Part shown: positions 1 to 64,000 of the stretch, in pieces | Layout of the letters: each line of letters opens with the position of its first letter | Position numbering within the stretch: the first letter of the stretch is position 1 | Source of the DNA: Sulfurimonas sp. | Lineage (GTDB): Bacteria; Campylobacterota; Campylobacteria; Campylobacterales; Sulfurimonadaceae | Reading direction: 5' to 3' | Length of the DNA stretch: 64,000 nt | Assembly (NCBI GenBank): GCA_027063505.1 | Contig: JAMORO010000061.1 | Coordinates: 1 to 64,000, forward strand | Translations under genes and position numbers: made by a program | Notes under the pieces: generated by a model | What the model was told of the DNA's origin: nothing | Databases searched by the model: none | What the model saw: the letters and a program-made list of their open reading frames with translations, nothing else

Positions 1-1
1 G

Positions 2-2683
2 ATGTACCATGTTGGTCGTCCAAATGAGAATGGTTTCGGTCACCGTGTACCACACTCAATGGGTTGTGATGGATATGATTCTCATACAAACATCTGTTCT
101 GCTGGTGCTCGTCAAGGCTCTATTCAGTGGGCGAATGATGATAGAAACTCGCCAGATTGGAAAAATGCTAAATTAGTATTCTTACAATCTTCACATGCTG
201 CAGATGCAGGTCACTACTTTCAACAATCAGCAGGTCTTATCGCTGAAGCACGTTCTAATGGTGCGAAAATGGTTGTTCTTGATCCACGTCTTTCAAACTC
301 TGCTGGTATTGCAGATCTTTGGATGCCAGTATGGCCAGGTACAGAGACTGCACTTTATCTTTATCTTGCAAACCGTGTTTTACATGAAAAAGATATTAAT
401 GGTGAAGATTTAGTTGATCATGAGTTCGTGGAGAACTGGATTAACTGGGATCGTCTAATGGCAGACAGTGAGTATATTAAAAAACTTAAAAATGAGTATG
501 GATATATTCAAACTATGCCAAAAGATAAATCTTATAAATCATTTATTGAAATGCTTAAAGAGATGTATGCTCCTTACACAAAAGAGTTTGTTACTAAAGA
601 GTGTAAAATCGAAGGTTATGAAGATAAACTAGATGAACTTTTCGATATGTATATCGATGCTGGTAGTAAAATTGCTACTTATATCTGGCGTTCAGGTCCT
701 ATTGCTCACCGTGGTGGTTGGATGATTGCACGTTCTGCATTTTTAAGTTTAGCACTTCGTGGAGCACTTCGTGGTGATATTGGTGGTACTTCATGGCACC
801 ACTGGCATGAAATTTCTGTAGCTGGTAAAGGTGAGAAATCAACTGTATCAGGTGAACGTCCAGCGAAAGTTGATGTTTGGAATGAGATTGCATGGCCACC
901 TGAGTATCCACTCTCTTCATATGAGATGAGTATGTTAATGCCTCACCTTCTTATGGATACAGAGTGGCAACAAAAATGGAAGAAAAAAGGGCTTAACATC
1001 CCTACAAAACTTTCAGTATGGTTCCCACGTATGTACAATCCAGTTTGGATTAACCCTGATGGTTTCCGTTGGATAGAGCTTCTTAAAGATGAGAAAAAAG
1101 TTGAACTAACGTTTAATCTTTCTCCAACTTGGTCTGAAACTAACTGGTACTGTGATTATATCCTTCCAGTTGGACTTGCAGGTGAGAGAAATGATCAACA
1201 ATCAACTCCATCTAAACCAGAGCAACGTATAGAGTTCCGTCAAGCAGTTGTCCGTGTTGCAGCTGAGAGAATGGGATGGAAAGCAAAAGATCCAACTCGT
1301 GCTACACTTGAAGCACACATGAAATTTGGTCTTGGTGAAGTTTGGGAAGAGTCAGAATTTTGGCCAAACATCATGGTTCATCATATTGATCCAAAAGGTG
1401 ATTTAGGTATTAGAAAATACTGGGCAAGTAAAAAAGATCCAACTCGTGCTGTAACAGTGCCAGAGTGGTTTGATGCTGCTATGAGTCTTTTACCAAACCT
1501 TTTTAAAGAAGCAAAAGCTATGTACCCAGATGCTGAATTCCCAGTATATGATTACATGAGTGTACATGGTGCATGGACAGAGAAAAAAGATGTTTATAAA
1601 CCTCAAGAGGAAGAACTTAAAATTGATCGTGATTTTGTTTATGCTCACGGTAAAAAGTATCCTCGTAGAGAAGTTACTCAAGATGAGTATGGTGCATTAT
1701 GGATAGAACATGATGGACGTAAGCACTCTATTGGTGTTGAAATCGATGGTAAATTCCACGAAGGTTTCCACACTCTAAGTAAAAAACTTGAGTTCTACTC
1801 TGAGTGGTTTGCTGAGTGGAAATGGCCAGAGTATGCTATTCCTATCTACCCAAGAACAGCAGAAGAACGTAAAAAAATGGTTCACCTTGTAACTCAAGTT
1901 CACCATGACTTTATGCAAAATGATAATGAGTTTGCTTTAAATACAGTATTTAGACTGCCGTATAATATTCATACTCGTTCTGTGAACTCTAAGCACCTTA
2001 TGGAAATCTCTCAGAACCATAATCCAGTTTGGATTAATACTGAAGATGCTGACCGTTTAGGAATCAAACGTGGTGATGCTATTAAAGTGAAGATTACAGA
2101 TACTGTATCTAATCTTGATTCAGGTTATTTCATCGCTATGGCTGTTCCAACTGAAGCTACAATGCCGGGTGTTCTTGCTAACTCTCACCATGCTGGTCGT
2201 TGGAAACTCGTTGAGTCTGTAAATATTCCAGGATTTGAGCATAAACTTGGTGTTATGGGTATTGGTTCTCCAACTTATGAGCTTAAAATGGATGGTAAAG
2301 TGGGTACACTTAAACCAACTAAAGGTATTCATCCTCGTCACGATATCTGGAGATTTAAAGAGTTTAATAAAGATCTTGATAATATCTGGTGGGATGGTCT
2401 TTCAGGTTCATGGCAAAATGCTGTTGCACCTACTCATGCTGACCCTATTGCAGGTAACCATGCATGGCACCAAAAAGTTATTATAGAGAAAGCTGGTCCT
2501 GATGATAAAATCGGTGATATTTCAGTGAACTATGAAAATAACTTTAAAACATATCAAGCATGGAGAGATAAACTGACTCGTCCACTTGAAACTGGTGATG
2601 TTTTACGTCGTCCACAACATATTAAACGTCCAGCTGTTCCGCTTTCAAACAAAGCTTATGCAGTAGAAATTAAAGACGCTTAA
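2..2683 (+). CDS. Molybdopterin-dependent oxidoreductase, DMSO reductase family catalytic subunit, 5' truncated by window edge
   Basis: Translation contains family-typical stretches (SHTNICSAGAR, SSHAADAGHYF, GAKMVVLDPRLSNSAGIADLWMPVWPG) and a C-terminal molybdopterin-dinucleotide-binding-like region; N-terminus is missing, so Fe-S site and Tat signal cannot be seen. Substrate not assignable. Confidence 0.9.
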   Translation: MYHVGRPNENGFGHRVPHSMGCDGYDSHTNICSAGARQGSIQWANDDRNSPDWKNAKLVFLQSSHAADAGHYFQQSAGLIAEARSNGAKMVVLDPRLSNSAGIADLWMPVWPGTETALYLYLANRVLHEKDINGEDLVDHEFVENWINWDRLMADSEYIKKLKNEYGYIQTMPKDKSYKSFIEMLKEMYAPYTKEFVTKECKIEGYEDKLDELFDMYIDAGSKIATYIWRSGPIAHRGGWMIARSAFLSLALRGALRGDIGGTSWHHWHEISVAGKGEKSTVSGERPAKVDVWNEIAWPPEYPLSSYEMSMLMPHLLMDTEWQQKWKKKGLNIPTKLSVWFPRMYNPVWINPDGFRWIELLKDEKKVELTFNLSPTWSETNWYCDYILPVGLAGERNDQQSTPSKPEQRIEFRQAVVRVAAERMGWKAKDPTRATLEAHMKFGLGEVWEESEFWPNIMVHHIDPKGDLGIRKYWASKKDPTRAVTVPEWFDAAMSLLPNLFKEAKAMYPDAEFPVYDYMSVHGAWTEKKDVYKPQEEELKIDRDFVYAHGKKYPRREVTQDEYGALWIEHDGRKHSIGVEIDGKFHEGFHTLSKKLEFYSEWFAEWKWPEYAIPIYPRTAEERKKMVHLVTQVHHDFMQNDNEFALNTVFRLPYNIHTRSVNSKHLMEISQNHNPVWINTEDADRLGIKRGDAIKVKITDTVSNLDSGYFIAMAVPTEATMPGVLANSHHAGRWKLVESVNIPGFEHKLGVMGIGSPTYELKMDGKVGTLKPTKGIHPRHDIWRFKEFNKDLDNIWWDGLSGSWQNAVAPTHADPIAGNHAWHQKVIIEKAGPDDKIGDISVNYENNFKTYQAWRDKLTRPLETGDVLRRPQHIKRPAVPLSNKAYAVEIKDA

Positions 2684-2810
2684 GTCTATGTCGTAAGCCC
2701 TCTTTTAGAGGTGCTTCGATATACTCACTCAAAATGACTCATTGCTTAATTTATTAATTTTTTAATATAAATTACTCAAGAAGTTATAATAATCCAAAGG
2801 AATTTTTTTA

Positions 2811-3461
2811 ATGCAAGATGTACTTACAAACCAAGAAGCACGTATAAATATTTATGCTCTACTCTCACGTTTACTTATGAATGAAGTTGATGAAGAGCTT
2901 TTAAAAACAATAGAAAATGATGAAAATATGATGGCCTTTTTCCCAAGTTATGCAAAATGGGGACGTCGTGATGAGATGGATCATAAAACACTTATTGAGA
3001 GTTATCTTAATGTAGATTTTACAAATCTTTTTTTACTTCATATGACTCCTTATGAGTCTTTCTACTGTAGAGAAGATCAGATGATGGAAACTGCAGGCGA
3101 AAATCCTGTACTTCAAGTCTTTAATGATCATGACTTTAGAGTAGACCTTGGTAAAGCGAGAGCTGTGAGTGTGGATCATATTGGGATTGAGTTTGAGTTT
3201 ATGTATATGCTCTGTGATGCTGAAAAGAAAGCACTTCTTGATGCTAATAAAGAGACTGCCTGTGAAATAGCAAAAATTCAGCAAAAATTCTTAAAAGAGC
3301 ATCTTTTAGAGTGGGCTCCAATGTTCTTACTCAATGTTAAAAGTGAAGCTGGGACAGCATTATATTTTGATCTTGCTGATTTAGCTTTAGAGTTTATGAT
3401 GAGTGATTATGAATATTTATGTGAATTTATTCAAGATGGGAAATGTAACTACGAAGCATGA
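2811..3461 (+). CDS. TorD/DmsD-like molybdoenzyme chaperone
   Basis: All-helical ~216 aa protein directly downstream of the molybdoenzyme; TorD-like features (ALLSRLL start, LHMTPYESFYCRED, HIGIEFEFMYML, HLLEWAPMF). Confidence 0.85.
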   Translation: MQDVLTNQEARINIYALLSRLLMNEVDEELLKTIENDENMMAFFPSYAKWGRRDEMDHKTLIESYLNVDFTNLFLLHMTPYESFYCREDQMMETAGENPVLQVFNDHDFRVDLGKARAVSVDHIGIEFEFMYMLCDAEKKALLDANKETACEIAKIQQKFLKEHLLEWAPMFLLNVKSEAGTALYFDLADLALEFMMSDYEYLCEFIQDGKCNYEA

Positions 3462-4561
3462 GCCTTTTAACCCTAGATATAGCAAAGTGTGTAAGAACTA
3501 CAAATAAGTTTTCTGAGTGTGTCGAGTGTGTGAATGCTTGCCCTGTTGCAACTATTAAAATAGATGAGCAACTGCCTTCTTTTGTACCAAATGATTGTGT
3601 TGGGTGTGGAGGATGTTTAGCCGCTTGTCCAAGTAGTGCTTACAAACTTGATGACTTTAATGCTATAAATTTTATGTTTTCATATTTAGAATCAGAGAGG
3701 GAGAGTATCTCTTGTAAAGAGGATGAAATTCCTTGTCTTGCAGCTTTAAATGTGGAAGAGATTTTAAGTATGTCTCTGCTTACTTCAAAAGAGATTCTTT
3801 TTGATAGATCTCACTGTAGTGAGTGTGAAATTGCAAAAGTAAATCTAAGTATTATAGAAAAGAGAGTCGAAGAGGTTAACTTTCTCCTTGAAGCGATGGA
3901 AGTTGAAAAATCTGTTCGCTTTGAAGTCCTAGAGTCTATGGAAGTAGTAAAAAATAGTGATACAGCAAGTCGAAGAGATTTTCTTTCAAAAGCATCTATT
4001 AAAGAAGCTGCAAAAGCGAAGCATAAGTTTGACAATAGTGTAGAAGCTCTTGATGAAGAGTTAAAAGAACATACTGCTACTGTAGAAGATATTCAAAGTA
4101 TAAGAAATAAAGTGGTTCCAGATAGAAGAAAGCTTCTTAAAATGGCTATGAAAAGAGCAGGAGTACCTGAAAAATTTCATGTTATAGAGAGTGAAGATAT
4201 CTCTTTTATCTCTCAAAAAGTTTTAGATGAAGAGAGCTGTACAAACTGCCAGATGTGTTACCGCATCTGTCCAACGGGAGCACTTAGCTCCGATAAGTAT
4301 GGCGGATTTATAGCATTTGATGCATTTAGCTGTATAAAGTGTACATCGTGTCATGATGTGTGTGAACCAAATTCACTGACAATAAAACCGACATTTAATC
4401 TCAAAGAGCTTTTTGAACCAAAGCAAGAGATACTTGTAAAGTTTAGTGTAAAACGGTGTGATGAGTGTGGTATGCCATTTGTATATCGTAGTGGTGAAGT
4501 GATGTGTACACGTTGTCGCATTGAAGAGGAAGAAGCAAATACATTATGGGGAATTAAGTAA
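3458..4561 (+). CDS. Multi-cluster 4Fe-4S ferredoxin-like protein with C-terminal zinc-ribbon-like CxxC pairs
   Basis: Four CxxCxxxC(P)-type motifs (CVECVNACP, CVGCGGCLAACP, CTNCQMCYRICP, CIKCTSCHDVCE) plus CDEC...CTRC; start overlaps the upstream stop (ATGA). Confidence 0.88.
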   Translation: MSLLTLDIAKCVRTTNKFSECVECVNACPVATIKIDEQLPSFVPNDCVGCGGCLAACPSSAYKLDDFNAINFMFSYLESERESISCKEDEIPCLAALNVEEILSMSLLTSKEILFDRSHCSECEIAKVNLSIIEKRVEEVNFLLEAMEVEKSVRFEVLESMEVVKNSDTASRRDFLSKASIKEAAKAKHKFDNSVEALDEELKEHTATVEDIQSIRNKVVPDRRKLLKMAMKRAGVPEKFHVIESEDISFISQKVLDEESCTNCQMCYRICPTGALSSDKYGGFIAFDAFSCIKCTSCHDVCEPNSLTIKPTFNLKELFEPKQEILVKFSVKRCDECGMPFVYRSGEVMCTRCRIEEEEANTLWGIK

Positions 4562-4989
4562 TGAGTGAAATAATGAGTGCACCAGAGACAATGAATGCCG
4601 ATAACATTATCTCTAAAAAAACAAAACTGTTTGGACTTATCGGTGAAAAAGCAGGTACAAACAATCTTTTTGCAATGATAAATAGACTTATAAAAGCAAA
4701 TAGTGTAGATGCAATGATAATCCCGATGAATATTCGTGAAGATGATTTTTACTTTACAGTTGCAAATATGAAAAAGTCTCATGTTGATGGGGCTTATATA
4801 GAAGAGGAGTTTCAGAGTGCTGTTCTTGATCTGCTTGACTATAAAGATGAGATAGTAGAAGTATACAATCGCTGTGACTTTGTTGTTAAAGAGGGTGAAA
4901 TACTTCGAGGCTTTCTACTAGAGAAGAATGATGTTAGTTCTAAAGAGGAACTTGCACAGATGATATATGAAGAAATTATAAAGGACTAA
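4561..4989 (+). CDS. Shikimate dehydrogenase N-terminal-domain-like protein, predicted pseudoenzyme
   Basis: KLFGLIGEKAGTNNLFAMINRLIKANSVDAMIIPMNI... and NRCDFVVKEGEILRGFLLE align by eye with AroE N-domain (KLFGVIGNPI.HS.SP.MHN.....D..Y.P..V and GAVNTIV..DGKL.GYNTD); no Rossmann domain; starts on TAATG overlap. Confidence 0.6.
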   Translation: MSEIMSAPETMNADNIISKKTKLFGLIGEKAGTNNLFAMINRLIKANSVDAMIIPMNIREDDFYFTVANMKKSHVDGAYIEEEFQSAVLDLLDYKDEIVEVYNRCDFVVKEGEILRGFLLEKNDVSSKEELAQMIYEEIIKD

Positions 4990-4991
4990 CT

Positions 4992-5453
4992 ATGAATGAA
5001 AACGATGTAAGTGATTTTAGAAATGAATTTGAGGCAATGAAAAAGCATGCCTTTGATAACTGTGCAGATGGTGAATGTGAAACACCTCAAGAATCATTTG
5101 ATGATTATCCTGACTATGTACGTGCAATATATGCAGAGATAATGCCTCCTGTTAAGAGTGGTGTTTACTTCTCTCGTTGGGATATTAAGGGTATGGCTGC
5201 TGAGCTTGATGAGCACATAGTTATGGATACTCGTGAGCGTATGTTTCAACACTATATGCGTTTTATTGGAAACCGTAAAGAGATGGAAGATGTTATTGGT
5301 GAGTTTAACAAACATATGGATATGAAGTGTGAACTCTATCGTGAATACTCAGAAAAGTATCCATCCACAAAAGAGATTTTTGATGCTAAAATCAAGAAAA
5401 CTGATCGTTCAAAAGAGTTTTTACAAAAAATGCTTGTGGATTTTTTTAGTTAA
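4992..5453 (+). CDS. Hypothetical helical protein of the molybdoenzyme operon
   Basis: ORF follows 4989 directly with RBS-like spacing; no family recognised. Confidence 0.75.
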   Translation: MNENDVSDFRNEFEAMKKHAFDNCADGECETPQESFDDYPDYVRAIYAEIMPPVKSGVYFSRWDIKGMAAELDEHIVMDTRERMFQHYMRFIGNRKEMEDVIGEFNKHMDMKCELYREYSEKYPSTKEIFDAKIKKTDRSKEFLQKMLVDFFS

Positions 5454-5472
5454 TTATCTTTAGATTTTAAAT

Positions 5473-5509
5473 GGATAAGAGGGATACTCTTATCCCCCCC
5501 CCCTTTTTT
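5473..5509. terminator. Rho-independent terminator between convergent genes, with C10 T6 tail
   Basis: Perfect 9-bp stem GGATAAGAG-GGATA-CTCTTATCC (5473-5495) running into a C10 run (5494-5503) and T6. Confidence 0.8.
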
Positions 5510-6095
5510 ATACTATATCTATAACTTTATCTGCATTATCAAACACTGTTTTTACCATCTCTTGAAAACGAACAGGAAAACTTTCTATATCTTCCTTTTT
5601 TGCATCAGCTTTTATGGCAGACATTAAAATAGCCATAGGATTTACTACTCTTTGTGGTCTGTAATTTACACCAACTTTTTTGCCTGTGTCTAAACGAGTA
5701 AAGCAGACATCACTCTCTATATCTGCACTATAAAAGAGTAGTTCTCTTCGCTTGTATTTACCAGTTGGAATACCTCCAAAACCGTAGTCAGTAGTAGCTC
5801 CAGTGATATTAGAGAGAACACATCCAACAACACCAGCATTCTCCTCTGTAGGCGATTTTTTTATCTCTACTTTTATCTCCCCTCGTTGTGGGAGAGTGTC
5901 GCCGTAGAGAGCCTTTAGCCCTTTAAGTGCTATAAGATAAGCACCTGAAACTGTACCACAACTATGTCCAGCAGATTTAACGATGTCAGCATAAGAGAAG
6001 TCTAAAATACCATCATCATTTACACCCAGAAATTTACTTAAGTCATCATAGAGAACTATTTTCTCTATATCATCAAAAAAAGATAAGTATTTCAT
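5508..6095 (-). CDS. FmdE-family (formylmethanofuran dehydrogenase subunit E-like) protein
   Basis: HSCGTVSGAYLIALKGLKALYGDTLPQRGEIKVEIK signature of FmdE-like domains. Confidence 0.75.
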   Translation of the reverse strand: MKYLSFFDDIEKIVLYDDLSKFLGVNDDGILDFSYADIVKSAGHSCGTVSGAYLIALKGLKALYGDTLPQRGEIKVEIKKSPTEENAGVVGCVLSNITGATTDYGFGGIPTGKYKRRELLFYSADIESDVCFTRLDTGKKVGVNYRPQRVVNPMAILMSAIKADAKKEDIESFPVRFQEMVKTVFDNADKVIDIV

Positions 6096-6124
6096 TGTTT
6101 TTACCTCCTACATGGTATATATAT

Positions 6125-6850
6125 TTACAAAAGGTGTGAACCTTTGGGAACTACACTAGAGATAACTTTTTTATTTTCTATCTTTAAAATTCTGTCACAC
6201 AGCGGTAACATAGCCTCATCATGTGTGACCATAATGACTGCTACATTTTGCTCTATCGCGATGCGTTTAAGCATCTTCACTACTCCAACAGAGCGTTCCA
6301 TATCAAGAGCTGCTGTTGGCTCATCTGCTAAGATTATCTCAGGAGTGTTTGCTAAGGCTCTAGCAATTGCAACTCTCTGGTTTTGACCACCAGAGAGTTC
6401 TGATGGCTTAGCGTGTGCTTTGTCTCCTATGTCAAAGTAATCTAAAAGCTCCATAGCTTTCTTCTCAGATTCCTCTGTGCTAAGTCCATTTGTTTGAGGT
6501 ACTAAAGTTACATTTTCTATAACATTTAAGAAGGGAATGAGATAGTGTGCTTGAAAGATAAAACCAATCTTCTCACGTCGTATTTTACGTGTCTCTTTTG
6601 TGAGCCACTTGTTCTCATATACTTTTTCATCTCCAAGCCAGATAGTACCACTAGTAGGCTCTTCAACACATCCTATCATCATAAGAAGTGTTGTTTTTCC
6701 TGCACCACTTGGAGCGATGAGGGCTACAAGTTCACCCTTGTTTACCTCAAAAGAGGCACCATCTATAATATCTACACGGCTATCGCCACTTCCAAAACTC
6801 TTTACAAGGTTTTGGACTTTTATGCTCTGTTTTTTACTCATTTTAACCAC
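6125..6850 (-). CDS. ABC transporter ATP-binding protein (LolD/MacB type)
   Basis: Walker A GPSGAGKTT-type (APSGAGKTTLL), LSGGQNQRVAIARAL, Walker B IILADEPTAALD. Confidence 0.93.
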   Translation of the reverse strand: MVKMSKKQSIKVQNLVKSFGSGDSRVDIIDGASFEVNKGELVALIAPSGAGKTTLLMMIGCVEEPTSGTIWLGDEKVYENKWLTKETRKIRREKIGFIFQAHYLIPFLNVIENVTLVPQTNGLSTEESEKKAMELLDYFDIGDKAHAKPSELSGGQNQRVAIARALANTPEIILADEPTAALDMERSVGVVKMLKRIAIEQNVAVIMVTHDEAMLPLCDRILKIENKKVISSVVPKGSHLL

Positions 6851-7988
6851 CTATCGCTGCTGCAGGATCTGCACTGATTACTTTTTTCACACCTATAAAT
6901 GATGAAAGGATAGATGCTATTATGACAACTATAAAAAGCATCCAAGCATCAGGAAGTTCTAAAACAACTCTCTTTGGAAACTTTGAATAGATAAGATGTG
7001 AAAAAGCATTTCCAAATATAAAGGCTAAAAAACCTAAAAGAAGAGTCTCCTGCACAATCATCTTAATAATAATGCTATTGGGAATCCCAATAAGCTTCAT
7101 AATAGAGATCTCTTTCATCTTCTCCAATGTCATTGTGTAGATAATAAGAGCGATGATTATTGTTGAGACAACTACTAAGATTGCTGTAAAAAGACCTATC
7201 TGTTTAGAAGCTCTCTCTATAAGATTTTTAGTAAGTATATCTTTTTGTTCATCTGCTGTATAGACACTTTTATGTTTCCATCTTTTAATGCTTGCGGCAA
7301 CCTTATCTACATCATAGCCACTCTTTATAGTTGCAACAATGGTGTTGACCATATGCGCATCACCACCTTTAAGACCTCTAGCTCTATCGTTTCGTATACG
7401 AGCATTTGAGTAGAGAAACTGTAGCTCTTGGGCATCTTTGAGGCTTATGTATATAAGTGGATCACCACCTGAAGAAACAGTCCCATGAGTTATACCTACT
7501 ACTTTGTAAATATTTCGTCCTAAGTTCATACTCTCACCAAGTTCAAAGCCAAGGTTATCACTTACTACTACTTCATAGTGAGATCTTTTTAGTCCTCGCC
7601 CCTTGATGAGTCTCTCTTTACTTATAGCGTTTATATCACCAAAAGGATCAAAACCAAGAGCAACTACTCGAAGAGGTTTTGTAGGAGTTGGTATCTGAAT
7701 GTTTTGAAAAGTAAGTGCTGCTGTTTTATCTACTCCATCTATAGCAAGAAGAGTGTTTTTAAGATCTTCAGGAACACGTGAAGCATCTGCAAATGGCCCT
7801 AAAGTATTCTCTTGAACTACCCATACATCGACACTTAGATCTTTAAGGAGTGCTTCTGCATCAACAAGCATTCCTCGATAAACGCCAATCATAATAAGTA
7901 CAATCCCAAGAAGCATACCAACTCCCATGGCCGTAACAATGAACTTTCCAAGAGTATGAGAGATGTCTTTTTTTGCTAAATTAATCAT
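6843..7988 (-). CDS. ABC transporter permease, FtsX/DevC-like
   Basis: One N-terminal TM, large periplasmic region, three C-terminal TMs; overlaps the ATPase gene. Confidence 0.9.
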   Translation of the reverse strand: MINLAKKDISHTLGKFIVTAMGVGMLLGIVLIMIGVYRGMLVDAEALLKDLSVDVWVVQENTLGPFADASRVPEDLKNTLLAIDGVDKTAALTFQNIQIPTPTKPLRVVALGFDPFGDINAISKERLIKGRGLKRSHYEVVVSDNLGFELGESMNLGRNIYKVVGITHGTVSSGGDPLIYISLKDAQELQFLYSNARIRNDRARGLKGGDAHMVNTIVATIKSGYDVDKVAASIKRWKHKSVYTADEQKDILTKNLIERASKQIGLFTAILVVVSTIIIALIIYTMTLEKMKEISIMKLIGIPNSIIIKMIVQETLLLGFLAFIFGNAFSHLIYSKFPKRVVLELPDAWMLFIVVIIASILSSFIGVKKVISADPAAAIGG

Positions 7989-9127
7989 TAGTGTACTCTT
8001 GAACCCTCAGAGAGAGGCTTTTTGTTTTTAGCAGGAACTATAAGTGTGTCAGAGCTATCTAGACCTGAAACTGCTATACTCTCACCACTTCTTGAGAGAA
8101 CTTTCACCTCTTTTGAGTGAGCTTTGCCATCTTTAAAAATCCAAACACTACTTTTTTCATCTTTATGAACAAGAGTATTAGCTGGAATTTTAGTGATGTT
8201 TCTTAGTTTTTTAGTTGTTATCTCTACTTCTGCTTGTTCGTTGATGTAAAAAGGGAGTGGTAACTCTTTAAACATTACATCTACTTCTCTCTCTCCTGTA
8301 ACAGCATCACTCTGTGGTACTATACGACTCACAAATCCTTGGTAAGTTTTATTAGATTTTGAGCGAAGTCGGATTGTTGCTTCTTGTTTTAGCGCTACTG
8401 CTCCACTCACTTTTTCATCTATGTAGGCTCGAATCCATACTGTTTTTGGGTCTACTATCTTGAGTATAGCCTGTGTTGGAACTACACTCTCTTGTACATC
8501 TGCTTCTCTAGCGATGATGTAACCATCTACGGGTGCATAAATTTTAAAACGAGAGAGTTTTTCATTAAGAGCCTCTGTATTTTTTTTAGCACGTGATATC
8601 TCCGCTCGTGCAGAGTTTATATGTGCTTTTGAAGCAGCTATCTGTGCATCAAGAGCATCTAAGTCTGCTTTTGCTTTGTCATATTCAGACTGTGATGCAA
8701 AAGATTGTGCTTTGAGCTTCTCATAGCGTTTATATGTTATGGAAGCTAAATCTTTTTGAGCACTAAGACTCTCAAGCTCTTTTCGTGATGCAATTAACTC
8801 CAAAGATGCTTTTTTTACAGAGATTTTTGCTTCTTCTAAAAGAAGTGGCATATCAACAGGATCCATCTCTACAAGAAGTTCCCCTTTTTTTACCCACTCT
8901 CCAGCATCTTTAGTGATAGTTAAGATTTTTGCAGCGCTTTGTGCATTTAGATTATAGATATTTTTGGCATCCACGTTTCCTATCCCAAATACTTCTACTG
9001 CCATATCTCCTAAAGTTGGAGAGACTTTAGTATAGGTACTTTTAGGAATGTATACTTTGTTATAAAAAAGAGTGCCTCCTCCAACTGCGAGTAGGGTTAC
9101 AAGAGAGTATTTTATTAAAGAGTTCAT
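7988..9127 (-). CDS. HlyD/MacA-type periplasmic adaptor subunit
   Basis: N-terminal TM, biotinyl-lipoyl-like halves (GDAGEWVKKGELLVEMDP; IYAPVDGYI), long coiled coil, beta-barrel domain. Confidence 0.93.
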   Translation of the reverse strand: MNSLIKYSLVTLLAVGGGTLFYNKVYIPKSTYTKVSPTLGDMAVEVFGIGNVDAKNIYNLNAQSAAKILTITKDAGEWVKKGELLVEMDPVDMPLLLEEAKISVKKASLELIASRKELESLSAQKDLASITYKRYEKLKAQSFASQSEYDKAKADLDALDAQIAASKAHINSARAEISRAKKNTEALNEKLSRFKIYAPVDGYIIAREADVQESVVPTQAILKIVDPKTVWIRAYIDEKVSGAVALKQEATIRLRSKSNKTYQGFVSRIVPQSDAVTGEREVDVMFKELPLPFYINEQAEVEITTKKLRNITKIPANTLVHKDEKSSVWIFKDGKAHSKEVKVLSRSGESIAVSGLDSSDTLIVPAKNKKPLSEGSRVH

Positions 9128-10374
9128 TATATTTTTCCTTTTAAGTAGTCGATTCTATCAATGCTAAGAGCACGAGAGTAGTATGCTTCTAGGAGTCCTA
9201 GTTCAGCATTTAGTACTAAAGAGGTCGCATCAAGAACCTCTATATATGTAGAGAGTCCCTCTCTATATCTGCCATCGAGAACATCTTTTGTACTTTTAGC
9301 AGCACTCAGTTGTGCTTGTTTTGCAGCTACTGTTTTGTTGTATCGTTGGATGTCTAAAAGAAGATTAGATAACTCCTCTTTAAGTGCGAGTTCGCGAGAG
9401 TTTTTTTGCTCTTGTGAAATCTGTGCACCAATTTGTGCTCTTTGTGCTTCAGCTGAGACTCTTCCTCCACTATAAAGAGGAATATTAAGGGTAATACCTG
9501 CTAGTTTTGAGTCATAAGCATTAAGTGTGTCTATATGGTTGTAAGAGGCTACTACATCTATAGAACCGTAGTGAGCTGCCTTTGCTGACTTATGAAGTAG
9601 TAAGTTTTTTTCTATATTTTTACTCTCTATTTGAAGGTTATAGTTTGCTTCTAAAACTTCCTTTTGTGTATCTATATCTGTATCAAACTCTCGTCTTAAA
9701 AAAGCATCTTCTAAGAGCACTTCATCAGTGATCTCCTCATTCATATATAAAGAGAGTGATCTTTTTGCCTTTTTATAAGAGGTTACAGCGATAGAAAGAT
9801 TATCTTTTGCTACATAGACAGAAGATAAAAAACGGTTTGCATCTGCCTCTGTTTTTAAACCCTGTTTAACAAGGGCGAGTGATTGCTCATAATATGCCTC
9901 TTTTGTTTGGAGATCTTTTTTTCTTACTTCTATGGCTTGGGATTGGACAACCATAAGTTCATAAAGAGTTTTTACTTTAAATGAGAGAAGAGACTGAAGC
10001 TCTTTAAGGGAGAGTTCTGAGATCTCTTTGTCTACTCTACTTGCACTTACTTTTGAAGATGTTTTAGAGAAGTCCCATACTTTTTGTTTGAGGTTTACTC
10101 CTGCATTCCAGCCCGAATCATCGAGTGTATTAAAACTTCCATTTACTGGAAAAACAAATGTTTGTGTTACATTATACTGTGCTTGAAGGTTTATTTCTGG
10201 AAGATAAGCTGAAAAAGCAGAGTCATAAGATGCTTCTGATTGTTTGATTTTTAGTTTAAATGTTTTTACATCTGGATAGTTTTGAAGTACCTTAGCTACA
10301 CTTTCTTGAAGTGTTAACGTCTCACTAGAAAAAAGAGAAATAGATAAGAGTGATAAAAGGATAATTTTTTTCAT
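9127..10374 (-). CDS. TolC-family outer membrane efflux protein
   Basis: Signal peptide and two TolC-like repeats; overlaps adaptor gene by 1 nt. Confidence 0.92.
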   Translation of the reverse strand: MKKIILLSLLSISLFSSETLTLQESVAKVLQNYPDVKTFKLKIKQSEASYDSAFSAYLPEINLQAQYNVTQTFVFPVNGSFNTLDDSGWNAGVNLKQKVWDFSKTSSKVSASRVDKEISELSLKELQSLLSFKVKTLYELMVVQSQAIEVRKKDLQTKEAYYEQSLALVKQGLKTEADANRFLSSVYVAKDNLSIAVTSYKKAKRSLSLYMNEEITDEVLLEDAFLRREFDTDIDTQKEVLEANYNLQIESKNIEKNLLLHKSAKAAHYGSIDVVASYNHIDTLNAYDSKLAGITLNIPLYSGGRVSAEAQRAQIGAQISQEQKNSRELALKEELSNLLLDIQRYNKTVAAKQAQLSAAKSTKDVLDGRYREGLSTYIEVLDATSLVLNAELGLLEAYYSRALSIDRIDYLKGKI

Positions 10375-10441
10375 ATAATAGACCTTAATGATTTTTATAT
10401 TTTAAAATTATATTATTTTTGTGTTAGGGGAATGTTAACAG

Positions 10442-11602
10442 TTATAACTCTATTTTTTTAATTATTTTATCTTTTAAACTACTAAAATTCTCTTTTGAAT
10501 TTTTTGTGTAAACAAGTGATTCAAGTGCTCTGATTTCATCTTTTAAAGGATACTTGTTTAAGTATGGAGTAGTCTGTTTTAAGAGCTCTTTTGGATTCTT
10601 AGCATTTTTAATAAGTGGACAACACTGCTTTTTATTTGAAAGTTTTTTAGGTAAATATTCAAGAAGTTTAGCAAATAAGAATCCCGCACTAAAGATAAGA
10701 AAACTGTAAAAATAGTCAATATATTTTTTATAATCCACTGTACTTTGTGGTGACTCTTCATCATCTATAAGGCTTTCGATATCCTGATGTTTTACACTTA
10801 TCATTTTCGATGGTGTATTTTTATCAAGGTACTGTTTATTTAGGTAGTTGTATGTTTTGAGTGTCACGGCCGGTACTTTATAGTTGTCTGAGGAGACAAG
10901 GGCATAACTCCACTCTACTTGGTAGATATATCCCTCTTTTGTTGCACGAGGCTCTTTCTCTTTTTTGCCTTTAAAAATAGAGATTCCCTCTAACTCTTCT
11001 ATCGGTTCAAAGTTTTTATTTAAAAATCCACGACCTTGGAGTGTGTAGACTACATTTACTTTATCATAAGAGCTTATCTCTGTTTTATCTATACTCATTG
11101 CTAGATTAAAATCCCCAACTGCATCTACAGGATTTTTAAGAGATGTAATGTTGAGTGTAACAGTAGGTATATCTATATTTATTTTGATGGTAGGAATAGA
11201 CTTTACATTGTCACGACTTCCTGTATATGCTTGTGCAACAGCATCATCACTCGCTCGGCGAATACGAAAGTCAAAGGGTACACTAAGGAGTCCCTCTTTT
11301 TTAGGAATGAGTAAGAATTCAAACTCTTTTTTAGCATCATGGTAGTTGAACTCATGGCGTTTTTCTTTGATGGAGATAACTTCATAATCTTTACTCTTAT
11401 GGGGTTTAAGATCAAAGAACATAACTTCATTATGAATTTTTTGTCTTGCTTTAAAGGTGATACTTATTGGTTCATTTAAAACAGCACTCTTTTTTGAACT
11501 CGAGATACTATAACTGCAGTATTTTGTCTCTATAGCGTTTAGTTGCACTATTAGCAGCATAAATAGAAAAACTATTTTACCATGGATGTTTTTCATTAAC
11601 AT
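10442..11602 (-). CDS. batD: BatD-like protein
   Basis: Signal peptide, beta-rich BatD-type domain (NEPISITFKARQ), C-terminal TM; overlaps the BatB-like gene. Confidence 0.75.
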   Translation of the reverse strand: MLMKNIHGKIVFLFMLLIVQLNAIETKYCSYSISSSKKSAVLNEPISITFKARQKIHNEVMFFDLKPHKSKDYEVISIKEKRHEFNYHDAKKEFEFLLIPKKEGLLSVPFDFRIRRASDDAVAQAYTGSRDNVKSIPTIKINIDIPTVTLNITSLKNPVDAVGDFNLAMSIDKTEISSYDKVNVVYTLQGRGFLNKNFEPIEELEGISIFKGKKEKEPRATKEGYIYQVEWSYALVSSDNYKVPAVTLKTYNYLNKQYLDKNTPSKMISVKHQDIESLIDDEESPQSTVDYKKYIDYFYSFLIFSAGFLFAKLLEYLPKKLSNKKQCCPLIKNAKNPKELLKQTTPYLNKYPLKDEIRALESLVYTKNSKENFSSLKDKIIKKIEL

Positions 11603-13184
11603 ATCCTTTATTTATAAGTTCATAAGTATTGTAGCCCATTTTAAACTTATTTTTTTTACCTTGGAGTGTGGCTCTGTTTTCACTCTTTTTTTTACTTTTA
11701 CCACCTGCACCCCCTTGACTTCCCTGTGCATCTCTCTGTTTGCCTGAAGAGGAGCCTCCACTATCTTTGTCCTCTTTTTTATTATCTATCTGTTTTGTAA
11801 TGTTTTTTACTTTTTTAGAGTCTGCAGTTGGGAGCATATCGGAAACATTTACATTACTAATGCAGTTACATTTATAGAGTTTCATAAGGTTTTCATCTGC
11901 CTCTTGTGTGTAGTTTAGTGCTAAGGATTGCTTATAGAGTACAGCAGCTCTTTGATACTTTTTAAGTCGAAATGCAGCATTTGCCATATTATAAAAAATT
12001 TTACTTTTTATCTGTGGATTTTTACTTTTTATCTGCGAGTAGTAACGAAGAGAGTGCTTGTACTGTTTGTTTTTATAGTAAGCATTAGCTATTGACATAT
12101 AGCTGTATTGAGAGGGGGTAAGCTTTTTAAAGTATTTTTGAGCTTTTATATAGTCATGATTTGAGTAGGCCTTTTTTGCAATGGTCACATAATAGAAGTC
12201 AAAAAGTGATGCTTCTACTTTTGTGTAGGGTAGAGTAAGAAGAAGCAGTGTTAAAAAGGGTAGATACCTCTGCAATTTTGTTAAGGCGATAAGTAAAGTT
12301 ATAAACGCCATTAACAGTGGTATATAGTAAAGTTCTTTATAGCTTACAACCTCTGTACTTAGCTCTTTTGCATCAAGGTTTTTGGCTTGCATTTTAGAGT
12401 AAATCTGAGCACTGATATCGCTGTTAGTGTTGAGTTGGAAATAAAACCCTCCACTCTGTTGTGCTAGGTTTTTAAGGATAGGGTTGATTCGGGAGATAAC
12501 AAGGTGTGAGTTTTCATCTTTTATAACCTTAGAGTCTTTTACTATAACGGCACCCTTAGTAGATGCAACTGCAACAATGTTGAGTGTCATTGCAGACTCT
12601 TTTGCTATATGTAATAACTGTTTTAGATTGTACTCTTCTCCACCATCACTAAAGATAATAAGTGACTTATGCTCTTGGTCTAGTGTTGCAACACGCTCTA
12701 TAAGAGATGTTATTGAGGTACTTTTAGTAAGGATAAATTTTGGTTCTAATGCATTTAAAGCACTGATGGCTATCTCTTTATCTGTTGTTGGAGGGCAGAT
12801 AAGAAGAGGGTTATTTGTAAAAGCAAAGAGTGTAAAGCGATCATTTGTATCTCTGTTAAGGAGGGCAATAATGTTATTTTTAGCAACTTCGTAGCGGCTT
12901 GGTTTTACATCATCCATCTGCATAGAAAAAGAGGCATCAAGTGCAATAATATACTCATTTGCATCAAACTTCTCTTGGCTAATCTCATTAGTTAGGGCAG
13001 GGCGAGAGAGTGCAAAAAGAGTAAAGAGAAGAGCTAGAAGGATCAACCTCGTCTGTTTGTGATAGCGTTTATGCTCTTTCGAGAAGGCATCATCACTGGT
13101 ATAAGCTTTGTGAAAAAGTATACCTTTAAATATCCATAGCACAAATAAAATAAGTATAAAAGCCCAAGGGTTTAAAAACATCAT
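11577..13184 (-). CDS. batB: BatB-like VWA protein fused to BatC-like TPR domain
   Basis: VWA motif EYIIALDASFSMQMDD, TM segments, TPR repeats (IKAQKYFKKLTPSQYSYMSIANAYYKNKQYKHSLRYYSQ), low-complexity GGSSSGKQRDAQGSQGGAGG tail. Confidence 0.85.
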   Translation of the reverse strand: MMFLNPWAFILILFVLWIFKGILFHKAYTSDDAFSKEHKRYHKQTRLILLALLFTLFALSRPALTNEISQEKFDANEYIIALDASFSMQMDDVKPSRYEVAKNNIIALLNRDTNDRFTLFAFTNNPLLICPPTTDKEIAISALNALEPKFILTKSTSITSLIERVATLDQEHKSLIIFSDGGEEYNLKQLLHIAKESAMTLNIVAVASTKGAVIVKDSKVIKDENSHLVISRINPILKNLAQQSGGFYFQLNTNSDISAQIYSKMQAKNLDAKELSTEVVSYKELYYIPLLMAFITLLIALTKLQRYLPFLTLLLLTLPYTKVEASLFDFYYVTIAKKAYSNHDYIKAQKYFKKLTPSQYSYMSIANAYYKNKQYKHSLRYYSQIKSKNPQIKSKIFYNMANAAFRLKKYQRAAVLYKQSLALNYTQEADENLMKLYKCNCISNVNVSDMLPTADSKKVKNITKQIDNKKEDKDSGGSSSGKQRDAQGSQGGAGGKSKKKSENRATLQGKKNKFKMGYNTYELINKGYVNEKHPW

Positions 13185-14092
13185 GCTGTTTGAGCCCTCT
13201 CTCGACGTAATAAGATAAAAATAAGAAGTACGATAGCACCAAAGAGAGGAATATCAAAGAGGAGTGTTTTATGTAAATAGTGTTGCGAGCGGATAGGACT
13301 AGGCTCTAGAGAGTCTATCTCTCTGTATACATCTTTCATAGATGCGGCATCTTCTGCTTGAAAGAATCTTCCTCCACTCTCTTTAGCAATTTGGCTTAAA
13401 AGTGAAGCATCATAATCACTCTCTTTTCCAATACCAATAGTATAAATTTTTATATCTCTCTTTTTTGCTAGAGAAACACCATCTTTGGGTGAAAAGCTCC
13501 CACTGTTTTGATAACCATCACTTAGTAAAATTATAACTCTGTTCTCAGTTTGTGAGTGTTCTAAAACTTTTATGGCCTGCATAAGCCCATCACCTATGGC
13601 TGTATTATCTCCTGCAATACCAACATCAAGGTACTTAAGAACAAAACTTAAACTTTTTCTATCGTAAGTGAGAGGAGCTGCTCCAAAGGCGAAATCTCCA
13701 AAGACAACTACTCCAAGGTTATCATCATATCTATGGAGTATAAAGTTGTCTAATATCGCTAAAACAGCATCAAACTTTCGTGTCTCTTTTGTCTCTTTAT
13801 CATAACCACTCTCACCCATTGAGCCACTAGTATCAAGTGCAATAACAAGATCTCGACCTTTTCGATGGTTAGGAGATTTTTGCTCATAGCTTATGGGTGA
13901 AGCCAGAGCAGTTACTAAAAAGATAAAAGTAAGTAAAAAAAGAAGTTTTTCTCTGTTTATATAGCGAGTTGCTTTTGTAAAAAAGTTTATATGTACAAAG
14001 TAGCGTTTAGGAGCACAAAGAGGACAGATATATATACAGAGTACAGAAAGAAGTAGTAAAAAGTATAAGGGGAATTGAAACTCAAAATGCAC
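13181..14092 (-). CDS. batA: BatA-like VWA domain membrane protein
   Basis: MIDAS motif DLVIALDTSGSMGESG, flanking TMs; overlaps next gene by 4 nt. Confidence 0.87.
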   Translation of the reverse strand: MHFEFQFPLYFLLLLSVLCIYICPLCAPKRYFVHINFFTKATRYINREKLLFLLTFIFLVTALASPISYEQKSPNHRKGRDLVIALDTSGSMGESGYDKETKETRKFDAVLAILDNFILHRYDDNLGVVVFGDFAFGAAPLTYDRKSLSFVLKYLDVGIAGDNTAIGDGLMQAIKVLEHSQTENRVIILLSDGYQNSGSFSPKDGVSLAKKRDIKIYTIGIGKESDYDASLLSQIAKESGGRFFQAEDAASMKDVYREIDSLEPSPIRSQHYLHKTLLFDIPLFGAIVLLIFILLRRERAQTA

Positions 14093-14161
14093 TTTACTAC
14101 AGACCTTTTTATTTATTTGTACTTATTATACAAAAAGGAGTTAAATACTTAGCATAATGTG

Positions 14162-14659
14162 TTAAAAAGATGCCCACCACATACGTAAATAGAGACCAAT
14201 TATACTAGTGTAGCCAACTTCACTAAAGATGAGTTTTTTATTCTTATCGTAGATAAAAGTTGTTGGAAAAGCAGCAATATTAAACTCACGAGAGAGGTAT
14301 TTGAGAGAGTCATTAACAACAGGATAAGTGTAGTTCTCTTCTTTTATAAATGCAGTTAGTTCTGCAGTTGTTCCTGAATCAACAGCGATAGTCAGGACTT
14401 CAAAATGCTTAGAGATAAACTCTATATTTGGTGCTTCAACTTTACAAGTAGGACACCATGTAGCCCAAAAATGGATAAGAACTGGTTTGTCAGATGGAAA
14501 CTTATAAGTACTATTATCTATAAGTTTAAGTGTGGCTAATCGGAGGGGTGCATCACTAAGCTCTTGGCTTTTATAGAGACTAAGTAAATTCGCAATTATT
14601 GTCATAGTAATGACAAAAAAGAGAATCTCTTTGATGTAATGCTTTAGTTTTTGTTTCAT
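14162..14659 (-). CDS. TlpA/ResA-like membrane-anchored thiol-disulfide oxidoreductase
   Basis: N-terminal TM and HFWATWCPTCKVEAPNIEFI active site. Confidence 0.88.
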   Translation of the reverse strand: MKQKLKHYIKEILFFVITMTIIANLLSLYKSQELSDAPLRLATLKLIDNSTYKFPSDKPVLIHFWATWCPTCKVEAPNIEFISKHFEVLTIAVDSGTTAELTAFIKEENYTYPVVNDSLKYLSREFNIAAFPTTFIYDKNKKLIFSEVGYTSIIGLYLRMWWASF

Positions 14660-14735
14660 CTAAAAAGCCTTTTTATATCGATTGCATAATAGTATTATAA
14701 AATAGTTACAAAATTAGATATAATCACTAAAAAAA

Positions 14736-15851
14736 ATGGAATTGTACATGTTTGACACAGATAATTCACAATATAATATTTTAGTTGTTGATGATGTAAA
14801 AGACAATGTATCCATGGTTGAAAAGATCTTACTTCAAGCAAATTATCATGTAACAAAGGCAAGTAGTGGGGTAGAAGCATTGCGAAGTGTAAGTGAAAAA
14901 GAGACAGATTTAATGCTTCTTGATATTATGATGCCTGGAATGAGTGGTATTGAAGTGTGTCGTTATTTAAAAGTAGAAGAGAGTACATCTTCTATTCCTG
15001 TGATTTTTTTAACTGCAAATGCTGATAATGAGACTTTAAAAAAAGCGTATCGGGTTGGGGGCAGTGACTATATTCGTAAACCATTTTTTAAAGATGAACT
15101 TTTAGCGCGGGTTGCTACCAGACTGAAACTTCGAGATTATGAAAAAAATCTGGAGTCAAAAGTTCGTGAGAGAACAAAAGAGATAGAAGATACACAGATT
15201 AAGCTAATGAATGTACTTGGTGGCATTGCTGAGGGGCACTCCCTTGAAACACACTCTCATGTAAAACGTGTTGCAGATTTTACCTACCGCCTTGCTGTTC
15301 TTTACGGTATGGACTTGGAAGAAGCAAAACTACTTAAAGATGCTTCAACTCTTCATGATATTGGAAAACTTGCTGTTAATGATGCGATTTTACATAAAAA
15401 ATCATCTTTAAATAAAAGTGAATACTTAGAGATGCAAAAACATGCATCTCTTGGAGCAACTATGCTAGAACACTCTACAATGCCTCTCTTTAAGGCTGCT
15501 AAAATTGTAGCACTGCAGCATCATGAAAAATTTGATGGAACAGGGTATCCCAAAAATCTTAAAGGTGAAGAGATTCATATTTATGGTCGTATCGTTGCTG
15601 TTGCTGATGTTTTTGATGCTCTCTCTAACTCACGAGCATATAAGAAGGGATGGAAAAAAGAGGATATTTTTATGTACTTTAATGATATGAAAGGGAAACA
15701 TTTCGATCCGCATTTGATAGATATATTTTTCTCTCATATAGATGAGTTTTTGGATATATATAATATTCAAATAAAAATAGATGAGTTAGAAAAAAGCTTA
15801 AATGCTAAAAAAAGAGGAAAAATTATGGGATGGTTACTTCGAGAAGGCTAA
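14736..15851 (+). CDS. Response regulator with HD-GYP domain (predicted c-di-GMP phosphodiesterase)
   Basis: REC (LLDIMMPGMSG) followed by HD (LHDIGKLAV) and HHEKFDGTGYP. True start could be the in-frame ATG at 14748. Confidence 0.92.
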   Translation: MELYMFDTDNSQYNILVVDDVKDNVSMVEKILLQANYHVTKASSGVEALRSVSEKETDLMLLDIMMPGMSGIEVCRYLKVEESTSSIPVIFLTANADNETLKKAYRVGGSDYIRKPFFKDELLARVATRLKLRDYEKNLESKVRERTKEIEDTQIKLMNVLGGIAEGHSLETHSHVKRVADFTYRLAVLYGMDLEEAKLLKDASTLHDIGKLAVNDAILHKKSSLNKSEYLEMQKHASLGATMLEHSTMPLFKAAKIVALQHHEKFDGTGYPKNLKGEEIHIYGRIVAVADVFDALSNSRAYKKGWKKEDIFMYFNDMKGKHFDPHLIDIFFSHIDEFLDIYNIQIKIDELEKSLNAKKRGKIMGWLLREG

Positions 15852-15879
15852 AACTAACCAACTTAGAGTTGGTTAGTTT
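15851..15879. terminator. Bidirectional terminator hairpin between convergent genes
   Basis: Perfect 13-bp stem AAACTAACCAACT-TAG-AGTTGGTTAGTTT. Confidence 0.8.
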
Positions 15880-15894
15880 AAAAGTGACAAAAAA

Positions 15895-17781
15895 TTATTC
15901 GATTTCTGCATCGATTACGTCATCGTCTTCTTTTTTCTTTTTAGCATCAGCTTCAGCTTTTGCTGGGTCTTGCTCTTTCTTATACATCTCTTCTGCCATT
16001 TTATGAGCAGCTTCTGTAAGAGTTTTTACTTTCTCTTCAATTTGCTCTTTAGTAGCAGACTCATCTTTAAGTGTCTCTTTTAAGTCAGTTACTGCTGCTT
16101 CAATTTTAGCTTTTTCTTCTGCTTCAAGGCTATCACCCATCTCTTCAACTGATTTTTCAGTTTGAACGATTAGAGCATCTGCTTGATTTTTAAGATCAAC
16201 AAGAGCTTTTCTCTCTTCATCTTCAGCTTTGTGCGCTTCAGCATCTTGAACCATTTTTTCGATCTCTTCTTCACTTAGTCCAGATGATCCAGAGATAGTG
16301 ATTGACTGTGACTTACCAGTACCTTTGTCAGTTGAAGAAACTGTTAAGATACCATTTGCATCGATGTCAAATGTAACTTCAATTTGAGGTACACCACGTG
16401 GTGCAGCTGGAATATCTCCAAGCTCAAAAAGACCAAGAGATTTGTTATCTTTAGCAAACTCACGCTCACCTTGTCCAACGCTAATAGAAACAGCTGGTTG
16501 GTTATCTTCAGCAGTGGAGAATACTTGAGATTTTTTAACAGGAATCGTAGTTCCTTTCTCAATGATCTTAGTCATAACACCACCTAAAGTCTCAATACCA
16601 AGGCTTAATGGAGTAACATCAAGAAGAAGAACATCTTTAACATCTCCTCTTAAAACACCACCTTGAATAGCAGCACCAGCAGCAACAACTTCATCAGGAT
16701 TAACACCTTTGTTCAAGTCTTTACCACCAAAGAATTTACTTACAGCTTCTTGAGCAGCTGGAACACGAGTTGATCCACCAACCATGATAATCTCTTTGAT
16801 CTCATTGTTATCTAAATCAGACTCTTTCATAGCAGTTTTGATATGATCAATAGTTTCATCAATAAGACCAGCAATCATACCTTCAAATTTAGCACGAGTA
16901 AGTTTTACAACTAAGTGTTGAGGTCCAGCTTCTGTCATTGTAATGAATGGAAGATTTATCTCAGTCTCAGTTGCACTAGAAAGTTCTTTTTTAGCATTCT
17001 CAGCAGAATCTTTCAGACGTTGTAGTGCCATTTTGTCATTTTTAAGTTCAATTCCATGAGTTGATTTAAACTCATCATTTAAGAAGTCAACGATTTTGTT
17101 ATCAAAGTCATCACCACCAAGGAATGCATTACCATCAGTTGAAAGCACTTCAAAAGTACCATCAGAGATCTCTAATGTTGTAACATCAAATGTTCCACCA
17201 CCAAGGTCGTAAACAAGTACATTCTCTTCAGATTTTGACTCTAAACCATAAGCAAGTGCAGATGCAGTTGGCTCATTGATAATACGAAGAACATTAAGTC
17301 CTGCGATTGTACCAGCATCTTTTGTCGCTTTACGTTGGCTATCATTGAAGTAAGCTGGAACTGTAATAACAGCATCCGTTACAGTTGAACCGATGTAAGC
17401 TTCAGCATCTTCTTTTAGTTTTGTAAGAATTTTTGCAGAAATCTCTTGTGGAGTGTATACTTTACCAGCAACATCAACACAAGCAGCACCATCTTTATCT
17501 ACTATATTATAAGTAACTTTATCGTGTGCTTGTTTTGCATTTTCCTCATTCATCATAAGACCCATAATTCTCTTAATAGAAGAGATAGTTTTCTCAGGGT
17601 TTGTGATCGCTTGACGTTTTGCAGGATCACCTACAAGAACCTCACCTTTATCTGTGAATGCAACTACTGAAGGAGTAGTATTTTTACCTTCTGCATTAGG
17701 GATGATTTTTGCTTCACCACCCTCATAAACTGCTACACATGAATTTGTTGTTCCTAAATCTATTCCAATTACTTTACTCAT
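15895..17781 (-). CDS. dnaK: Chaperone protein DnaK (Hsp70)
   Basis: [34 protein letters not shown], full-length 628 aa. Confidence 0.99.
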
Positions 17782-17880
17782 TTTAATTTCCTTAAATTTT
17801 ATTTTTATATTTATTATTTTGTTACAGCGACATTATATGCTGTTTCACAAATTAGTTTTGCAACCTAAGTTGCAAAAGTT

Positions 17881-18441
17881 CTAATTTGCTACGATTACCA
17901 TCGCTTCTCTTAACGGACGATTTTTATATTTATAACCTGTTTGAAAAGTTTGAACAATCTGACCAGACTCAACATCTTCACTATCCATTGCTTGAATAGC
18001 ATTGTGAATGTTTGGATCAAATGGCTCATCGTGAGCTACCATAGTTACACCATGTTTTTCTAACTGAGTTAAAAAAGACTTATGTGTAAGTTCGATACCC
18101 TCTTTTAACTTATCAAAGAGTTCTGCCTTATCAGCATCAGTTTGCACTGATTTCATCGCACCATCAAGTGCATCAAGTACAGGAATCATATCTTTTGCAA
18201 ATTTTTCGTTTGCATATTCTACCGCTGTGTATTTTTCACGTTCAAGTCTTTTTTTGATATTATCAAAGTCTGCATGAACACGTGCATACTTGTCTTTTAG
18301 TGCAAGTAATTCTGCTTCTAAAAGTTCAAACTCATTTTCAACTGCTTCTGCTTCAGCTTCTGCCTCATCAGCAACAATCTCTTGTTCTACTGTTTCTTCC
18401 TCATTTACGAGGTTTTCATCTTGTAATTTTTCTTTAGACAT
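17881..18441 (-). CDS. grpE: Nucleotide exchange factor GrpE
   Basis: Acidic coiled-coil N-terminus, YARVHADFDNIKKRLEREK, C-terminal GYKYKNRPLREAMVIVAN. Confidence 0.96.
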   Translation of the reverse strand: MSKEKLQDENLVNEEETVEQEIVADEAEAEAEAVENEFELLEAELLALKDKYARVHADFDNIKKRLEREKYTAVEYANEKFAKDMIPVLDALDGAMKSVQTDADKAELFDKLKEGIELTHKSFLTQLEKHGVTMVAHDEPFDPNIHNAIQAMDSEDVESGQIVQTFQTGYKYKNRPLREAMVIVAN

Positions 18442-18477
18442 AATAGTTAAATGACTCCTTTTTTAAAAGATAGCACT

Positions 18478-18507
18478 ATTATACATATTGAGTGTAACAA
18501 TGTCAAG
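18478..18507 (-). promoter_or_regulatory. grpE-dnaK sigma70 promoter with overlapping HAIR-like HspR operator
   Basis: Minus strand: TTGACA (18506-18501), 17-nt spacer, TATAAT (18483-18478). Plus strand 18487-18507 ATTGAGT-GTAACAA-TGTCAAG matches HAIR consensus CTTGAGT-N7-ACTCAAG at 11/14. Confidence 0.7.
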
Positions 18508-18562
18508 TGATTGTTTAGTCTATTTTGTTATTAAAGTTTAGTCTTTATGTATCAAGTATGTG

Positions 18563-19138
18563 TTATTGGTTAGATACATCACATAAAGTAAGACAGAAAA
18601 TGACCTCTTTCCCATAGGGTTTTAGGCTTCTAACAGCCTCCAGAAGAGTGCTACCCGTAGTAACAATATCATCAACTAAAATAATCTCTTTCTCTTTAAA
18701 AGGCTTTATATGAAAATTTCTAGGGTTTGAAAGTCTAAACTTTTTACTTTTTCCAGAGTATGAGAGACAATTTTTTGCACGAAGTATAGAGTAGAGTGGT
18801 TTAATGTAGTGTGACTTTAACTCTTTATTAAGTATAGCAGTATGTGAGTAGCCACTTGTAACATTATCATCTATTGCTATTGAGACATACTTTTCACCTG
18901 GGTAAAACTCTTGCATAAATTTTTTAAAGCTATTTTGTGCAAGAATTTTGTAAATATGAAAACCGATATCTGTATGTTTTGTATGAAGAAGATCTTTAAT
19001 CTCTGAGTATTTATAAAAGGAGTAGATAAGTGTTCCATCTTCTAGATGGCGTTTGTAAAGTTTTGGATTTAAAAAAGTTTTTTGGCAGTAGGTGCAGAGA
19101 TGTTTGAGTGAGAGAGACTCACACATCAAACATCTCAT
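18563..19138 (-). CDS. ComF-family phosphoribosyltransferase-like protein
   Basis: N-terminal Cys pairs (CLMC...CTYC) and PRPP-binding-like IILVDDIVTTGSTL. Confidence 0.85.
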   Translation of the reverse strand: MRCLMCESLSLKHLCTYCQKTFLNPKLYKRHLEDGTLIYSFYKYSEIKDLLHTKHTDIGFHIYKILAQNSFKKFMQEFYPGEKYVSIAIDDNVTSGYSHTAILNKELKSHYIKPLYSILRAKNCLSYSGKSKKFRLSNPRNFHIKPFKEKEIILVDDIVTTGSTLLEAVRSLKPYGKEVIFCLTLCDVSNQ

Positions 19139-19150
19139 GCAAAATACTAC

Positions 19151-20941
19151 TTAGTCCATTTTCAGAACAGACATAAAGGCCTCTTGAGGAAGTTGAACCT
19201 TACCGATAGACTTCATACGTTTCTTACCAGCTTTTTGTTTCTCCAAAAGTTTACGTTTACGAGTAATATCTCCACCGTAACACTTAGCAGTAACATTTTT
19301 ACCCATAGATTTAACTGTCTCACGAGCGATAATTTGAGAACCAAGTGAAGCTTGAACAGCAACTTCAAAGAGTTGTCTAGGGATTTGCTCTTTCATATTT
19401 TTAACTAAAATACGACCACGTGAGAGTGCTTGTGTTCGTGGAACTACTATGCTTAGTGCATCAACAGCTTCACCAGCTACTTTAATATCTAGTTTAACAA
19501 GGTCACCTTCTCTAAACTCAATAGGCTCATAATCAAATGAAGCATACCCTTTAGAGATACTTTTTAAAGTATCATAAAAGTCCATAACTATCTCGTTCAT
19601 CGGTACTTCATACTCAAGCATAACTCTATCTTCATTAAGATAAGTCATTTTAGTTTGTGTACCGCGTTTGTTGATAAGAAGGGTTATAATATTTCCAAGA
19701 TATTCAGCAGGAGTTATAACCGTAGCTCTAACATAAGGCTCTTCTATTCTATCTATACGGTTAACTTCAGGAAGTTCAGATGGATTTTGAACATTTATAA
19801 AATCACCATTATTTAAGTATACATTATAGATAACTGATGGAGCAGAAGCTATAAGGTCAAGATTAAACTCTCTCTCTAAACGCTCTTTTACAACTTCCAT
19901 ATGAAGCATTCCTAAGAATCCAACACGAAAACCAAAACCAAGAGCCACTGATGTTTCAGGCTCGTATGAGAGCGAAGAGTCATTGAGACGCAGTTTATCA
20001 AGAGCATCACGTAGGTCTTCAAACTTATCTGTATCTATTGGAAAGATTCCAGCAAATACAAATGGTTTAGCTGGCTCATAGTCTCCAACAGGCTCTGCCG
20101 TAGGATTTTTAACATCAGTAATTGTATCACCAACATTGATAACGGCAACTTCTTTTAATCCAAGAACAACAATACCAATTTCACCACACTCAATAGTGTT
20201 AGTTTTAATCTTTTTCATTGGGTGCGGGTACATTAAGTCAAGAATCTGATGCTCTTCGCCATTGCTCATAAGCTTGATATTTTGACCTTTTTTAACTTGA
20301 CCATCAAAAACACGTACAAGTGCAAGTGCTCCTAAGTATTGGTCAAACCATGAGTCATAAATGATGGCTTTTGTAGTAGCTTCAGGGTCTCCAACAGGGG
20401 CAGGAACTCTATCTACAATAGCATCAATAAGCTCACGAATCCCAACACCAGTTTTGGCAGAGACTAAACAAGCATCAGTAGCATCAATGCCAATAGAGGT
20501 CTCTATCTCTTCAGCCACCTTATCAGGATCAGCAGCAGGTAAATCTATCTTGTTTATAACAGGAATAAGTTCAAGGTCATTATCAAGTGCTAAGTAAACA
20601 TTAGCGATAGTTTGAGCCTCAACTCCTTGTGCAGCATCTACGATAAGTAAAGCACCATCAGATGATGCAAGTGATTTGCTTACTTCATAAGAGAAATCAA
20701 CATGTCCCGGTGTGTCTATAAGGTTAAGAATATAGTGCTCACCATCTTTCACATAATCAAGTCTAACAGATTGAGCTTTGATAGTAATTCCACGCTCTTG
20801 TTCGATGTCCATTGTGTCCATCATTTGTGTTGACATTTCACGTTCAGTTACAGAACCACACTCTTGGATAATACGGTCAGCAAGGGTGCTTTTACCATGG
20901 TCAATATGTGCAATAATAGAGAAGTTTCTAATGTTTTTCAA
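19151..20941 (-). CDS. lepA: Elongation factor 4 (LepA)
   Basis: [35 protein letters not shown]-terminal [22 protein letters not shown]. Confidence 0.98.
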
Positions 20942-21009
20942 TATAAGTTTCCTAATGTTTAGAAATAGTTACGCGATTATACAAAAGATGTGCTGATAAA
21001 GTTGTTAAA

Positions 21010-23019
21010 TTAATTTATTGTTTTTAAGAAGAGGGCAGTAATCTCTTTTTTCTTAAAAGGTTTAGTTGCATAGTAATCATAATCGTACTTATATAAATTT
21101 CTCTCATCCCCTGAGACAGAAACTGTCATTGTCTTTTTAAAAGAATACTTTTCCTCTTCTTTTTTATACTCCTTTAACATGTCACTTCCCGAGAGGAGGG
21201 GCATGTTATGGTCAGTGTAAATTATATTATAAGGGGTGGAATTTTTGAGTCCATTCATAAGAAGAGCTAAACCCTCCTCACCATTTGAAGCTATGTCTAT
21301 CTCACAGTACTCATTTTCAAGCATAGATTTTATAAGTATAATACTAATTCTATCATCTTCAACAATTAACACTTTTGGAATACTTGCTTCATTTATAAAA
21401 CTATAGAGTGAATCACCAAAATATGTGTACTGAGAGATAAGCATCGTTCCATCTAAGTGATTAAGATCAAGTGATAAAAAGTTTTCTTCTACAATTAGTA
21501 GTTTAATATTGACCTCTTTGAGATAAACTAAAAGTTCAGTAGTGAGTTTACTCTCAAAACAGATAAGGTGTGTGGTATCTGTTTTAATTTGATCTTTTTG
21601 AGAGATAGCAGAGATTTTATCTACATTGACACCTATCTTCACCAGGTATCTTGCTATATTGTTACCAACAACAGAGTTGCTCTTATCCATCAGTATGGCA
21701 ACTTTTGTTGTAGTGTTTTTAATAGCCTCAAACTGATGTGCATAATCTTTTATATCCATAGGAATATCAAAATAAAAAGTACTTCCATGATTAAGTCTAC
21801 TCTCTAATGAGAGTTTTCCACCCATCTCTTTTACATAATTTGCACATATACTAAGTCCTAATCCAGTACCTCCATAAATATCTTTTGTTGTCTCTTCTGC
21901 TTGTGTAAATGCTTTAAAAATCTCTTCTTGTTTATCTTCTGCAATACCAATACCACTATCTTTTACGAAGATATGAAGCTTTTTTTCTCTGTTTTTATAG
22001 CGGAGTGAAAATTCAATAGAGCCATTTTCTGGTGTAAACTTACTTGCATTACTAATGAGGTTCATAATTATACGTTTTATCTTCATACTATTAATCTCTA
22101 TCTCTTTTGGAAGAAGAGGATCAATAAATATGTTGTAATTAATATTTTTCTTTGACATGTTTGCAGAAAAAACTTCAGCAATATCGGAGAAAAATTTTAC
22201 TGTATTTACAATAGTTGGTTCTTTACTTAAAGGTTCTCGCCCCTGTGCTACACCATCGAGGATAGATGTAGTAAGGTCATTTATAAGTAGGGCACTATTT
22301 CTTGCATGTCCTACATACTCTTTGAGTCTACTATCCTCTATCTGCTCTTGTAAAATCTCTAAAAAACCTACAAGACCATTTGCCGGTGTTCTAATGTCGT
22401 GAACAATATTTGACATATAGTCTAGCATCTCATCAGAGGTATTTGTAGTCACAAGAGATTTTTCTAGTTTGTTTAAATTATCATCGGTATTTTGAAGAGG
22501 ATTAGCATCATGAAATGGAAGATTCTTATCACTATTTTTTTGCATCTTAAAAATTGCTTCAATTATAAAGGGAGAGATTGCACCAAAAATTTCTAAATCA
22601 TCTGAGCTGAATTTTTTCACATTATTTATACTTGAATAGGCAGTTGCAATACCAATAAAGTTATCATTCTCTATAAGAGGAATTACAATTTTTGATTTTA
22701 TTTCAATATTATCTGGATTATCAACAGAGGGGACATACCCTTTTTCACTTGATATAGAGTTATATATGATAGGCTCTTTTTTTGAAAAGCACTCATAGAG
22801 GAGACCTTTTTTATTCTCTATAGAGATTTTAGTGGTTTTTCCATCCCTTCCTCTTGAAAGAGTAGGAAAAGAGTATATCCATATGGATGCAAACTCAGTG
22901 TTTGTAATCTCTGTAATTAAATCTTCTACAAGTGCATTAATCTCAAAATTATTTTGAAGTTGATTAATATTGTTTGCTCTTACAGAAAGACTCTCTTTTA
23001 ATACAGATATTTTAGACAT
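21010..23019 (-). CDS. Soluble GAF-type hybrid histidine kinase with C-terminal receiver
   Basis: GAF-like N-terminus, IVHDIRTPANGLVGFLEIL H-box, HATPase (GIGIAEDKQEEIFKAFTQAEE, GGTGLGLSIC), REC (YTDHNMPLLSG). Confidence 0.9.
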   Translation of the reverse strand: MSKISVLKESLSVRANNINQLQNNFEINALVEDLITEITNTEFASIWIYSFPTLSRGRDGKTTKISIENKKGLLYECFSKKEPIIYNSISSEKGYVPSVDNPDNIEIKSKIVIPLIENDNFIGIATAYSSINNVKKFSSDDLEIFGAISPFIIEAIFKMQKNSDKNLPFHDANPLQNTDDNLNKLEKSLVTTNTSDEMLDYMSNIVHDIRTPANGLVGFLEILQEQIEDSRLKEYVGHARNSALLINDLTTSILDGVAQGREPLSKEPTIVNTVKFFSDIAEVFSANMSKKNINYNIFIDPLLPKEIEINSMKIKRIIMNLISNASKFTPENGSIEFSLRYKNREKKLHIFVKDSGIGIAEDKQEEIFKAFTQAEETTKDIYGGTGLGLSICANYVKEMGGKLSLESRLNHGSTFYFDIPMDIKDYAHQFEAIKNTTTKVAILMDKSNSVVGNNIARYLVKIGVNVDKISAISQKDQIKTDTTHLICFESKLTTELLVYLKEVNIKLLIVEENFLSLDLNHLDGTMLISQYTYFGDSLYSFINEASIPKVLIVEDDRISIILIKSMLENEYCEIDIASNGEEGLALLMNGLKNSTPYNIIYTDHNMPLLSGSDMLKEYKKEEEKYSFKKTMTVSVSGDERNLYKYDYDYYATKPFKKKEITALFLKTIN

Positions 23020-23146
23020 GACTTCACCTCAGTAAAATTTTAATAATAAAATTCTACTTGATGAATCTAATGTAAATTACCTTGAAATCTGTAGAGTCTA
23101 AGTAATAGTATCCATTTTTTATGAAAAAAGAGCTATAATTCCATTT

Positions 23147-23422
23147 ATGAAGAATAAGTTACTTTCACAATATCTTACTATTGTATTTGTTATTGCTACA
23201 TTTATGGGATCATTACATCACCATAATGATTTTAAAATACATACTGACTGTCAGGTATGTACTCTCCAGCATAATGTAACAGATATTGATACTCCAAGTG
23301 ATGTAAATTATGTGGCACTTTTCTCTATTAAATCAGAATCTACACTCCTACCATTAACAGATCTTCAAACACAGCAGACATGCACTACTTTTAGTGCTCG
23401 TGCACCTCCTATTTATACATAA
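23147..23422 (+). CDS. Small His/Cys-containing membrane-anchored or secreted protein of a metal-uptake operon
   Basis: N-terminal hydrophobic segment and SLHHHNDFKIHTDCQVCTLQHN; precedes porin and ZnuA/ZnuB-like genes. Confidence 0.7.
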   Translation: MKNKLLSQYLTIVFVIATFMGSLHHHNDFKIHTDCQVCTLQHNVTDIDTPSDVNYVALFSIKSESTLLPLTDLQTQQTCTTFSARAPPIYT

Positions 23423-23473
23423 TATTTAACTAATAAAAAATAACTACAGATATAAAAATATTATGGAGATATA

Positions 23474-24685
23474 ATGAAAAAGAGGATAATACTCTCTCTT
23501 TTAATCGCCTCTTCACTCTTTGCTGATGCAGAGATAGATGCGATAAAAGAGCAGTTACAACAACAAAAAGAAGCGACACTCGTAATGAGTACAAAACTAA
23601 GTAGCCTTGAGCAAAAAAATACAAATCAATCAGCAAGCTTTTCACAAAATGCTTACCTACCTGATATGGCACTTATTTTAAATATGTCTGCGGTAAGTCG
23701 TGATGTAGAAAATAGTGAATATGAAAAAGCAGCAATGCCAGGTTTTATAGACGAAGGGGAGATGAATTTTCCTTTTAATAAAAATAGAGGCTTTAATCTT
23801 AACTATGCAGAGGTTGCTATGCACTCTGTTGTCGATCCTTACTTTGAAGCTTTTGCAAACTTTCATCTTCATCCTAATGAGTTTGAGATAGGTGAAGCTT
23901 ATGTTCAAACAACCTCTTTACCTTATTCATTGAGAGTTAAAGCTGGGAAATTTAAGAGCTCATTTGGTCGTATAAATAAAAAACATCAACATAGTTGGAA
24001 CTTTGACTCGCAACCACTTATATACAAAACTCTTTTTGGACCAGATAGCATTAGTGATGCTGGAGTACAACTTCAGTGGATAGCACCTACTGATACTTAC
24101 ATAATGTTTGGTATAGAAGCGATGCAAGGTACAAATGGAAGAAGTTTTGGGGATGACTCTAAAAATAACCTATATATAGCTTATCTGAAATCAAGTATAG
24201 ATATTGGTGATGATTTATCTGTTTTAGGTGGTCTAAGTTATGCACATGGAAAAAATACAGACAGAAAACCAACAGATATTTATGGTGTGGATCTGACACT
24301 TCGTGAGCAACTTGGAAGTTACTCCTCTCTCATTTGGCAGAGTGAGTTCTTACAACGAAATAAAGAGTTGACATCACAGAGAGATAGACAAGCAGGACTC
24401 TACTCTGAGCTAGTATATCAATATAATAATAATTACTCTTTTGGTGCAAGATATGACTGTATCACAAAAAATGAGACAGATTTATCGGCTTATAGTGGAG
24501 TGGATACTGATAATTTAGAAAGGTATACAGCGAAAATTGATTACAAACCCTTTCCAATGTCACGTTTAAGACTCTCTTATACTTATGATAGAAGTAAGGT
24601 AATAGGAGGAGAGAGAAAAGATATAAATGAGGTGATGTTAAGTCTTAACATTGCAGCAGGCGCACATGGCGCACATGATTATTAG
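23474..24685 (+). CDS. Outer membrane porin/receptor-like beta-barrel protein
   Basis: Signal peptide, short coiled coil, porin-like beta-strand pattern; embedded in a Zn/Mn-type operon. Confidence 0.7.
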   Translation: MKKRIILSLLIASSLFADAEIDAIKEQLQQQKEATLVMSTKLSSLEQKNTNQSASFSQNAYLPDMALILNMSAVSRDVENSEYEKAAMPGFIDEGEMNFPFNKNRGFNLNYAEVAMHSVVDPYFEAFANFHLHPNEFEIGEAYVQTTSLPYSLRVKAGKFKSSFGRINKKHQHSWNFDSQPLIYKTLFGPDSISDAGVQLQWIAPTDTYIMFGIEAMQGTNGRSFGDDSKNNLYIAYLKSSIDIGDDLSVLGGLSYAHGKNTDRKPTDIYGVDLTLREQLGSYSSLIWQSEFLQRNKELTSQRDRQAGLYSELVYQYNNNYSFGARYDCITKNETDLSAYSGVDTDNLERYTAKIDYKPFPMSRLRLSYTYDRSKVIGGERKDINEVMLSLNIAAGAHGAHDY

Positions 24686-24694
24686 GAGATTATA

Positions 24695-25573
24695 ATGAAG
24701 AAAATTTTACTTTTACTACTGGCTTTTACTACTATTGTTTCAGCTGCACTTCGTGTAGAGACTACATATTCTACACTCGGGGCTATTACAGAAGAGATAG
24801 GAGGAGATTTGGTTAATGTTCATGTTCTGGGGAGTTCAAAGTATGACCCTCATTTTATTGTTCCAAAACCATCTCTTCTGGCTAAACTTCGCCGTGCAGA
24901 TCTACTTATAATGAATGGTGGAGGACTTGAACTTGGTTGGTTACCACCACTGATACGAGGTGCTAACAATGCAAATATTCAAAATGGAGCAAAGGGATTT
25001 TTAGATATTTCTCACTATATTCCTATGATAGATGTGCCGACTTCTGTTTCTCGTGGTTTTGGCGATGTGCATGCACAGGGAAATCCTCACTACTCAACAG
25101 ATCCTTATATGGTACCTATAATTGCGAGAGCTATCATGGCAAAACTTCTTGAACTTGATCCCGATCATGAGCAGAGATACCACAGTAACTTAGAAAAGTT
25201 TTCATATAGATGGCAAAAATATTTAGAGAAATTAGATGCGAAAATGAAGCAATGTAAAGATAAAAAAGTAGTTCAGTACCATGAACTCTTCAACTATTTT
25301 TTAAAACGCTATAACTATAAAAGCTATGGTAATATAGAGCCTCTTCCTGGTATAGCACCAAGTTCTAAACATACGATAGCTCTTATAAATAGTATCAAAA
25401 AAAACAAGATAAAGCTTATTTTGCAAGATGTGTATCATGAAAAAAGGACTGCTAAGTTTATAGCATCAAAGACAGGTGCAAAAGTTATTGTTATACCTCA
25501 TGATATGGGTGCAGATGGAAGTAAAAATTTAGAAGAGTATTATAGTAATATCGCAAAGAAATTATGCAGATAA
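24695..25573 (+). CDS. Metal ABC transporter substrate-binding protein (ZnuA/MntC-like)
   Basis: Signal peptide, DPHF, GGGLELGWLPPL, GNPHYSTDPYM, VVQYHELFNYF, VIPHDMGADG. Confidence 0.9.
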   Translation: MKKILLLLLAFTTIVSAALRVETTYSTLGAITEEIGGDLVNVHVLGSSKYDPHFIVPKPSLLAKLRRADLLIMNGGGLELGWLPPLIRGANNANIQNGAKGFLDISHYIPMIDVPTSVSRGFGDVHAQGNPHYSTDPYMVPIIARAIMAKLLELDPDHEQRYHSNLEKFSYRWQKYLEKLDAKMKQCKDKKVVQYHELFNYFLKRYNYKSYGNIEPLPGIAPSSKHTIALINSIKKNKIKLILQDVYHEKRTAKFIASKTGAKVIVIPHDMGADGSKNLEEYYSNIAKKLCR

Positions 25574-26322
25574 TTGAACTTCTTTGGCCAGCTTTTGTGC
25601 TAGCCATCGCTTTAGTTTTTATCCATACTATCTTTGGAATTGAGATTATTAAACGTGGTGTTATCTTTACTGACTTAGCGATAGGGCAGGTTGCTGCAAC
25701 TGGGATGGCGATAAGTATTGCATTTATGGATGGAGAGTATCAGAGTTCTATGACTCTTTTTTTCGCTGTTATAGGTGCACTTGTCATAACATGGGCAACA
25801 AAGAGAGTTGAAAAGATAGAGGCTTTTATTGGGCTGTTATATGCTCTTGGTATCTCCTCTATTATGCTCATTTTAGCTCGTAGTGCAGAGGGGACAGAGC
25901 TATTTTCTAAACTCAGTGCCGCTGATATATTATTTACATCAAGTGCAGATCTGTATAAAGATTTAGCTATTTATTGTTTTGTAGCATTTGTGATGTTTGT
26001 TATCTATCCGAAAGTAAAAGGTGTTAAAAAAGAGTTTCTTTTCTTTTTAATGTTAGCAATTACTGTTACATCATCTGTGCAGTCAGCTGGTGTTTTAGTA
26101 GTTTTTGCTCTTCTTATAGCACCAGCGTATGCAGGTATAACACAAAAGAGATACGATGCTTTTAGTTTTGCAACTCTTTTTGGCTCTATAGGAGTTTTAG
26201 TAGCCCTCTATTTTTCTTATAGTTATGATTTACCAACAGGATATACTATTATTTTTACAGTTGTAAGTGCTTCACTTTTGAGTGTTGTAGTGTTGAGTAT
26301 GAAAGTAGTAGCTAAGAAATAG
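25564..26322 (+). CDS. Metal ABC transporter permease (ZnuB-like)
   Basis: Multi-TM protein with family features (KRGVIFTDLAIGQVAATG, SVQSAGVLVVFALLIAPA); overlaps SBP gene. Confidence 0.9.
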   Translation: MQIIELLWPAFVLAIALVFIHTIFGIEIIKRGVIFTDLAIGQVAATGMAISIAFMDGEYQSSMTLFFAVIGALVITWATKRVEKIEAFIGLLYALGISSIMLILARSAEGTELFSKLSAADILFTSSADLYKDLAIYCFVAFVMFVIYPKVKGVKKEFLFFLMLAITVTSSVQSAGVLVVFALLIAPAYAGITQKRYDAFSFATLFGSIGVLVALYFSYSYDLPTGYTIIFTVVSASLLSVVVLSMKVVAKK

Positions 26323-26331
26323 TTGAGGTAT

Positions 26332-26362
26332 ACATCTTCTCTTATAAAATAAGAGAAGGTGT
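26332..26362. terminator. Bidirectional terminator hairpin between convergent genes
   Basis: ACATCTTCTCTTAT-AAA-ATAAGAGAAGGTGT, 14-bp stem with one G-T pair. Confidence 0.8.
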
Positions 26363-26374
26363 AATTATATTAGT

Positions 26375-27301
26375 TTATGCGAAAAGTGAGTTTACACTTT
26401 CATTATGATAAACACGACGGATAACTTCAGCAAAAAGAGGCGCTACTGTAAGTACTTTTATCTTTTTATGCTCTTTTGTATCAAGCGTGTTTGTGATGAT
26501 GAGCTCATCAAGCTCACCATGATCTAGGTTCTCATATGCTTTTCCACTTAAAACGCCATGTGTTGCACATGCCATTACTGAAGTTGCACCTTTGTTTTTA
26601 AGTGCAGTCGCAGCTTTCACCATAGTTCCGGCAGTATCAACCATATCATCAATCATGATTACATCATAACCCTCTACATTTCCGATGATTCCCATTACTT
26701 CTGCTTCATTTGCTTTTTCACGGCGTTTATCTACGATAACCATCTCTAAGCCCATACGTTTTGCAAAGTAACGAGCACGAGCAACACCACCGATATCTGG
26801 ACTAGCAATGATAGGATTTTTAAGGTTTTTACTTTTGATATAGTGCTCAAAAGTTACAGAACCATAAAGGTTGTCAACTGGAATGTCAAAGAAACCTTGG
26901 ATTTGACCAGCATGTAAGTCAATTGTTACAACACGATCAATACCTGCAGTTTCATAAAGATTTGCTACAAGTTTTGCAGTAATTGGAACACGAGGTGCGG
27001 CTTTACGATCTTGTCTTGCATAACCATAGTAAGGAACAACAGCTGTGATACTCTGAGCAGATGAGCGTTTTAGCGCATCTGTCATAATAAGAAGTTCCAT
27101 TAAGTTGTCATTTGATGGTGCACCTGTACTTTGCACTATGAAAACATCGCGACCACGAACTGACTCAGCGATTTGAACAGAGATTTCACCATCACTAAAC
27201 TTTTTAACATCAGCTTTTGCTAATGGAACATCTAAAACTTGACAAATCTCTTTTGCAAACTCAACACTAGCAGAACCAGCAAATATTTTATAACCGCGCA
27301 T
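26375..27301 (-). CDS. prs: Ribose-phosphate pyrophosphokinase
   Basis: VVPYYGYARQDRKAAPRVPITAKLVANL, MIDDMVDTAGTM. Confidence 0.98.
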   Translation of the reverse strand: MRGYKIFAGSASVEFAKEICQVLDVPLAKADVKKFSDGEISVQIAESVRGRDVFIVQSTGAPSNDNLMELLIMTDALKRSSAQSITAVVPYYGYARQDRKAAPRVPITAKLVANLYETAGIDRVVTIDLHAGQIQGFFDIPVDNLYGSVTFEHYIKSKNLKNPIIASPDIGGVARARYFAKRMGLEMVIVDKRREKANEAEVMGIIGNVEGYDVIMIDDMVDTAGTMVKAATALKNKGATSVMACATHGVLSGKAYENLDHGELDELIITNTLDTKEHKKIKVLTVAPLFAEVIRRVYHNESVNSLFA

Positions 27302-27373
27302 CGCAATTCCTTTGTGGAAAAAATTAATATCGCGATTATATACTAGTTGTGCTGAGGTATTGTTAAAAGTAAA

Positions 27374-28060
27374 CTATTTTATACTCTCTATCATGTAACC
27401 AATGCCGTTTACATTTTGAATGATATTTTCTCCGATTTTCTCTTTGATTCGATGAATTTGTGTTCTTATTGTGATGTCATTTTTTATCTCACCCCAAACA
27501 TGCATAGAGATCTGTTTATTTGAGACTGATGAGTTGATATTTTTACATAAGATTTCGATGAAACTAAGAGCATTTTTTCCTAACTTTAACTCTATCTCAT
27601 TCTTGAGTAGTTTACTACTACCTATATCAAAGATAAGCTCTTGAGAAATAGCTATCTTATGAAGACTCTTTTTTTGAACTGGGGAGTGCTCTTTTATCCG
27701 TGCTGCTACAACTTTAAGTGTGTTTACAATTTCATTTTCATTATAGGGTTTCATAAGGTAGCCATAGGAGTTTGCTTCTATAGCATAGTCGACCATCTCT
27801 TTATCTGCATATGCTGTTAAAAATATAATGGCAATATGAGGAGCAAATTGTTTTAAATGAAGTGAGACTTCACTCCCACTTATACTATCTTTGAGCATAA
27901 TATCCATAAGTACAATATCTGGGTTTAAGAGAGGGATCTTCTCTTTCGCTTCTACTCCTTTATCTATAATATTTAAAATATTGAAACCATTTTGGAGAAG
28001 AATTTCTTTAAGATACTCTGCAGCTATTAATTCATCTTCAACTATTACTATATTTAGCAT
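27374..28060 (-). CDS. Response regulator, REC plus OmpR-type winged helix
   Basis: IVLMDIMLKDSISG receiver; C-terminal SNKQISMHVWGE...IRTQIHRIKEKIG..IQNVNGIGYMI. Confidence 0.9.
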   Translation of the reverse strand: MLNIVIVEDELIAAEYLKEILLQNGFNILNIIDKGVEAKEKIPLLNPDIVLMDIMLKDSISGSEVSLHLKQFAPHIAIIFLTAYADKEMVDYAIEANSYGYLMKPYNENEIVNTLKVVAARIKEHSPVQKKSLHKIAISQELIFDIGSSKLLKNEIELKLGKNALSFIEILCKNINSSVSNKQISMHVWGEIKNDITIRTQIHRIKEKIGENIIQNVNGIGYMIESIK

Positions 28061-29600
28061 TTTTAAACCTCACTTTGTAGCATAGACCGTTCTCGTAACT
28101 TCTTTGCAGTGAACCATTAAGTTGTTGCACACTTAATTTTATAAGGGTGTTACCAAGTCCTCTGTTGGTATCGGAGAGTTGAAAGTCTATCTGATCTTCA
28201 CCATTATCTCTATATGTAAAAATAAGTTCACTCTCATCCTCTGTTAAAGAGATAGTAATCTTGAGAAACTTTTTATTTTTGGAGTACTTAACACTGTTTG
28301 TAAGCATCTCATTTATAAGTATTCCAAACTGAATCATGGTATCTAAGGGTAGTGTAAATCTTTTATTTACATCTATAATAATAACACAATTTTCAGAATT
28401 TTTATACATATTAAAAAAGAGTAACTCTAGCTTACACAGGTAGTCATAGAAATTTATTTCTTGAAAATCATTATGAGTATAGAGCATCTCATGTACACTA
28501 GCAATAGCCTCAATTCTGGACTTTGTTTTGAGGAGATGATATTGAATCTCCTTAGACTCTTGCATCGCTTGAAGACCTATCATGGAGGCAGTAACATTTA
28601 AGTTGTTTTTTACTCGATGGTGTACCTCTTTGAGTAGAATATCTTTTTGTTCATTTGATTTTTGGAGTTTGAGCATAGAGGAGCGTACGATGTACAAAAT
28701 AACTAGACCTACTAAGCTGATGACTAAAATAGAGATTAAAAGGTTAAGGTAGAGTGTGCTCTGTGTGGCCTCAGTAAAGTCACTGAGTTTAGCTTTTACA
28801 AGTATATGTATATCAAGTTCAGGAATATACTTTGTATTTACACTAAAAGTATCGCCATTTCTCTCATATTCAAACATTGTTGCAGTTTTTGAGAGTAACT
28901 TATCTTGATAAGCACTAAACTCTTCTAATTCATCAATTGTATTTAATCCATGTATGCTCTTTTGCATTAAAATAATGTTAAAAGCTTTATCAAATAGGTA
29001 GACTTCAAGATGGTATTTCTCTTTAAACATTGTAAGCATTTTATGAATAGAGACTATTTTTACTCCAGTACTTGTTATCCCGATAAGCTTGTTGTTTTTA
29101 TCTAAGATTTTATTGTTCATAAACATTATGAGAGATTTATCGATTTTGACATTTGTATCTATATTTATCTCTCTACTTTTTTTTGAGTTTTTAAATCTAA
29201 AGTACCATTTATTATCTCTATTATTTGGATCGAGTACCTCTAAAAAACCATCTTGTGTATAGTACCTCTTTGTTTTATCTTGGACTAAGATTGCACTTAG
29301 GAGGCCATACTTCTCTTTAATAGATGCAAGATAGTTTTTTATCTTTTTTGGATTAGCATCATTTTGTAACCACTCTTTGACAAAGGTGTCATTTGCCATC
29401 ATAGAGGTGATGAGGTAGGGTTCTAAAATCTGTTTTTGAATATCTGTATAGATATTATCTAAAGAGAGAGGAAGGGACTGTTTTGTGATCTGGTTTTGGA
29501 TTAAGGCTGCTGTCGTTTTATAGTTTATAGTAGAAACTATAAATGTAAGTAAGAGCAGCATTGCTATAATTAAAAAGAGTAACTTATAGTTTTTATTCAT
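28038..29600 (-). CDS. Sensor histidine kinase, HisKA_2 type, with periplasmic sensor
   Basis: Two TMs flanking a Cache-like region; LLKEVHHRVKNNLNVTASMIGLQ; HATPase C-terminus; overlaps the regulator gene. Confidence 0.9.
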   Translation of the reverse strand: MNKNYKLLFLIIAMLLLLTFIVSTINYKTTAALIQNQITKQSLPLSLDNIYTDIQKQILEPYLITSMMANDTFVKEWLQNDANPKKIKNYLASIKEKYGLLSAILVQDKTKRYYTQDGFLEVLDPNNRDNKWYFRFKNSKKSREINIDTNVKIDKSLIMFMNNKILDKNNKLIGITSTGVKIVSIHKMLTMFKEKYHLEVYLFDKAFNIILMQKSIHGLNTIDELEEFSAYQDKLLSKTATMFEYERNGDTFSVNTKYIPELDIHILVKAKLSDFTEATQSTLYLNLLISILVISLVGLVILYIVRSSMLKLQKSNEQKDILLKEVHHRVKNNLNVTASMIGLQAMQESKEIQYHLLKTKSRIEAIASVHEMLYTHNDFQEINFYDYLCKLELLFFNMYKNSENCVIIIDVNKRFTLPLDTMIQFGILINEMLTNSVKYSKNKKFLKITISLTEDESELIFTYRDNGEDQIDFQLSDTNRGLGNTLIKLSVQQLNGSLQRSYENGLCYKVRFKNAKYSNS

Positions 29601-29644
29601 AATAGCAGTATTCTAACAGAGAGTTGTTCGTTAAAAGTTCTGTT

Positions 29645-30781
29645 TTATGAGAATTCTATTGTATAGAGTAATCCTTTTTTATATTCTATCTCTAAGTTTC
29701 CATCTAACTGTTTTACACTTAGCTCTATGAGTTTATGTCCTAGTCCTTTAGCCTCTTTAATAGTTCCAATGTCAATACTCTCTACTCCATTATCTTGATA
29801 GGTGAAAACATAAACATCCTCTCGTCTTTGAAGAGAGATTTCTACTTGAACCCCTTCCCTGTTTTTTGCATGTTTTAGGGTGTTGGTAAGAATTTCATTT
29901 ATGATAAGCCCAAACTGTATCATAATATTTAACTCTAGTGTGAGGTTATTATTTGGTTTGATATTTAAAGTAACTGAGTTATTAATTGTGTACATAGAGA
30001 GTATGAGGTTTTTTAGTTTGAGAACATACTCATTAAAGATGATCTTATCAAAATCATCCTGCTTATAGAGCATCTCATGTACTATGGCAATAGACTCTAT
30101 ACGAGATTTACTTTTTGCTAATTCATCTTTTGTTTCATCTGATTTTCCCATAGACTGTAGACCTAGGATGGAAGCGGTAACATTCAGGTTGTTTTTTACA
30201 CGGTGGTGGACCTCTTTTAAAAGTATATCTTTTTGACGATTTGAGTGGATAAGAGCTGAGAGAGAAGACTCGATGGCTAGATGATAAAAGACACCAAAAA
30301 AGATAATAAACATGGAGGCAAAGGTTATATTTATAAGTGCTAAAGGATTATTTAAAATGGGAGCTTCGGGATTAATAGCATAGATAGTGTAGAGCATACC
30401 AATAAGAAGTGCATAAATTAAAAAGTTAATGACTATCGCTTTTTTGAGATCTAAAAGAAAAAAAGCGATTATTGGGAGTAGGATAACATAGATGATGACC
30501 ATATTTCCAAAATGATTAAAGTAAATAAGTATAAAAAGTGGAATAACAGAAGTTCCAATGATAATATAGCTAGAGAGTAGGATCTTATGTTTATAGTGTA
30601 GGAAGTAGTAGCTCATAACACTTGCTAAAATTGCTGAGCTACTGATAGTTGCATTAAAGTAGTGTTCATAGAGTAGATCTCTTGTTACTGCTAGTGTAAA
30701 TACAAAAATGAAACTAAAGTGAAAGCCATACAGTAAAATTTCACGGTGATTCATTCTTTTATATGGAAAGTACTTATACAC
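29645..30781 (-). CDS. Sensor histidine kinase, HisKA_2 type, multi-TM
   Basis: LLKEVHHRVKNNLNVTASILGLQ. The listed ORF start (GTG 30844) is unlikely because a TATAAT box (minus strand, 30812-30807) lies inside; GTG at 30781 has an AAAAAGGG SD 5 nt upstream. Confidence 0.85.
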   Translation of the reverse strand: MYKYFPYKRMNHREILLYGFHFSFIFVFTLAVTRDLLYEHYFNATISSSAILASVMSYYFLHYKHKILLSSYIIIGTSVIPLFILIYFNHFGNMVIIYVILLPIIAFFLLDLKKAIVINFLIYALLIGMLYTIYAINPEAPILNNPLALINITFASMFIIFFGVFYHLAIESSLSALIHSNRQKDILLKEVHHRVKNNLNVTASILGLQSMGKSDETKDELAKSKSRIESIAIVHEMLYKQDDFDKIIFNEYVLKLKNLILSMYTINNSVTLNIKPNNNLTLELNIMIQFGLIINEILTNTLKHAKNREGVQVEISLQRREDVYVFTYQDNGVESIDIGTIKEAKGLGHKLIELSVKQLDGNLEIEYKKGLLYTIEFS

Positions 30782-30844
30782 ATTAACCCTTTTTCTTAAA
30801 CACCATATTATAGCAAAGTTTAAAACAGAACTTTTAAAGAACAC

Positions 30845-30889
30845 TTTTGAGTTACTATTGAGTAAGAAAACTACTCAAAGGACTCAAAA
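30845..30889. promoter_or_regulatory. Nested inverted repeat overlapping SD and start codon of the 30889 gene
   Basis: TTTTGAGT(30845)-TACTA-TTGAGTA(30858)-AGAAAAC-TACTCAA(30872)-AGG-ACTCAAAA(30882): two direct plus two inverted copies of TTGAGT. Confidence 0.7.
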
Positions 30890-32727
30890 TGAGACGACCT
30901 TCACTTATAGCGAGTATGCTAATTCTCTCCTCCTCTTTAGCATACGGTGCTTTAACTTATGATGATAACAAGTACATTAAAGCTTACAACAAAGAGATCT
31001 CTTCACTCAACCGTGACTACTCAGCACTTCGAACTATAGAGGACTATAAAAATCCTCAAAAAAGAGCAAAGGTAGAGGCTGGTTTTGCTAAGCTCAAAGA
31101 GGTAATCAAAAGTTTTTCAGACCAGAAAGATTCTCAAGTTGTACGAATGCAGAGAAGTTATAAAAATATGGTGAAAACTTATAATAGTAATCTCAAAACT
31201 GCTGGTGTAAAAGCATCTGCACCTGCAAAAGTAAGAGCTAGTTCTAAAAAACAGAAGCCAAGTAGTAAATCTCTTAATGAGCTTGTAAATGATTATAACC
31301 GTATCTATAATAGAGCCTTTAAAGACTACAATGCAATGAGAAGTGATGCAGACATAAAAGACCCAAAAAAACAGGCACAGCTTAACCTCGACTACAAAGA
31401 ACTCACAGCGACCTTAAACGCGATAAAACCACTGGATAAAAAGAGATACAGTGATGCTAAAAGAGGTTATGATGACTGGGTAGATGCATACAGAAGCATA
31501 GCGAAAAATTTTACTGGAGTAAACGCGGTAACAGTTGCATCTTCATCCAATACAAAAGAGATGACTTCAGAAGATAAATACAATCTCAAAAAGTTCCGTT
31601 CACTCTATATAGAAAATGACTACTACTTTAGAAATGTAGATACAGTAAAACTACAAGACCCAGAGTATGCAAAACCACTAGAAGCAAAACTCAAACAGCT
31701 CCAAGCACTTCTAAACCCTATGAGAAGTAAAACCTTTGACAGAGGTGTAAAACGAGCAGATAGTGATCTTAAAAAGATAGAAGATATTTTTGCATCTGCT
31801 TCAACTCAGAGTAAAAAATTGGCTGCAAGTGTTAGCAATATTGGTGAAGAGTTAAAGATAATTCAGTCTGTATTTGACAAAGAGAAGTTCGATCCAAGAC
31901 TCCAACGCGATTACATTAGTGGTGAAGCAAGATCTCCAGAAGATGTGAAGCAGTGGGCAACAACACTCAAAGATTATAAAGCACTTATTCCAGATATGAC
32001 AAAGTTTTTAAATAAGGTGAGAAACAACACTGTAGAGGGAAGAGAACAGCCATTTACAACATATAGACACTGGTTTGTAAATAGTGTAGAGAGTGATATA
32101 GATAGTGCAATCTTAGACTCAACAAGACATTGGGGTACAGAGATGTTTAATGGTATTGTAAAACATAGAACATACTCTAAAAGAGATTTCGACTCTCTTT
32201 TTAAAAGTCAATCGAGTGTGAAAGAGATGATGGATGAGTTTAAAGTAGGTATGAAAGCTTTAACAAACCAGAAAGTATATGAGGAGGTTACTTTTGGTAA
32301 GTACAGCGCTAAGACTCAAAAGTATATAAATGATTATAAGGCTTATGATAAAAAACTTGCTAGAGCAAAAGAGATGAGTCTAAAAAATCAGCAGATGCCT
32401 CGCGCAGTTGAAAATAATCCAGAGTTAATCTCTCTCACAAAATCTCTAATGAACGCGGAAGGGAAGAAAAATACATCTCATATGAGAATAGTTCGTAAGT
32501 TGATGCACAATGAAGTACTTAAGTTTGATAACGGCTGGTATGTACATAAATGGGATAGTTTTATGGTCGCTTATGTAGAGAAACGCGGTAGTAAGTACTT
32601 TATAAAAAAAGATTTAATCAGTAAAGATATAGCAAGTAGATACTCACTCGTTCAGGGTGGAAGATGGCATGTCTCCGGCAATATGTCTGGAGCTGGAGTA
32701 GAGATACCAAAAGAAAATATCAAATAA
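30889..32727 (+). CDS. Secreted repeat protein of unknown function
   Basis: Signal peptide (MRRPSLIASMLILSSSLAYG), three diverged ~75-80 aa helical repeats, distinct C-terminal domain; SD AAAGGA. Confidence 0.8.
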   Translation: MRRPSLIASMLILSSSLAYGALTYDDNKYIKAYNKEISSLNRDYSALRTIEDYKNPQKRAKVEAGFAKLKEVIKSFSDQKDSQVVRMQRSYKNMVKTYNSNLKTAGVKASAPAKVRASSKKQKPSSKSLNELVNDYNRIYNRAFKDYNAMRSDADIKDPKKQAQLNLDYKELTATLNAIKPLDKKRYSDAKRGYDDWVDAYRSIAKNFTGVNAVTVASSSNTKEMTSEDKYNLKKFRSLYIENDYYFRNVDTVKLQDPEYAKPLEAKLKQLQALLNPMRSKTFDRGVKRADSDLKKIEDIFASASTQSKKLAASVSNIGEELKIIQSVFDKEKFDPRLQRDYISGEARSPEDVKQWATTLKDYKALIPDMTKFLNKVRNNTVEGREQPFTTYRHWFVNSVESDIDSAILDSTRHWGTEMFNGIVKHRTYSKRDFDSLFKSQSSVKEMMDEFKVGMKALTNQKVYEEVTFGKYSAKTQKYINDYKAYDKKLARAKEMSLKNQQMPRAVENNPELISLTKSLMNAEGKKNTSHMRIVRKLMHNEVLKFDNGWYVHKWDSFMVAYVEKRGSKYFIKKDLISKDIASRYSLVQGGRWHVSGNMSGAGVEIPKENIK

Positions 32728-32733
32728 AAAAGA

Positions 32734-32751
32734 GGAAGCTTAAATGCTTCC
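32734..32751. terminator. Short hairpin between convergent genes
   Basis: GGAAGC-TTAAAT-GCTTCC preceded by an A-rich stretch on the + strand. Confidence 0.55.
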
Positions 32752-33309
32752 AACATAACTGAGTTTTGGCTCGTTCGAACCATGCTGTTTAAAAAAGAGT
32801 ACAAGAGGGGCAGAGTAGCCATTACTATTTTTCTTTGCTATCCAAAATTTAAATTCTATCCCAACTTCATGACTATTTCCATGACCTATCTCTGTTGTTT
32901 TGAGTCTATCTATTCGTGTTATTTTAACAGGGTAGGCATAATTTTTTGCATTGGTATAGGCTTTTTTAAAAGAGAAGGATAGTGTGTCTTGATCCATGTT
33001 CTCTCCATCTTGGGTAAGTAGACTTTTATGCATGAGAGGAATGACTCGGTGTGCACTCGCTTGAAAAGTATCTGTCTGGAGAATCTCTATAAACTTGTTT
33101 AGAACATAGATAGCCTCTTTTTCTAGTACTTTAGGGAGTGTTTTATTTACATTAAGACGGTGAAGATACTCTTGTGAGACTCTCTGCTGGGGAGTATTTA
33201 GATCTTTAATCATCTGCTGAGAATCAAGAGTATTACCCGTTTGTGTGAAGTTAAACGCCATTACTGAACTGGCGACTAAAATGGTGAAAGTTGTGCTTAG
33301 TTTTTTCAT
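32740..33309 (-). CDS. Hypothetical secreted protein
   Basis: Start corrected from 33453 to ATG 33309 (MKKLSTTFTILVASSVMA signal peptide with GAGGAAAAG SD); avoids overlap with the upstream gene. Confidence 0.7.
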   Translation of the reverse strand: MKKLSTTFTILVASSVMAFNFTQTGNTLDSQQMIKDLNTPQQRVSQEYLHRLNVNKTLPKVLEKEAIYVLNKFIEILQTDTFQASAHRVIPLMHKSLLTQDGENMDQDTLSFSFKKAYTNAKNYAYPVKITRIDRLKTTEIGHGNSHEVGIEFKFWIAKKNSNGYSAPLVLFFKQHGSNEPKLSYVGSI

Positions 33310-33388
33310 ATCTTTTCCTCGTACTGTTTTCTTTTTAAATAGTAGCAGAAAAGTGTTCGTTTTTGAGAGATGCTCTGTAAAAAGTGAT

Positions 33389-34357
33389 TTAAAGGAGTTT
33401 TTGTACTCTAATGAGTGTGGAGAGGAGTATAGCACCTTTATCGATATTTGCACTTTTCATCTTTAACTCACTATCTAAAAGAAGTTCATGAAGTTTTGAG
33501 TATGTAAAGGGTTTTATCTTTATAGACTGTGCTGCTTTTGCATCTACTACAAATTTTGGGGCAGGGTAGCCAAGTATCTCTAAGGCATTGGGAGCACCAT
33601 TTACACGGATATAAATGTTGAACATATAGAGTTGTGTAATGTATGCAGTTATAGAGGTAAGGATTCGAATCTCATCTTCTCCATGATCTATTATACTGAG
33701 GAGATCATCTTTAAACTCTTTTTTATTTAAGAGCTTCTTTATAAAATCATCGAGGTTTACTTCCCCTAATCCAAAGACAAGAGTATCTATATCTTTAGTA
33801 GTAATCGCTCTATCAAAAACACGAAATTTTTCTATTTCGTTTACAGCTAAAGCAACATCACCATTATGAATTTTAAGGAGATGTGCTACTGTAAACTTAT
33901 CGATAGTAACATTTTTTTCTTCTGCTACTTGGAGAACTATGTTTTGTGCTTCAAAGTCTTTAGGATGAAAAAAACGGACAGCTACTGCTTCTGTTTTTGC
34001 AAAGGCTTTTTTATTGTTGTAAGTTTTATGATCACTTCCATAGTAGGCATATACAAAAATATTGTCAGGGTTTTTTTTACAAAAATCCAAAAGTATATCA
34101 AGCTCTTTTTTTGGTACTTTTTTGCTGCTTTTTACGATAAGTATATTTCTATCTCCAAAAAGAGAACCTTGTGAGAGGTGTGCTTTGGCTGAGTTAAAGT
34201 CATACTCATCATGGTAGAAGTTGATGATGTTAGCATCTTCTATATTTGTCATCATCTTGGCATACATATCTATAAGAAAAGCACTCTCTCCGAAGAAAAC
34301 AAAAGAGTTAGAGATTTTTTGTGAGCGAATAAGATTGTCAAACTCGCTTTTATACAT
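33389..34357 (-). CDS. holA: DNA polymerase III subunit delta-like protein
   Basis: Size and pattern (NIINFYHDEYDFNSAKAHLSQGSLFGDRNILIVKSSKKV; LLKIHNGDVALAVNEIEKF) typical of Campylobacterota HolA. Confidence 0.75.
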   Translation of the reverse strand: MYKSEFDNLIRSQKISNSFVFFGESAFLIDMYAKMMTNIEDANIINFYHDEYDFNSAKAHLSQGSLFGDRNILIVKSSKKVPKKELDILLDFCKKNPDNIFVYAYYGSDHKTYNNKKAFAKTEAVAVRFFHPKDFEAQNIVLQVAEEKNVTIDKFTVAHLLKIHNGDVALAVNEIEKFRVFDRAITTKDIDTLVFGLGEVNLDDFIKKLLNKKEFKDDLLSIIDHGEDEIRILTSITAYITQLYMFNIYIRVNGAPNALEILGYPAPKFVVDAKAAQSIKIKPFTYSKLHELLLDSELKMKSANIDKGAILLSTLIRVQKLL

Positions 34358-36284
34358 CCATTTTTCCTACAACGATAGCAGAAATCTTCGCACGAGCTAT
34401 ATCTACAGACTCTATTTTTACTATAACATCTTCAAAAAGAACTACATCATCACTAGAACTTATAAGGACTCTAGCACCTGTTATAGTATCCTTGATCTCA
34501 GCTTTTACTTCTACTTCTGTCGCAGTTATTCGTGCTTTAAACTCTTTACCTAAGTTATCTTCTGCCCAACGAGCATATTTACGAGCCATAAATTCGGTCT
34601 CTATCTTACTCGCTTCTCTCTCTTTCTCACTGATGGTCATAGCAAGAGCTTCAATGTTACGTAGGACATAAGAGCCTTCCTCTGTATCACCTGCATTAAT
34701 AGCTTTAAGCAGTCTATGTACTATAAGGTCAGAGTATCGACGGATAGGTGAGGTAAAGTGTGTGTACTGCTCAAAACCTAAACCAAAGTGTCCGGCATTA
34801 AGAGGAGCATATCTCGCTTGCATCTGTGACTGAATGATAAGCGTATCAACTTCAGACTCTAAACCCATTTTTTTGGCTTGGTCTTGAATGTTTGTGATAG
34901 TCTCTTTTGTTGTACCCTTTATCTCTATCTGCATCCCAATCCCAGCTAACTCTTGGTAGAGTGTTTGGAGTTTGTTTTGAGAGGGTGCTTCATGGATTCT
35001 AAAGATACCTCGCTCATACTGCTTGGCTGCTTCTTTGTTAGCTAAAAGCATACAGTCCTCTATAAGAGCATGGGATGGCGTCTCCTCTGCTTCTGTTGTA
35101 GCTACGATGTTAGAGTTCTCATCTATCTTCATATCTATCTCGGTAGAGCGGAAGTCATAACCAACTTTGAGTCGCTTAATCTTGAGTTTGTCTGTTACAA
35201 CTCTTAGTTTTGTAAGGGCATCAAAGATTCTCTCTTCATCACTATTTGTAGCTTTAAGTTTTCCCTCAAAGTAAGCATCTATCTCTTCATAATTAAATCG
35301 GCGTTTAGAGTGAATAACTGCTTCATAAACACTAGAGTGACTCACTTCGAGTCTTGCAAGATCAATTTTCATCTCAAAAACATAAGCGAGTCTATCTACA
35401 TGAGGCTGTAGGGAGCATAGCGTTTCACTCAGTTGGCGAGGGAGCATCGGAATAGAACGATGGGGAAGGTAGATAGAAAAACTTCTATAAATTGCTTCAT
35501 TATCTAAAGCACCAAAAGGTTTTACATACTCACTTACGTCAGCGATGGCTACATAAAGGGTGGAATTTTCATCATCCCAATAGATAGCATCATCATAATC
35601 CTTCGCCGTAACAGGGTCAATAGTAGAGAAATCCAACTCTCTTAAATCTTTTCGTTTAGGATACTTTTTTGCATCTACAGGAGGAAATGATTTTGCAATC
35701 TCTAAAACATCCTCTTCAAACTCATCATGTTTGTTAAACTGTGCTAAAACAATTTTTTCATCAACTAAGGGATCTCTAATGTTTCCCAAAAATTCTAAAA
35801 CACTATTCTCTTGGTTATCTATTTTAAACACATCCCCCGTTTGATGTTTCTCAAGCTCTTGGGGCGTTAACTCAGCACCTATAGGAAAGTCAGTTTTTAA
35901 ATCTACTAAAGATTTATGGTTCTCTTTAAAAATAATGTATGCAATAGAGTAACTCTGTTCTCTCCCTACAATTTCAGCAACTTTGGCACTTGGAGTCCCT
36001 CTTTTACCTAGTAAACGCTGTGCGATGATGAGGTCGCCCTCTTTAGCTACTCCTAACTCTTCGATAAAAAGATCACGAACATTTTCACCAATAACATGAA
36101 GGTAGGCAGTCTCTTTTTGTACTAGTCCTAATGTTCCAGCTCTGAATTTAGAGTTAAATTTGTATTGGTTTTCTTTTTTTGTGAGGTATTTTTTAGTAAG
36201 CCACTCACTCACAAATTTTGCTTCATCAGGAGTGATATCTTGTTCACTCACACCAAGTGTGAGTCTTATAAGTAGAGATTTCAA
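34350..36284 (-). CDS. rnr: Ribonuclease R/RNB-family exoribonuclease
   Basis: LRELDFSTIDPVTAKDYDDAIYW, YLPHRSIPMLPRQLSETLCSLQP, HFTSPIRRYSDLIVHRLL. Confidence 0.95.
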   Translation of the reverse strand: MKSLLIRLTLGVSEQDITPDEAKFVSEWLTKKYLTKKENQYKFNSKFRAGTLGLVQKETAYLHVIGENVRDLFIEELGVAKEGDLIIAQRLLGKRGTPSAKVAEIVGREQSYSIAYIIFKENHKSLVDLKTDFPIGAELTPQELEKHQTGDVFKIDNQENSVLEFLGNIRDPLVDEKIVLAQFNKHDEFEEDVLEIAKSFPPVDAKKYPKRKDLRELDFSTIDPVTAKDYDDAIYWDDENSTLYVAIADVSEYVKPFGALDNEAIYRSFSIYLPHRSIPMLPRQLSETLCSLQPHVDRLAYVFEMKIDLARLEVSHSSVYEAVIHSKRRFNYEEIDAYFEGKLKATNSDEERIFDALTKLRVVTDKLKIKRLKVGYDFRSTEIDMKIDENSNIVATTEAEETPSHALIEDCMLLANKEAAKQYERGIFRIHEAPSQNKLQTLYQELAGIGMQIEIKGTTKETITNIQDQAKKMGLESEVDTLIIQSQMQARYAPLNAGHFGLGFEQYTHFTSPIRRYSDLIVHRLLKAINAGDTEEGSYVLRNIEALAMTISEKEREASKIETEFMARKYARWAEDNLGKEFKARITATEVEVKAEIKDTITGARVLISSSDDVVLFEDVIVKIESVDIARAKISAIVVGKMDV

Positions 36285-36292
36285 TTATTGTA

Positions 36293-37093
36293 TTATTTAG
36301 CGTTTTCTATAGCCGTATCAAAGCTATTCATATCAAGATTATACTTCTCAATAAGATCTTTGGCCGCAGCAATACTATCATCTGTTATAACACCATTAAT
36401 AGGTACTGCAACACGAACTACATGAAGAATCTGTGCAGGACGTTGGTCTGCTTCTTCTGCTTTTTCAGGATTTTGACAGTTTCTGATAACATCAACAAGA
36501 CCCTCTTCAAATTTCCACTGTGCAAAAATAGTAGCAGATACTTCAGGAGTATCAACACCAACTATCTCACGCTCAGCAGCTTCAACATCACCAATCTCTT
36601 TTAATGCTGTTTGAAATGCATCTTGTTTCCCATCAGAGATAATTTGTTGTGAAATAAGAACTTTTCCAATTTCAACAAGGAAAGCTGCAGGAGAAAGAAC
36701 ACCAAGCAGTTTGTTCTCTTTACGTAGACACCATGCAGTCATAAGGCCATGCTGTTTTTTTGAAAGCATTGAGAACATTTCGTTAGATATACCATAAGGA
36801 GAGAGGTCAAGTGAAAAACTTTTCTTTACAATACTTGCAAGTGCAAAACCACGAACTGTACCCATACCAAAAAGTCCAACTGCTTGACTAATAGCATTTA
36901 TCTCACGAGAAAAACCATATAAAGGAGAGTTTGCTGCTTTTAAAATATCAGCAGTTAAGAGTGGATCTTTTTCTAAGATCTTTACCATGTCTTGAAAGCT
37001 ACTATCTGGATCTTGATAAACCGCTTCAATCTGCATTGCAGATTCTGGAAGTGGTGGAAGTTGTTTGATTTTTTTTAGGATATCTTCAGTCAT
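36293..37093 (-). CDS. HDOD domain protein
   Basis: IKQLPPLPESAMQIEAVYQDPDSSFQDMVKILEKDPLLTADILKAANSPLYG. Confidence 0.92.
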   Translation of the reverse strand: MTEDILKKIKQLPPLPESAMQIEAVYQDPDSSFQDMVKILEKDPLLTADILKAANSPLYGFSREINAISQAVGLFGMGTVRGFALASIVKKSFSLDLSPYGISNEMFSMLSKKQHGLMTAWCLRKENKLLGVLSPAAFLVEIGKVLISQQIISDGKQDAFQTALKEIGDVEAAEREIVGVDTPEVSATIFAQWKFEEGLVDVIRNCQNPEKAEEADQRPAQILHVVRVAVPINGVITDDSIAAAKDLIEKYNLDMNSFDTAIENAK

Positions 37094-37217
37094 TTTTTTC
37101 TCTCTTATTAATAAGCTTGTTTGATGTAATTATAGTCATCTGATATAAATTTATACTGAATATTTACAATAAACCGCTATTATTTTTAAATTAAATTTAA
37201 AAAAGGAAAATAGTAAT

Positions 37218-37544
37218 ATGCAAAGAGATGCAATGTTAACACAACTCGGTTATACACCAAATGAAGCTTTAGTAAAACAACTCCAAGAAATTGAAGATAA
37301 TACACCAGGATATGAGAAAATTCAAAAGCATATTATGGATTTGCATGATCACTTAAAAGTAAACAGTGCTTATGTTGCACTCTCAAACTCAAAGAGTCAT
37401 TTTAAAGTAAAAATAGAGTCTCCAACTCCAGAGTTAGCAGCCGAGGCACATGAAAAAGTGGTGCATTTTAGTGAAAAATTTAAAGTTGAGATAAATAAAC
37501 TTGATAAAAAAGAGACTTACTATATAGTTGGTTTTCATCATTAA
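37218..37544 (+). CDS. Hypothetical protein
   Basis: SD AAAAGGAAAA upstream of ATG; co-directional with the Gre factor. Confidence 0.7.
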   Translation: MQRDAMLTQLGYTPNEALVKQLQEIEDNTPGYEKIQKHIMDLHDHLKVNSAYVALSNSKSHFKVKIESPTPELAAEAHEKVVHFSEKFKVEINKLDKKETYYIVGFHH

Positions 37545-37553
37545 GGATCTCTT

Positions 37554-38078
37554 TTGTTAGAGCCTATGAGTCTAGAGGGATATGATCTTTTAGTAGAAGA
37601 GTTTAAGTATCTCTTAGAAGAGGAAAAACCAAAAGTAGCACACGAAAAGCTAGTGGCTGCTGCCCAAGGTGATAGAAGTGAAAATGCAGATTATCATGCT
37701 GCAAAAGAGAAGTTGCGCTTTATAGATAAACGTCTCTTCTATCTAAACAAGATGATACAAAACTCCAAGATAATAGACCCAACTCTACATAATCATAAGA
37801 AAATCTCTTTTGGAAGTACTGTTTATGTTACTAATATAGATACTGATGAAGAGGAGAGATACACACTCTGTGGTGTTTTAGAGAGTGAACCAGAAAATGG
37901 ACTTATCTCCATACACTCTCCCTTAGCAAAAGCAATGATTGGCAAGGAAGAGGAAGATGAGTTTAGAGTGAAACTTCCTCTAGGCATGAAAGAGTATGAG
38001 ATAGAGAAGATAGAGTATAAAAATATTTTCTCTTTAAAGAAAAATATTCGTACTAAAAAAGAGTTTGCTTTTCATTAA
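37554..38078 (+). CDS. GreA/GreB-type transcription elongation factor
   Basis: GDRSENADYHAAKEKLRFIDKRLFYL; ISIHSPLAKAMIGKEEEDEFRVKLPLG. True start may be the ATG at 37566. Confidence 0.9.
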   Translation: MLEPMSLEGYDLLVEEFKYLLEEEKPKVAHEKLVAAAQGDRSENADYHAAKEKLRFIDKRLFYLNKMIQNSKIIDPTLHNHKKISFGSTVYVTNIDTDEEERYTLCGVLESEPENGLISIHSPLAKAMIGKEEEDEFRVKLPLGMKEYEIEKIEYKNIFSLKKNIRTKKEFAFH

Positions 38079-38109
38079 ATAGTGAATTTATTTTAATAAA
38101 GGTAAACAG

Positions 38110-39279
38110 ATGCAAGTAAACAAAAAATCAATTTTAATAGTAGATGATACTAGTGTAAATATCGATTTACTTCTTGAAATACTGAAAGATAGGTATGAAA
38201 TAGTTGTCGCTTTAGATGCCAAAAGTGCTTTAGAAATAGTGAATAGAGAAGCTATTGATCTGATTTTACTTGATATCTTGATGCCAAATATAGATGGTTA
38301 CGAGATGTGTTTAATTTTGAAAAAAGATGATAAAACTAAAGATATTCCAGTTATATTTATAACGGCAAAGATAGATGAAGAGTCGATAGAAAAAGCTTAT
38401 GATGTAGGTGGTATTGATTATATCACTAAACCCTTTAAGCCCAAAGAACTATTAGCTAGAGTGAAAAGAGAGTTAAAACTCCAAGAGCTTATTTATGATC
38501 TAGAAGAGTCTAAAAATGAGATAAATGAGATAAATAAAAACTTGCAGCTAAAAGTGGATGAGGAGCTCAAAAAATCAAGAGATAAAGACAAAATTATTTT
38601 TCATCAAAATAAGATGAGTTCTATGGGTGAAATGATAGAAAATATCGCACACCAATGGAAACAACCTCTCGCTCAAGTAAACTCCACAGTTCTTCTCCTA
38701 GATGATATACTCTATACAAAAAAAATTCAAGATGATACAATTGAAGAAAAACTACTTGAGATAGAGTCCTTAACCGTCTATATGTCTCGAACAATAGATG
38801 ATTTTAAGAATTTTTATTCTCAAGATAAACATAAAGAGGAGTTTATACTTCAAGAGTTAGTTGAAAAATCAATTTTTATAGTTCAAGGTGTGTTAGACTC
38901 TCATAATATTAAAATCATTCTTAATTTAGGAGAAAAATTTCTTTACACAGGGTATAAAAATGAGTTACAGCAGGTTTTAGTGATTTTGCTAAATAATGCT
39001 AAAGATGCGTTAGTATTTAGAAATATTAAAAAACCAAGAATAGAAATTGAATGCAAAAAGAGTGGTGATGCATACTGTATTGAAGTGTGTGATAATGCGG
39101 GTGGTATAAATGATGCAATAATTGAAAAGATTTTTGAACCATACTTTAGTACTAAACATAAAAAACAAGGTGTTGGTCTGGGTCTGTATATTTCTAAGAG
39201 AATTATTGAAGACTCTTTAGCTTCTGAACTCAGTGTTAAAAACAGTGAACATGGCGCTTGTTTTAAGATAAATTTATAA
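38110..39279 (+). CDS. REC-histidine kinase (soluble)
   Basis: LLDILMPNIDG receiver; GEMIENIAHQWKQPLAQVNS H-box; GVGLGLYISKRII. Confidence 0.92.
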   Translation: MQVNKKSILIVDDTSVNIDLLLEILKDRYEIVVALDAKSALEIVNREAIDLILLDILMPNIDGYEMCLILKKDDKTKDIPVIFITAKIDEESIEKAYDVGGIDYITKPFKPKELLARVKRELKLQELIYDLEESKNEINEINKNLQLKVDEELKKSRDKDKIIFHQNKMSSMGEMIENIAHQWKQPLAQVNSTVLLLDDILYTKKIQDDTIEEKLLEIESLTVYMSRTIDDFKNFYSQDKHKEEFILQELVEKSIFIVQGVLDSHNIKIILNLGEKFLYTGYKNELQQVLVILLNNAKDALVFRNIKKPRIEIECKKSGDAYCIEVCDNAGGINDAIIEKIFEPYFSTKHKKQGVGLGLYISKRIIEDSLASELSVKNSEHGACFKINL

Positions 39280-39292
39280 TAGGATTTAGATA

Positions 39293-42229
39293 GTGTATAA
39301 AATAGTTTTCTTGTTTTTTTCATTGGTATCTTTAGTATTTGGACAAAATATTATTATTGATAAGCAAGAAGTTAAGTTGACTGATTTTAAAATGAGTTAT
39401 TATGAGGATGCTACATCTAAAGTAGATTACTCAGAGGTTAGAAGTAAAAAGTTTGTAGACATCACTAATAAAATATCTCTGGGTACAAAAAACAGTGTCA
39501 CTTGGTCTAAGATTGTGATTACCAATGTATCGGATAAAAGTAGAAAACTCTATATTCATCATCCTCATGCATATCATTACAAAACATTGAACTTTTATGA
39601 AGAGTATAACAATAAGCTTATCAAAAGTGTAGATATTGATTTTAATTCGGATGTAAGTGAAAAATATATATATGGTGGAATCGCCATATATGAACTCTCT
39701 CTTGCTCCAAATCAAACGAAGACCATCTATATGCGGTCAAAATTTTTTTCGCATCAGTGGTTCTCTGTTATGATATATGACAAACAAAACTCAAGAAAAT
39801 CCCTTGTTAATTCAAATATTGATATAGCTCTTTTAGTGGGTGTCCTTTTAGCTTTAGTTATATATAATCTTTTAATATTTATCTCTTCTTCACGTAGAGA
39901 AAACCTCTATTATTCACTCTATCTTATTTTTGCTTCTATTTGGATCTCTCTGTCTTATGGACTTATAGCAAATCTATTTAATCTTTATGGTTCGTTAGTA
40001 TTTAAAATAAATTATTCATTGATGCTAATGCCAATATTTTTAATTCTATTTATTATGACTATTTTTAGTACAAAGAACAATTATCAAAGAGAACATCTGT
40101 TTTTACAGTCTGTAATACTTTTTATAAGCATAAATATAGTCTATGGATTATTTGATTTTATTGCTGCTTTAAAAATAGCAAGTCTATTAGCTGCATACAC
40201 AATAATTATTACATTAGTAACAACAGTCTCTTTTTATAAAAAAAGAAATCCTTTGGCAAAGTATTTTATTATAGGGCACTCATTTTTTATATTTTTTAAT
40301 ATATTAGCAGTTTTATTTTATAAGGGCTTGATAGAGTATAACTATATAACGAGTCATGGTGTTGGGATAGGTATAGCAACAGAGGCTATAATGCTTGCTT
40401 TTATTATTTCATACAGAATTAAACTACTAGAAGAGAAAGATAGAGAATTTCAAAGAACATTAGAAGATAAGGTTAAAGATAGAACAAAAGAGTTAGAGTT
40501 TGAGAAGTCTAAGGTAGAAGAAGCTACAAAATCAAAGTCAAACTTTTTAGCAACTATGAGTCATGAGATTAGAACACCGATGAATGGTATTATAGGTATG
40601 ACATATCTCGCTTTACAAACAGAGCTTACTTCTAAGCAAAAACACTATATGCAAACTATAAAATCCTCCTCCTCTTCACTTTTAAATATTATAAATGATA
40701 TTTTGGATTTCTCAAAAATTGAAGCAGGAAAACTGCAGATAGATAGAGTTGACTTTAATCTTTACAGGCTTTTAGATACGATTAAGAGTAGTATGGAGTT
40801 ACAGATGAGGGGGAAAGGCTTATCGTTTGAAATTACCTACAGTTCAAATGTATCAGAGTACCTTCATGGAGATAGTTTAAGAATTTCTCAAATTATTACT
40901 AACATAATTAGCAATGCACTTAAGTTTACAAATAGTGGTTATGTAAAACTGAATATAGAAAATAGAGATGGCATTTATCTCTTTAGTATTAAAGATAGTG
41001 GTATAGGCATTACACCCGAACATCAGATGCAACTTTTTAACTCTTATGCACAAGCAGATGAGAGTATTACAAAAAAATATGGTGGTACAGGTCTTGGACT
41101 GAGTATCTCAAAACAGTTAGTGGAACTGATGGGTGGAAAGATTTATTTTAGTAGTGAAGTTGGAATTGGCTCTACTTTTGTCTTTGAACTTACTCTCTTT
41201 GATGTAGATGAAAATTTTATAGATGAAGATTCCAAACTTGAAAACCTTAGCGATAAGCTACATCTCAATGGCTCAAATATTTTATTAGTAGAAGATGATT
41301 TAATAAACCAAGAGATATTTGTAGGTTTATTAGAAAAGAGTTTGATACATATTGATATTGCTAATAATGGTGTTGAAGCTGTATCTATGGTACAAAACAA
41401 CCTAAATAAGTATGAGCTTATATTTATGGATGTTAATATGCCAATTATGGATGGATATCAAGCAACAAAACATATAAGAGATCTCGATACAACTGTTCCG
41501 ATAGTTGCATTAACAGCAAATGCAATGAATCAAGATGTTCAAGATGCTCAAAGTGCTGGTATGAATGAACATTTAAGTAAGCCAATAATTGTTGAAAAAC
41601 TTTATGAGATACTTTTAAAATATATTTCAAAAAAATATAATTTTACAGATATGGAAGTGGAAAATAGGAATCAAGATAAAATTGTAATTCCAAGATTTAT
41701 GAATATTGATACAGAGATAGGACTGAAACGTTTAGATCTAAATAAAAAATTGTATCTTGAAATATTAAATAAGTTTTATAATAAATATAAAGATTTTGAA
41801 ATAGATATATCAGACAATAAAAATTTTAAACTACAGGTCCATACACTTAAAGGTTTAAGCGCAAATATTGGGGCTTGTAGTCTCCATAAATCTATGTGTG
41901 AGGTGGAAGAAAATCAAAATATTGATTTAGTACCAGAGATCTATATTGAACTTCAAAAAGTCCTTAGTGAATTAAAAGATGTTGATATTTTAGTTCAAAA
42001 GAAAGAGAATAAAGTAGAAGTGTCTGATGCTATTGTGTCTGAGATATATTTAGAACTTAAGGATGCGGTAAAAAGTGCCAGACCTAAAAATTGTGAAGTT
42101 ATTATGGAAAAGTTAAGTCTGTATAGACTAAATGACAAAGATTCGAAACTATTTGAGAGGGTGAAAGGGTTGCTACTCGAGTATAATTTTAAAAAAGCAT
42201 TAGAAGTTTTAGAGTCATATACTCGATGA
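39293..42229 (+). CDS. 7TM-DISM hybrid histidine kinase with receiver and HPt domains
   Basis: Secreted 7TMR-DISMED2-like region, 7 TMs, MSHEIRTPMNGIIGM, GGTGLGLSISKQL, FMDVNMPIMDG, HPt VHTLKGLSANIGA. Confidence 0.92.
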   Translation: MYKIVFLFFSLVSLVFGQNIIIDKQEVKLTDFKMSYYEDATSKVDYSEVRSKKFVDITNKISLGTKNSVTWSKIVITNVSDKSRKLYIHHPHAYHYKTLNFYEEYNNKLIKSVDIDFNSDVSEKYIYGGIAIYELSLAPNQTKTIYMRSKFFSHQWFSVMIYDKQNSRKSLVNSNIDIALLVGVLLALVIYNLLIFISSSRRENLYYSLYLIFASIWISLSYGLIANLFNLYGSLVFKINYSLMLMPIFLILFIMTIFSTKNNYQREHLFLQSVILFISINIVYGLFDFIAALKIASLLAAYTIIITLVTTVSFYKKRNPLAKYFIIGHSFFIFFNILAVLFYKGLIEYNYITSHGVGIGIATEAIMLAFIISYRIKLLEEKDREFQRTLEDKVKDRTKELEFEKSKVEEATKSKSNFLATMSHEIRTPMNGIIGMTYLALQTELTSKQKHYMQTIKSSSSSLLNIINDILDFSKIEAGKLQIDRVDFNLYRLLDTIKSSMELQMRGKGLSFEITYSSNVSEYLHGDSLRISQIITNIISNALKFTNSGYVKLNIENRDGIYLFSIKDSGIGITPEHQMQLFNSYAQADESITKKYGGTGLGLSISKQLVELMGGKIYFSSEVGIGSTFVFELTLFDVDENFIDEDSKLENLSDKLHLNGSNILLVEDDLINQEIFVGLLEKSLIHIDIANNGVEAVSMVQNNLNKYELIFMDVNMPIMDGYQATKHIRDLDTTVPIVALTANAMNQDVQDAQSAGMNEHLSKPIIVEKLYEILLKYISKKYNFTDMEVENRNQDKIVIPRFMNIDTEIGLKRLDLNKKLYLEILNKFYNKYKDFEIDISDNKNFKLQVHTLKGLSANIGACSLHKSMCEVEENQNIDLVPEIYIELQKVLSELKDVDILVQKKENKVEVSDAIVSEIYLELKDAVKSARPKNCEVIMEKLSLYRLNDKDSKLFERVKGLLLEYNFKKALEVLESYTR

Positions 42230-42245
42230 TCTTTTTTTAAAATTA

Positions 42246-42491
42246 TTATTCACACCATTGTCTTTCGCAAGGAACACCATCATGGTCTCCATCCATTTTT
42301 GTGTTTGGACAGTTGTTTATAAAATATACCGCTTCTTCACATGAACTCATTTGTGAACAGTGTGCTCTACCATCACATTGATATGCATCAATGCCCTCAT
42401 AATATTGGATATCAATATTCTCTTCTTCATAATCACTATCACTACTAAAGAGTCTAGTAACTAAGTATAATAGTAATAACACTTTTTTCAT
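42246..42491 (-). CDS. Excalibur domain small secreted protein
   Basis: Signal peptide; CSQMSSCEEAVYFINNCPNTKMDGDHDGVPCE. Confidence 0.85.
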   Translation of the reverse strand: MKKVLLLLYLVTRLFSSDSDYEEENIDIQYYEGIDAYQCDGRAHCSQMSSCEEAVYFINNCPNTKMDGDHDGVPCERQWCE

Positions 42492-42651
42492 TTTAACACC
42501 TAATAATTTTAATAAACTTATATAAAAACATTATAACACAGATAAATACTATATTCTTTTAAGAATTAAACTAGCTTGATTCTCTTTAAAATAACTTTTA
42601 CCCACATTTAGATATAATCCATTTTTAAAAACCAATTTTCAGGATTCCATA

Positions 42652-44868
42652 GTGAGCCAACAACTAGAAAACATTGAAGAACAACTAGCAAACCATAAGT
42701 TAAGTCAAGCAGACTATACACATATTAAAGAGATACTTAAACGCGAGCCTAACCTTGTTGAACTTGGTATTTTCTCGGCTATGTGGAGTGAGCACTGTTC
42801 TTACAAATCATCGAAAGTACACTTAAAAGGTTTCCCAACGAAAGCTCCTTGGGTTATTCAAGGTCCTGGTGAAAATGCTGGTGTTATTGACATCGGTGAT
42901 GGCTATGCAGCTGTATTTAAAATGGAGTCACATAACCACCCCTCTTTTATAGAACCTTATCAAGGTGCTGCTACTGGTGTTGGTGGAATTATGCGGGATG
43001 TATTTACTATGGGAGCTCGTCCTGTAGCATCTTTAAACTCTCTACGTTTTGGTAATGTTTTAAATGATGATGATACTGCTAAGCACCAACGTTATTTAGT
43101 TCGTGGTGTAACTGAGGGAATCGGTGGTTATGGTAACTGTATGGGTGTACCAACTATCGGTGGAGAAGTGAGTTTTGATGAGTGTTATAATGGTAACATT
43201 CTTGTAAACGCTTTTAACCTTGGTATCGCAAAATCTGATGAAATTTTTCTAGGTGTTGCTGAAGGTGTTGGAAATCCTGTAATGTATGTTGGTGCAAAAA
43301 CAGGTCGTGATGGTCTTGGTGGTGCAGTTATGAGTTCTGACTCATTTACTGAAGAATCAAAATCTCTTCGTCCTACTGTTCAAGTTGGAGATCCATTTAC
43401 AGAAAAACTTCTTTTAGAAGCTTGTATGGAACTTTTTAAGACTGATCATGTTGTTGGTATTCAAGATATGGGAGCTGCTGGTCTTACATCTTCTTCATTT
43501 GAGATGGCTGGACGTTCAGGGTCGGGTATGATTATGCATCTTGACAAAATTCCTGCTCGCGAAGAGAACATGACTCCTTATGATTTTATGCTTTCAGAGT
43601 CTCAAGAGCGTATGCTCCTGTGTGCTAAGAAAGGTTCAGAACAAGCGATCATCGATATTTTTGAAAAATGGGATTTAGATGCTGCTGTTGTTGGTGAAGT
43701 AACTGCTACTGGTAATATGGAACTTTTCTGGCATGGTGAGAAGTGTGCAGAGGTTCCTGTTGATCCGGTTTCAGAAGAAGCTCCAGAACTTAATCGTCCT
43801 ATGAGTAAACCACCATATCTTGACCTTATTAAAAATATCTCTATAAATGATTTTCCAGCTGTAACAAATCAAGAAGCATTTGAGACGCTTACAAAATCTA
43901 TGGAAGTTGTAGATAAGTCTTGGATCTATACTCAGTATGATTCTATGGTACAGACAAACACTATCAAAAATGGTGGGATGCTTGATGCTTCTGTTATCCG
44001 TGTAAAAGAGAATGGTAAAGCACTTGCTATGTCTGCTGACTGTAATGTACGTTTCTGTTACATTGACCCTCGTGGAGGTGGTGCTGCTGCTACTGTTGAA
44101 GCTGGACGTAATGTTGCTATGAGTGGTGCTCGTCCTTTAGCTATTACAGATTGTCTTAACTTTGGTAATCCTGAAAACCCAGAAGTTATGTGGCAGTTTG
44201 GTCAAGCTTGTGAAGGTATTAAAGAGGCTTGTGCAGAACTTACTACTCCAGTTATTGGTGGAAATGTTTCACTTTATAATGAAACAAATGGTGTAAGTGT
44301 TTTCCCAACTCCATCAATAGCGACTGTTGGTGTTAATGATGACCAAAACAATGTTTTAATGTCTAGCTTTCAAGGCACAGGCAATGCACTCTACCTAGTA
44401 GGTGAGTCTAAGTCTGAGTTTGGTGGTTCTCTTTATATGAAAGAGATCTGTGGTACAGTTGCTGGGACTATGCCGGTAATTGACTACAAAAATGAGCTTG
44501 CTCTTTGGGACTTAGTAATCGAAGCAAATAAAAAGCACCTTTTAGAGTGTGCTAAAGATGCTTCAAGTGGTGGTGTTGCGATAGCTTTAGCAAAAATGGT
44601 AGCAACTTCAGGTCTTGGTTGTGATGTGGAAATGACAGTAAGCGATGCAAGAGATATCTTTGCAGAGTCACAGAGTCGTGCTATTATCGAAGTAAAACCT
44701 GAAAATTGTGCTGCATTTGAGGCTATGTTAGATGAGTCCATGGCTGTTGAGAAGATAGGAACTGTTGGTGGTGACTCTATTAAAGTAAACGATATAGAGA
44801 TGAGTATGACTCAGCTTCAAGACAATTATTTCAATACATTTAAAACAGTTATTGAAAGAGATATATAA
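42652..44868 (+). CDS. purL: Phosphoribosylformylglycinamidine synthase subunit PurL
   Basis: [43 protein letters not shown] start. Confidence 0.98.
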
Positions 44869-44883
44869 AGAGAAAGGAAAGAG

Positions 44884-45453
44884 ATGATAAAAAATATACT
44901 TGCGTTTATAGGAGCTATTGTAATAGTAGCTGGAATTGGAGCTTATACTAAATTTGGTTCACAAGTTGCTAAACTAGATGCTGGTGCAATGCCAGCTTAT
45001 ATGAATATGTTTGGTAGTGTTTTAGAACAAGGTGATCCTGCGACAGCTATGATGTTAGAGTTTGAGATACAAGAAGATGTGACTAATGAAGATGCAGTAG
45101 AGTCAGTTAAAGCACTTGCTGAAGAGTACAACATGCGTATCACTGGTGATATTAAGATGTACACTAAAGATGATGCTGCTCCTGATGAAGTAAAACATGC
45201 ACGTATCTTATCTCTATGTTCACTACATATCGCGAAAGTATTTTTAAATCACTCTCGTGCTTTTGGTGGTTTTATGCCTTGTAGAATTATGTTAGTTGAG
45301 TATGGAAATGGTAAACGCTACTTAGTTACAATGAACTTAGAACTTGCTATATATGGTGGTTATACACTCCCTCCAGAGATGTTAACACTTGCTAAGAAAG
45401 TACAAAAAGCTATGGTTGAGATTCCAGAGCGTGCTGCAGAGGGTGACTTTTAG
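44884..45453 (+). CDS. DUF302-like membrane-anchored protein
   Basis: N-terminal TM; HIAKVFLNHSRAFGGFMPCRIMLVEYGNGKRYL resembles DUF302 C-termini. Confidence 0.65.
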   Translation: MIKNILAFIGAIVIVAGIGAYTKFGSQVAKLDAGAMPAYMNMFGSVLEQGDPATAMMLEFEIQEDVTNEDAVESVKALAEEYNMRITGDIKMYTKDDAAPDEVKHARILSLCSLHIAKVFLNHSRAFGGFMPCRIMLVEYGNGKRYLVTMNLELAIYGGYTLPPEMLTLAKKVQKAMVEIPERAAEGDF

Positions 45454-45460
45454 TCACTCT

Positions 45461-46414
45461 CTACTTTATGTAAGAGAGAAGCTCTTTATCAAGAGTTTTT
45501 TTCTTTGATGTTACCTCTTCTATACTTTTAAAATTAAACCCAAATCTATCATAACAGATAACAGACTCATGTTTATCCTCTAGTAGTCCATCAATAGCGT
45601 TTACTACAAACTTATACGCCATAAGTCTATCTTTCACTGTAGGATTCCCTCCCCGTTGAATATGACCTAAAATACTTACTCTTGATTCTATACCTATTTT
45701 TTCTTGGAACCAAGTGGCTATCTCTTGAGAATTCTCTTTTATTCCTTCTGAAATTATAGCGATAAAGTAACGACGACCATTATTCATCTCTTTTTTAAAC
45801 TTCTGCTCATACTCTCTGAGATCATATGCTATCTCAGGAATAAGACAGAGTTCACTCCCTGAAGTTAAATGGGTTACAAGTGCTAAGTAACCACAATCTC
45901 TACCCATAGTCTCTATGACAAAGGCACGTTTAAAAGATGAAGCAGTATCTCGAATAGCATCTATGGAAGTTTTTATGATATTAAGAGCAGTATCGACCCC
46001 TAGACAGTAATCTGTGCCGTTTATATCATTATCTATAGTTGAAGGAATCCCACAAAATTTGATTCCACTCTCTTTGTAAAATATATCTAAGCCACGAAAT
46101 GAGCCATCACCACCAAGAACTATAAGCATATTTATATTTAACTTATCAAGATTTTTTTTAGCTATCTGTCGGTACTTCTTTTCCATAAAACGCTTACTTC
46201 TAGCACTTCCAATTTTAGTTCCCCCGCGTGTAATAATTCCTGAAACATCACAGTATGAAGCCGCTTTAATGTTATTATCAATTAAACCCTCATACCCATC
46301 GTAAACAAAATAGGGCTTAAGATTTTTTTGAAGTGAATACTCAACAAACTGCTTTAATGCAGGGTTCATACCTGAAACATCACCACCTGAACATAGTATT
46401 GCAATATTACTCAT
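45461..46414 (-). CDS. pfkA: 6-phosphofructokinase
   Basis: ILCSGGDVSGMNPALKQ, LGGDGSFRG, GIPSTIDNDINGTDYCLGVDTAL, ILGHIQRGGNPTVKDR. Confidence 0.93.
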   Translation of the reverse strand: MSNIAILCSGGDVSGMNPALKQFVEYSLQKNLKPYFVYDGYEGLIDNNIKAASYCDVSGIITRGGTKIGSARSKRFMEKKYRQIAKKNLDKLNINMLIVLGGDGSFRGLDIFYKESGIKFCGIPSTIDNDINGTDYCLGVDTALNIIKTSIDAIRDTASSFKRAFVIETMGRDCGYLALVTHLTSGSELCLIPEIAYDLREYEQKFKKEMNNGRRYFIAIISEGIKENSQEIATWFQEKIGIESRVSILGHIQRGGNPTVKDRLMAYKFVVNAIDGLLEDKHESVICYDRFGFNFKSIEEVTSKKKTLDKELLSYIK

Positions 46415-46510
46415 AAAAATCCTTTAGTTAATGGTTTGATTTTACCATTTTATAAACTCAATTTAGATAAAATTTCAATAATATTTTAAAACCTCGTAAA
46501 AGGATATCTT

Positions 46511-48049
46511 TTGGCAAAAAGAGCATTAGTAAGTGTTAGTGATAAAGCAGGCATAGTTGAGTTTTGTTCATCTTTAGTAAAAAATGGTTATGAGATCATT
46601 TCAACTGGTGGAACTTATAAGAAGTTAGTTGAAGCGGGAATTGCAGCTATTGAAATCGATGAAGTTACAAAATTTCCTGAGTGTTTTGAAGGGCGTGTTA
46701 AAACTCTGAACCCATATGTTCATGGTGGTATTTTACACCGCCGTGATAAGCAAAGTCACCTTGACCAAGCTAAAGAGCTAGGTGTTGAGTCAATTGATCT
46801 TGTTTGTGTAAATCTTTACCCATTTAAAGAGACTATTGAAAAGACTGATAATTTTGATGATATTATTGAGAACATTGATATCGGTGGACCGGCAATGGTT
46901 CGTTCAGCGGCTAAAAACTTCGATGCTGTTATTATCGTTACAAATGTAGAAGATTATTCTGAAGTTATCGATGCTATTGAGAATGAGAAAAATACAAAAG
47001 ATTTCCGTCGTGGATACATGATAAAAGCTTACGAGCATACAGCAGCTTATGACTCTATGATTGCAAACTATATGAATGAGCGTTTTAATGATGGTTTTGG
47101 TGAAAAGCAATTCGTAGTTGGAAACAAAGTAATGGATACTCGTTATGGTGAAAACCCACACCAAAAAGGTGCTCTTTATGAGTTTGACAAACATTTCTCA
47201 AACAACTTCACAACGCTTAAAGGTGAAGCGAGTTTTAACAACTTAAATGACCTTAATGGTGCTGTTAAAATTGCCGCTGGTTTTGGGAGTGATAATGCAG
47301 TATGTATCTCTAAACATGGTAACCCTTGTGGCTTTGCTATTAAAGATACACTTTTGGAAGCTTATACAGAAGCACTCAAGTGTGATCCTGTATCTGCATT
47401 TGGTGGTGTTGTAGCGGTAAATGGTACTGTAAATGCAGAACTTGCAGAAAAAATGAATGAGATTTTCTTAGAAGTAGTTATCGCTGGTCGTATAACTGAA
47501 GAAGCTCAAGAAATTTTTGCTAAGAAAAAACGTATTAAACTTTTTGAAATGGGAAGTGATAAACTTATTCTTGCTAATGATAAAAAAGATTTCAAACATG
47601 TTGATGGCGGATTTGTATTTCAAGATGCAGATGTTGTTGGTAAAGATGAAGTTAAAAATGCGAAGTTAGTTTCTAAAAATACAGCAACTGCTGCTGAAAT
47701 GAAAGATCTTGAAATAGCTTACAAAGTAGCAAGTCTTACAAAATCTAACTGTGTTGTTTATGTAAAAGATGCCGCGATGGTAGCTGTTGGTATGGGTATG
47801 ACTTCTCGTGTTGATGCTGCTCAGTGTGCTTTGAAAAAAGCAAAAGATATGGGTCTTGATGTTAGAGGTGCTGCTTTAGCATCTGAAGCTTTCTTCCCAT
47901 TCCGTGACTCTATAGATGCAGCAGCTGAGGCTGGTATTAAAAATGTTATTGAGCCTGGTGGAAGCATTAGAGATCAAGAGATTATAGATGCTGCTGATGA
48001 GTTTGGTATGAGTCTATACTTCTCAGAAGTTCGCCACTTCTTACATTAA
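46511..48049 (+). CDS. purH: Bifunctional AICAR formyltransferase/IMP cyclohydrolase
   Basis: [46 protein letters not shown] start. Confidence 0.98.
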
Positions 48050-48130
48050 GCTTCCTATATAATCACATCCTAGATTATAAAAAAAGTCTACGAAACAAAT
48101 TTTAAACACTTCTAATCAAGGTTTCTCAAC

Positions 48131-48165
48131 CTTGATTGACATCGACTCAACTCTTGTGATATAAT
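48131..48165 (+). promoter_or_regulatory. cbpA-hspR sigma70 promoter with overlapping HAIR-like HspR operator
   Basis: TTGACA (48136-48141), 18-nt spacer, extended TGa-TATAAT (48157-48165); CTTGATT-GACATCG-ACTCAAC (48131-48151) matches HAIR consensus at 12/14. Confidence 0.75.
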
Positions 48166-48211
48166 TCCACTAATCAAAAATATAAATAATTATGTAAGAA
48201 AAGGAAAGAAT

Positions 48212-49102
48212 ATGGCAAAGTCATTATATGAAACATTGGAAATAACTGAAAACGCTACAGAGTCAGAGATTAAAAAGGCTTATCGAAAGTTAGCTCGTCA
48301 ATACCATCCCGATGTAAATAAAGAAGCATCTGCAGAAGAGAAATTTAAAGAGATAAATGCAGCATATGAAATACTAAGTGATAAAGAGAAAAAACAGCAG
48401 TATGATATGCATGGTGACTCTATGTTTGGTGGACAAAATTTCCATGATTTTTCTCGTAGTCATGGAGGTGCAGGTGCTGGAAGTATGGAAGATATACTTC
48501 GAGAGATGTTCTCTGGTGGTGGAGGTAATCCTTTTGGTGGTGCTGGTGGAGGCAATCCTTTCGGAGGTGGTGGCTTTAGCGGTGGTTTTCAACAAGAGGT
48601 TAATCTTGATATTGAGACAAAAGTCACTATCCCTTTTATAGTATCCATCTTAGGTGGAAGTCATTCAGTTGCAGTAAATGGAGATAGATTTGACATAAAG
48701 ATTCCTGCAGGTGTGAACACAGGTGAGAAGATGCGTGTGAAAGGAAAAGGGCATGCTCAAGGTGGTCGTGTCGGTGATCTATTTTTAAAAATTACAGTAG
48801 CCTCAAATCCTGAGTATGAGAGAGAAGGGGATGATCTTGTTAAAACTTTTGATGTTCCTCTCTATGCCGCACTCTTTGGTGAGAAGATAGCAATCCAGAC
48901 ATTAGAGAAAGAGATAAAGCTAAAAGTTCCAGTAAATACAAAAAATGGACAGCGTTTTCGTGTAAAAGAGATGGGTGCAATGAATCGTAAAACTAAAGTA
49001 AGAGGAAATCTTTATTTAAAAGTAAATATAGTACTACCTAAAGTTGAAGAGTTAGATAAAGAGTTAGTAGAGATGATGAAAGAGAAACTTCCTAAGGAGT
49101 AA
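48212..49102 (+). CDS. cbpA: DnaJ-class co-chaperone CbpA-like (no zinc finger)
   Basis: J domain with HPD (YHPDVNKEAS), G/F-rich linker, C-terminal substrate domain; no CxxCxGxG repeats. Confidence 0.93.
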   Translation: MAKSLYETLEITENATESEIKKAYRKLARQYHPDVNKEASAEEKFKEINAAYEILSDKEKKQQYDMHGDSMFGGQNFHDFSRSHGGAGAGSMEDILREMFSGGGGNPFGGAGGGNPFGGGGFSGGFQQEVNLDIETKVTIPFIVSILGGSHSVAVNGDRFDIKIPAGVNTGEKMRVKGKGHAQGGRVGDLFLKITVASNPEYEREGDDLVKTFDVPLYAALFGEKIAIQTLEKEIKLKVPVNTKNGQRFRVKEMGAMNRKTKVRGNLYLKVNIVLPKVEELDKELVEMMKEKLPKE

Positions 49103-49105
49103 GAT

Positions 49106-49486
49106 ATGTTGCATAAATATGATGAACCAGTTTACTTGATAAGTATTGTTTCAAAGATCTTAGACATACACCCTCAAACACTTCGTCAGTATGAGAGAGA
49201 AAATCTCATCTGCCCATCACGTTCAAATGGTCGTATTAGACTCTACTCTGAACGAGATATAGATAAGATAAAATTGATATTACGTTTAACGAGAGAGTTA
49301 GGTGTAAATCTTGCAGGTGTAGATATAATTTTACGTTTAAAAGATAATGTAGATGGGATGGAAAAAGAGATAGCAGAACTTCGGCATGAGGTACAACTTG
49401 CTAAGAACTCTCACTCTGTTTCACCAGATAAGGCTCTTGTTACAACTCGTTCTATTTATGAGATGATTATTTTTGAAGAGAAGTAG
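49106..49486 (+). CDS. hspR: HspR, MerR-family heat shock repressor
   Basis: VYLISIVSKILDIHPQTLRQYERENLICPSRSNGRIRLYSERDIDKI; downstream of cbpA. Confidence 0.95.
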   Translation: MLHKYDEPVYLISIVSKILDIHPQTLRQYERENLICPSRSNGRIRLYSERDIDKIKLILRLTRELGVNLAGVDIILRLKDNVDGMEKEIAELRHEVQLAKNSHSVSPDKALVTTRSIYEMIIFEEK

Positions 49487-49493
49487 CTTTTTG

Positions 49494-50756
49494 CTACTCT
49501 TTTAGTCTCTCTATCTTCGCGCCAACTCCCTTTAACTTCTTTTCTAAAGAGTCATATCCACGGTCTAAGTGGTAAATACGGTGAATATTTGTCTCACCAC
49601 TCGATACAAGTGCTGCTAAAACAAGTGCTGATGATGCTCGTAGGTCTGTTGCCATTACATCTGTTCCACTGAGGTCTGTTTTTCCATTTACAGTAGCTGT
49701 ATGACCATTAAGTGTTATATCTGCTCCCATACGTTGGAGTTCACTTACATGCATAAAACGGTTTTCAAAAAGTCTCTCTTCAATGATAGAAACGCCATTA
49801 GCTTGTGTTGCTAGTGCCAAAAACTGTGCTTGCATATCTGTAGGGAAAGCAGGGTACTCTTGGGTAACTATTTTTACAGGTTTTATATCTTGTGAAGGAT
49901 GGATTGTAATAGTGGTATCTGTAGTGGTAAAACGACTACCCATCTCCTCTAGTTTTGCGAGTACAGCACCTAAATGCTTTGGTTCTACATTTGTAAGGGT
50001 GATTTCGGATTTAGTTATAGCCCCTGCACAGAGGTAGGTTCCCGCTTCAATACGGTCAGGTATAATTGAAAACTCTTTGATATTAATAAGTTTTCCACCA
50101 CTCCCTTTAATAGTTAAAATTGCAGTACCAATTCCTTCTATAGGAATACCGCTATTAAGGAGGACTTCACATAACTGAACTACTTCAGGCTCTCTAGCTG
50201 CATTTGTAATTACTGTTTTACCATGTGCGAGAGCTGCAGCCATAATGATGTTGGCAGTCCCTGTTACTGTAATCTTATCAAAGATTATATTACACCCTTT
50301 GAGACCTTCTGGAGCAGTTGCTTCAATATATCCTGCTTTTATCTCTATGTGAGCACCCATCTGTTCTAAGGCTTTAAGGTGAAGATCGATTGGACGTTGT
50401 CCTATAGCACACCCACCAGGAAGAGATACTTCACAGTGACCAAATCGTGCAAGGATTGGACCGAGTACTAAGATTGAAGCACGCATAGTTTTTACTATGT
50501 CATAGGTTGCTTTAGTCTCATGTAGAGTTGTTGTATTGACAATTGCAGCTCCATTATCAAATGAGACTGTTGCCCCTAAGTTCGTTAAGAGTTTTAATAG
50601 CGTTTTAATGTCAGCAACTTGTGGTAAGTTAGTTATATTTACAACATTGTTAGCTAAGATAGTCATAGCTATAAGAGGAAGGGATGCATTTTTTGCACCA
50701 GAAATATCTATAGTACCTTGAAGTGATTTAACACTTTGTGCTTTTAAGTAGTCCAT
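49494..50756 (-). CDS. murA: UDP-N-acetylglucosamine 1-carboxyvinyltransferase
   Basis: [39 protein letters not shown]. Confidence 0.97.
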
Positions 50757-50794
50757 GAGTCTCTTTATTAGTTATTTAATAAAGAGTATTATAG

Positions 50795-53179
50795 CTAATT
50801 ATTTATTTTATACTCATTTAGGAACTTAATAAAATCCTCTTTATTTATAGGTTTTGAATAGTAGTAACCTTGGAGTGTATCACACTGCATCTCTTTAAGC
50901 ATCTCTCCATGCTCTTTTGTCTCTACTCCCTCTGCAACAGTAGTCATTCCAAGAGAGTGAGACATAGATATGATAGTTTGAGCAATAATTCTATCCTCCT
51001 CATCATCAACAATACCCATTACAAATGATTTATCAATTTTAAGTGTATTGATAGGAAATTTTTTAAGATATGCAAGGGATGAGTGTCCTGTTCCAAAATC
51101 ATCTATAGCGATAGAAACACCAATATCTCTTAGCTCATTGAGAATTCTAAGTGTATTTGTCATATTTGACATTGAGATACTCTCTGTAATCTCAAACTCT
51201 ACTTGTTTAGAGTCAATATTATACTTATTAAGAGTAGATGTAATAAAGGGAACTAAATTTATATCTTGAAACTGTCTTGCAGAGAGGTTGATAGAGATCT
51301 TTAAATCTTTAAATCCTAAAGTATTAAGTTCTTTAATCGTTTTTATTGACTGTTCTGTTATGATATTTCCGAGTTCAACCATCAGTCCTGTACTCTCTGC
51401 CAAATAGATAAAATCATCAGGATAGACAATACCATGAGATGGATGATTCCATCGTACGAGTGCTTCAGCACCCATAATTGTTTTTTTAACAGTATCTACT
51501 TTTGCTTGATAGTAGACTTCTATTTGAGAATCACTTTTAACTGCTTCAATAAGATCTTGTTCTAAATTGAGCTGTTTATCAATATAGTTTCCCATAGTAT
51601 CAGAGTAGATTTTAAAGCGGTTTCTACCATCATTTTTTGCTTCATACATCGCAGTATCTGCATTCCGAATAAGTGTGTCACAATCTTTACCATGTTGCGG
51701 ATATATAGCAACCCCAATACTTGATGTGAGGTAGAGTTGATGTGTACCGATATCATGTTTACTCTGAAGTGCTACTAAGATTTTTTCTGTTATGGTGTTA
51801 ATATCTTGAGTATTCTGTACAGAGGGTAGTAGAACTACAAATTCATCACCACCAAGTCTTGAAATCGTATCAGATTCTCTGATATGCATTTTAAGAATAT
51901 TTGAAACATAGATAAGTAGTTCATCGCCTACACCATGTCCAAGTGTATCATTTATAAGTTTAAAATGGTCAAGGTCTAAAAACAGAACACTAAGTTGATG
52001 CTCTTTCCTTTTAGCAACTTGAATTGCTTTTTTCATTCTATCTTTGAGAAGTGTACGGTTAGCTAAACCAGTAAGTGCATCAAAATAAGCGAGCTTTTCA
52101 ATAGTTTTTTTGTTCTCAACATCTGTAGTGATATCCATACTAATTGCAATTATTTTAATAGGTCCATCTTTCTTTTTTCTTACTTGTCCTTTTGTCTGAA
52201 TATAGAGTTTTTTTGAGTTATCAAGAATAATAGAATATTTAAGATCAAAATGTGAACCATGTTTAATCGCATACATAATTGAGTTTTTTACTCGTAGGTA
52301 ATCATCTTGGGAAATTATATTTAAAAAGTCTTTCCATGAAAATAGAGAGTTCATTTTTAATGATAAAATTCTATAATACTCATCACTTAAAGTCATTTTT
52401 TTTGTAGTAAGATCAAATTCAATGCTCCCAACTTTTGCCATTCTTTGAGCTTTTTTTAAGTGTGCTTGGTTTAATAGTAGTTCTTGTGTAAGTATTTTTG
52501 ATCTATCTAAAAATGAGATAATATTTTCTATCATAGTATTTGCTGATTTAGAGATAGAGGAGACTTCATCTCTATTTGTATAGGAGAGTGAAAGTTTTTT
52601 TGGATTATTTGGATCAAAATTTTTCAATGATTTATCTAAGTATGTAAGATTTTTTAAAGAGCTATAGAGAAAAAAGGATATAGCAAGAATAGCTAGTATA
52701 AAAAATATAATACTTGCTATAAACCAGAGTGCAAACTCATACATATAAGCATCATAAGTGGCTTTAGAGTAAACAATAGTAAGTTTACCAATCTTCTTTT
52801 GTGTTATAGGGTCAAAGAGATATGTATGCTCTGTGAGTTCTCCTCTGTTTATATAATCATCAAGGTTAAGTTTATAGTTTGTATATTTTCTCTTTTTATT
52901 TGTTATAGTATCATCTACAATGAGTAGTAAAACATTTTGGTTTTTCAATGTTTCTGATGCAATTTCGTTTACTGCTTCATCAAAACCATAACTAAGGTTT
53001 AGTGCTATTTGAGGTGTAATAGTCGTAGCTATTAGTGCAACTTTATCTTGTTCTTGTTGTGTATATGCTGTAGAAAAAATATTTTTTACAACAAAACTAA
53101 AAAATAGAATAAAGACAATAGAAGAGAGAGTCAAGCTCAGTACTGTTCTCGTTGTTATTGAAGAGAAATTTATTTTCAT
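50795..53179 (-). CDS. Membrane GGDEF-EAL protein with periplasmic sensor, HAMP and PAS-like regions
   Basis: SRLGGDEFVVLLP, AEALVRWNHPSHGIVYP, DDFGTGHSSLAYLKKFPINTLKIDKSFV. Confidence 0.94.
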   Translation of the reverse strand: MKINFSSITTRTVLSLTLSSIVFILFFSFVVKNIFSTAYTQQEQDKVALIATTITPQIALNLSYGFDEAVNEIASETLKNQNVLLLIVDDTITNKKRKYTNYKLNLDDYINRGELTEHTYLFDPITQKKIGKLTIVYSKATYDAYMYEFALWFIASIIFFILAILAISFFLYSSLKNLTYLDKSLKNFDPNNPKKLSLSYTNRDEVSSISKSANTMIENIISFLDRSKILTQELLLNQAHLKKAQRMAKVGSIEFDLTTKKMTLSDEYYRILSLKMNSLFSWKDFLNIISQDDYLRVKNSIMYAIKHGSHFDLKYSIILDNSKKLYIQTKGQVRKKKDGPIKIIAISMDITTDVENKKTIEKLAYFDALTGLANRTLLKDRMKKAIQVAKRKEHQLSVLFLDLDHFKLINDTLGHGVGDELLIYVSNILKMHIRESDTISRLGGDEFVVLLPSVQNTQDINTITEKILVALQSKHDIGTHQLYLTSSIGVAIYPQHGKDCDTLIRNADTAMYEAKNDGRNRFKIYSDTMGNYIDKQLNLEQDLIEAVKSDSQIEVYYQAKVDTVKKTIMGAEALVRWNHPSHGIVYPDDFIYLAESTGLMVELGNIITEQSIKTIKELNTLGFKDLKISINLSARQFQDINLVPFITSTLNKYNIDSKQVEFEITESISMSNMTNTLRILNELRDIGVSIAIDDFGTGHSSLAYLKKFPINTLKIDKSFVMGIVDDEEDRIIAQTIISMSHSLGMTTVAEGVETKEHGEMLKEMQCDTLQGYYYSKPINKEDFIKFLNEYKINN

Positions 53180-53182
53180 AAG

Positions 53183-53782
53183 TTATGCACTATATACTTG
53201 AATAAAATTTGAGCTCTCTTTTTGAATAGTTTTTATGAGATTGTTCAAACTATATGTAAATATTTGAGATATTTGTATAAGAACTGGTCTCATTTCTATG
53301 TCATTGAGTTTAATAGCTTCAAGGTTGAGAATAGGTCTTATCTTTTTCGCAACATTAAGTGAGATCATAACACCATAATTTAAATCTTTTTTATTATAAG
53401 AAAAAGTAAGTGCATTGTTATTTTCTGCATGCTTTACACTGTTTTGAATTATTTTTTTTGATGTTGGAAACATATAAAATATATTTGCATCACTTTTTGA
53501 TACTTCTCTGTATGGAACAAGTTTTGAGACTATTTTATAAGAGTTAATACCTTCTGGGTAACGGAATGCTATCTTGTCTTTTAGTGATTTAGCTGATTTA
53601 TATTCACTATGTTCATAGAGTATGGCAATTGTAATTGTCTTGTTCTGTAGTTTTTTCTTAAAGTTATAATCCATTAAATATACTTTAGGTATGAGTGTAG
53701 CATGAATTTTTAAGAGTGAATCATTTATAGTTAATGCAAAAGATGAGCTTATAAGTAAAAGGAGTAAAAGTACTGTTTTCAT
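53183..53782 (-). CDS. YfiR-like (DUF4154-type) periplasmic protein
   Basis: Signal peptide, ~200 aa, KTITIAILYEHSEYKSA and LNYGVMISLNVAKKIRPILNLEAI pattern; sits between receptor and GGDEF-EAL genes. Confidence 0.65.
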   Translation of the reverse strand: MKTVLLLLLLISSSFALTINDSLLKIHATLIPKVYLMDYNFKKKLQNKTITIAILYEHSEYKSAKSLKDKIAFRYPEGINSYKIVSKLVPYREVSKSDANIFYMFPTSKKIIQNSVKHAENNNALTFSYNKKDLNYGVMISLNVAKKIRPILNLEAIKLNDIEMRPVLIQISQIFTYSLNNLIKTIQKESSNFIQVYSA

Positions 53783-53783
53783 C

Positions 53784-55610
53784 TTAAAACTCCCATCCTG
53801 CTTTTAGAAAAAGAGATCTACCACCATCATAAAAGTCATTATTAGTTGTACTTGTAGGCAGTGCATAGTATGTGCCTTTATCAAAGATGTCTTTTACAAT
53901 CAAAGAGAGTGTAAGATCTTTGATCATGTATGTGAGTGTTCCATCAAGAAGTGTACTATCTGACATATCATCTCTTATATCAGTATCACTACGTTTAGAG
54001 CTTGAAACATATTTTAAAAGTGTACTGATACTAATACCAGAGTTAAATTCATAGAGTGCAGAAGCACTAGTTAATATGTTTGCAACATCTGGGATATTGT
54101 TATTATCATTATCTTTAGCATCTACATAGGAGCTAAGTAAATTAAGTTCTAAGTTTCTTAAAGGAGTATATATATACTCAAGTTCAGCACCTTGAAATGT
54201 TCCAGTGCTATTTTGTACATATGTTCCATCTTTCGTAATCATATCGTTTAATGTAGTTTTATAAATATTTAAACGGAGTACATTTACAGGATCTTTTTTA
54301 TATACAAATCCTAGTTCATAAGAGTTAGAAGTCTCTGCTTTTAACTCACTGTTTGAAGTGAGTTCTACCCAAGATGGTGCACGAAAAGCATTTGTATAGA
54401 GAGCTTTTAGTCGGAACTCTTTTGTTACTCGATATATCAAGCTTAAGGTAGGAGAAAATGCATCTCCAAAGTCTGAGTAGTTGTCATATCTTAGGCCTGC
54501 AGAGATATCTAAGTCTGGAGTAAGTGTATATTTGTCATTAAAATAGAAAGAGAAAGTATCTCTCTCTAAATCTGGAGCAGCAATTGTTGCTAATGTACTC
54601 TCTAGGACTTTTGCAAACTCAACTCTTGTTCCAAAAAGTAATTCATTATTTTTTATGATGTTTGATTTGAAATCGACTTGTGCATAGTAGGCATTTTCAC
54701 TGTATTTGGCATTTATTGTACCGGCAAGAGAGTGTCTTGTTTCAACATCTTGAGTATATTGTGAGTAACCTGTAAGTAGTTCAATATGGTTATCTTTTCC
54801 TAGTCTGTTTTTATATGATAGTTGTGCAAATATTGCTTCATTGATATTAGAGTATCTATTTTTATTTGTATCTGGAATAGTAAAAATACCATAGGCATTA
54901 CCTTGCTCCGACTGCTTCACTCTTGCGATAACTCCTAAATGTTCATCTTTTACATTTAATCCTACTGAGTAGTCAGTGAGGTCTCTATCTGTAGTTTCAA
55001 TTGTTTTATCGCTATTCTGGTAGTAGCCATCGACAGAAACTTTTACATCGCCTACTAGAGTAGAGAGTATCGCCCCACCACTATAGTTATCATATGTTCC
55101 TCCTGAGATAAAGAGGTTGTTTTTGTTGTCATCATTTGCACTTTTTGTAATGATGTTAACAACACCGCTTATTGCTCCACTTCCATATAAAACTGAGCCT
55201 GCACCCCGAATAACTTCTATGCGTTCTATTAATTCTATAGGAAAGTCTAAAAAATAGTAGATAGAGCCACGGTAAGTATTGTTAATAGTTACACCATCTA
55301 GCATAAGTTTGACTTCACCTTTTTGTGATACTCCACGAAAAACAACAACAAGAACACCACTTTTTTCTCGTTTAAGCTGTACTCCTGGAACTTGTGATAA
55401 TGCTTCAAAGACATTAGTTATACCTAGCTTTTGAAGTTTTTCACTATGAAGGATGGTTACAAATGAAGGAGAGTCATCAATATTCAGTTTTGTTTTTGTA
55501 GCTATTTCACTAACCTCGTCAAGGCTATCTAAAAAATCAGTTTCAAAATCAAGCTCACTATCTCCGAGTAGGAGAGATACTAGTAGTGTAAAAAGTAAAA
55601 TTTTTTTCAT
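53784..55610 (-). CDS. TonB-dependent receptor
   Basis: Signal peptide, plug domain (VFEALSQVPGVQLKREKSG..VFRGVSQKGEVKLMLDGV, RIEVIRGAGSVLYGSGAISGVVNIITK), beta barrel ending LFLKAGWEF. Confidence 0.93.
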   Translation of the reverse strand: MKKILLFTLLVSLLLGDSELDFETDFLDSLDEVSEIATKTKLNIDDSPSFVTILHSEKLQKLGITNVFEALSQVPGVQLKREKSGVLVVVFRGVSQKGEVKLMLDGVTINNTYRGSIYYFLDFPIELIERIEVIRGAGSVLYGSGAISGVVNIITKSANDDNKNNLFISGGTYDNYSGGAILSTLVGDVKVSVDGYYQNSDKTIETTDRDLTDYSVGLNVKDEHLGVIARVKQSEQGNAYGIFTIPDTNKNRYSNINEAIFAQLSYKNRLGKDNHIELLTGYSQYTQDVETRHSLAGTINAKYSENAYYAQVDFKSNIIKNNELLFGTRVEFAKVLESTLATIAAPDLERDTFSFYFNDKYTLTPDLDISAGLRYDNYSDFGDAFSPTLSLIYRVTKEFRLKALYTNAFRAPSWVELTSNSELKAETSNSYELGFVYKKDPVNVLRLNIYKTTLNDMITKDGTYVQNSTGTFQGAELEYIYTPLRNLELNLLSSYVDAKDNDNNNIPDVANILTSASALYEFNSGISISTLLKYVSSSKRSDTDIRDDMSDSTLLDGTLTYMIKDLTLSLIVKDIFDKGTYYALPTSTTNNDFYDGGRSLFLKAGWEF

Positions 55611-55681
55611 AAAACCCTCTGTACTATTTATATAGATAAATACTATTACGAATATTATAGCATTTATTTATATAAAAGTTA

Positions 55682-56941
55682 CTATTTGATAGTTGTAAGT
55701 TTTATTTTATATCCAATACTAAAAACATTGACTATAAAATTACTAGGAAGTTTTTTTCTTAGTAGTTTTACTAAAGTTTTTACACTCTCTTTCTTATCTA
55801 TATATTCACTTCCCCACAGTTGTAAGTATATCTTTTCATAAGTTGCTTGATAGTTGATGGAAGAGAAGAGAAGTGATAAAAAAAGAAATTCATTTTTAGT
55901 AAGAACTATTTCTTGGTTTTTATGTAAAAGTTGAAGATGCTCTTTATGCCAAGAGAGTTCAGAATCTATATGAATGAGTATACTTTTTTCTTTCTGTTTC
56001 ACCTTATGTAGTTTATTATTGTGGGCGAAAAAATAGTTGCTTTTTCCTAAATCTTTTGCATTGTACATTGCTATATCTGCAAGGTTTAAAAGAGTAGCTT
56101 GATCTGTAGTATCATAAGGAAACTGACTAATTCCAATACTGCATGAAGGTTGAATAGTCCCAGTTTTACAGACAATTAGTTCAGATGTAAAATTAATAAT
56201 ATTAGTAGCAATTTTTTCGATGTTACCTATAGATGAGTAGTTTTTTAAGAGTAGTAAGAACTCATCACCACTTCTTCTCGCTAATAAGTCATCTTTTGTA
56301 ATTGCTTGAGAGATTTTATAGGTAATAGATTGGAGTACAAAATCTCCAATCTCATGGCCATAAGTGTCATTAATACTCTTGAAATTATCTATATCTATGA
56401 AGAAAAGTACAAACTCTATACTCTCTTCTCTGGCCTGTTTTACAAATGTTGTCAACTCATTATCGAACATAAATTTATTTGGGAGTTGTGTTAGTGGGTC
56501 AAAATGAGCTAAGTTATATAACTCTTCAATTCTATTTATTGTTTCCATATGCTGTTTTGCTTGCTCTTGGAGAGTATGTGCGATAGCATGGAGTCTCTCA
56601 AAGAGTAGCGTGACATTTATAGGTTTTGGGATAAATCCAGCACTTCCCAAGTTAATAGAATTGAGGATGTTCTCTTTATCATCATGTGCTGACATTACAA
56701 TAACAGGTTGTTCTTTTTTTATCTCTTTTATTTTAGCTGTGAGTTCTAAACCACAGAGGATAGGAAGATTTATATCTGTTATTACTATATCTGGTTTTTT
56801 TTCTTTATACATTTCTAAGCCCTCTTGTCCATTATAGGCTTGGTAGAGCTCTTTTACATCTTCTTCTAAAAGCATTTTTATCTGATCCTGTGCATCATAA
56901 TCATCTTCTATAAAAAGGAGTGTATAGTTTTTAAGAGGCAT
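55682..56941 (-). CDS. Response regulator with REC-GGDEF-winged helix architecture
   Basis: REC (IVITDINLPILCG), RRSGDEFLLLL, and C-terminal OmpR-like NEFLFLSLL...TYEKIYLQLWGSEY...KTLVKLLRKKLPSNFIVNVFSIGYKI. Confidence 0.88.
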   Translation of the reverse strand: MPLKNYTLLFIEDDYDAQDQIKMLLEEDVKELYQAYNGQEGLEMYKEKKPDIVITDINLPILCGLELTAKIKEIKKEQPVIVMSAHDDKENILNSINLGSAGFIPKPINVTLLFERLHAIAHTLQEQAKQHMETINRIEELYNLAHFDPLTQLPNKFMFDNELTTFVKQAREESIEFVLFFIDIDNFKSINDTYGHEIGDFVLQSITYKISQAITKDDLLARRSGDEFLLLLKNYSSIGNIEKIATNIINFTSELIVCKTGTIQPSCSIGISQFPYDTTDQATLLNLADIAMYNAKDLGKSNYFFAHNNKLHKVKQKEKSILIHIDSELSWHKEHLQLLHKNQEIVLTKNEFLFLSLLFSSINYQATYEKIYLQLWGSEYIDKKESVKTLVKLLRKKLPSNFIVNVFSIGYKIKLTTIK

Positions 56942-58559
56942 GAGTATACTCCTTGAGCATTATTTTAAATATGACACCATCTGGAGTATTTAAAAAAGTA
57001 ATTTCTCCATTTAGTTTATCAGTAATTATCATTTTTGTCATATATAGACCAAGTCCTGTTCCATTTTTACTTTTTTTTGTAGAAAAGTAGGGATCAAATA
57101 TTTTATCGGCAATAGTCTCTGAAATCCCTCCTGCATTATCTTCAATAAAAATAATAATACTGTTTTTTTCTTTTTTTAGAGAGATCTGTATGAACTTCTC
57201 TTCTCTCTCTAACTCTAGTAAAGCATCTTTAGAATTGTTGATAATATTGAGTATAGCTTGTCCTAGTTCACTTGGGTAACCACTACTGTAGAACTGAGTA
57301 TCTTCTAGAAAACTGAGTTTTATATTATTTGTAGCATAGATATTTTGAACTATATTTAAGACTCCATGAATAACTTCATTAATATTAATTTTTTCCTCTA
57401 TCTTTTCTGACTTAAAAAAGTTTCTGAAATCATCAATAGTCTTTGACATATGAGTAATCTGTTTGTTCGAACTCTTTTGAAAATACTCTATAGCTTTATC
57501 ATCTAGTTTCCCTTTCATATATTTTGAAACTAGAAGCTGATTTGCTAAAGAGAGGTTGTTTAGTGGCTGTCTCCATTGGTGAGCTATCATCGCTATCATC
57601 TCACCCATCTGTGCTTGTCTTGACTGCTGGAGTAAAAAAAGTTGCTGCTCTCTATTTTTATTTACTTCATCAGTAACTCTATTTTTAAGTGTTTGTATAT
57701 TTCTTTTTCTCTCTTCAAAAAATATACCTATAATAAAAACCATAGATATATGAGCAAGAATAAAAAGGTTGTAGTTTATGATATCATCAATTGTATTTTT
57801 ACTATGAAATACCCCAATACCAATGTATACAGAGTATGAAGAAACTAGTGCTAAAACAACACTCATAGTAGCCCCATAGGTGAAGCCTTTATAGGTAACT
57901 ATAAAAACTAAAACAGAGATAGAGATACTTAAAAGAAGCATGGCATTTGAAACAACAAGAACAACTTCTAAAAAGTAGATAAAAAGAGCAAAAATATATA
58001 TGTATATAAAGTACTCTATTAAGTTGATTTTTTTTAAATTTTGAAAAAGTAGTAGTAAAAAAGGAGTGAAAAGGAGTTGTCCCATTATGTTTCCAAACCA
58101 CCATGAAAAACTGGACTCTAAATACATATTATCTGATATTATACTACTTGAGAGTAGTAGTGCATTTGAAAAAGTAGCACTGATTAACTGTATAAATAGA
58201 ATAATTCCAATAAGTCCAAAAATATCCCTAAATGCTTTAAGATTAATATCTAGTTTAAATTTTTGAAATAGGTAGTAACCAATAATTCCCTCACCTGAAT
58301 TTATAGTAGCGATGCCAAATGAAGTAAGAAGGGGAATGTCAGTACTTACAGCTAGAAACAGTTGTCCTATAAAAATACCTGGCCAAACTCTTTTTCCAAA
58401 GAAAAGTATAAATCCTAATGCAATACCCTCAGAAGCAAAGATTCCGATGTTTACAATACTGTTTCCATGTAGAAAAAGTAAGCTGAGTTTACCAGTAATA
58501 AAATATAGTAGTGCAAGAGCCACTATAGGTATTAAAGTTGTTTTAGTTATGCTATTCAT
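56931..58559 (-). CDS. MASE1 domain sensor histidine kinase
   Basis: MASE1-like TM region (ASEGIALGFILFFGKRVWPGIFIGQLFLA); GEMIAMIAHQWRQPLNNLSLANQLL; GTGLGLYMTKMII. Confidence 0.9.
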   Translation of the reverse strand: MNSITKTTLIPIVALALLYFITGKLSLLFLHGNSIVNIGIFASEGIALGFILFFGKRVWPGIFIGQLFLAVSTDIPLLTSFGIATINSGEGIIGYYLFQKFKLDINLKAFRDIFGLIGIILFIQLISATFSNALLLSSSIISDNMYLESSFSWWFGNIMGQLLFTPFLLLLFQNLKKINLIEYFIYIYIFALFIYFLEVVLVVSNAMLLLSISISVLVFIVTYKGFTYGATMSVVLALVSSYSVYIGIGVFHSKNTIDDIINYNLFILAHISMVFIIGIFFEERKRNIQTLKNRVTDEVNKNREQQLFLLQQSRQAQMGEMIAMIAHQWRQPLNNLSLANQLLVSKYMKGKLDDKAIEYFQKSSNKQITHMSKTIDDFRNFFKSEKIEEKININEVIHGVLNIVQNIYATNNIKLSFLEDTQFYSSGYPSELGQAILNIINNSKDALLELEREEKFIQISLKKEKNSIIIFIEDNAGGISETIADKIFDPYFSTKKSKNGTGLGLYMTKMIITDKLNGEITFLNTPDGVIFKIMLKEYTHAS

Positions 58560-60093
58560 ATTCTATCTCATTGTTTTTTAGGATTATACTGAAAATTGCA
58601 CCATTATTAGAATTGTTCATGTTAAGTTTTCCACTACAGTGCTCTTCAACGATAATTTTACTCATATAAAGACCAAGACCTGTTCCCTCTTTCTCTAGTT
58701 TTGTTGAGAAGTAGGGATCAAAAATTTTCTCCATAATATTTTCAGGAATTCCTCCTCCATTATCGCTGATATAGAGTGTGGTCGCATCAATTTTTAAAAC
58801 TATTTTTGGTCTTTTAATATTTTTATGTACGAGTACATCTTCTGCATTTTTGAGAAGGTTAAGTACAACTTGTACAAGCTCATTTTCATATGAAAAAAAC
58901 TGTGTAACTTCTTTCTTTTCTACAGCAAACTCTATTCCATTGGCTACTAATGAACTTTCTACGAGATTTAAAGACTTTTTTAAAATAATATCAAAATTCG
59001 TAACTTGCATCTCTTTTTCAGGTTTAAAAAAATCTCTAAAGTCGTTAATCGTAGCACTAAGATACTCGATATTTTCTGATATTTTGGCAGTAAGTTGTAT
59101 AGATGTCTCAACACTCAGTTTGTTTCTTTTTATACGTTGGTTTATAACTGAACTTGCAGTTCCTATAACATTTAAAGGTTGTCTCCACTGGTGTGCTATC
59201 ATTGCTATCATCTCACCCATCTGTGCTTGACGAGATTGTTGAAATATTATTTTGTCTTTTTCTCGACTCTTCTGCACCTCATTAAAAACTAATTTTTCAA
59301 GATTGTTATTAAGAAAATTAAGTTCGTGATTCTTCTTTTGTAATAGTTTGTCTTTTTGAAAATAGTCTATCCATAAGTCAACCTTTAAAATAAACTCTTC
59401 AAAGACAAAAGGTTTTTTTAGAATATCATTAGCACCATTTTTAAGAACCTCTCTGATTATTTCTGGTGTAGTTGTACCTGAAAGAACCATTATGGGTAGG
59501 TGTCTAAAGTTTATATTTTGGCGGATGATTTTAAGTACATCAAGTCCATGTATATCTGGAAGTTCCATATCGAGTATAAGTAGGTTGTACTCTTTAGTTT
59601 TTAGCTGTTTTACACCTTTTTTTGCACTTAAAGCATAATCAACATTATAATTGCGAGGTTCGAGAATAGTTTTTATCTGTTTACAGATAAAAGTTGAATC
59701 ATCAATAATTAAAATATTTTCATTTTTAGCAGCTTCTAAGGAGTTGATAATTTTTACAATTTCAGAAATAGAGTAGAGAAGATTTGTATCTTTAATAATA
59801 TAGTCAAGTATTCCATACTGAAATAGCTCTTCTCTTAAATCATTATCTTGAGTAGAAGTTAGAACAACTACCTTTGTAGTACAAAGAGATTGGATATTTG
59901 CTATAAGTTCAGAACCTTCTCCATCTGGGAGGTGTAAATCTAAAATGATGAGTTCATATTTATTTGATTTAAGGAATAGTTTTGCTTCTGAGAGTCTGAA
60001 TGCTTGTGAAACATTAAAGTCTAGTTTTTTTAATTCATTTTTTATAATGTTGTTAAGTGTTTTAGAATCTTCTATTACAAGTATATTTGTCAT
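58552..60093 (-). CDS. REC-REC-histidine kinase
   Basis: Two receivers (LIILDLHLPDGEG; LLILDMELPDIHG); GEMIAMIAHQWRQPLNVIGTASSVI; EGTGLGLYMSKIIVEEHCSG. Confidence 0.92.
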   Translation of the reverse strand: MTNILVIEDSKTLNNIIKNELKKLDFNVSQAFRLSEAKLFLKSNKYELIILDLHLPDGEGSELIANIQSLCTTKVVVLTSTQDNDLREELFQYGILDYIIKDTNLLYSISEIVKIINSLEAAKNENILIIDDSTFICKQIKTILEPRNYNVDYALSAKKGVKQLKTKEYNLLILDMELPDIHGLDVLKIIRQNINFRHLPIMVLSGTTTPEIIREVLKNGANDILKKPFVFEEFILKVDLWIDYFQKDKLLQKKNHELNFLNNNLEKLVFNEVQKSREKDKIIFQQSRQAQMGEMIAMIAHQWRQPLNVIGTASSVINQRIKRNKLSVETSIQLTAKISENIEYLSATINDFRDFFKPEKEMQVTNFDIILKKSLNLVESSLVANGIEFAVEKKEVTQFFSYENELVQVVLNLLKNAEDVLVHKNIKRPKIVLKIDATTLYISDNGGGIPENIMEKIFDPYFSTKLEKEGTGLGLYMSKIIVEEHCSGKLNMNNSNNGAIFSIILKNNEIEYE

Positions 60094-61400
60094 TACTGTA
60101 CTTCTTTTGGTAATGTTATTCGAAAGAGAGCACCCGAGTCTCTATTTTCTACTTCTAGTAAGCCAGAACAGTGCTCTTGAATGATCGTTTTTGACATATA
60201 AAGTCCAAGTCCTGTACCATCTTTTTGTATTTTTGTAGAGAAGTAAGGGTCAAAAATATTATTTATAATATCAGGGGAAATACCCCCTCCATTGTCACTT
60301 AGCTCTAAGTATATATCTTTGTCTGTTTCATACGTGTGAATTTTTATAAAAGGTTTTATAATTTTGTTTTCCAGTAAAACATCTTCAGAATTTTTAATAA
60401 GATTAAGAATTACTTGTTTTAACTCATTTGGAAATGTCTTAACTTGAACATTAGATTGAAAATCTTTGATAATAGTTATGTTCTGAGCTTTTATAGTATC
60501 TTCTATAATATTTAATACACACTCTGAAATCTCTTCGAGAGTTGTTATTTTCTTCTCTTTATTTGTCTTAAAGAACTCTCTAAAGTCATTTATTGTTGTG
60601 CTTAGATGTTGCGAATAGCTTGAGATTTTACTTGAGAGTTCTATCGCTAACTCTTTACTTAGTTTATCCCTTTTAACTTTTAAGTTAATCGCGCCACTAG
60701 CCGAGCTAATGGCTGCTAAAGGTTGTCTCCACTGATGGGCTATCATGCTTATCATCTCACCCATCTGAGCTAAACGAGACTGTTCAAGTAACTGTTTGTC
60801 TTTTTCAGAGTTTCTCTCTAACTCATTTTCTAGTTTTGTGATGTTTTCAAAAGAGACTATATATTTTGTTTCATTATCTTGATAATACTCTTGGAAGTTT
60901 ACTTGAAAAATATTTACTATGTTATTAATATCGAGTATTTTTACTTTATGTATTGCTTCAGGATTGTTAAGTAAGTGCTGTAACCAGCTCTCATCAGCAG
61001 AAACTTTTTTTTGTAAGTAACCCTCTCCTGCAAGAAATTTATCACAGATACAAGAGTAGTTTTTTAAAAAATCATCCATTGATTGAAGATGAAAAAAGTT
61101 TAGAAAACTTCTATTAACATCGATAAGTTTTTTGCCATTTGTGATAACTAGAAATGCCGTTACATTATTAAATATATTATTTATTTGTGTTTGATGTATA
61201 GTATGTATTTTTAAAATATACTCTATAAAAAGATAAATAAATAAAAGCAAAAAGATAAATAAAAATAGAACAACTGTTATAGATACTGTTGCTTCTTTTT
61301 TAAACTCTTGGTTAAACTCGAGAAAGAGTATTAAGGAGGCTACTAAAAAATAGAATATAAGATTGATATATTTAATTTTGTTGAGTTTCTCAAGTATCAT
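60093..61400 (-). CDS. Two-TM PAS-like sensor histidine kinase
   Basis: Two TMs, PAS-like region with SCICDKF, GEMISMIAHQWRQPLAAISSASGAI, DGTGLGLYMSKTII. Confidence 0.9.
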   Translation of the reverse strand: MILEKLNKIKYINLIFYFLVASLILFLEFNQEFKKEATVSITVVLFLFIFLLLFIYLFIEYILKIHTIHQTQINNIFNNVTAFLVITNGKKLIDVNRSFLNFFHLQSMDDFLKNYSCICDKFLAGEGYLQKKVSADESWLQHLLNNPEAIHKVKILDINNIVNIFQVNFQEYYQDNETKYIVSFENITKLENELERNSEKDKQLLEQSRLAQMGEMISMIAHQWRQPLAAISSASGAINLKVKRDKLSKELAIELSSKISSYSQHLSTTINDFREFFKTNKEKKITTLEEISECVLNIIEDTIKAQNITIIKDFQSNVQVKTFPNELKQVILNLIKNSEDVLLENKIIKPFIKIHTYETDKDIYLELSDNGGGISPDIINNIFDPYFSTKIQKDGTGLGLYMSKTIIQEHCSGLLEVENRDSGALFRITLPKEVQ

Positions 61401-63397
61401 TACTCTTTATTACCTACAAGAAGTGGTGCAGGTTTACCAAAGTAATACCCTTGAGAAAAATCTACACCTATATTTTTAGTGATTTTATAAATTGCTTCAT
61501 TCTCAATAAACTCTGCAATAGTTTGAATATTTTGCTCTTTTGCAAAAGTGACAATGCTTTTAACAACAGAGAGAGAGTATTCACTATCTTCTATATTTCG
61601 GATAAGGCAACCATCTATTTTTAAAATATCGGGTTGATAATCAAGAAGTCTTTCAAAGTTTGAATAACCTGCTCCAAAATCGTCAATCGCTATCTTTACT
61701 CCATACTCTTTAATTTGTGTAATAAATTTTTTAACAATACTAAAATCTTTGATACTCTCATCTTCTAAGAGCTCAAAAACCACTCTAGAAGCATTTTCTT
61801 TATGTGCATCGAGTAAGTTGATTATAGTCTGACGCATACTTTTTTGTTCGATATCAAGTGCTGAGAGGTTTATAGATATATCTACACTACAATTTTTAAG
61901 AATATTAAAAGAGTGTTCAAGGACAATAGTTGTGATTTTTGAGTAGTAGTCACTCTTCTTTGCTATTTCTAAAAAGAAAAATGGAGAGAGAACTTTACCC
62001 TCTTCATCTATGAGTCTTACTAGAGACTCATATTTTACTATCTCTTGTGTCTTGTTATCTATAATAGGCTGAAAATATGAGAGAATCTTAGATGAACTAA
62101 TAGCCTTTTTTATCATCTGTACTGTTTTCATATTCTCTTTTGCTTTTATCTGTTCGAGTGAAGCAAGATTGTTAGCGAGAATAAAAGTTTTTTTTGTTTT
62201 AAGTAGTCTGTTTATACCAATTTTTACAGACTCTAGAATCTTCTCTTTTTCATAAGAGATGCTAATTATGATAGAGATGTTATACTCAATCTCTTGAAGA
62301 TTTATTTTCTCCTCTTCTACACTCTCTTGAATGTCTCTTAACTCTCTTATAAACTCTTTAATATTATGCATATATTGTGTTGATTGGAGCACAAGTGCAT
62401 ACTCTCCATTGTCAAGGGGATAGAGTTTATCAAAACTATAAAATTCTGAAAATTTTTCTTGAAGATAGTGCAAAACTTTTCTTTGAATCTCTTCAACAGT
62501 CTTATAGTCATAAAACTCTTGTATATTTGCAAAATTATTTAGTTTTATGTAGATAAGAAGAGGAGCTTTTGCATCTTTAAGTTCATCGTTGAGTTGTTTA
62601 CTAGGGTTCATTATATGTGTAATGTCATTTCGTAGAGAGATATACTCTAAGATATTTCCATTTAGATCTAAAACAGGCATTATGAGACTATCTACATAGT
62701 AACTTTTTCCATTTTTAGCACGGTTTCGTACGATGCCTTTCCAGATCTCTTTTTTATTTTGAATAGTCTCCCAAATCTCTTTAAATATAGCAGGAGGATT
62801 ATCTGGGTGTCTCACAATATTATGAGATTTTCCGATAAGCTCTTCTCTTGTATATCCCGAAATTTCACAGAGTGCATCATTTACATATGTAATTACACCT
62901 TTGAGGTCAGTTTTAGAGACTATAGCACTTTGATTTGTCGCTTCTTTATACTCTTCTAAGAGGTGTAGATTGTTTTTTGCTTCATTAATATACTTAAATT
63001 TTTGTACGACTGTTGCAATTAAACTTGTAAGTTGATCGATATCAATAGGTTTTAAAAGGTAACCATTAACACCATACTTAATGCTATCCATAAAAAAGTT
63101 ATCTTCATTGTGTGCTGAGAGTATGATGATTGAAATATCTTCATCTGTTTTTCGAATCTTTTCACACAGTTCAAGACCATTAAGTTTCGGCATATTAATA
63201 TCTGTAATGACAATGTCAATACTGTTTTGCATAAATTTTTCGTACCCATCTTCCCCATCTACGGCAATGACAATGTTGTCAAAAAAGTCTTCAAGAATCA
63301 TAGTTGTCATCTCTCTCGCATCTTGGTTATCTTCAACATACAGTAGTGTAAGTTCTTGTGAATACTCTATTATCTCATCTACATCAATCATTTTCAT
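61400..63397 (-). CDS. REC-PAS-degenerate GGDEF-EAL protein
   Basis: REC (IVITDINMPKLNG), PAS (SDLKG-like TDLKGVITYVNDALCEISGYTREELIGKSHNIVRHPDNPP), GGDEF replaced by NGEYA, EAL-domain ESL, DDFGAGYSNF, SQGYYFGKP. Confidence 0.9.
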   Translation of the reverse strand: MKMIDVDEIIEYSQELTLLYVEDNQDAREMTTMILEDFFDNIVIAVDGEDGYEKFMQNSIDIVITDINMPKLNGLELCEKIRKTDEDISIIILSAHNEDNFFMDSIKYGVNGYLLKPIDIDQLTSLIATVVQKFKYINEAKNNLHLLEEYKEATNQSAIVSKTDLKGVITYVNDALCEISGYTREELIGKSHNIVRHPDNPPAIFKEIWETIQNKKEIWKGIVRNRAKNGKSYYVDSLIMPVLDLNGNILEYISLRNDITHIMNPSKQLNDELKDAKAPLLIYIKLNNFANIQEFYDYKTVEEIQRKVLHYLQEKFSEFYSFDKLYPLDNGEYALVLQSTQYMHNIKEFIRELRDIQESVEEEKINLQEIEYNISIIISISYEKEKILESVKIGINRLLKTKKTFILANNLASLEQIKAKENMKTVQMIKKAISSSKILSYFQPIIDNKTQEIVKYESLVRLIDEEGKVLSPFFFLEIAKKSDYYSKITTIVLEHSFNILKNCSVDISINLSALDIEQKSMRQTIINLLDAHKENASRVVFELLEDESIKDFSIVKKFITQIKEYGVKIAIDDFGAGYSNFERLLDYQPDILKIDGCLIRNIEDSEYSLSVVKSIVTFAKEQNIQTIAEFIENEAIYKITKNIGVDFSQGYYFGKPAPLLVGNKE

Positions 63398-64000
63398 CCC
63401 CTAAAGTGATTTGAAATTGTGCTCCATCTTTTACATTTGAAGCTGTTATTTGACCCCTGCAGTGATCTTGCACGATCATTTTACTCATGTACAGTCCAAG
63501 ACCGGTTCCGTCTTTTTTAGTTTTTGTTGAAAAGTATGGGTCAAAAATTTTACTTATTATATCCTCTTTTATTCCACCTGCATTGTCTGTAATGGTAAAA
63601 CTTGATTCTTTGAGAACTATTTTAATCTGCGGTTTTTCTATTTTATTTTCCACGAGAGCATCTTCTGCATTTTTAATAAGATTTAGGATGACTTGCTTTA
63701 ATTCATTTTCAAAGGTATTAAAACTTTGGATATTTTTTACTTCTATATTTAGTTCAATTTTATGCTTTTCAAGAGAGCCTTCTATAATGGATAAAACACT
63801 TTTGAGTATTATATTGAAATCTGTCATTGTTTTTGTTTTATTTGTCTTAAAAAAGTTTCTAAAGTCATCTATAGTTGAACTAAGGTGCATTGAAAAACCC
63901 TTTATCTTGTCTGCAATCTCTATAGCTGTACTCTGGTCGAGTTTATTTCGTTTTGCTTTGAGTTGAAGTGATCCTGATGCTGCTGCAATAGCACTGAGTG
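63384..64000 (-). CDS. Sensor histidine kinase, N-terminus beyond window edge
   Basis: Listed ORF 63384-63890 extends in frame to 64000: LSAIAAASGSLQLKAKRNKLDQSTAIEIADKIKGFSMHLSSTIDDFRNFF; HATPase GTGLGLYMSKMIV. Confidence 0.9.
   Translation of the reverse strand, partial: LSAIAAASGSLQLKAKRNKLDQSTAIEIADKIKGFSMHLSSTIDDFRNFFKTNKTKTMTDFNIILKSVLSIIEGSLEKHKIELNIEVKNIQSFNTFENELKQVILNLIKNAEDALVENKIEKPQIKIVLKESSFTITDNAGGIKEDIISKIFDPYFSTKTKKDGTGLGLYMSKMIVQDHCRGQITASNVKDGAQFQITLGDEND

Follow-up and report, generated by a model that had tools for sequence, protein, structure and literature searches.

The stretch of DNA analysed herein (the window) comprises 64,000 nucleotides of a Sulfurimonas sp. contig and starts at base 1 of that contig (C61:1-64000). 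Five genes lie at its beginning:

2..2683, + strand: molybdoenzyme alpha subunit, 3' part (about residues 206-1095), truncated at its 5' end where the contig starts
2811..3461, + strand: TorD/NarJ-family chaperone, 216 aa (PF02613, 54.6 bits against a cut-off of 22.2), found at the same place downstream of alpha in relatives
3458..4561, + strand: Fer, 367 aa, with two 4Fe-4S dicluster regions, a linker and a C-terminal Cys4 ribbon, as read from Cys motifs and profile matches
4561..4989, + strand: p142, 142 aa, a putative pseudoenzyme of the shikimate-dehydrogenase substrate-binding-domain type, judged by its predicted fold and lost catalytic motifs
4992..5453, + strand: p153, 153 aa, an orphan that is all-helical in its predicted structure, with the motifs SGxYxSxxDxK and YPxSKEIF

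An initial annotation had described a molybdopterin oxidoreductase followed by a TorD-like protein, a ferredoxin-like protein with four 4Fe-4S-type motifs and a Cys4 ribbon, an AroE-N-like protein (weak similarity to the N-domain of shikimate dehydrogenases) and a 153-aa orphan, the last four genes overlapping or at most 2 nt apart. These descriptions were borne out, including the ATGA overlap of TorD and Fer at 3458-3461, the TAATG junction of Fer and p142 at 4559-4563, and the 2-nt gap between p142 and p153 before 4992; the spacing between alpha and TorD is 127 nt. The oxidoreductase gene, however, is not complete. ORF 2-2683 is 74% identical to a 1,096-aa protein of another locus (L034) and aligns with residues 206-1095 of the latter. 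Since the window begins the contig and the alignment starts at residue 206 of the relatives, the apparent start of this ORF is an internal Met. The part that codes for the Tat signal and the N-terminal 4Fe-4S motif falls off the contig, as do the beta and gamma genes that would precede alpha.

Full-length relatives of alpha (~1,090-1,150 aa) carry a twin-arginine signal (SRRxFLK), an invariant N-terminal CxxCxxxC..C and a THTNIC-type Cys at the Mo site, and are preceded by genes for a 4Fe-4S protein (beta) and an NrfD-type protein (gamma). With its Tat signal, alpha is predicted to be periplasmic. Molybdopterin and dinucleotide-binding domains (PF01568 over the cut-off in the window fragment, PF00384 in full-length relatives), together with the N-terminal 4Fe-4S motif of the full-length relatives, place alpha in the DMSO reductase (CISM) family. 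The enzyme shares the CISM subunit layout and a Cys at the Mo site with Psr/Phs/Ttr enzymes; its beta subunit is most similar to TtrB (206 bits) and its gamma subunit is of the NrfD type (PF03916). In contrast, alpha reaches only ~113 bits against PhsA (cut-off 694) and 45 bits against TtrA (cut-off 1750), and beta lies under the TtrB cut-off of 416. Alpha in fact scores far below the equivalog or subfamily cut-offs of all known CISM subfamilies compared (PhsA, TtrA, DmsA, ArrA, NapA and FDH). The position of its Cys is similar to that in PsrA2 of Sulfurovum indicum (247), which raised the idea that the two are the same enzyme; PsrA2B2 is described as a two-gene cytoplasmic cluster. These data define an uncharacterised molybdoenzyme clade present in many chemolithoautotrophic Campylobacterota, whose substrate is likely a sulfur compound.

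The gene order beta-gamma-alpha-TorD-Fer-p142-p153 recurs in Sulfurimonas, Sulfurovum, Hydrogenimonas and Nitratiruptor, and all four helpers were found downstream of the enzyme in 38 of the 54 loci with enough downstream sequence (automatic ORF call). As dozens of genomes repeat this order, the arrangement is not a matter of chance. Genes for histidinol dehydrogenase, shikimate kinase and thioredoxin, which lie upstream in some Sulfurimonas, are ordinary neighbours. Enzyme relatives lacking a Tat signal adjoin Mrp/NBP35 in Rhodococcus and Natrinema.

The TorD-family protein of the window is not TorD proper (61 bits against an equivalog cut-off of 132). Its neighbour, Fer, contains four 4Fe-4S-type Cys motifs, one of which is missing in Sulfurovum members, and a ribbon (C334/C337/C350/C353) that is invariant in the alignment. 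A conserved RRxFL, here RRDFL at residues 172-176, lies inside the linker; it is not followed by a hydrophobic h-region, and functionally it may be a coincidence. The main precedent is NapF, which is associated with the insertion of Fe-S clusters into NapA ahead of Tat export, and whose function is contested from one organism to another (PMC10609526). Like NapF, Fer is proposed to be a cytoplasmic multi-4Fe-4S protein serving a Tat-exported molybdoenzyme, and both have an RR motif (SRRGIL in Escherichia coli NapF and SRRDFL in Fer). The likeness is nonetheless weak (blastp 4e-6, hhalign 94%), and Fer is not NapF by TIGR00402 (21.2 bits against a cut-off of 102). It also differs in its architecture (367 aa, a linker in the middle, a Cys4 ribbon) and in its partners, which are TorD, p142 and p153 instead of NapD.

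Closer relatives of Fer were found among the accessory ferredoxins of other molybdoenzymes. The Fer profile matches ArxB2, a formate dehydrogenase-linked ferredoxin and an Azoarcus Fer (E 4e-24 to 5e-42), and the alignment shows homology over both cluster regions, the linker and the Cys4 end, so that Fer belongs to an ArxB2/FDH-linked accessory family. The arx clusters, with ArxB2 and the TorD-like ArxD, have the same layout, and the match to ArxB2 (E 4e-24) includes the RR linker and the Cys4 end; however, they serve a different molybdoenzyme, arsenite oxidase, and lack p142 and p153. ArxB2, whose gene was called arx-specific and of unclear role (PMC6549141), thus falls within a wider accessory family. 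A formate dehydrogenase accessory set, also found in PMC4464133, combines TorD and a Fer-homologous ferredoxin (E 9e-25, 3e-26) with two small uncharacterised proteins, DUF3305 and DUF3306, often with Mrp nearby. The parallel gene order raised the idea that p142 is DUF3305 and p153 is DUF3306, which was rejected, as neither hmmsearch nor hhalign detected homology and there was no Pfam hit.

The AlphaFold2 model of p142 (pLDDT 83.9) matches shikimate dehydrogenases in Foldseek (E 1.8e-9, probability 1.00), which points to the fold of their substrate-binding domain. Alignment with six genuine AroE proteins showed that the catalytic Lys/Asp and the SxS, NxTxPxK and NTD motifs are absent from all p142 members. 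Long relatives of p142 keep both AroE domains and are hit by AroE models (E 1e-10 to 1e-13), whereas in Sulfurimonas, including the window, the NADP domain is missing and the substrate-binding domain stands alone. By fold prediction and alignment, then, p142 is a shikimate-dehydrogenase-type pseudoenzyme. For p153, the AlphaFold2 model (pLDDT 87.2) is all-helical, a fold search found no match in the PDB, and no Pfam family exceeded its cut-off among 51 members. A sub-cut-off match to RhoGEF in 33 members (best 4e-5) was dismissed as a match of helical composition, as this is a eukaryotic helical family and the fold search gave it no support.

A shorter branch of p153 lies in a divergent LRV-p153-apbC run, flanked by an LRV gene and by apbC, which encodes an Fe-S carrier. 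This run adjoins the operon of a second, unrelated molybdoenzyme, which has TorD and Fer paralogues of its own. The two p153 subfamilies align by hhalign (99.6%, E 1e-23), and p153 is therefore not exclusive to the present enzyme. The second system has no p142 partner, so the helper roles are not one-to-one. Because p153 is not next to apbC in this genome, its link to Fe-S clusters rests on analogy with the second subfamily.

Among 298 genomes of the class, Fer (profile A6) was present in 52/52 enzyme-positive genomes, p153 in 50/52 and p142 in 48/52. Conversely, the enzyme was found in 50 of the 51 genomes with a module-type p153 and in 48 of the 49 with p142; the homologues of the two small proteins are thus not mostly away from molybdoenzyme genes, the outcome that would have spoken against the initial annotation. 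Fisher p values for the association range from 1e-49 to 1e-56, a test not corrected for phylogeny and based on counts inflated by shared ancestry. Losses are patchy within families. Three genomes (G294, G295 and G185) keep the enzyme, Fer and p153 without p142, and Fer occurs as a helper without the enzyme in two, once at a contig edge and once as a relic with an in-frame TAG (G242). The association persists in a Sulfurimonas subclade in which the helpers are unlinked from the enzyme. A tie of the module to a formate dehydrogenase with SelA/SelB in this unlinked group was considered and discarded, the neighbours being glutamate dehydrogenase and MscS. On these comparisons, a dedicated association of the helpers with the enzyme is strongly supported. 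The suggestion that this enzyme has both small proteins as dedicated factors thus stands at the level of genome co-occurrence, but is qualified by the three genomes without p142 and by the p153 subfamily at a second molybdoenzyme locus.

Our preferred reading, to which we assign a probability of about 0.6, is that TorD, Fer, p142 and p153 make up a maturation kit in the cytoplasm, dedicated to a beta-gamma-alpha molybdoenzyme of the DMSO reductase family that is exported by Tat and anchored in the membrane; the kit would probably act in Fe-S or cofactor loading before export. Binding of apo-alpha, and of its Tat signal, would fall to TorD. Fer, which resembles NapF in carrying several clusters and has a Tat-signal-like RRxFL motif in its linker, would dock on the same assembly and supply or reduce Fe-S clusters for alpha and beta. 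The helical p153 may serve as an adaptor to the cellular Fe-S delivery machinery, and p142, as an inactive shikimate-dehydrogenase domain, may be a binding or scaffold subunit. Once the cofactors were inserted, the complex would be released and then exported. We infer from the genomes that such a complex forms and that Fe-S clusters are loaded, and likewise what p142 and p153 would each do.

Maturation or electron transfer had both been proposed initially, and maturation appears to fit better, because the helpers show no evident signal peptides on reading of their sequences and the exported enzyme has its own beta and gamma subunits. Fer, with p142 and p153, is quite unlikely to be an electron-transfer partner: its up to four 4Fe-4S motifs would suit such a role, but alpha is predicted to be periplasmic, a 4Fe-4S beta and an NrfD gamma are already in place, the loss of a cluster motif in Sulfurovum members is more in keeping with a carrier than with a fixed wire, and p142 and p153 lack any redox motif. 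Service to the molybdenum cofactor rather than to Fe-S clusters, by sulfuration or bis-MGD hand-over in the manner of FdhD/XdhC, is also unlikely. Moco insertion is associated with chaperones of the TorD family (PMC10609526), p142 descends from a family of enzymes that bind small ligands and nucleotides, and a MobA-type gene lies near an enzyme relative in Natrinema; against this, Sulfurimonas p142 is a substrate-binding domain only, with no similarity to FdhD or MobA, and the p153 family adjoins apbC and the LRV gene, both linked to Fe-S proteins.

It is very improbable that p142 senses metabolites as a regulator, or controls expression, with p153 as its partner and both standing outside assembly. 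Shikimate dehydrogenase-like pseudoenzymes could sense small ligands, and the substrate-contact residues of p142 are altered; however, neither protein has a DNA-binding domain, both are translationally coupled with Fer and TorD, and no regulatory partner recurs. Passive co-inheritance of small genes without a role for the enzyme is likewise very improbable. The carriers are all related Campylobacterota and the counts phylogenetically non-independent, but co-occurrence survives unlinking, with the enzyme in trans in some groups, and the Fer relic of G242 is found where the enzyme was not detected.

A broader form of the maturation reading is tentative and, on balance, doubtful. Here p153 would found a new family of molybdoenzyme-specific adaptors that receive Fe-S clusters from carriers of the Mrp/ApbC type and pass them on to apo-enzymes bound by TorD, with Fer imitating the Tat signal of the client and a dead shikimate dehydrogenase recruited in this branch; the TorD-Fer core might then be a widespread, unrecognised Fe-S loading machine that arsenite oxidase and formate dehydrogenase share with sulfur-linked enzymes. 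The route by which Fe-S clusters enter exported molybdoenzymes before Tat export is poorly known, and a helper set with two uncharacterised proteins is now defined in ecologically dominant vent bacteria that metabolise sulfur, such as Sulfurimonas.

The genes for TorD, the 367-aa ferredoxin-like protein (Fer) and the 142-aa and 153-aa proteins (p142 and p153) lie where the initial annotation placed them, with neighbours overlapping or almost touching. The molybdopterin ORF is the final 890 residues of a longer gene; base 1 of the window is also the first base of its contig (80.7 kb), part of a draft genome that named relatives assign to Sulfurimonas. Among relatives, the gene order is beta, gamma, alpha, TorD, Fer, p142, p153, where beta is a 4Fe-4S protein (best match TtrB, 206 bits), gamma belongs to NrfD (PF03916), and alpha, the molybdoenzyme subunit, has 1,090-1,150 aa. 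Motifs of alpha are SRRxFLKG and, N-terminally, CxxCxxxC..C; the Cys of SHTNIC, at the expected Mo site, is invariant. Named carriers of the operon are Sulfurimonas, Sulfurovum, Hydrogenimonas, Nitratiruptor and unclassified Campylobacterales; in Sulfurovum mangrovi it is plasmid-borne, and p142 and p153 are annotated as hypothetical proteins.

A second copy of the cluster is present on a 5.8-kb contig (L033, contig C42, 1449-5792), where it adjoins nadA. The two copies are 93.4% identical across 4,347 nt, and similarity stops exactly at the p153 stop codon. The second copy may reflect either a recent duplication or the presence of a second strain in the assembly, whose contamination is 4.83%.

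Across one common set of 298 genomes of the class, alpha was detected in 52, with a clear score gap (>600 to <100 bits). Fer occurs in 54 genomes (52 shared with alpha), module-type p153 in 51 (50 shared) and p142 in 49 (48 shared); Fisher p values for helper-alpha co-occurrence are 1e-49 to 1e-56, phylogeny being ignored. As to the exceptions, sequence runs out at contig edges in G042 and G245, while in G242 the Fer reading frame (L199:4555) contains an in-frame TAG and alpha is undetected. Three genomes (G294, G295 and G185) have alpha-TorD-Fer-p153 and lack p142, and in G040 no clear p153 follows TorD-Fer-p142. One group of Sulfurimonas has both beta-gamma-alpha and the four helper genes, but the latter stand together as a separate unit far away; alpha of this group (L062-L065) has a ~40-residue insertion near position 950.

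p142 is a pseudoenzyme. The window protein matches shikimate-dehydrogenase N-domain models weakly; for its AlphaFold2 model (pLDDT 83.9), a fold search gives shikimate dehydrogenases at probability 1.00. In an alignment that includes six genuine AroE sequences from the class, the SxS, NxTxPxK and NTD motifs are absent from all p142 members. Two-domain relatives occur in Hydrogenimonas (E 1e-10 to 1e-13 to AroE models); those of Sulfurimonas are shortened. The p153 model is all-helical (pLDDT 87.2); a fold search with it gave no match (best E 1.9), and no family exceeded the cut-off among 51 members. A shorter p153 branch (117-130 aa) sits before apbC, mostly behind an LRV-repeat gene; the apbC match in 14 of 15 collected loci is a descriptive count, the script itself having selected them. 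Aligning the two branches with each other gives a probability of 99.6% (E 1.4e-23). The module set held one sequence of uncertain context (L167:655), but models still give E-values of 1e-13 to 1e-24 for the remaining apbC-linked members.

This branch belongs to a second molybdoenzyme locus (L193:1019-11714; also L194, L197, L198, L201 and L202), with two divergent arms:

apbC, p153-like gene, LRV gene; divergent from the molybdoenzyme genes
rhodanese, type II DMSO-reductase-like alpha, beta, EB_dh gamma with cytochrome c, a protein of ~134 aa, TorD, Fer paralogue; divergent from the apbC arm

Two molybdoenzyme systems, whose enzymes belong to different subfamilies, thus have TorD, Fer and p153 in common; p142 is found only in the first system and ApbC/LRV only in the second. 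The window also encodes (5508-6095, minus strand) a 195-aa protein without a family match, a homologue of which lies in L198 (position 2825), 3.3 kb from the Fer paralogue.

Fer has two dicluster regions plus a linker, and its C-terminus is a Cys4 ribbon. The linker motif RRx[FL][LF] is present in all 51 full-length members (shuffled rate, 1.4%) and in 7/9 paralogues; since the members are related, 51/51 denotes conservation, not independent evidence. The Fer profile matches an Azoarcus accessory protein (E 5e-42; operon B-C-A-TorD-hyp-hyp-hyp-Fer), ferredoxins encoded alongside TorD, DUF3305 and DUF3306 in formate dehydrogenase operons (E 9e-25 and 3e-26), and ArxB2 (L210:5959-7002; E 4e-24), E-values computed on a test set of 32 proteins, where ferredoxin motifs raise any such score. 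The arxB2 gene has been called arx-cluster-specific (PMC6549141). Real homology is supported by the middle region and the Cys4 end, which the aligned proteins have in common. Other Campylobacterales encode a further Fer paralogue (L195:8391, L196:7471, L200:6811), placed in yet another, third gene neighbourhood that has no TorD close by.

Outside Campylobacterota, Thermomicrobium, Rhodococcus and haloarchaea have full-length relatives of alpha (L204, L205, L206) that are 35-37% identical and come without a Tat signal or TorD. Mrp/NBP35 lies directly 3' of the gene in R. jostii and Natrinema, and DsrE, TusA, rhodanese or TauE genes are near it in Rhodococcus and Natrinema. These neighbours suggest that the enzyme may act on a sulfur compound and may require an Fe-S carrier.

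No description of p142, p153 or the helper set was found in the literature searched, most subscription journals lying outside its coverage. In Rhodobacter, NapF is required for Fe-S assembly in NapA ahead of export, and NarJ offers a precedent for ordered insertion, FS0 first and then Moco (PMC10609526). The favoured reading of the TorD-Fer-p142-p153 kit, drawn from genomic evidence, is a complex that assembles the enzyme before export, with putative contacts and chemistry.
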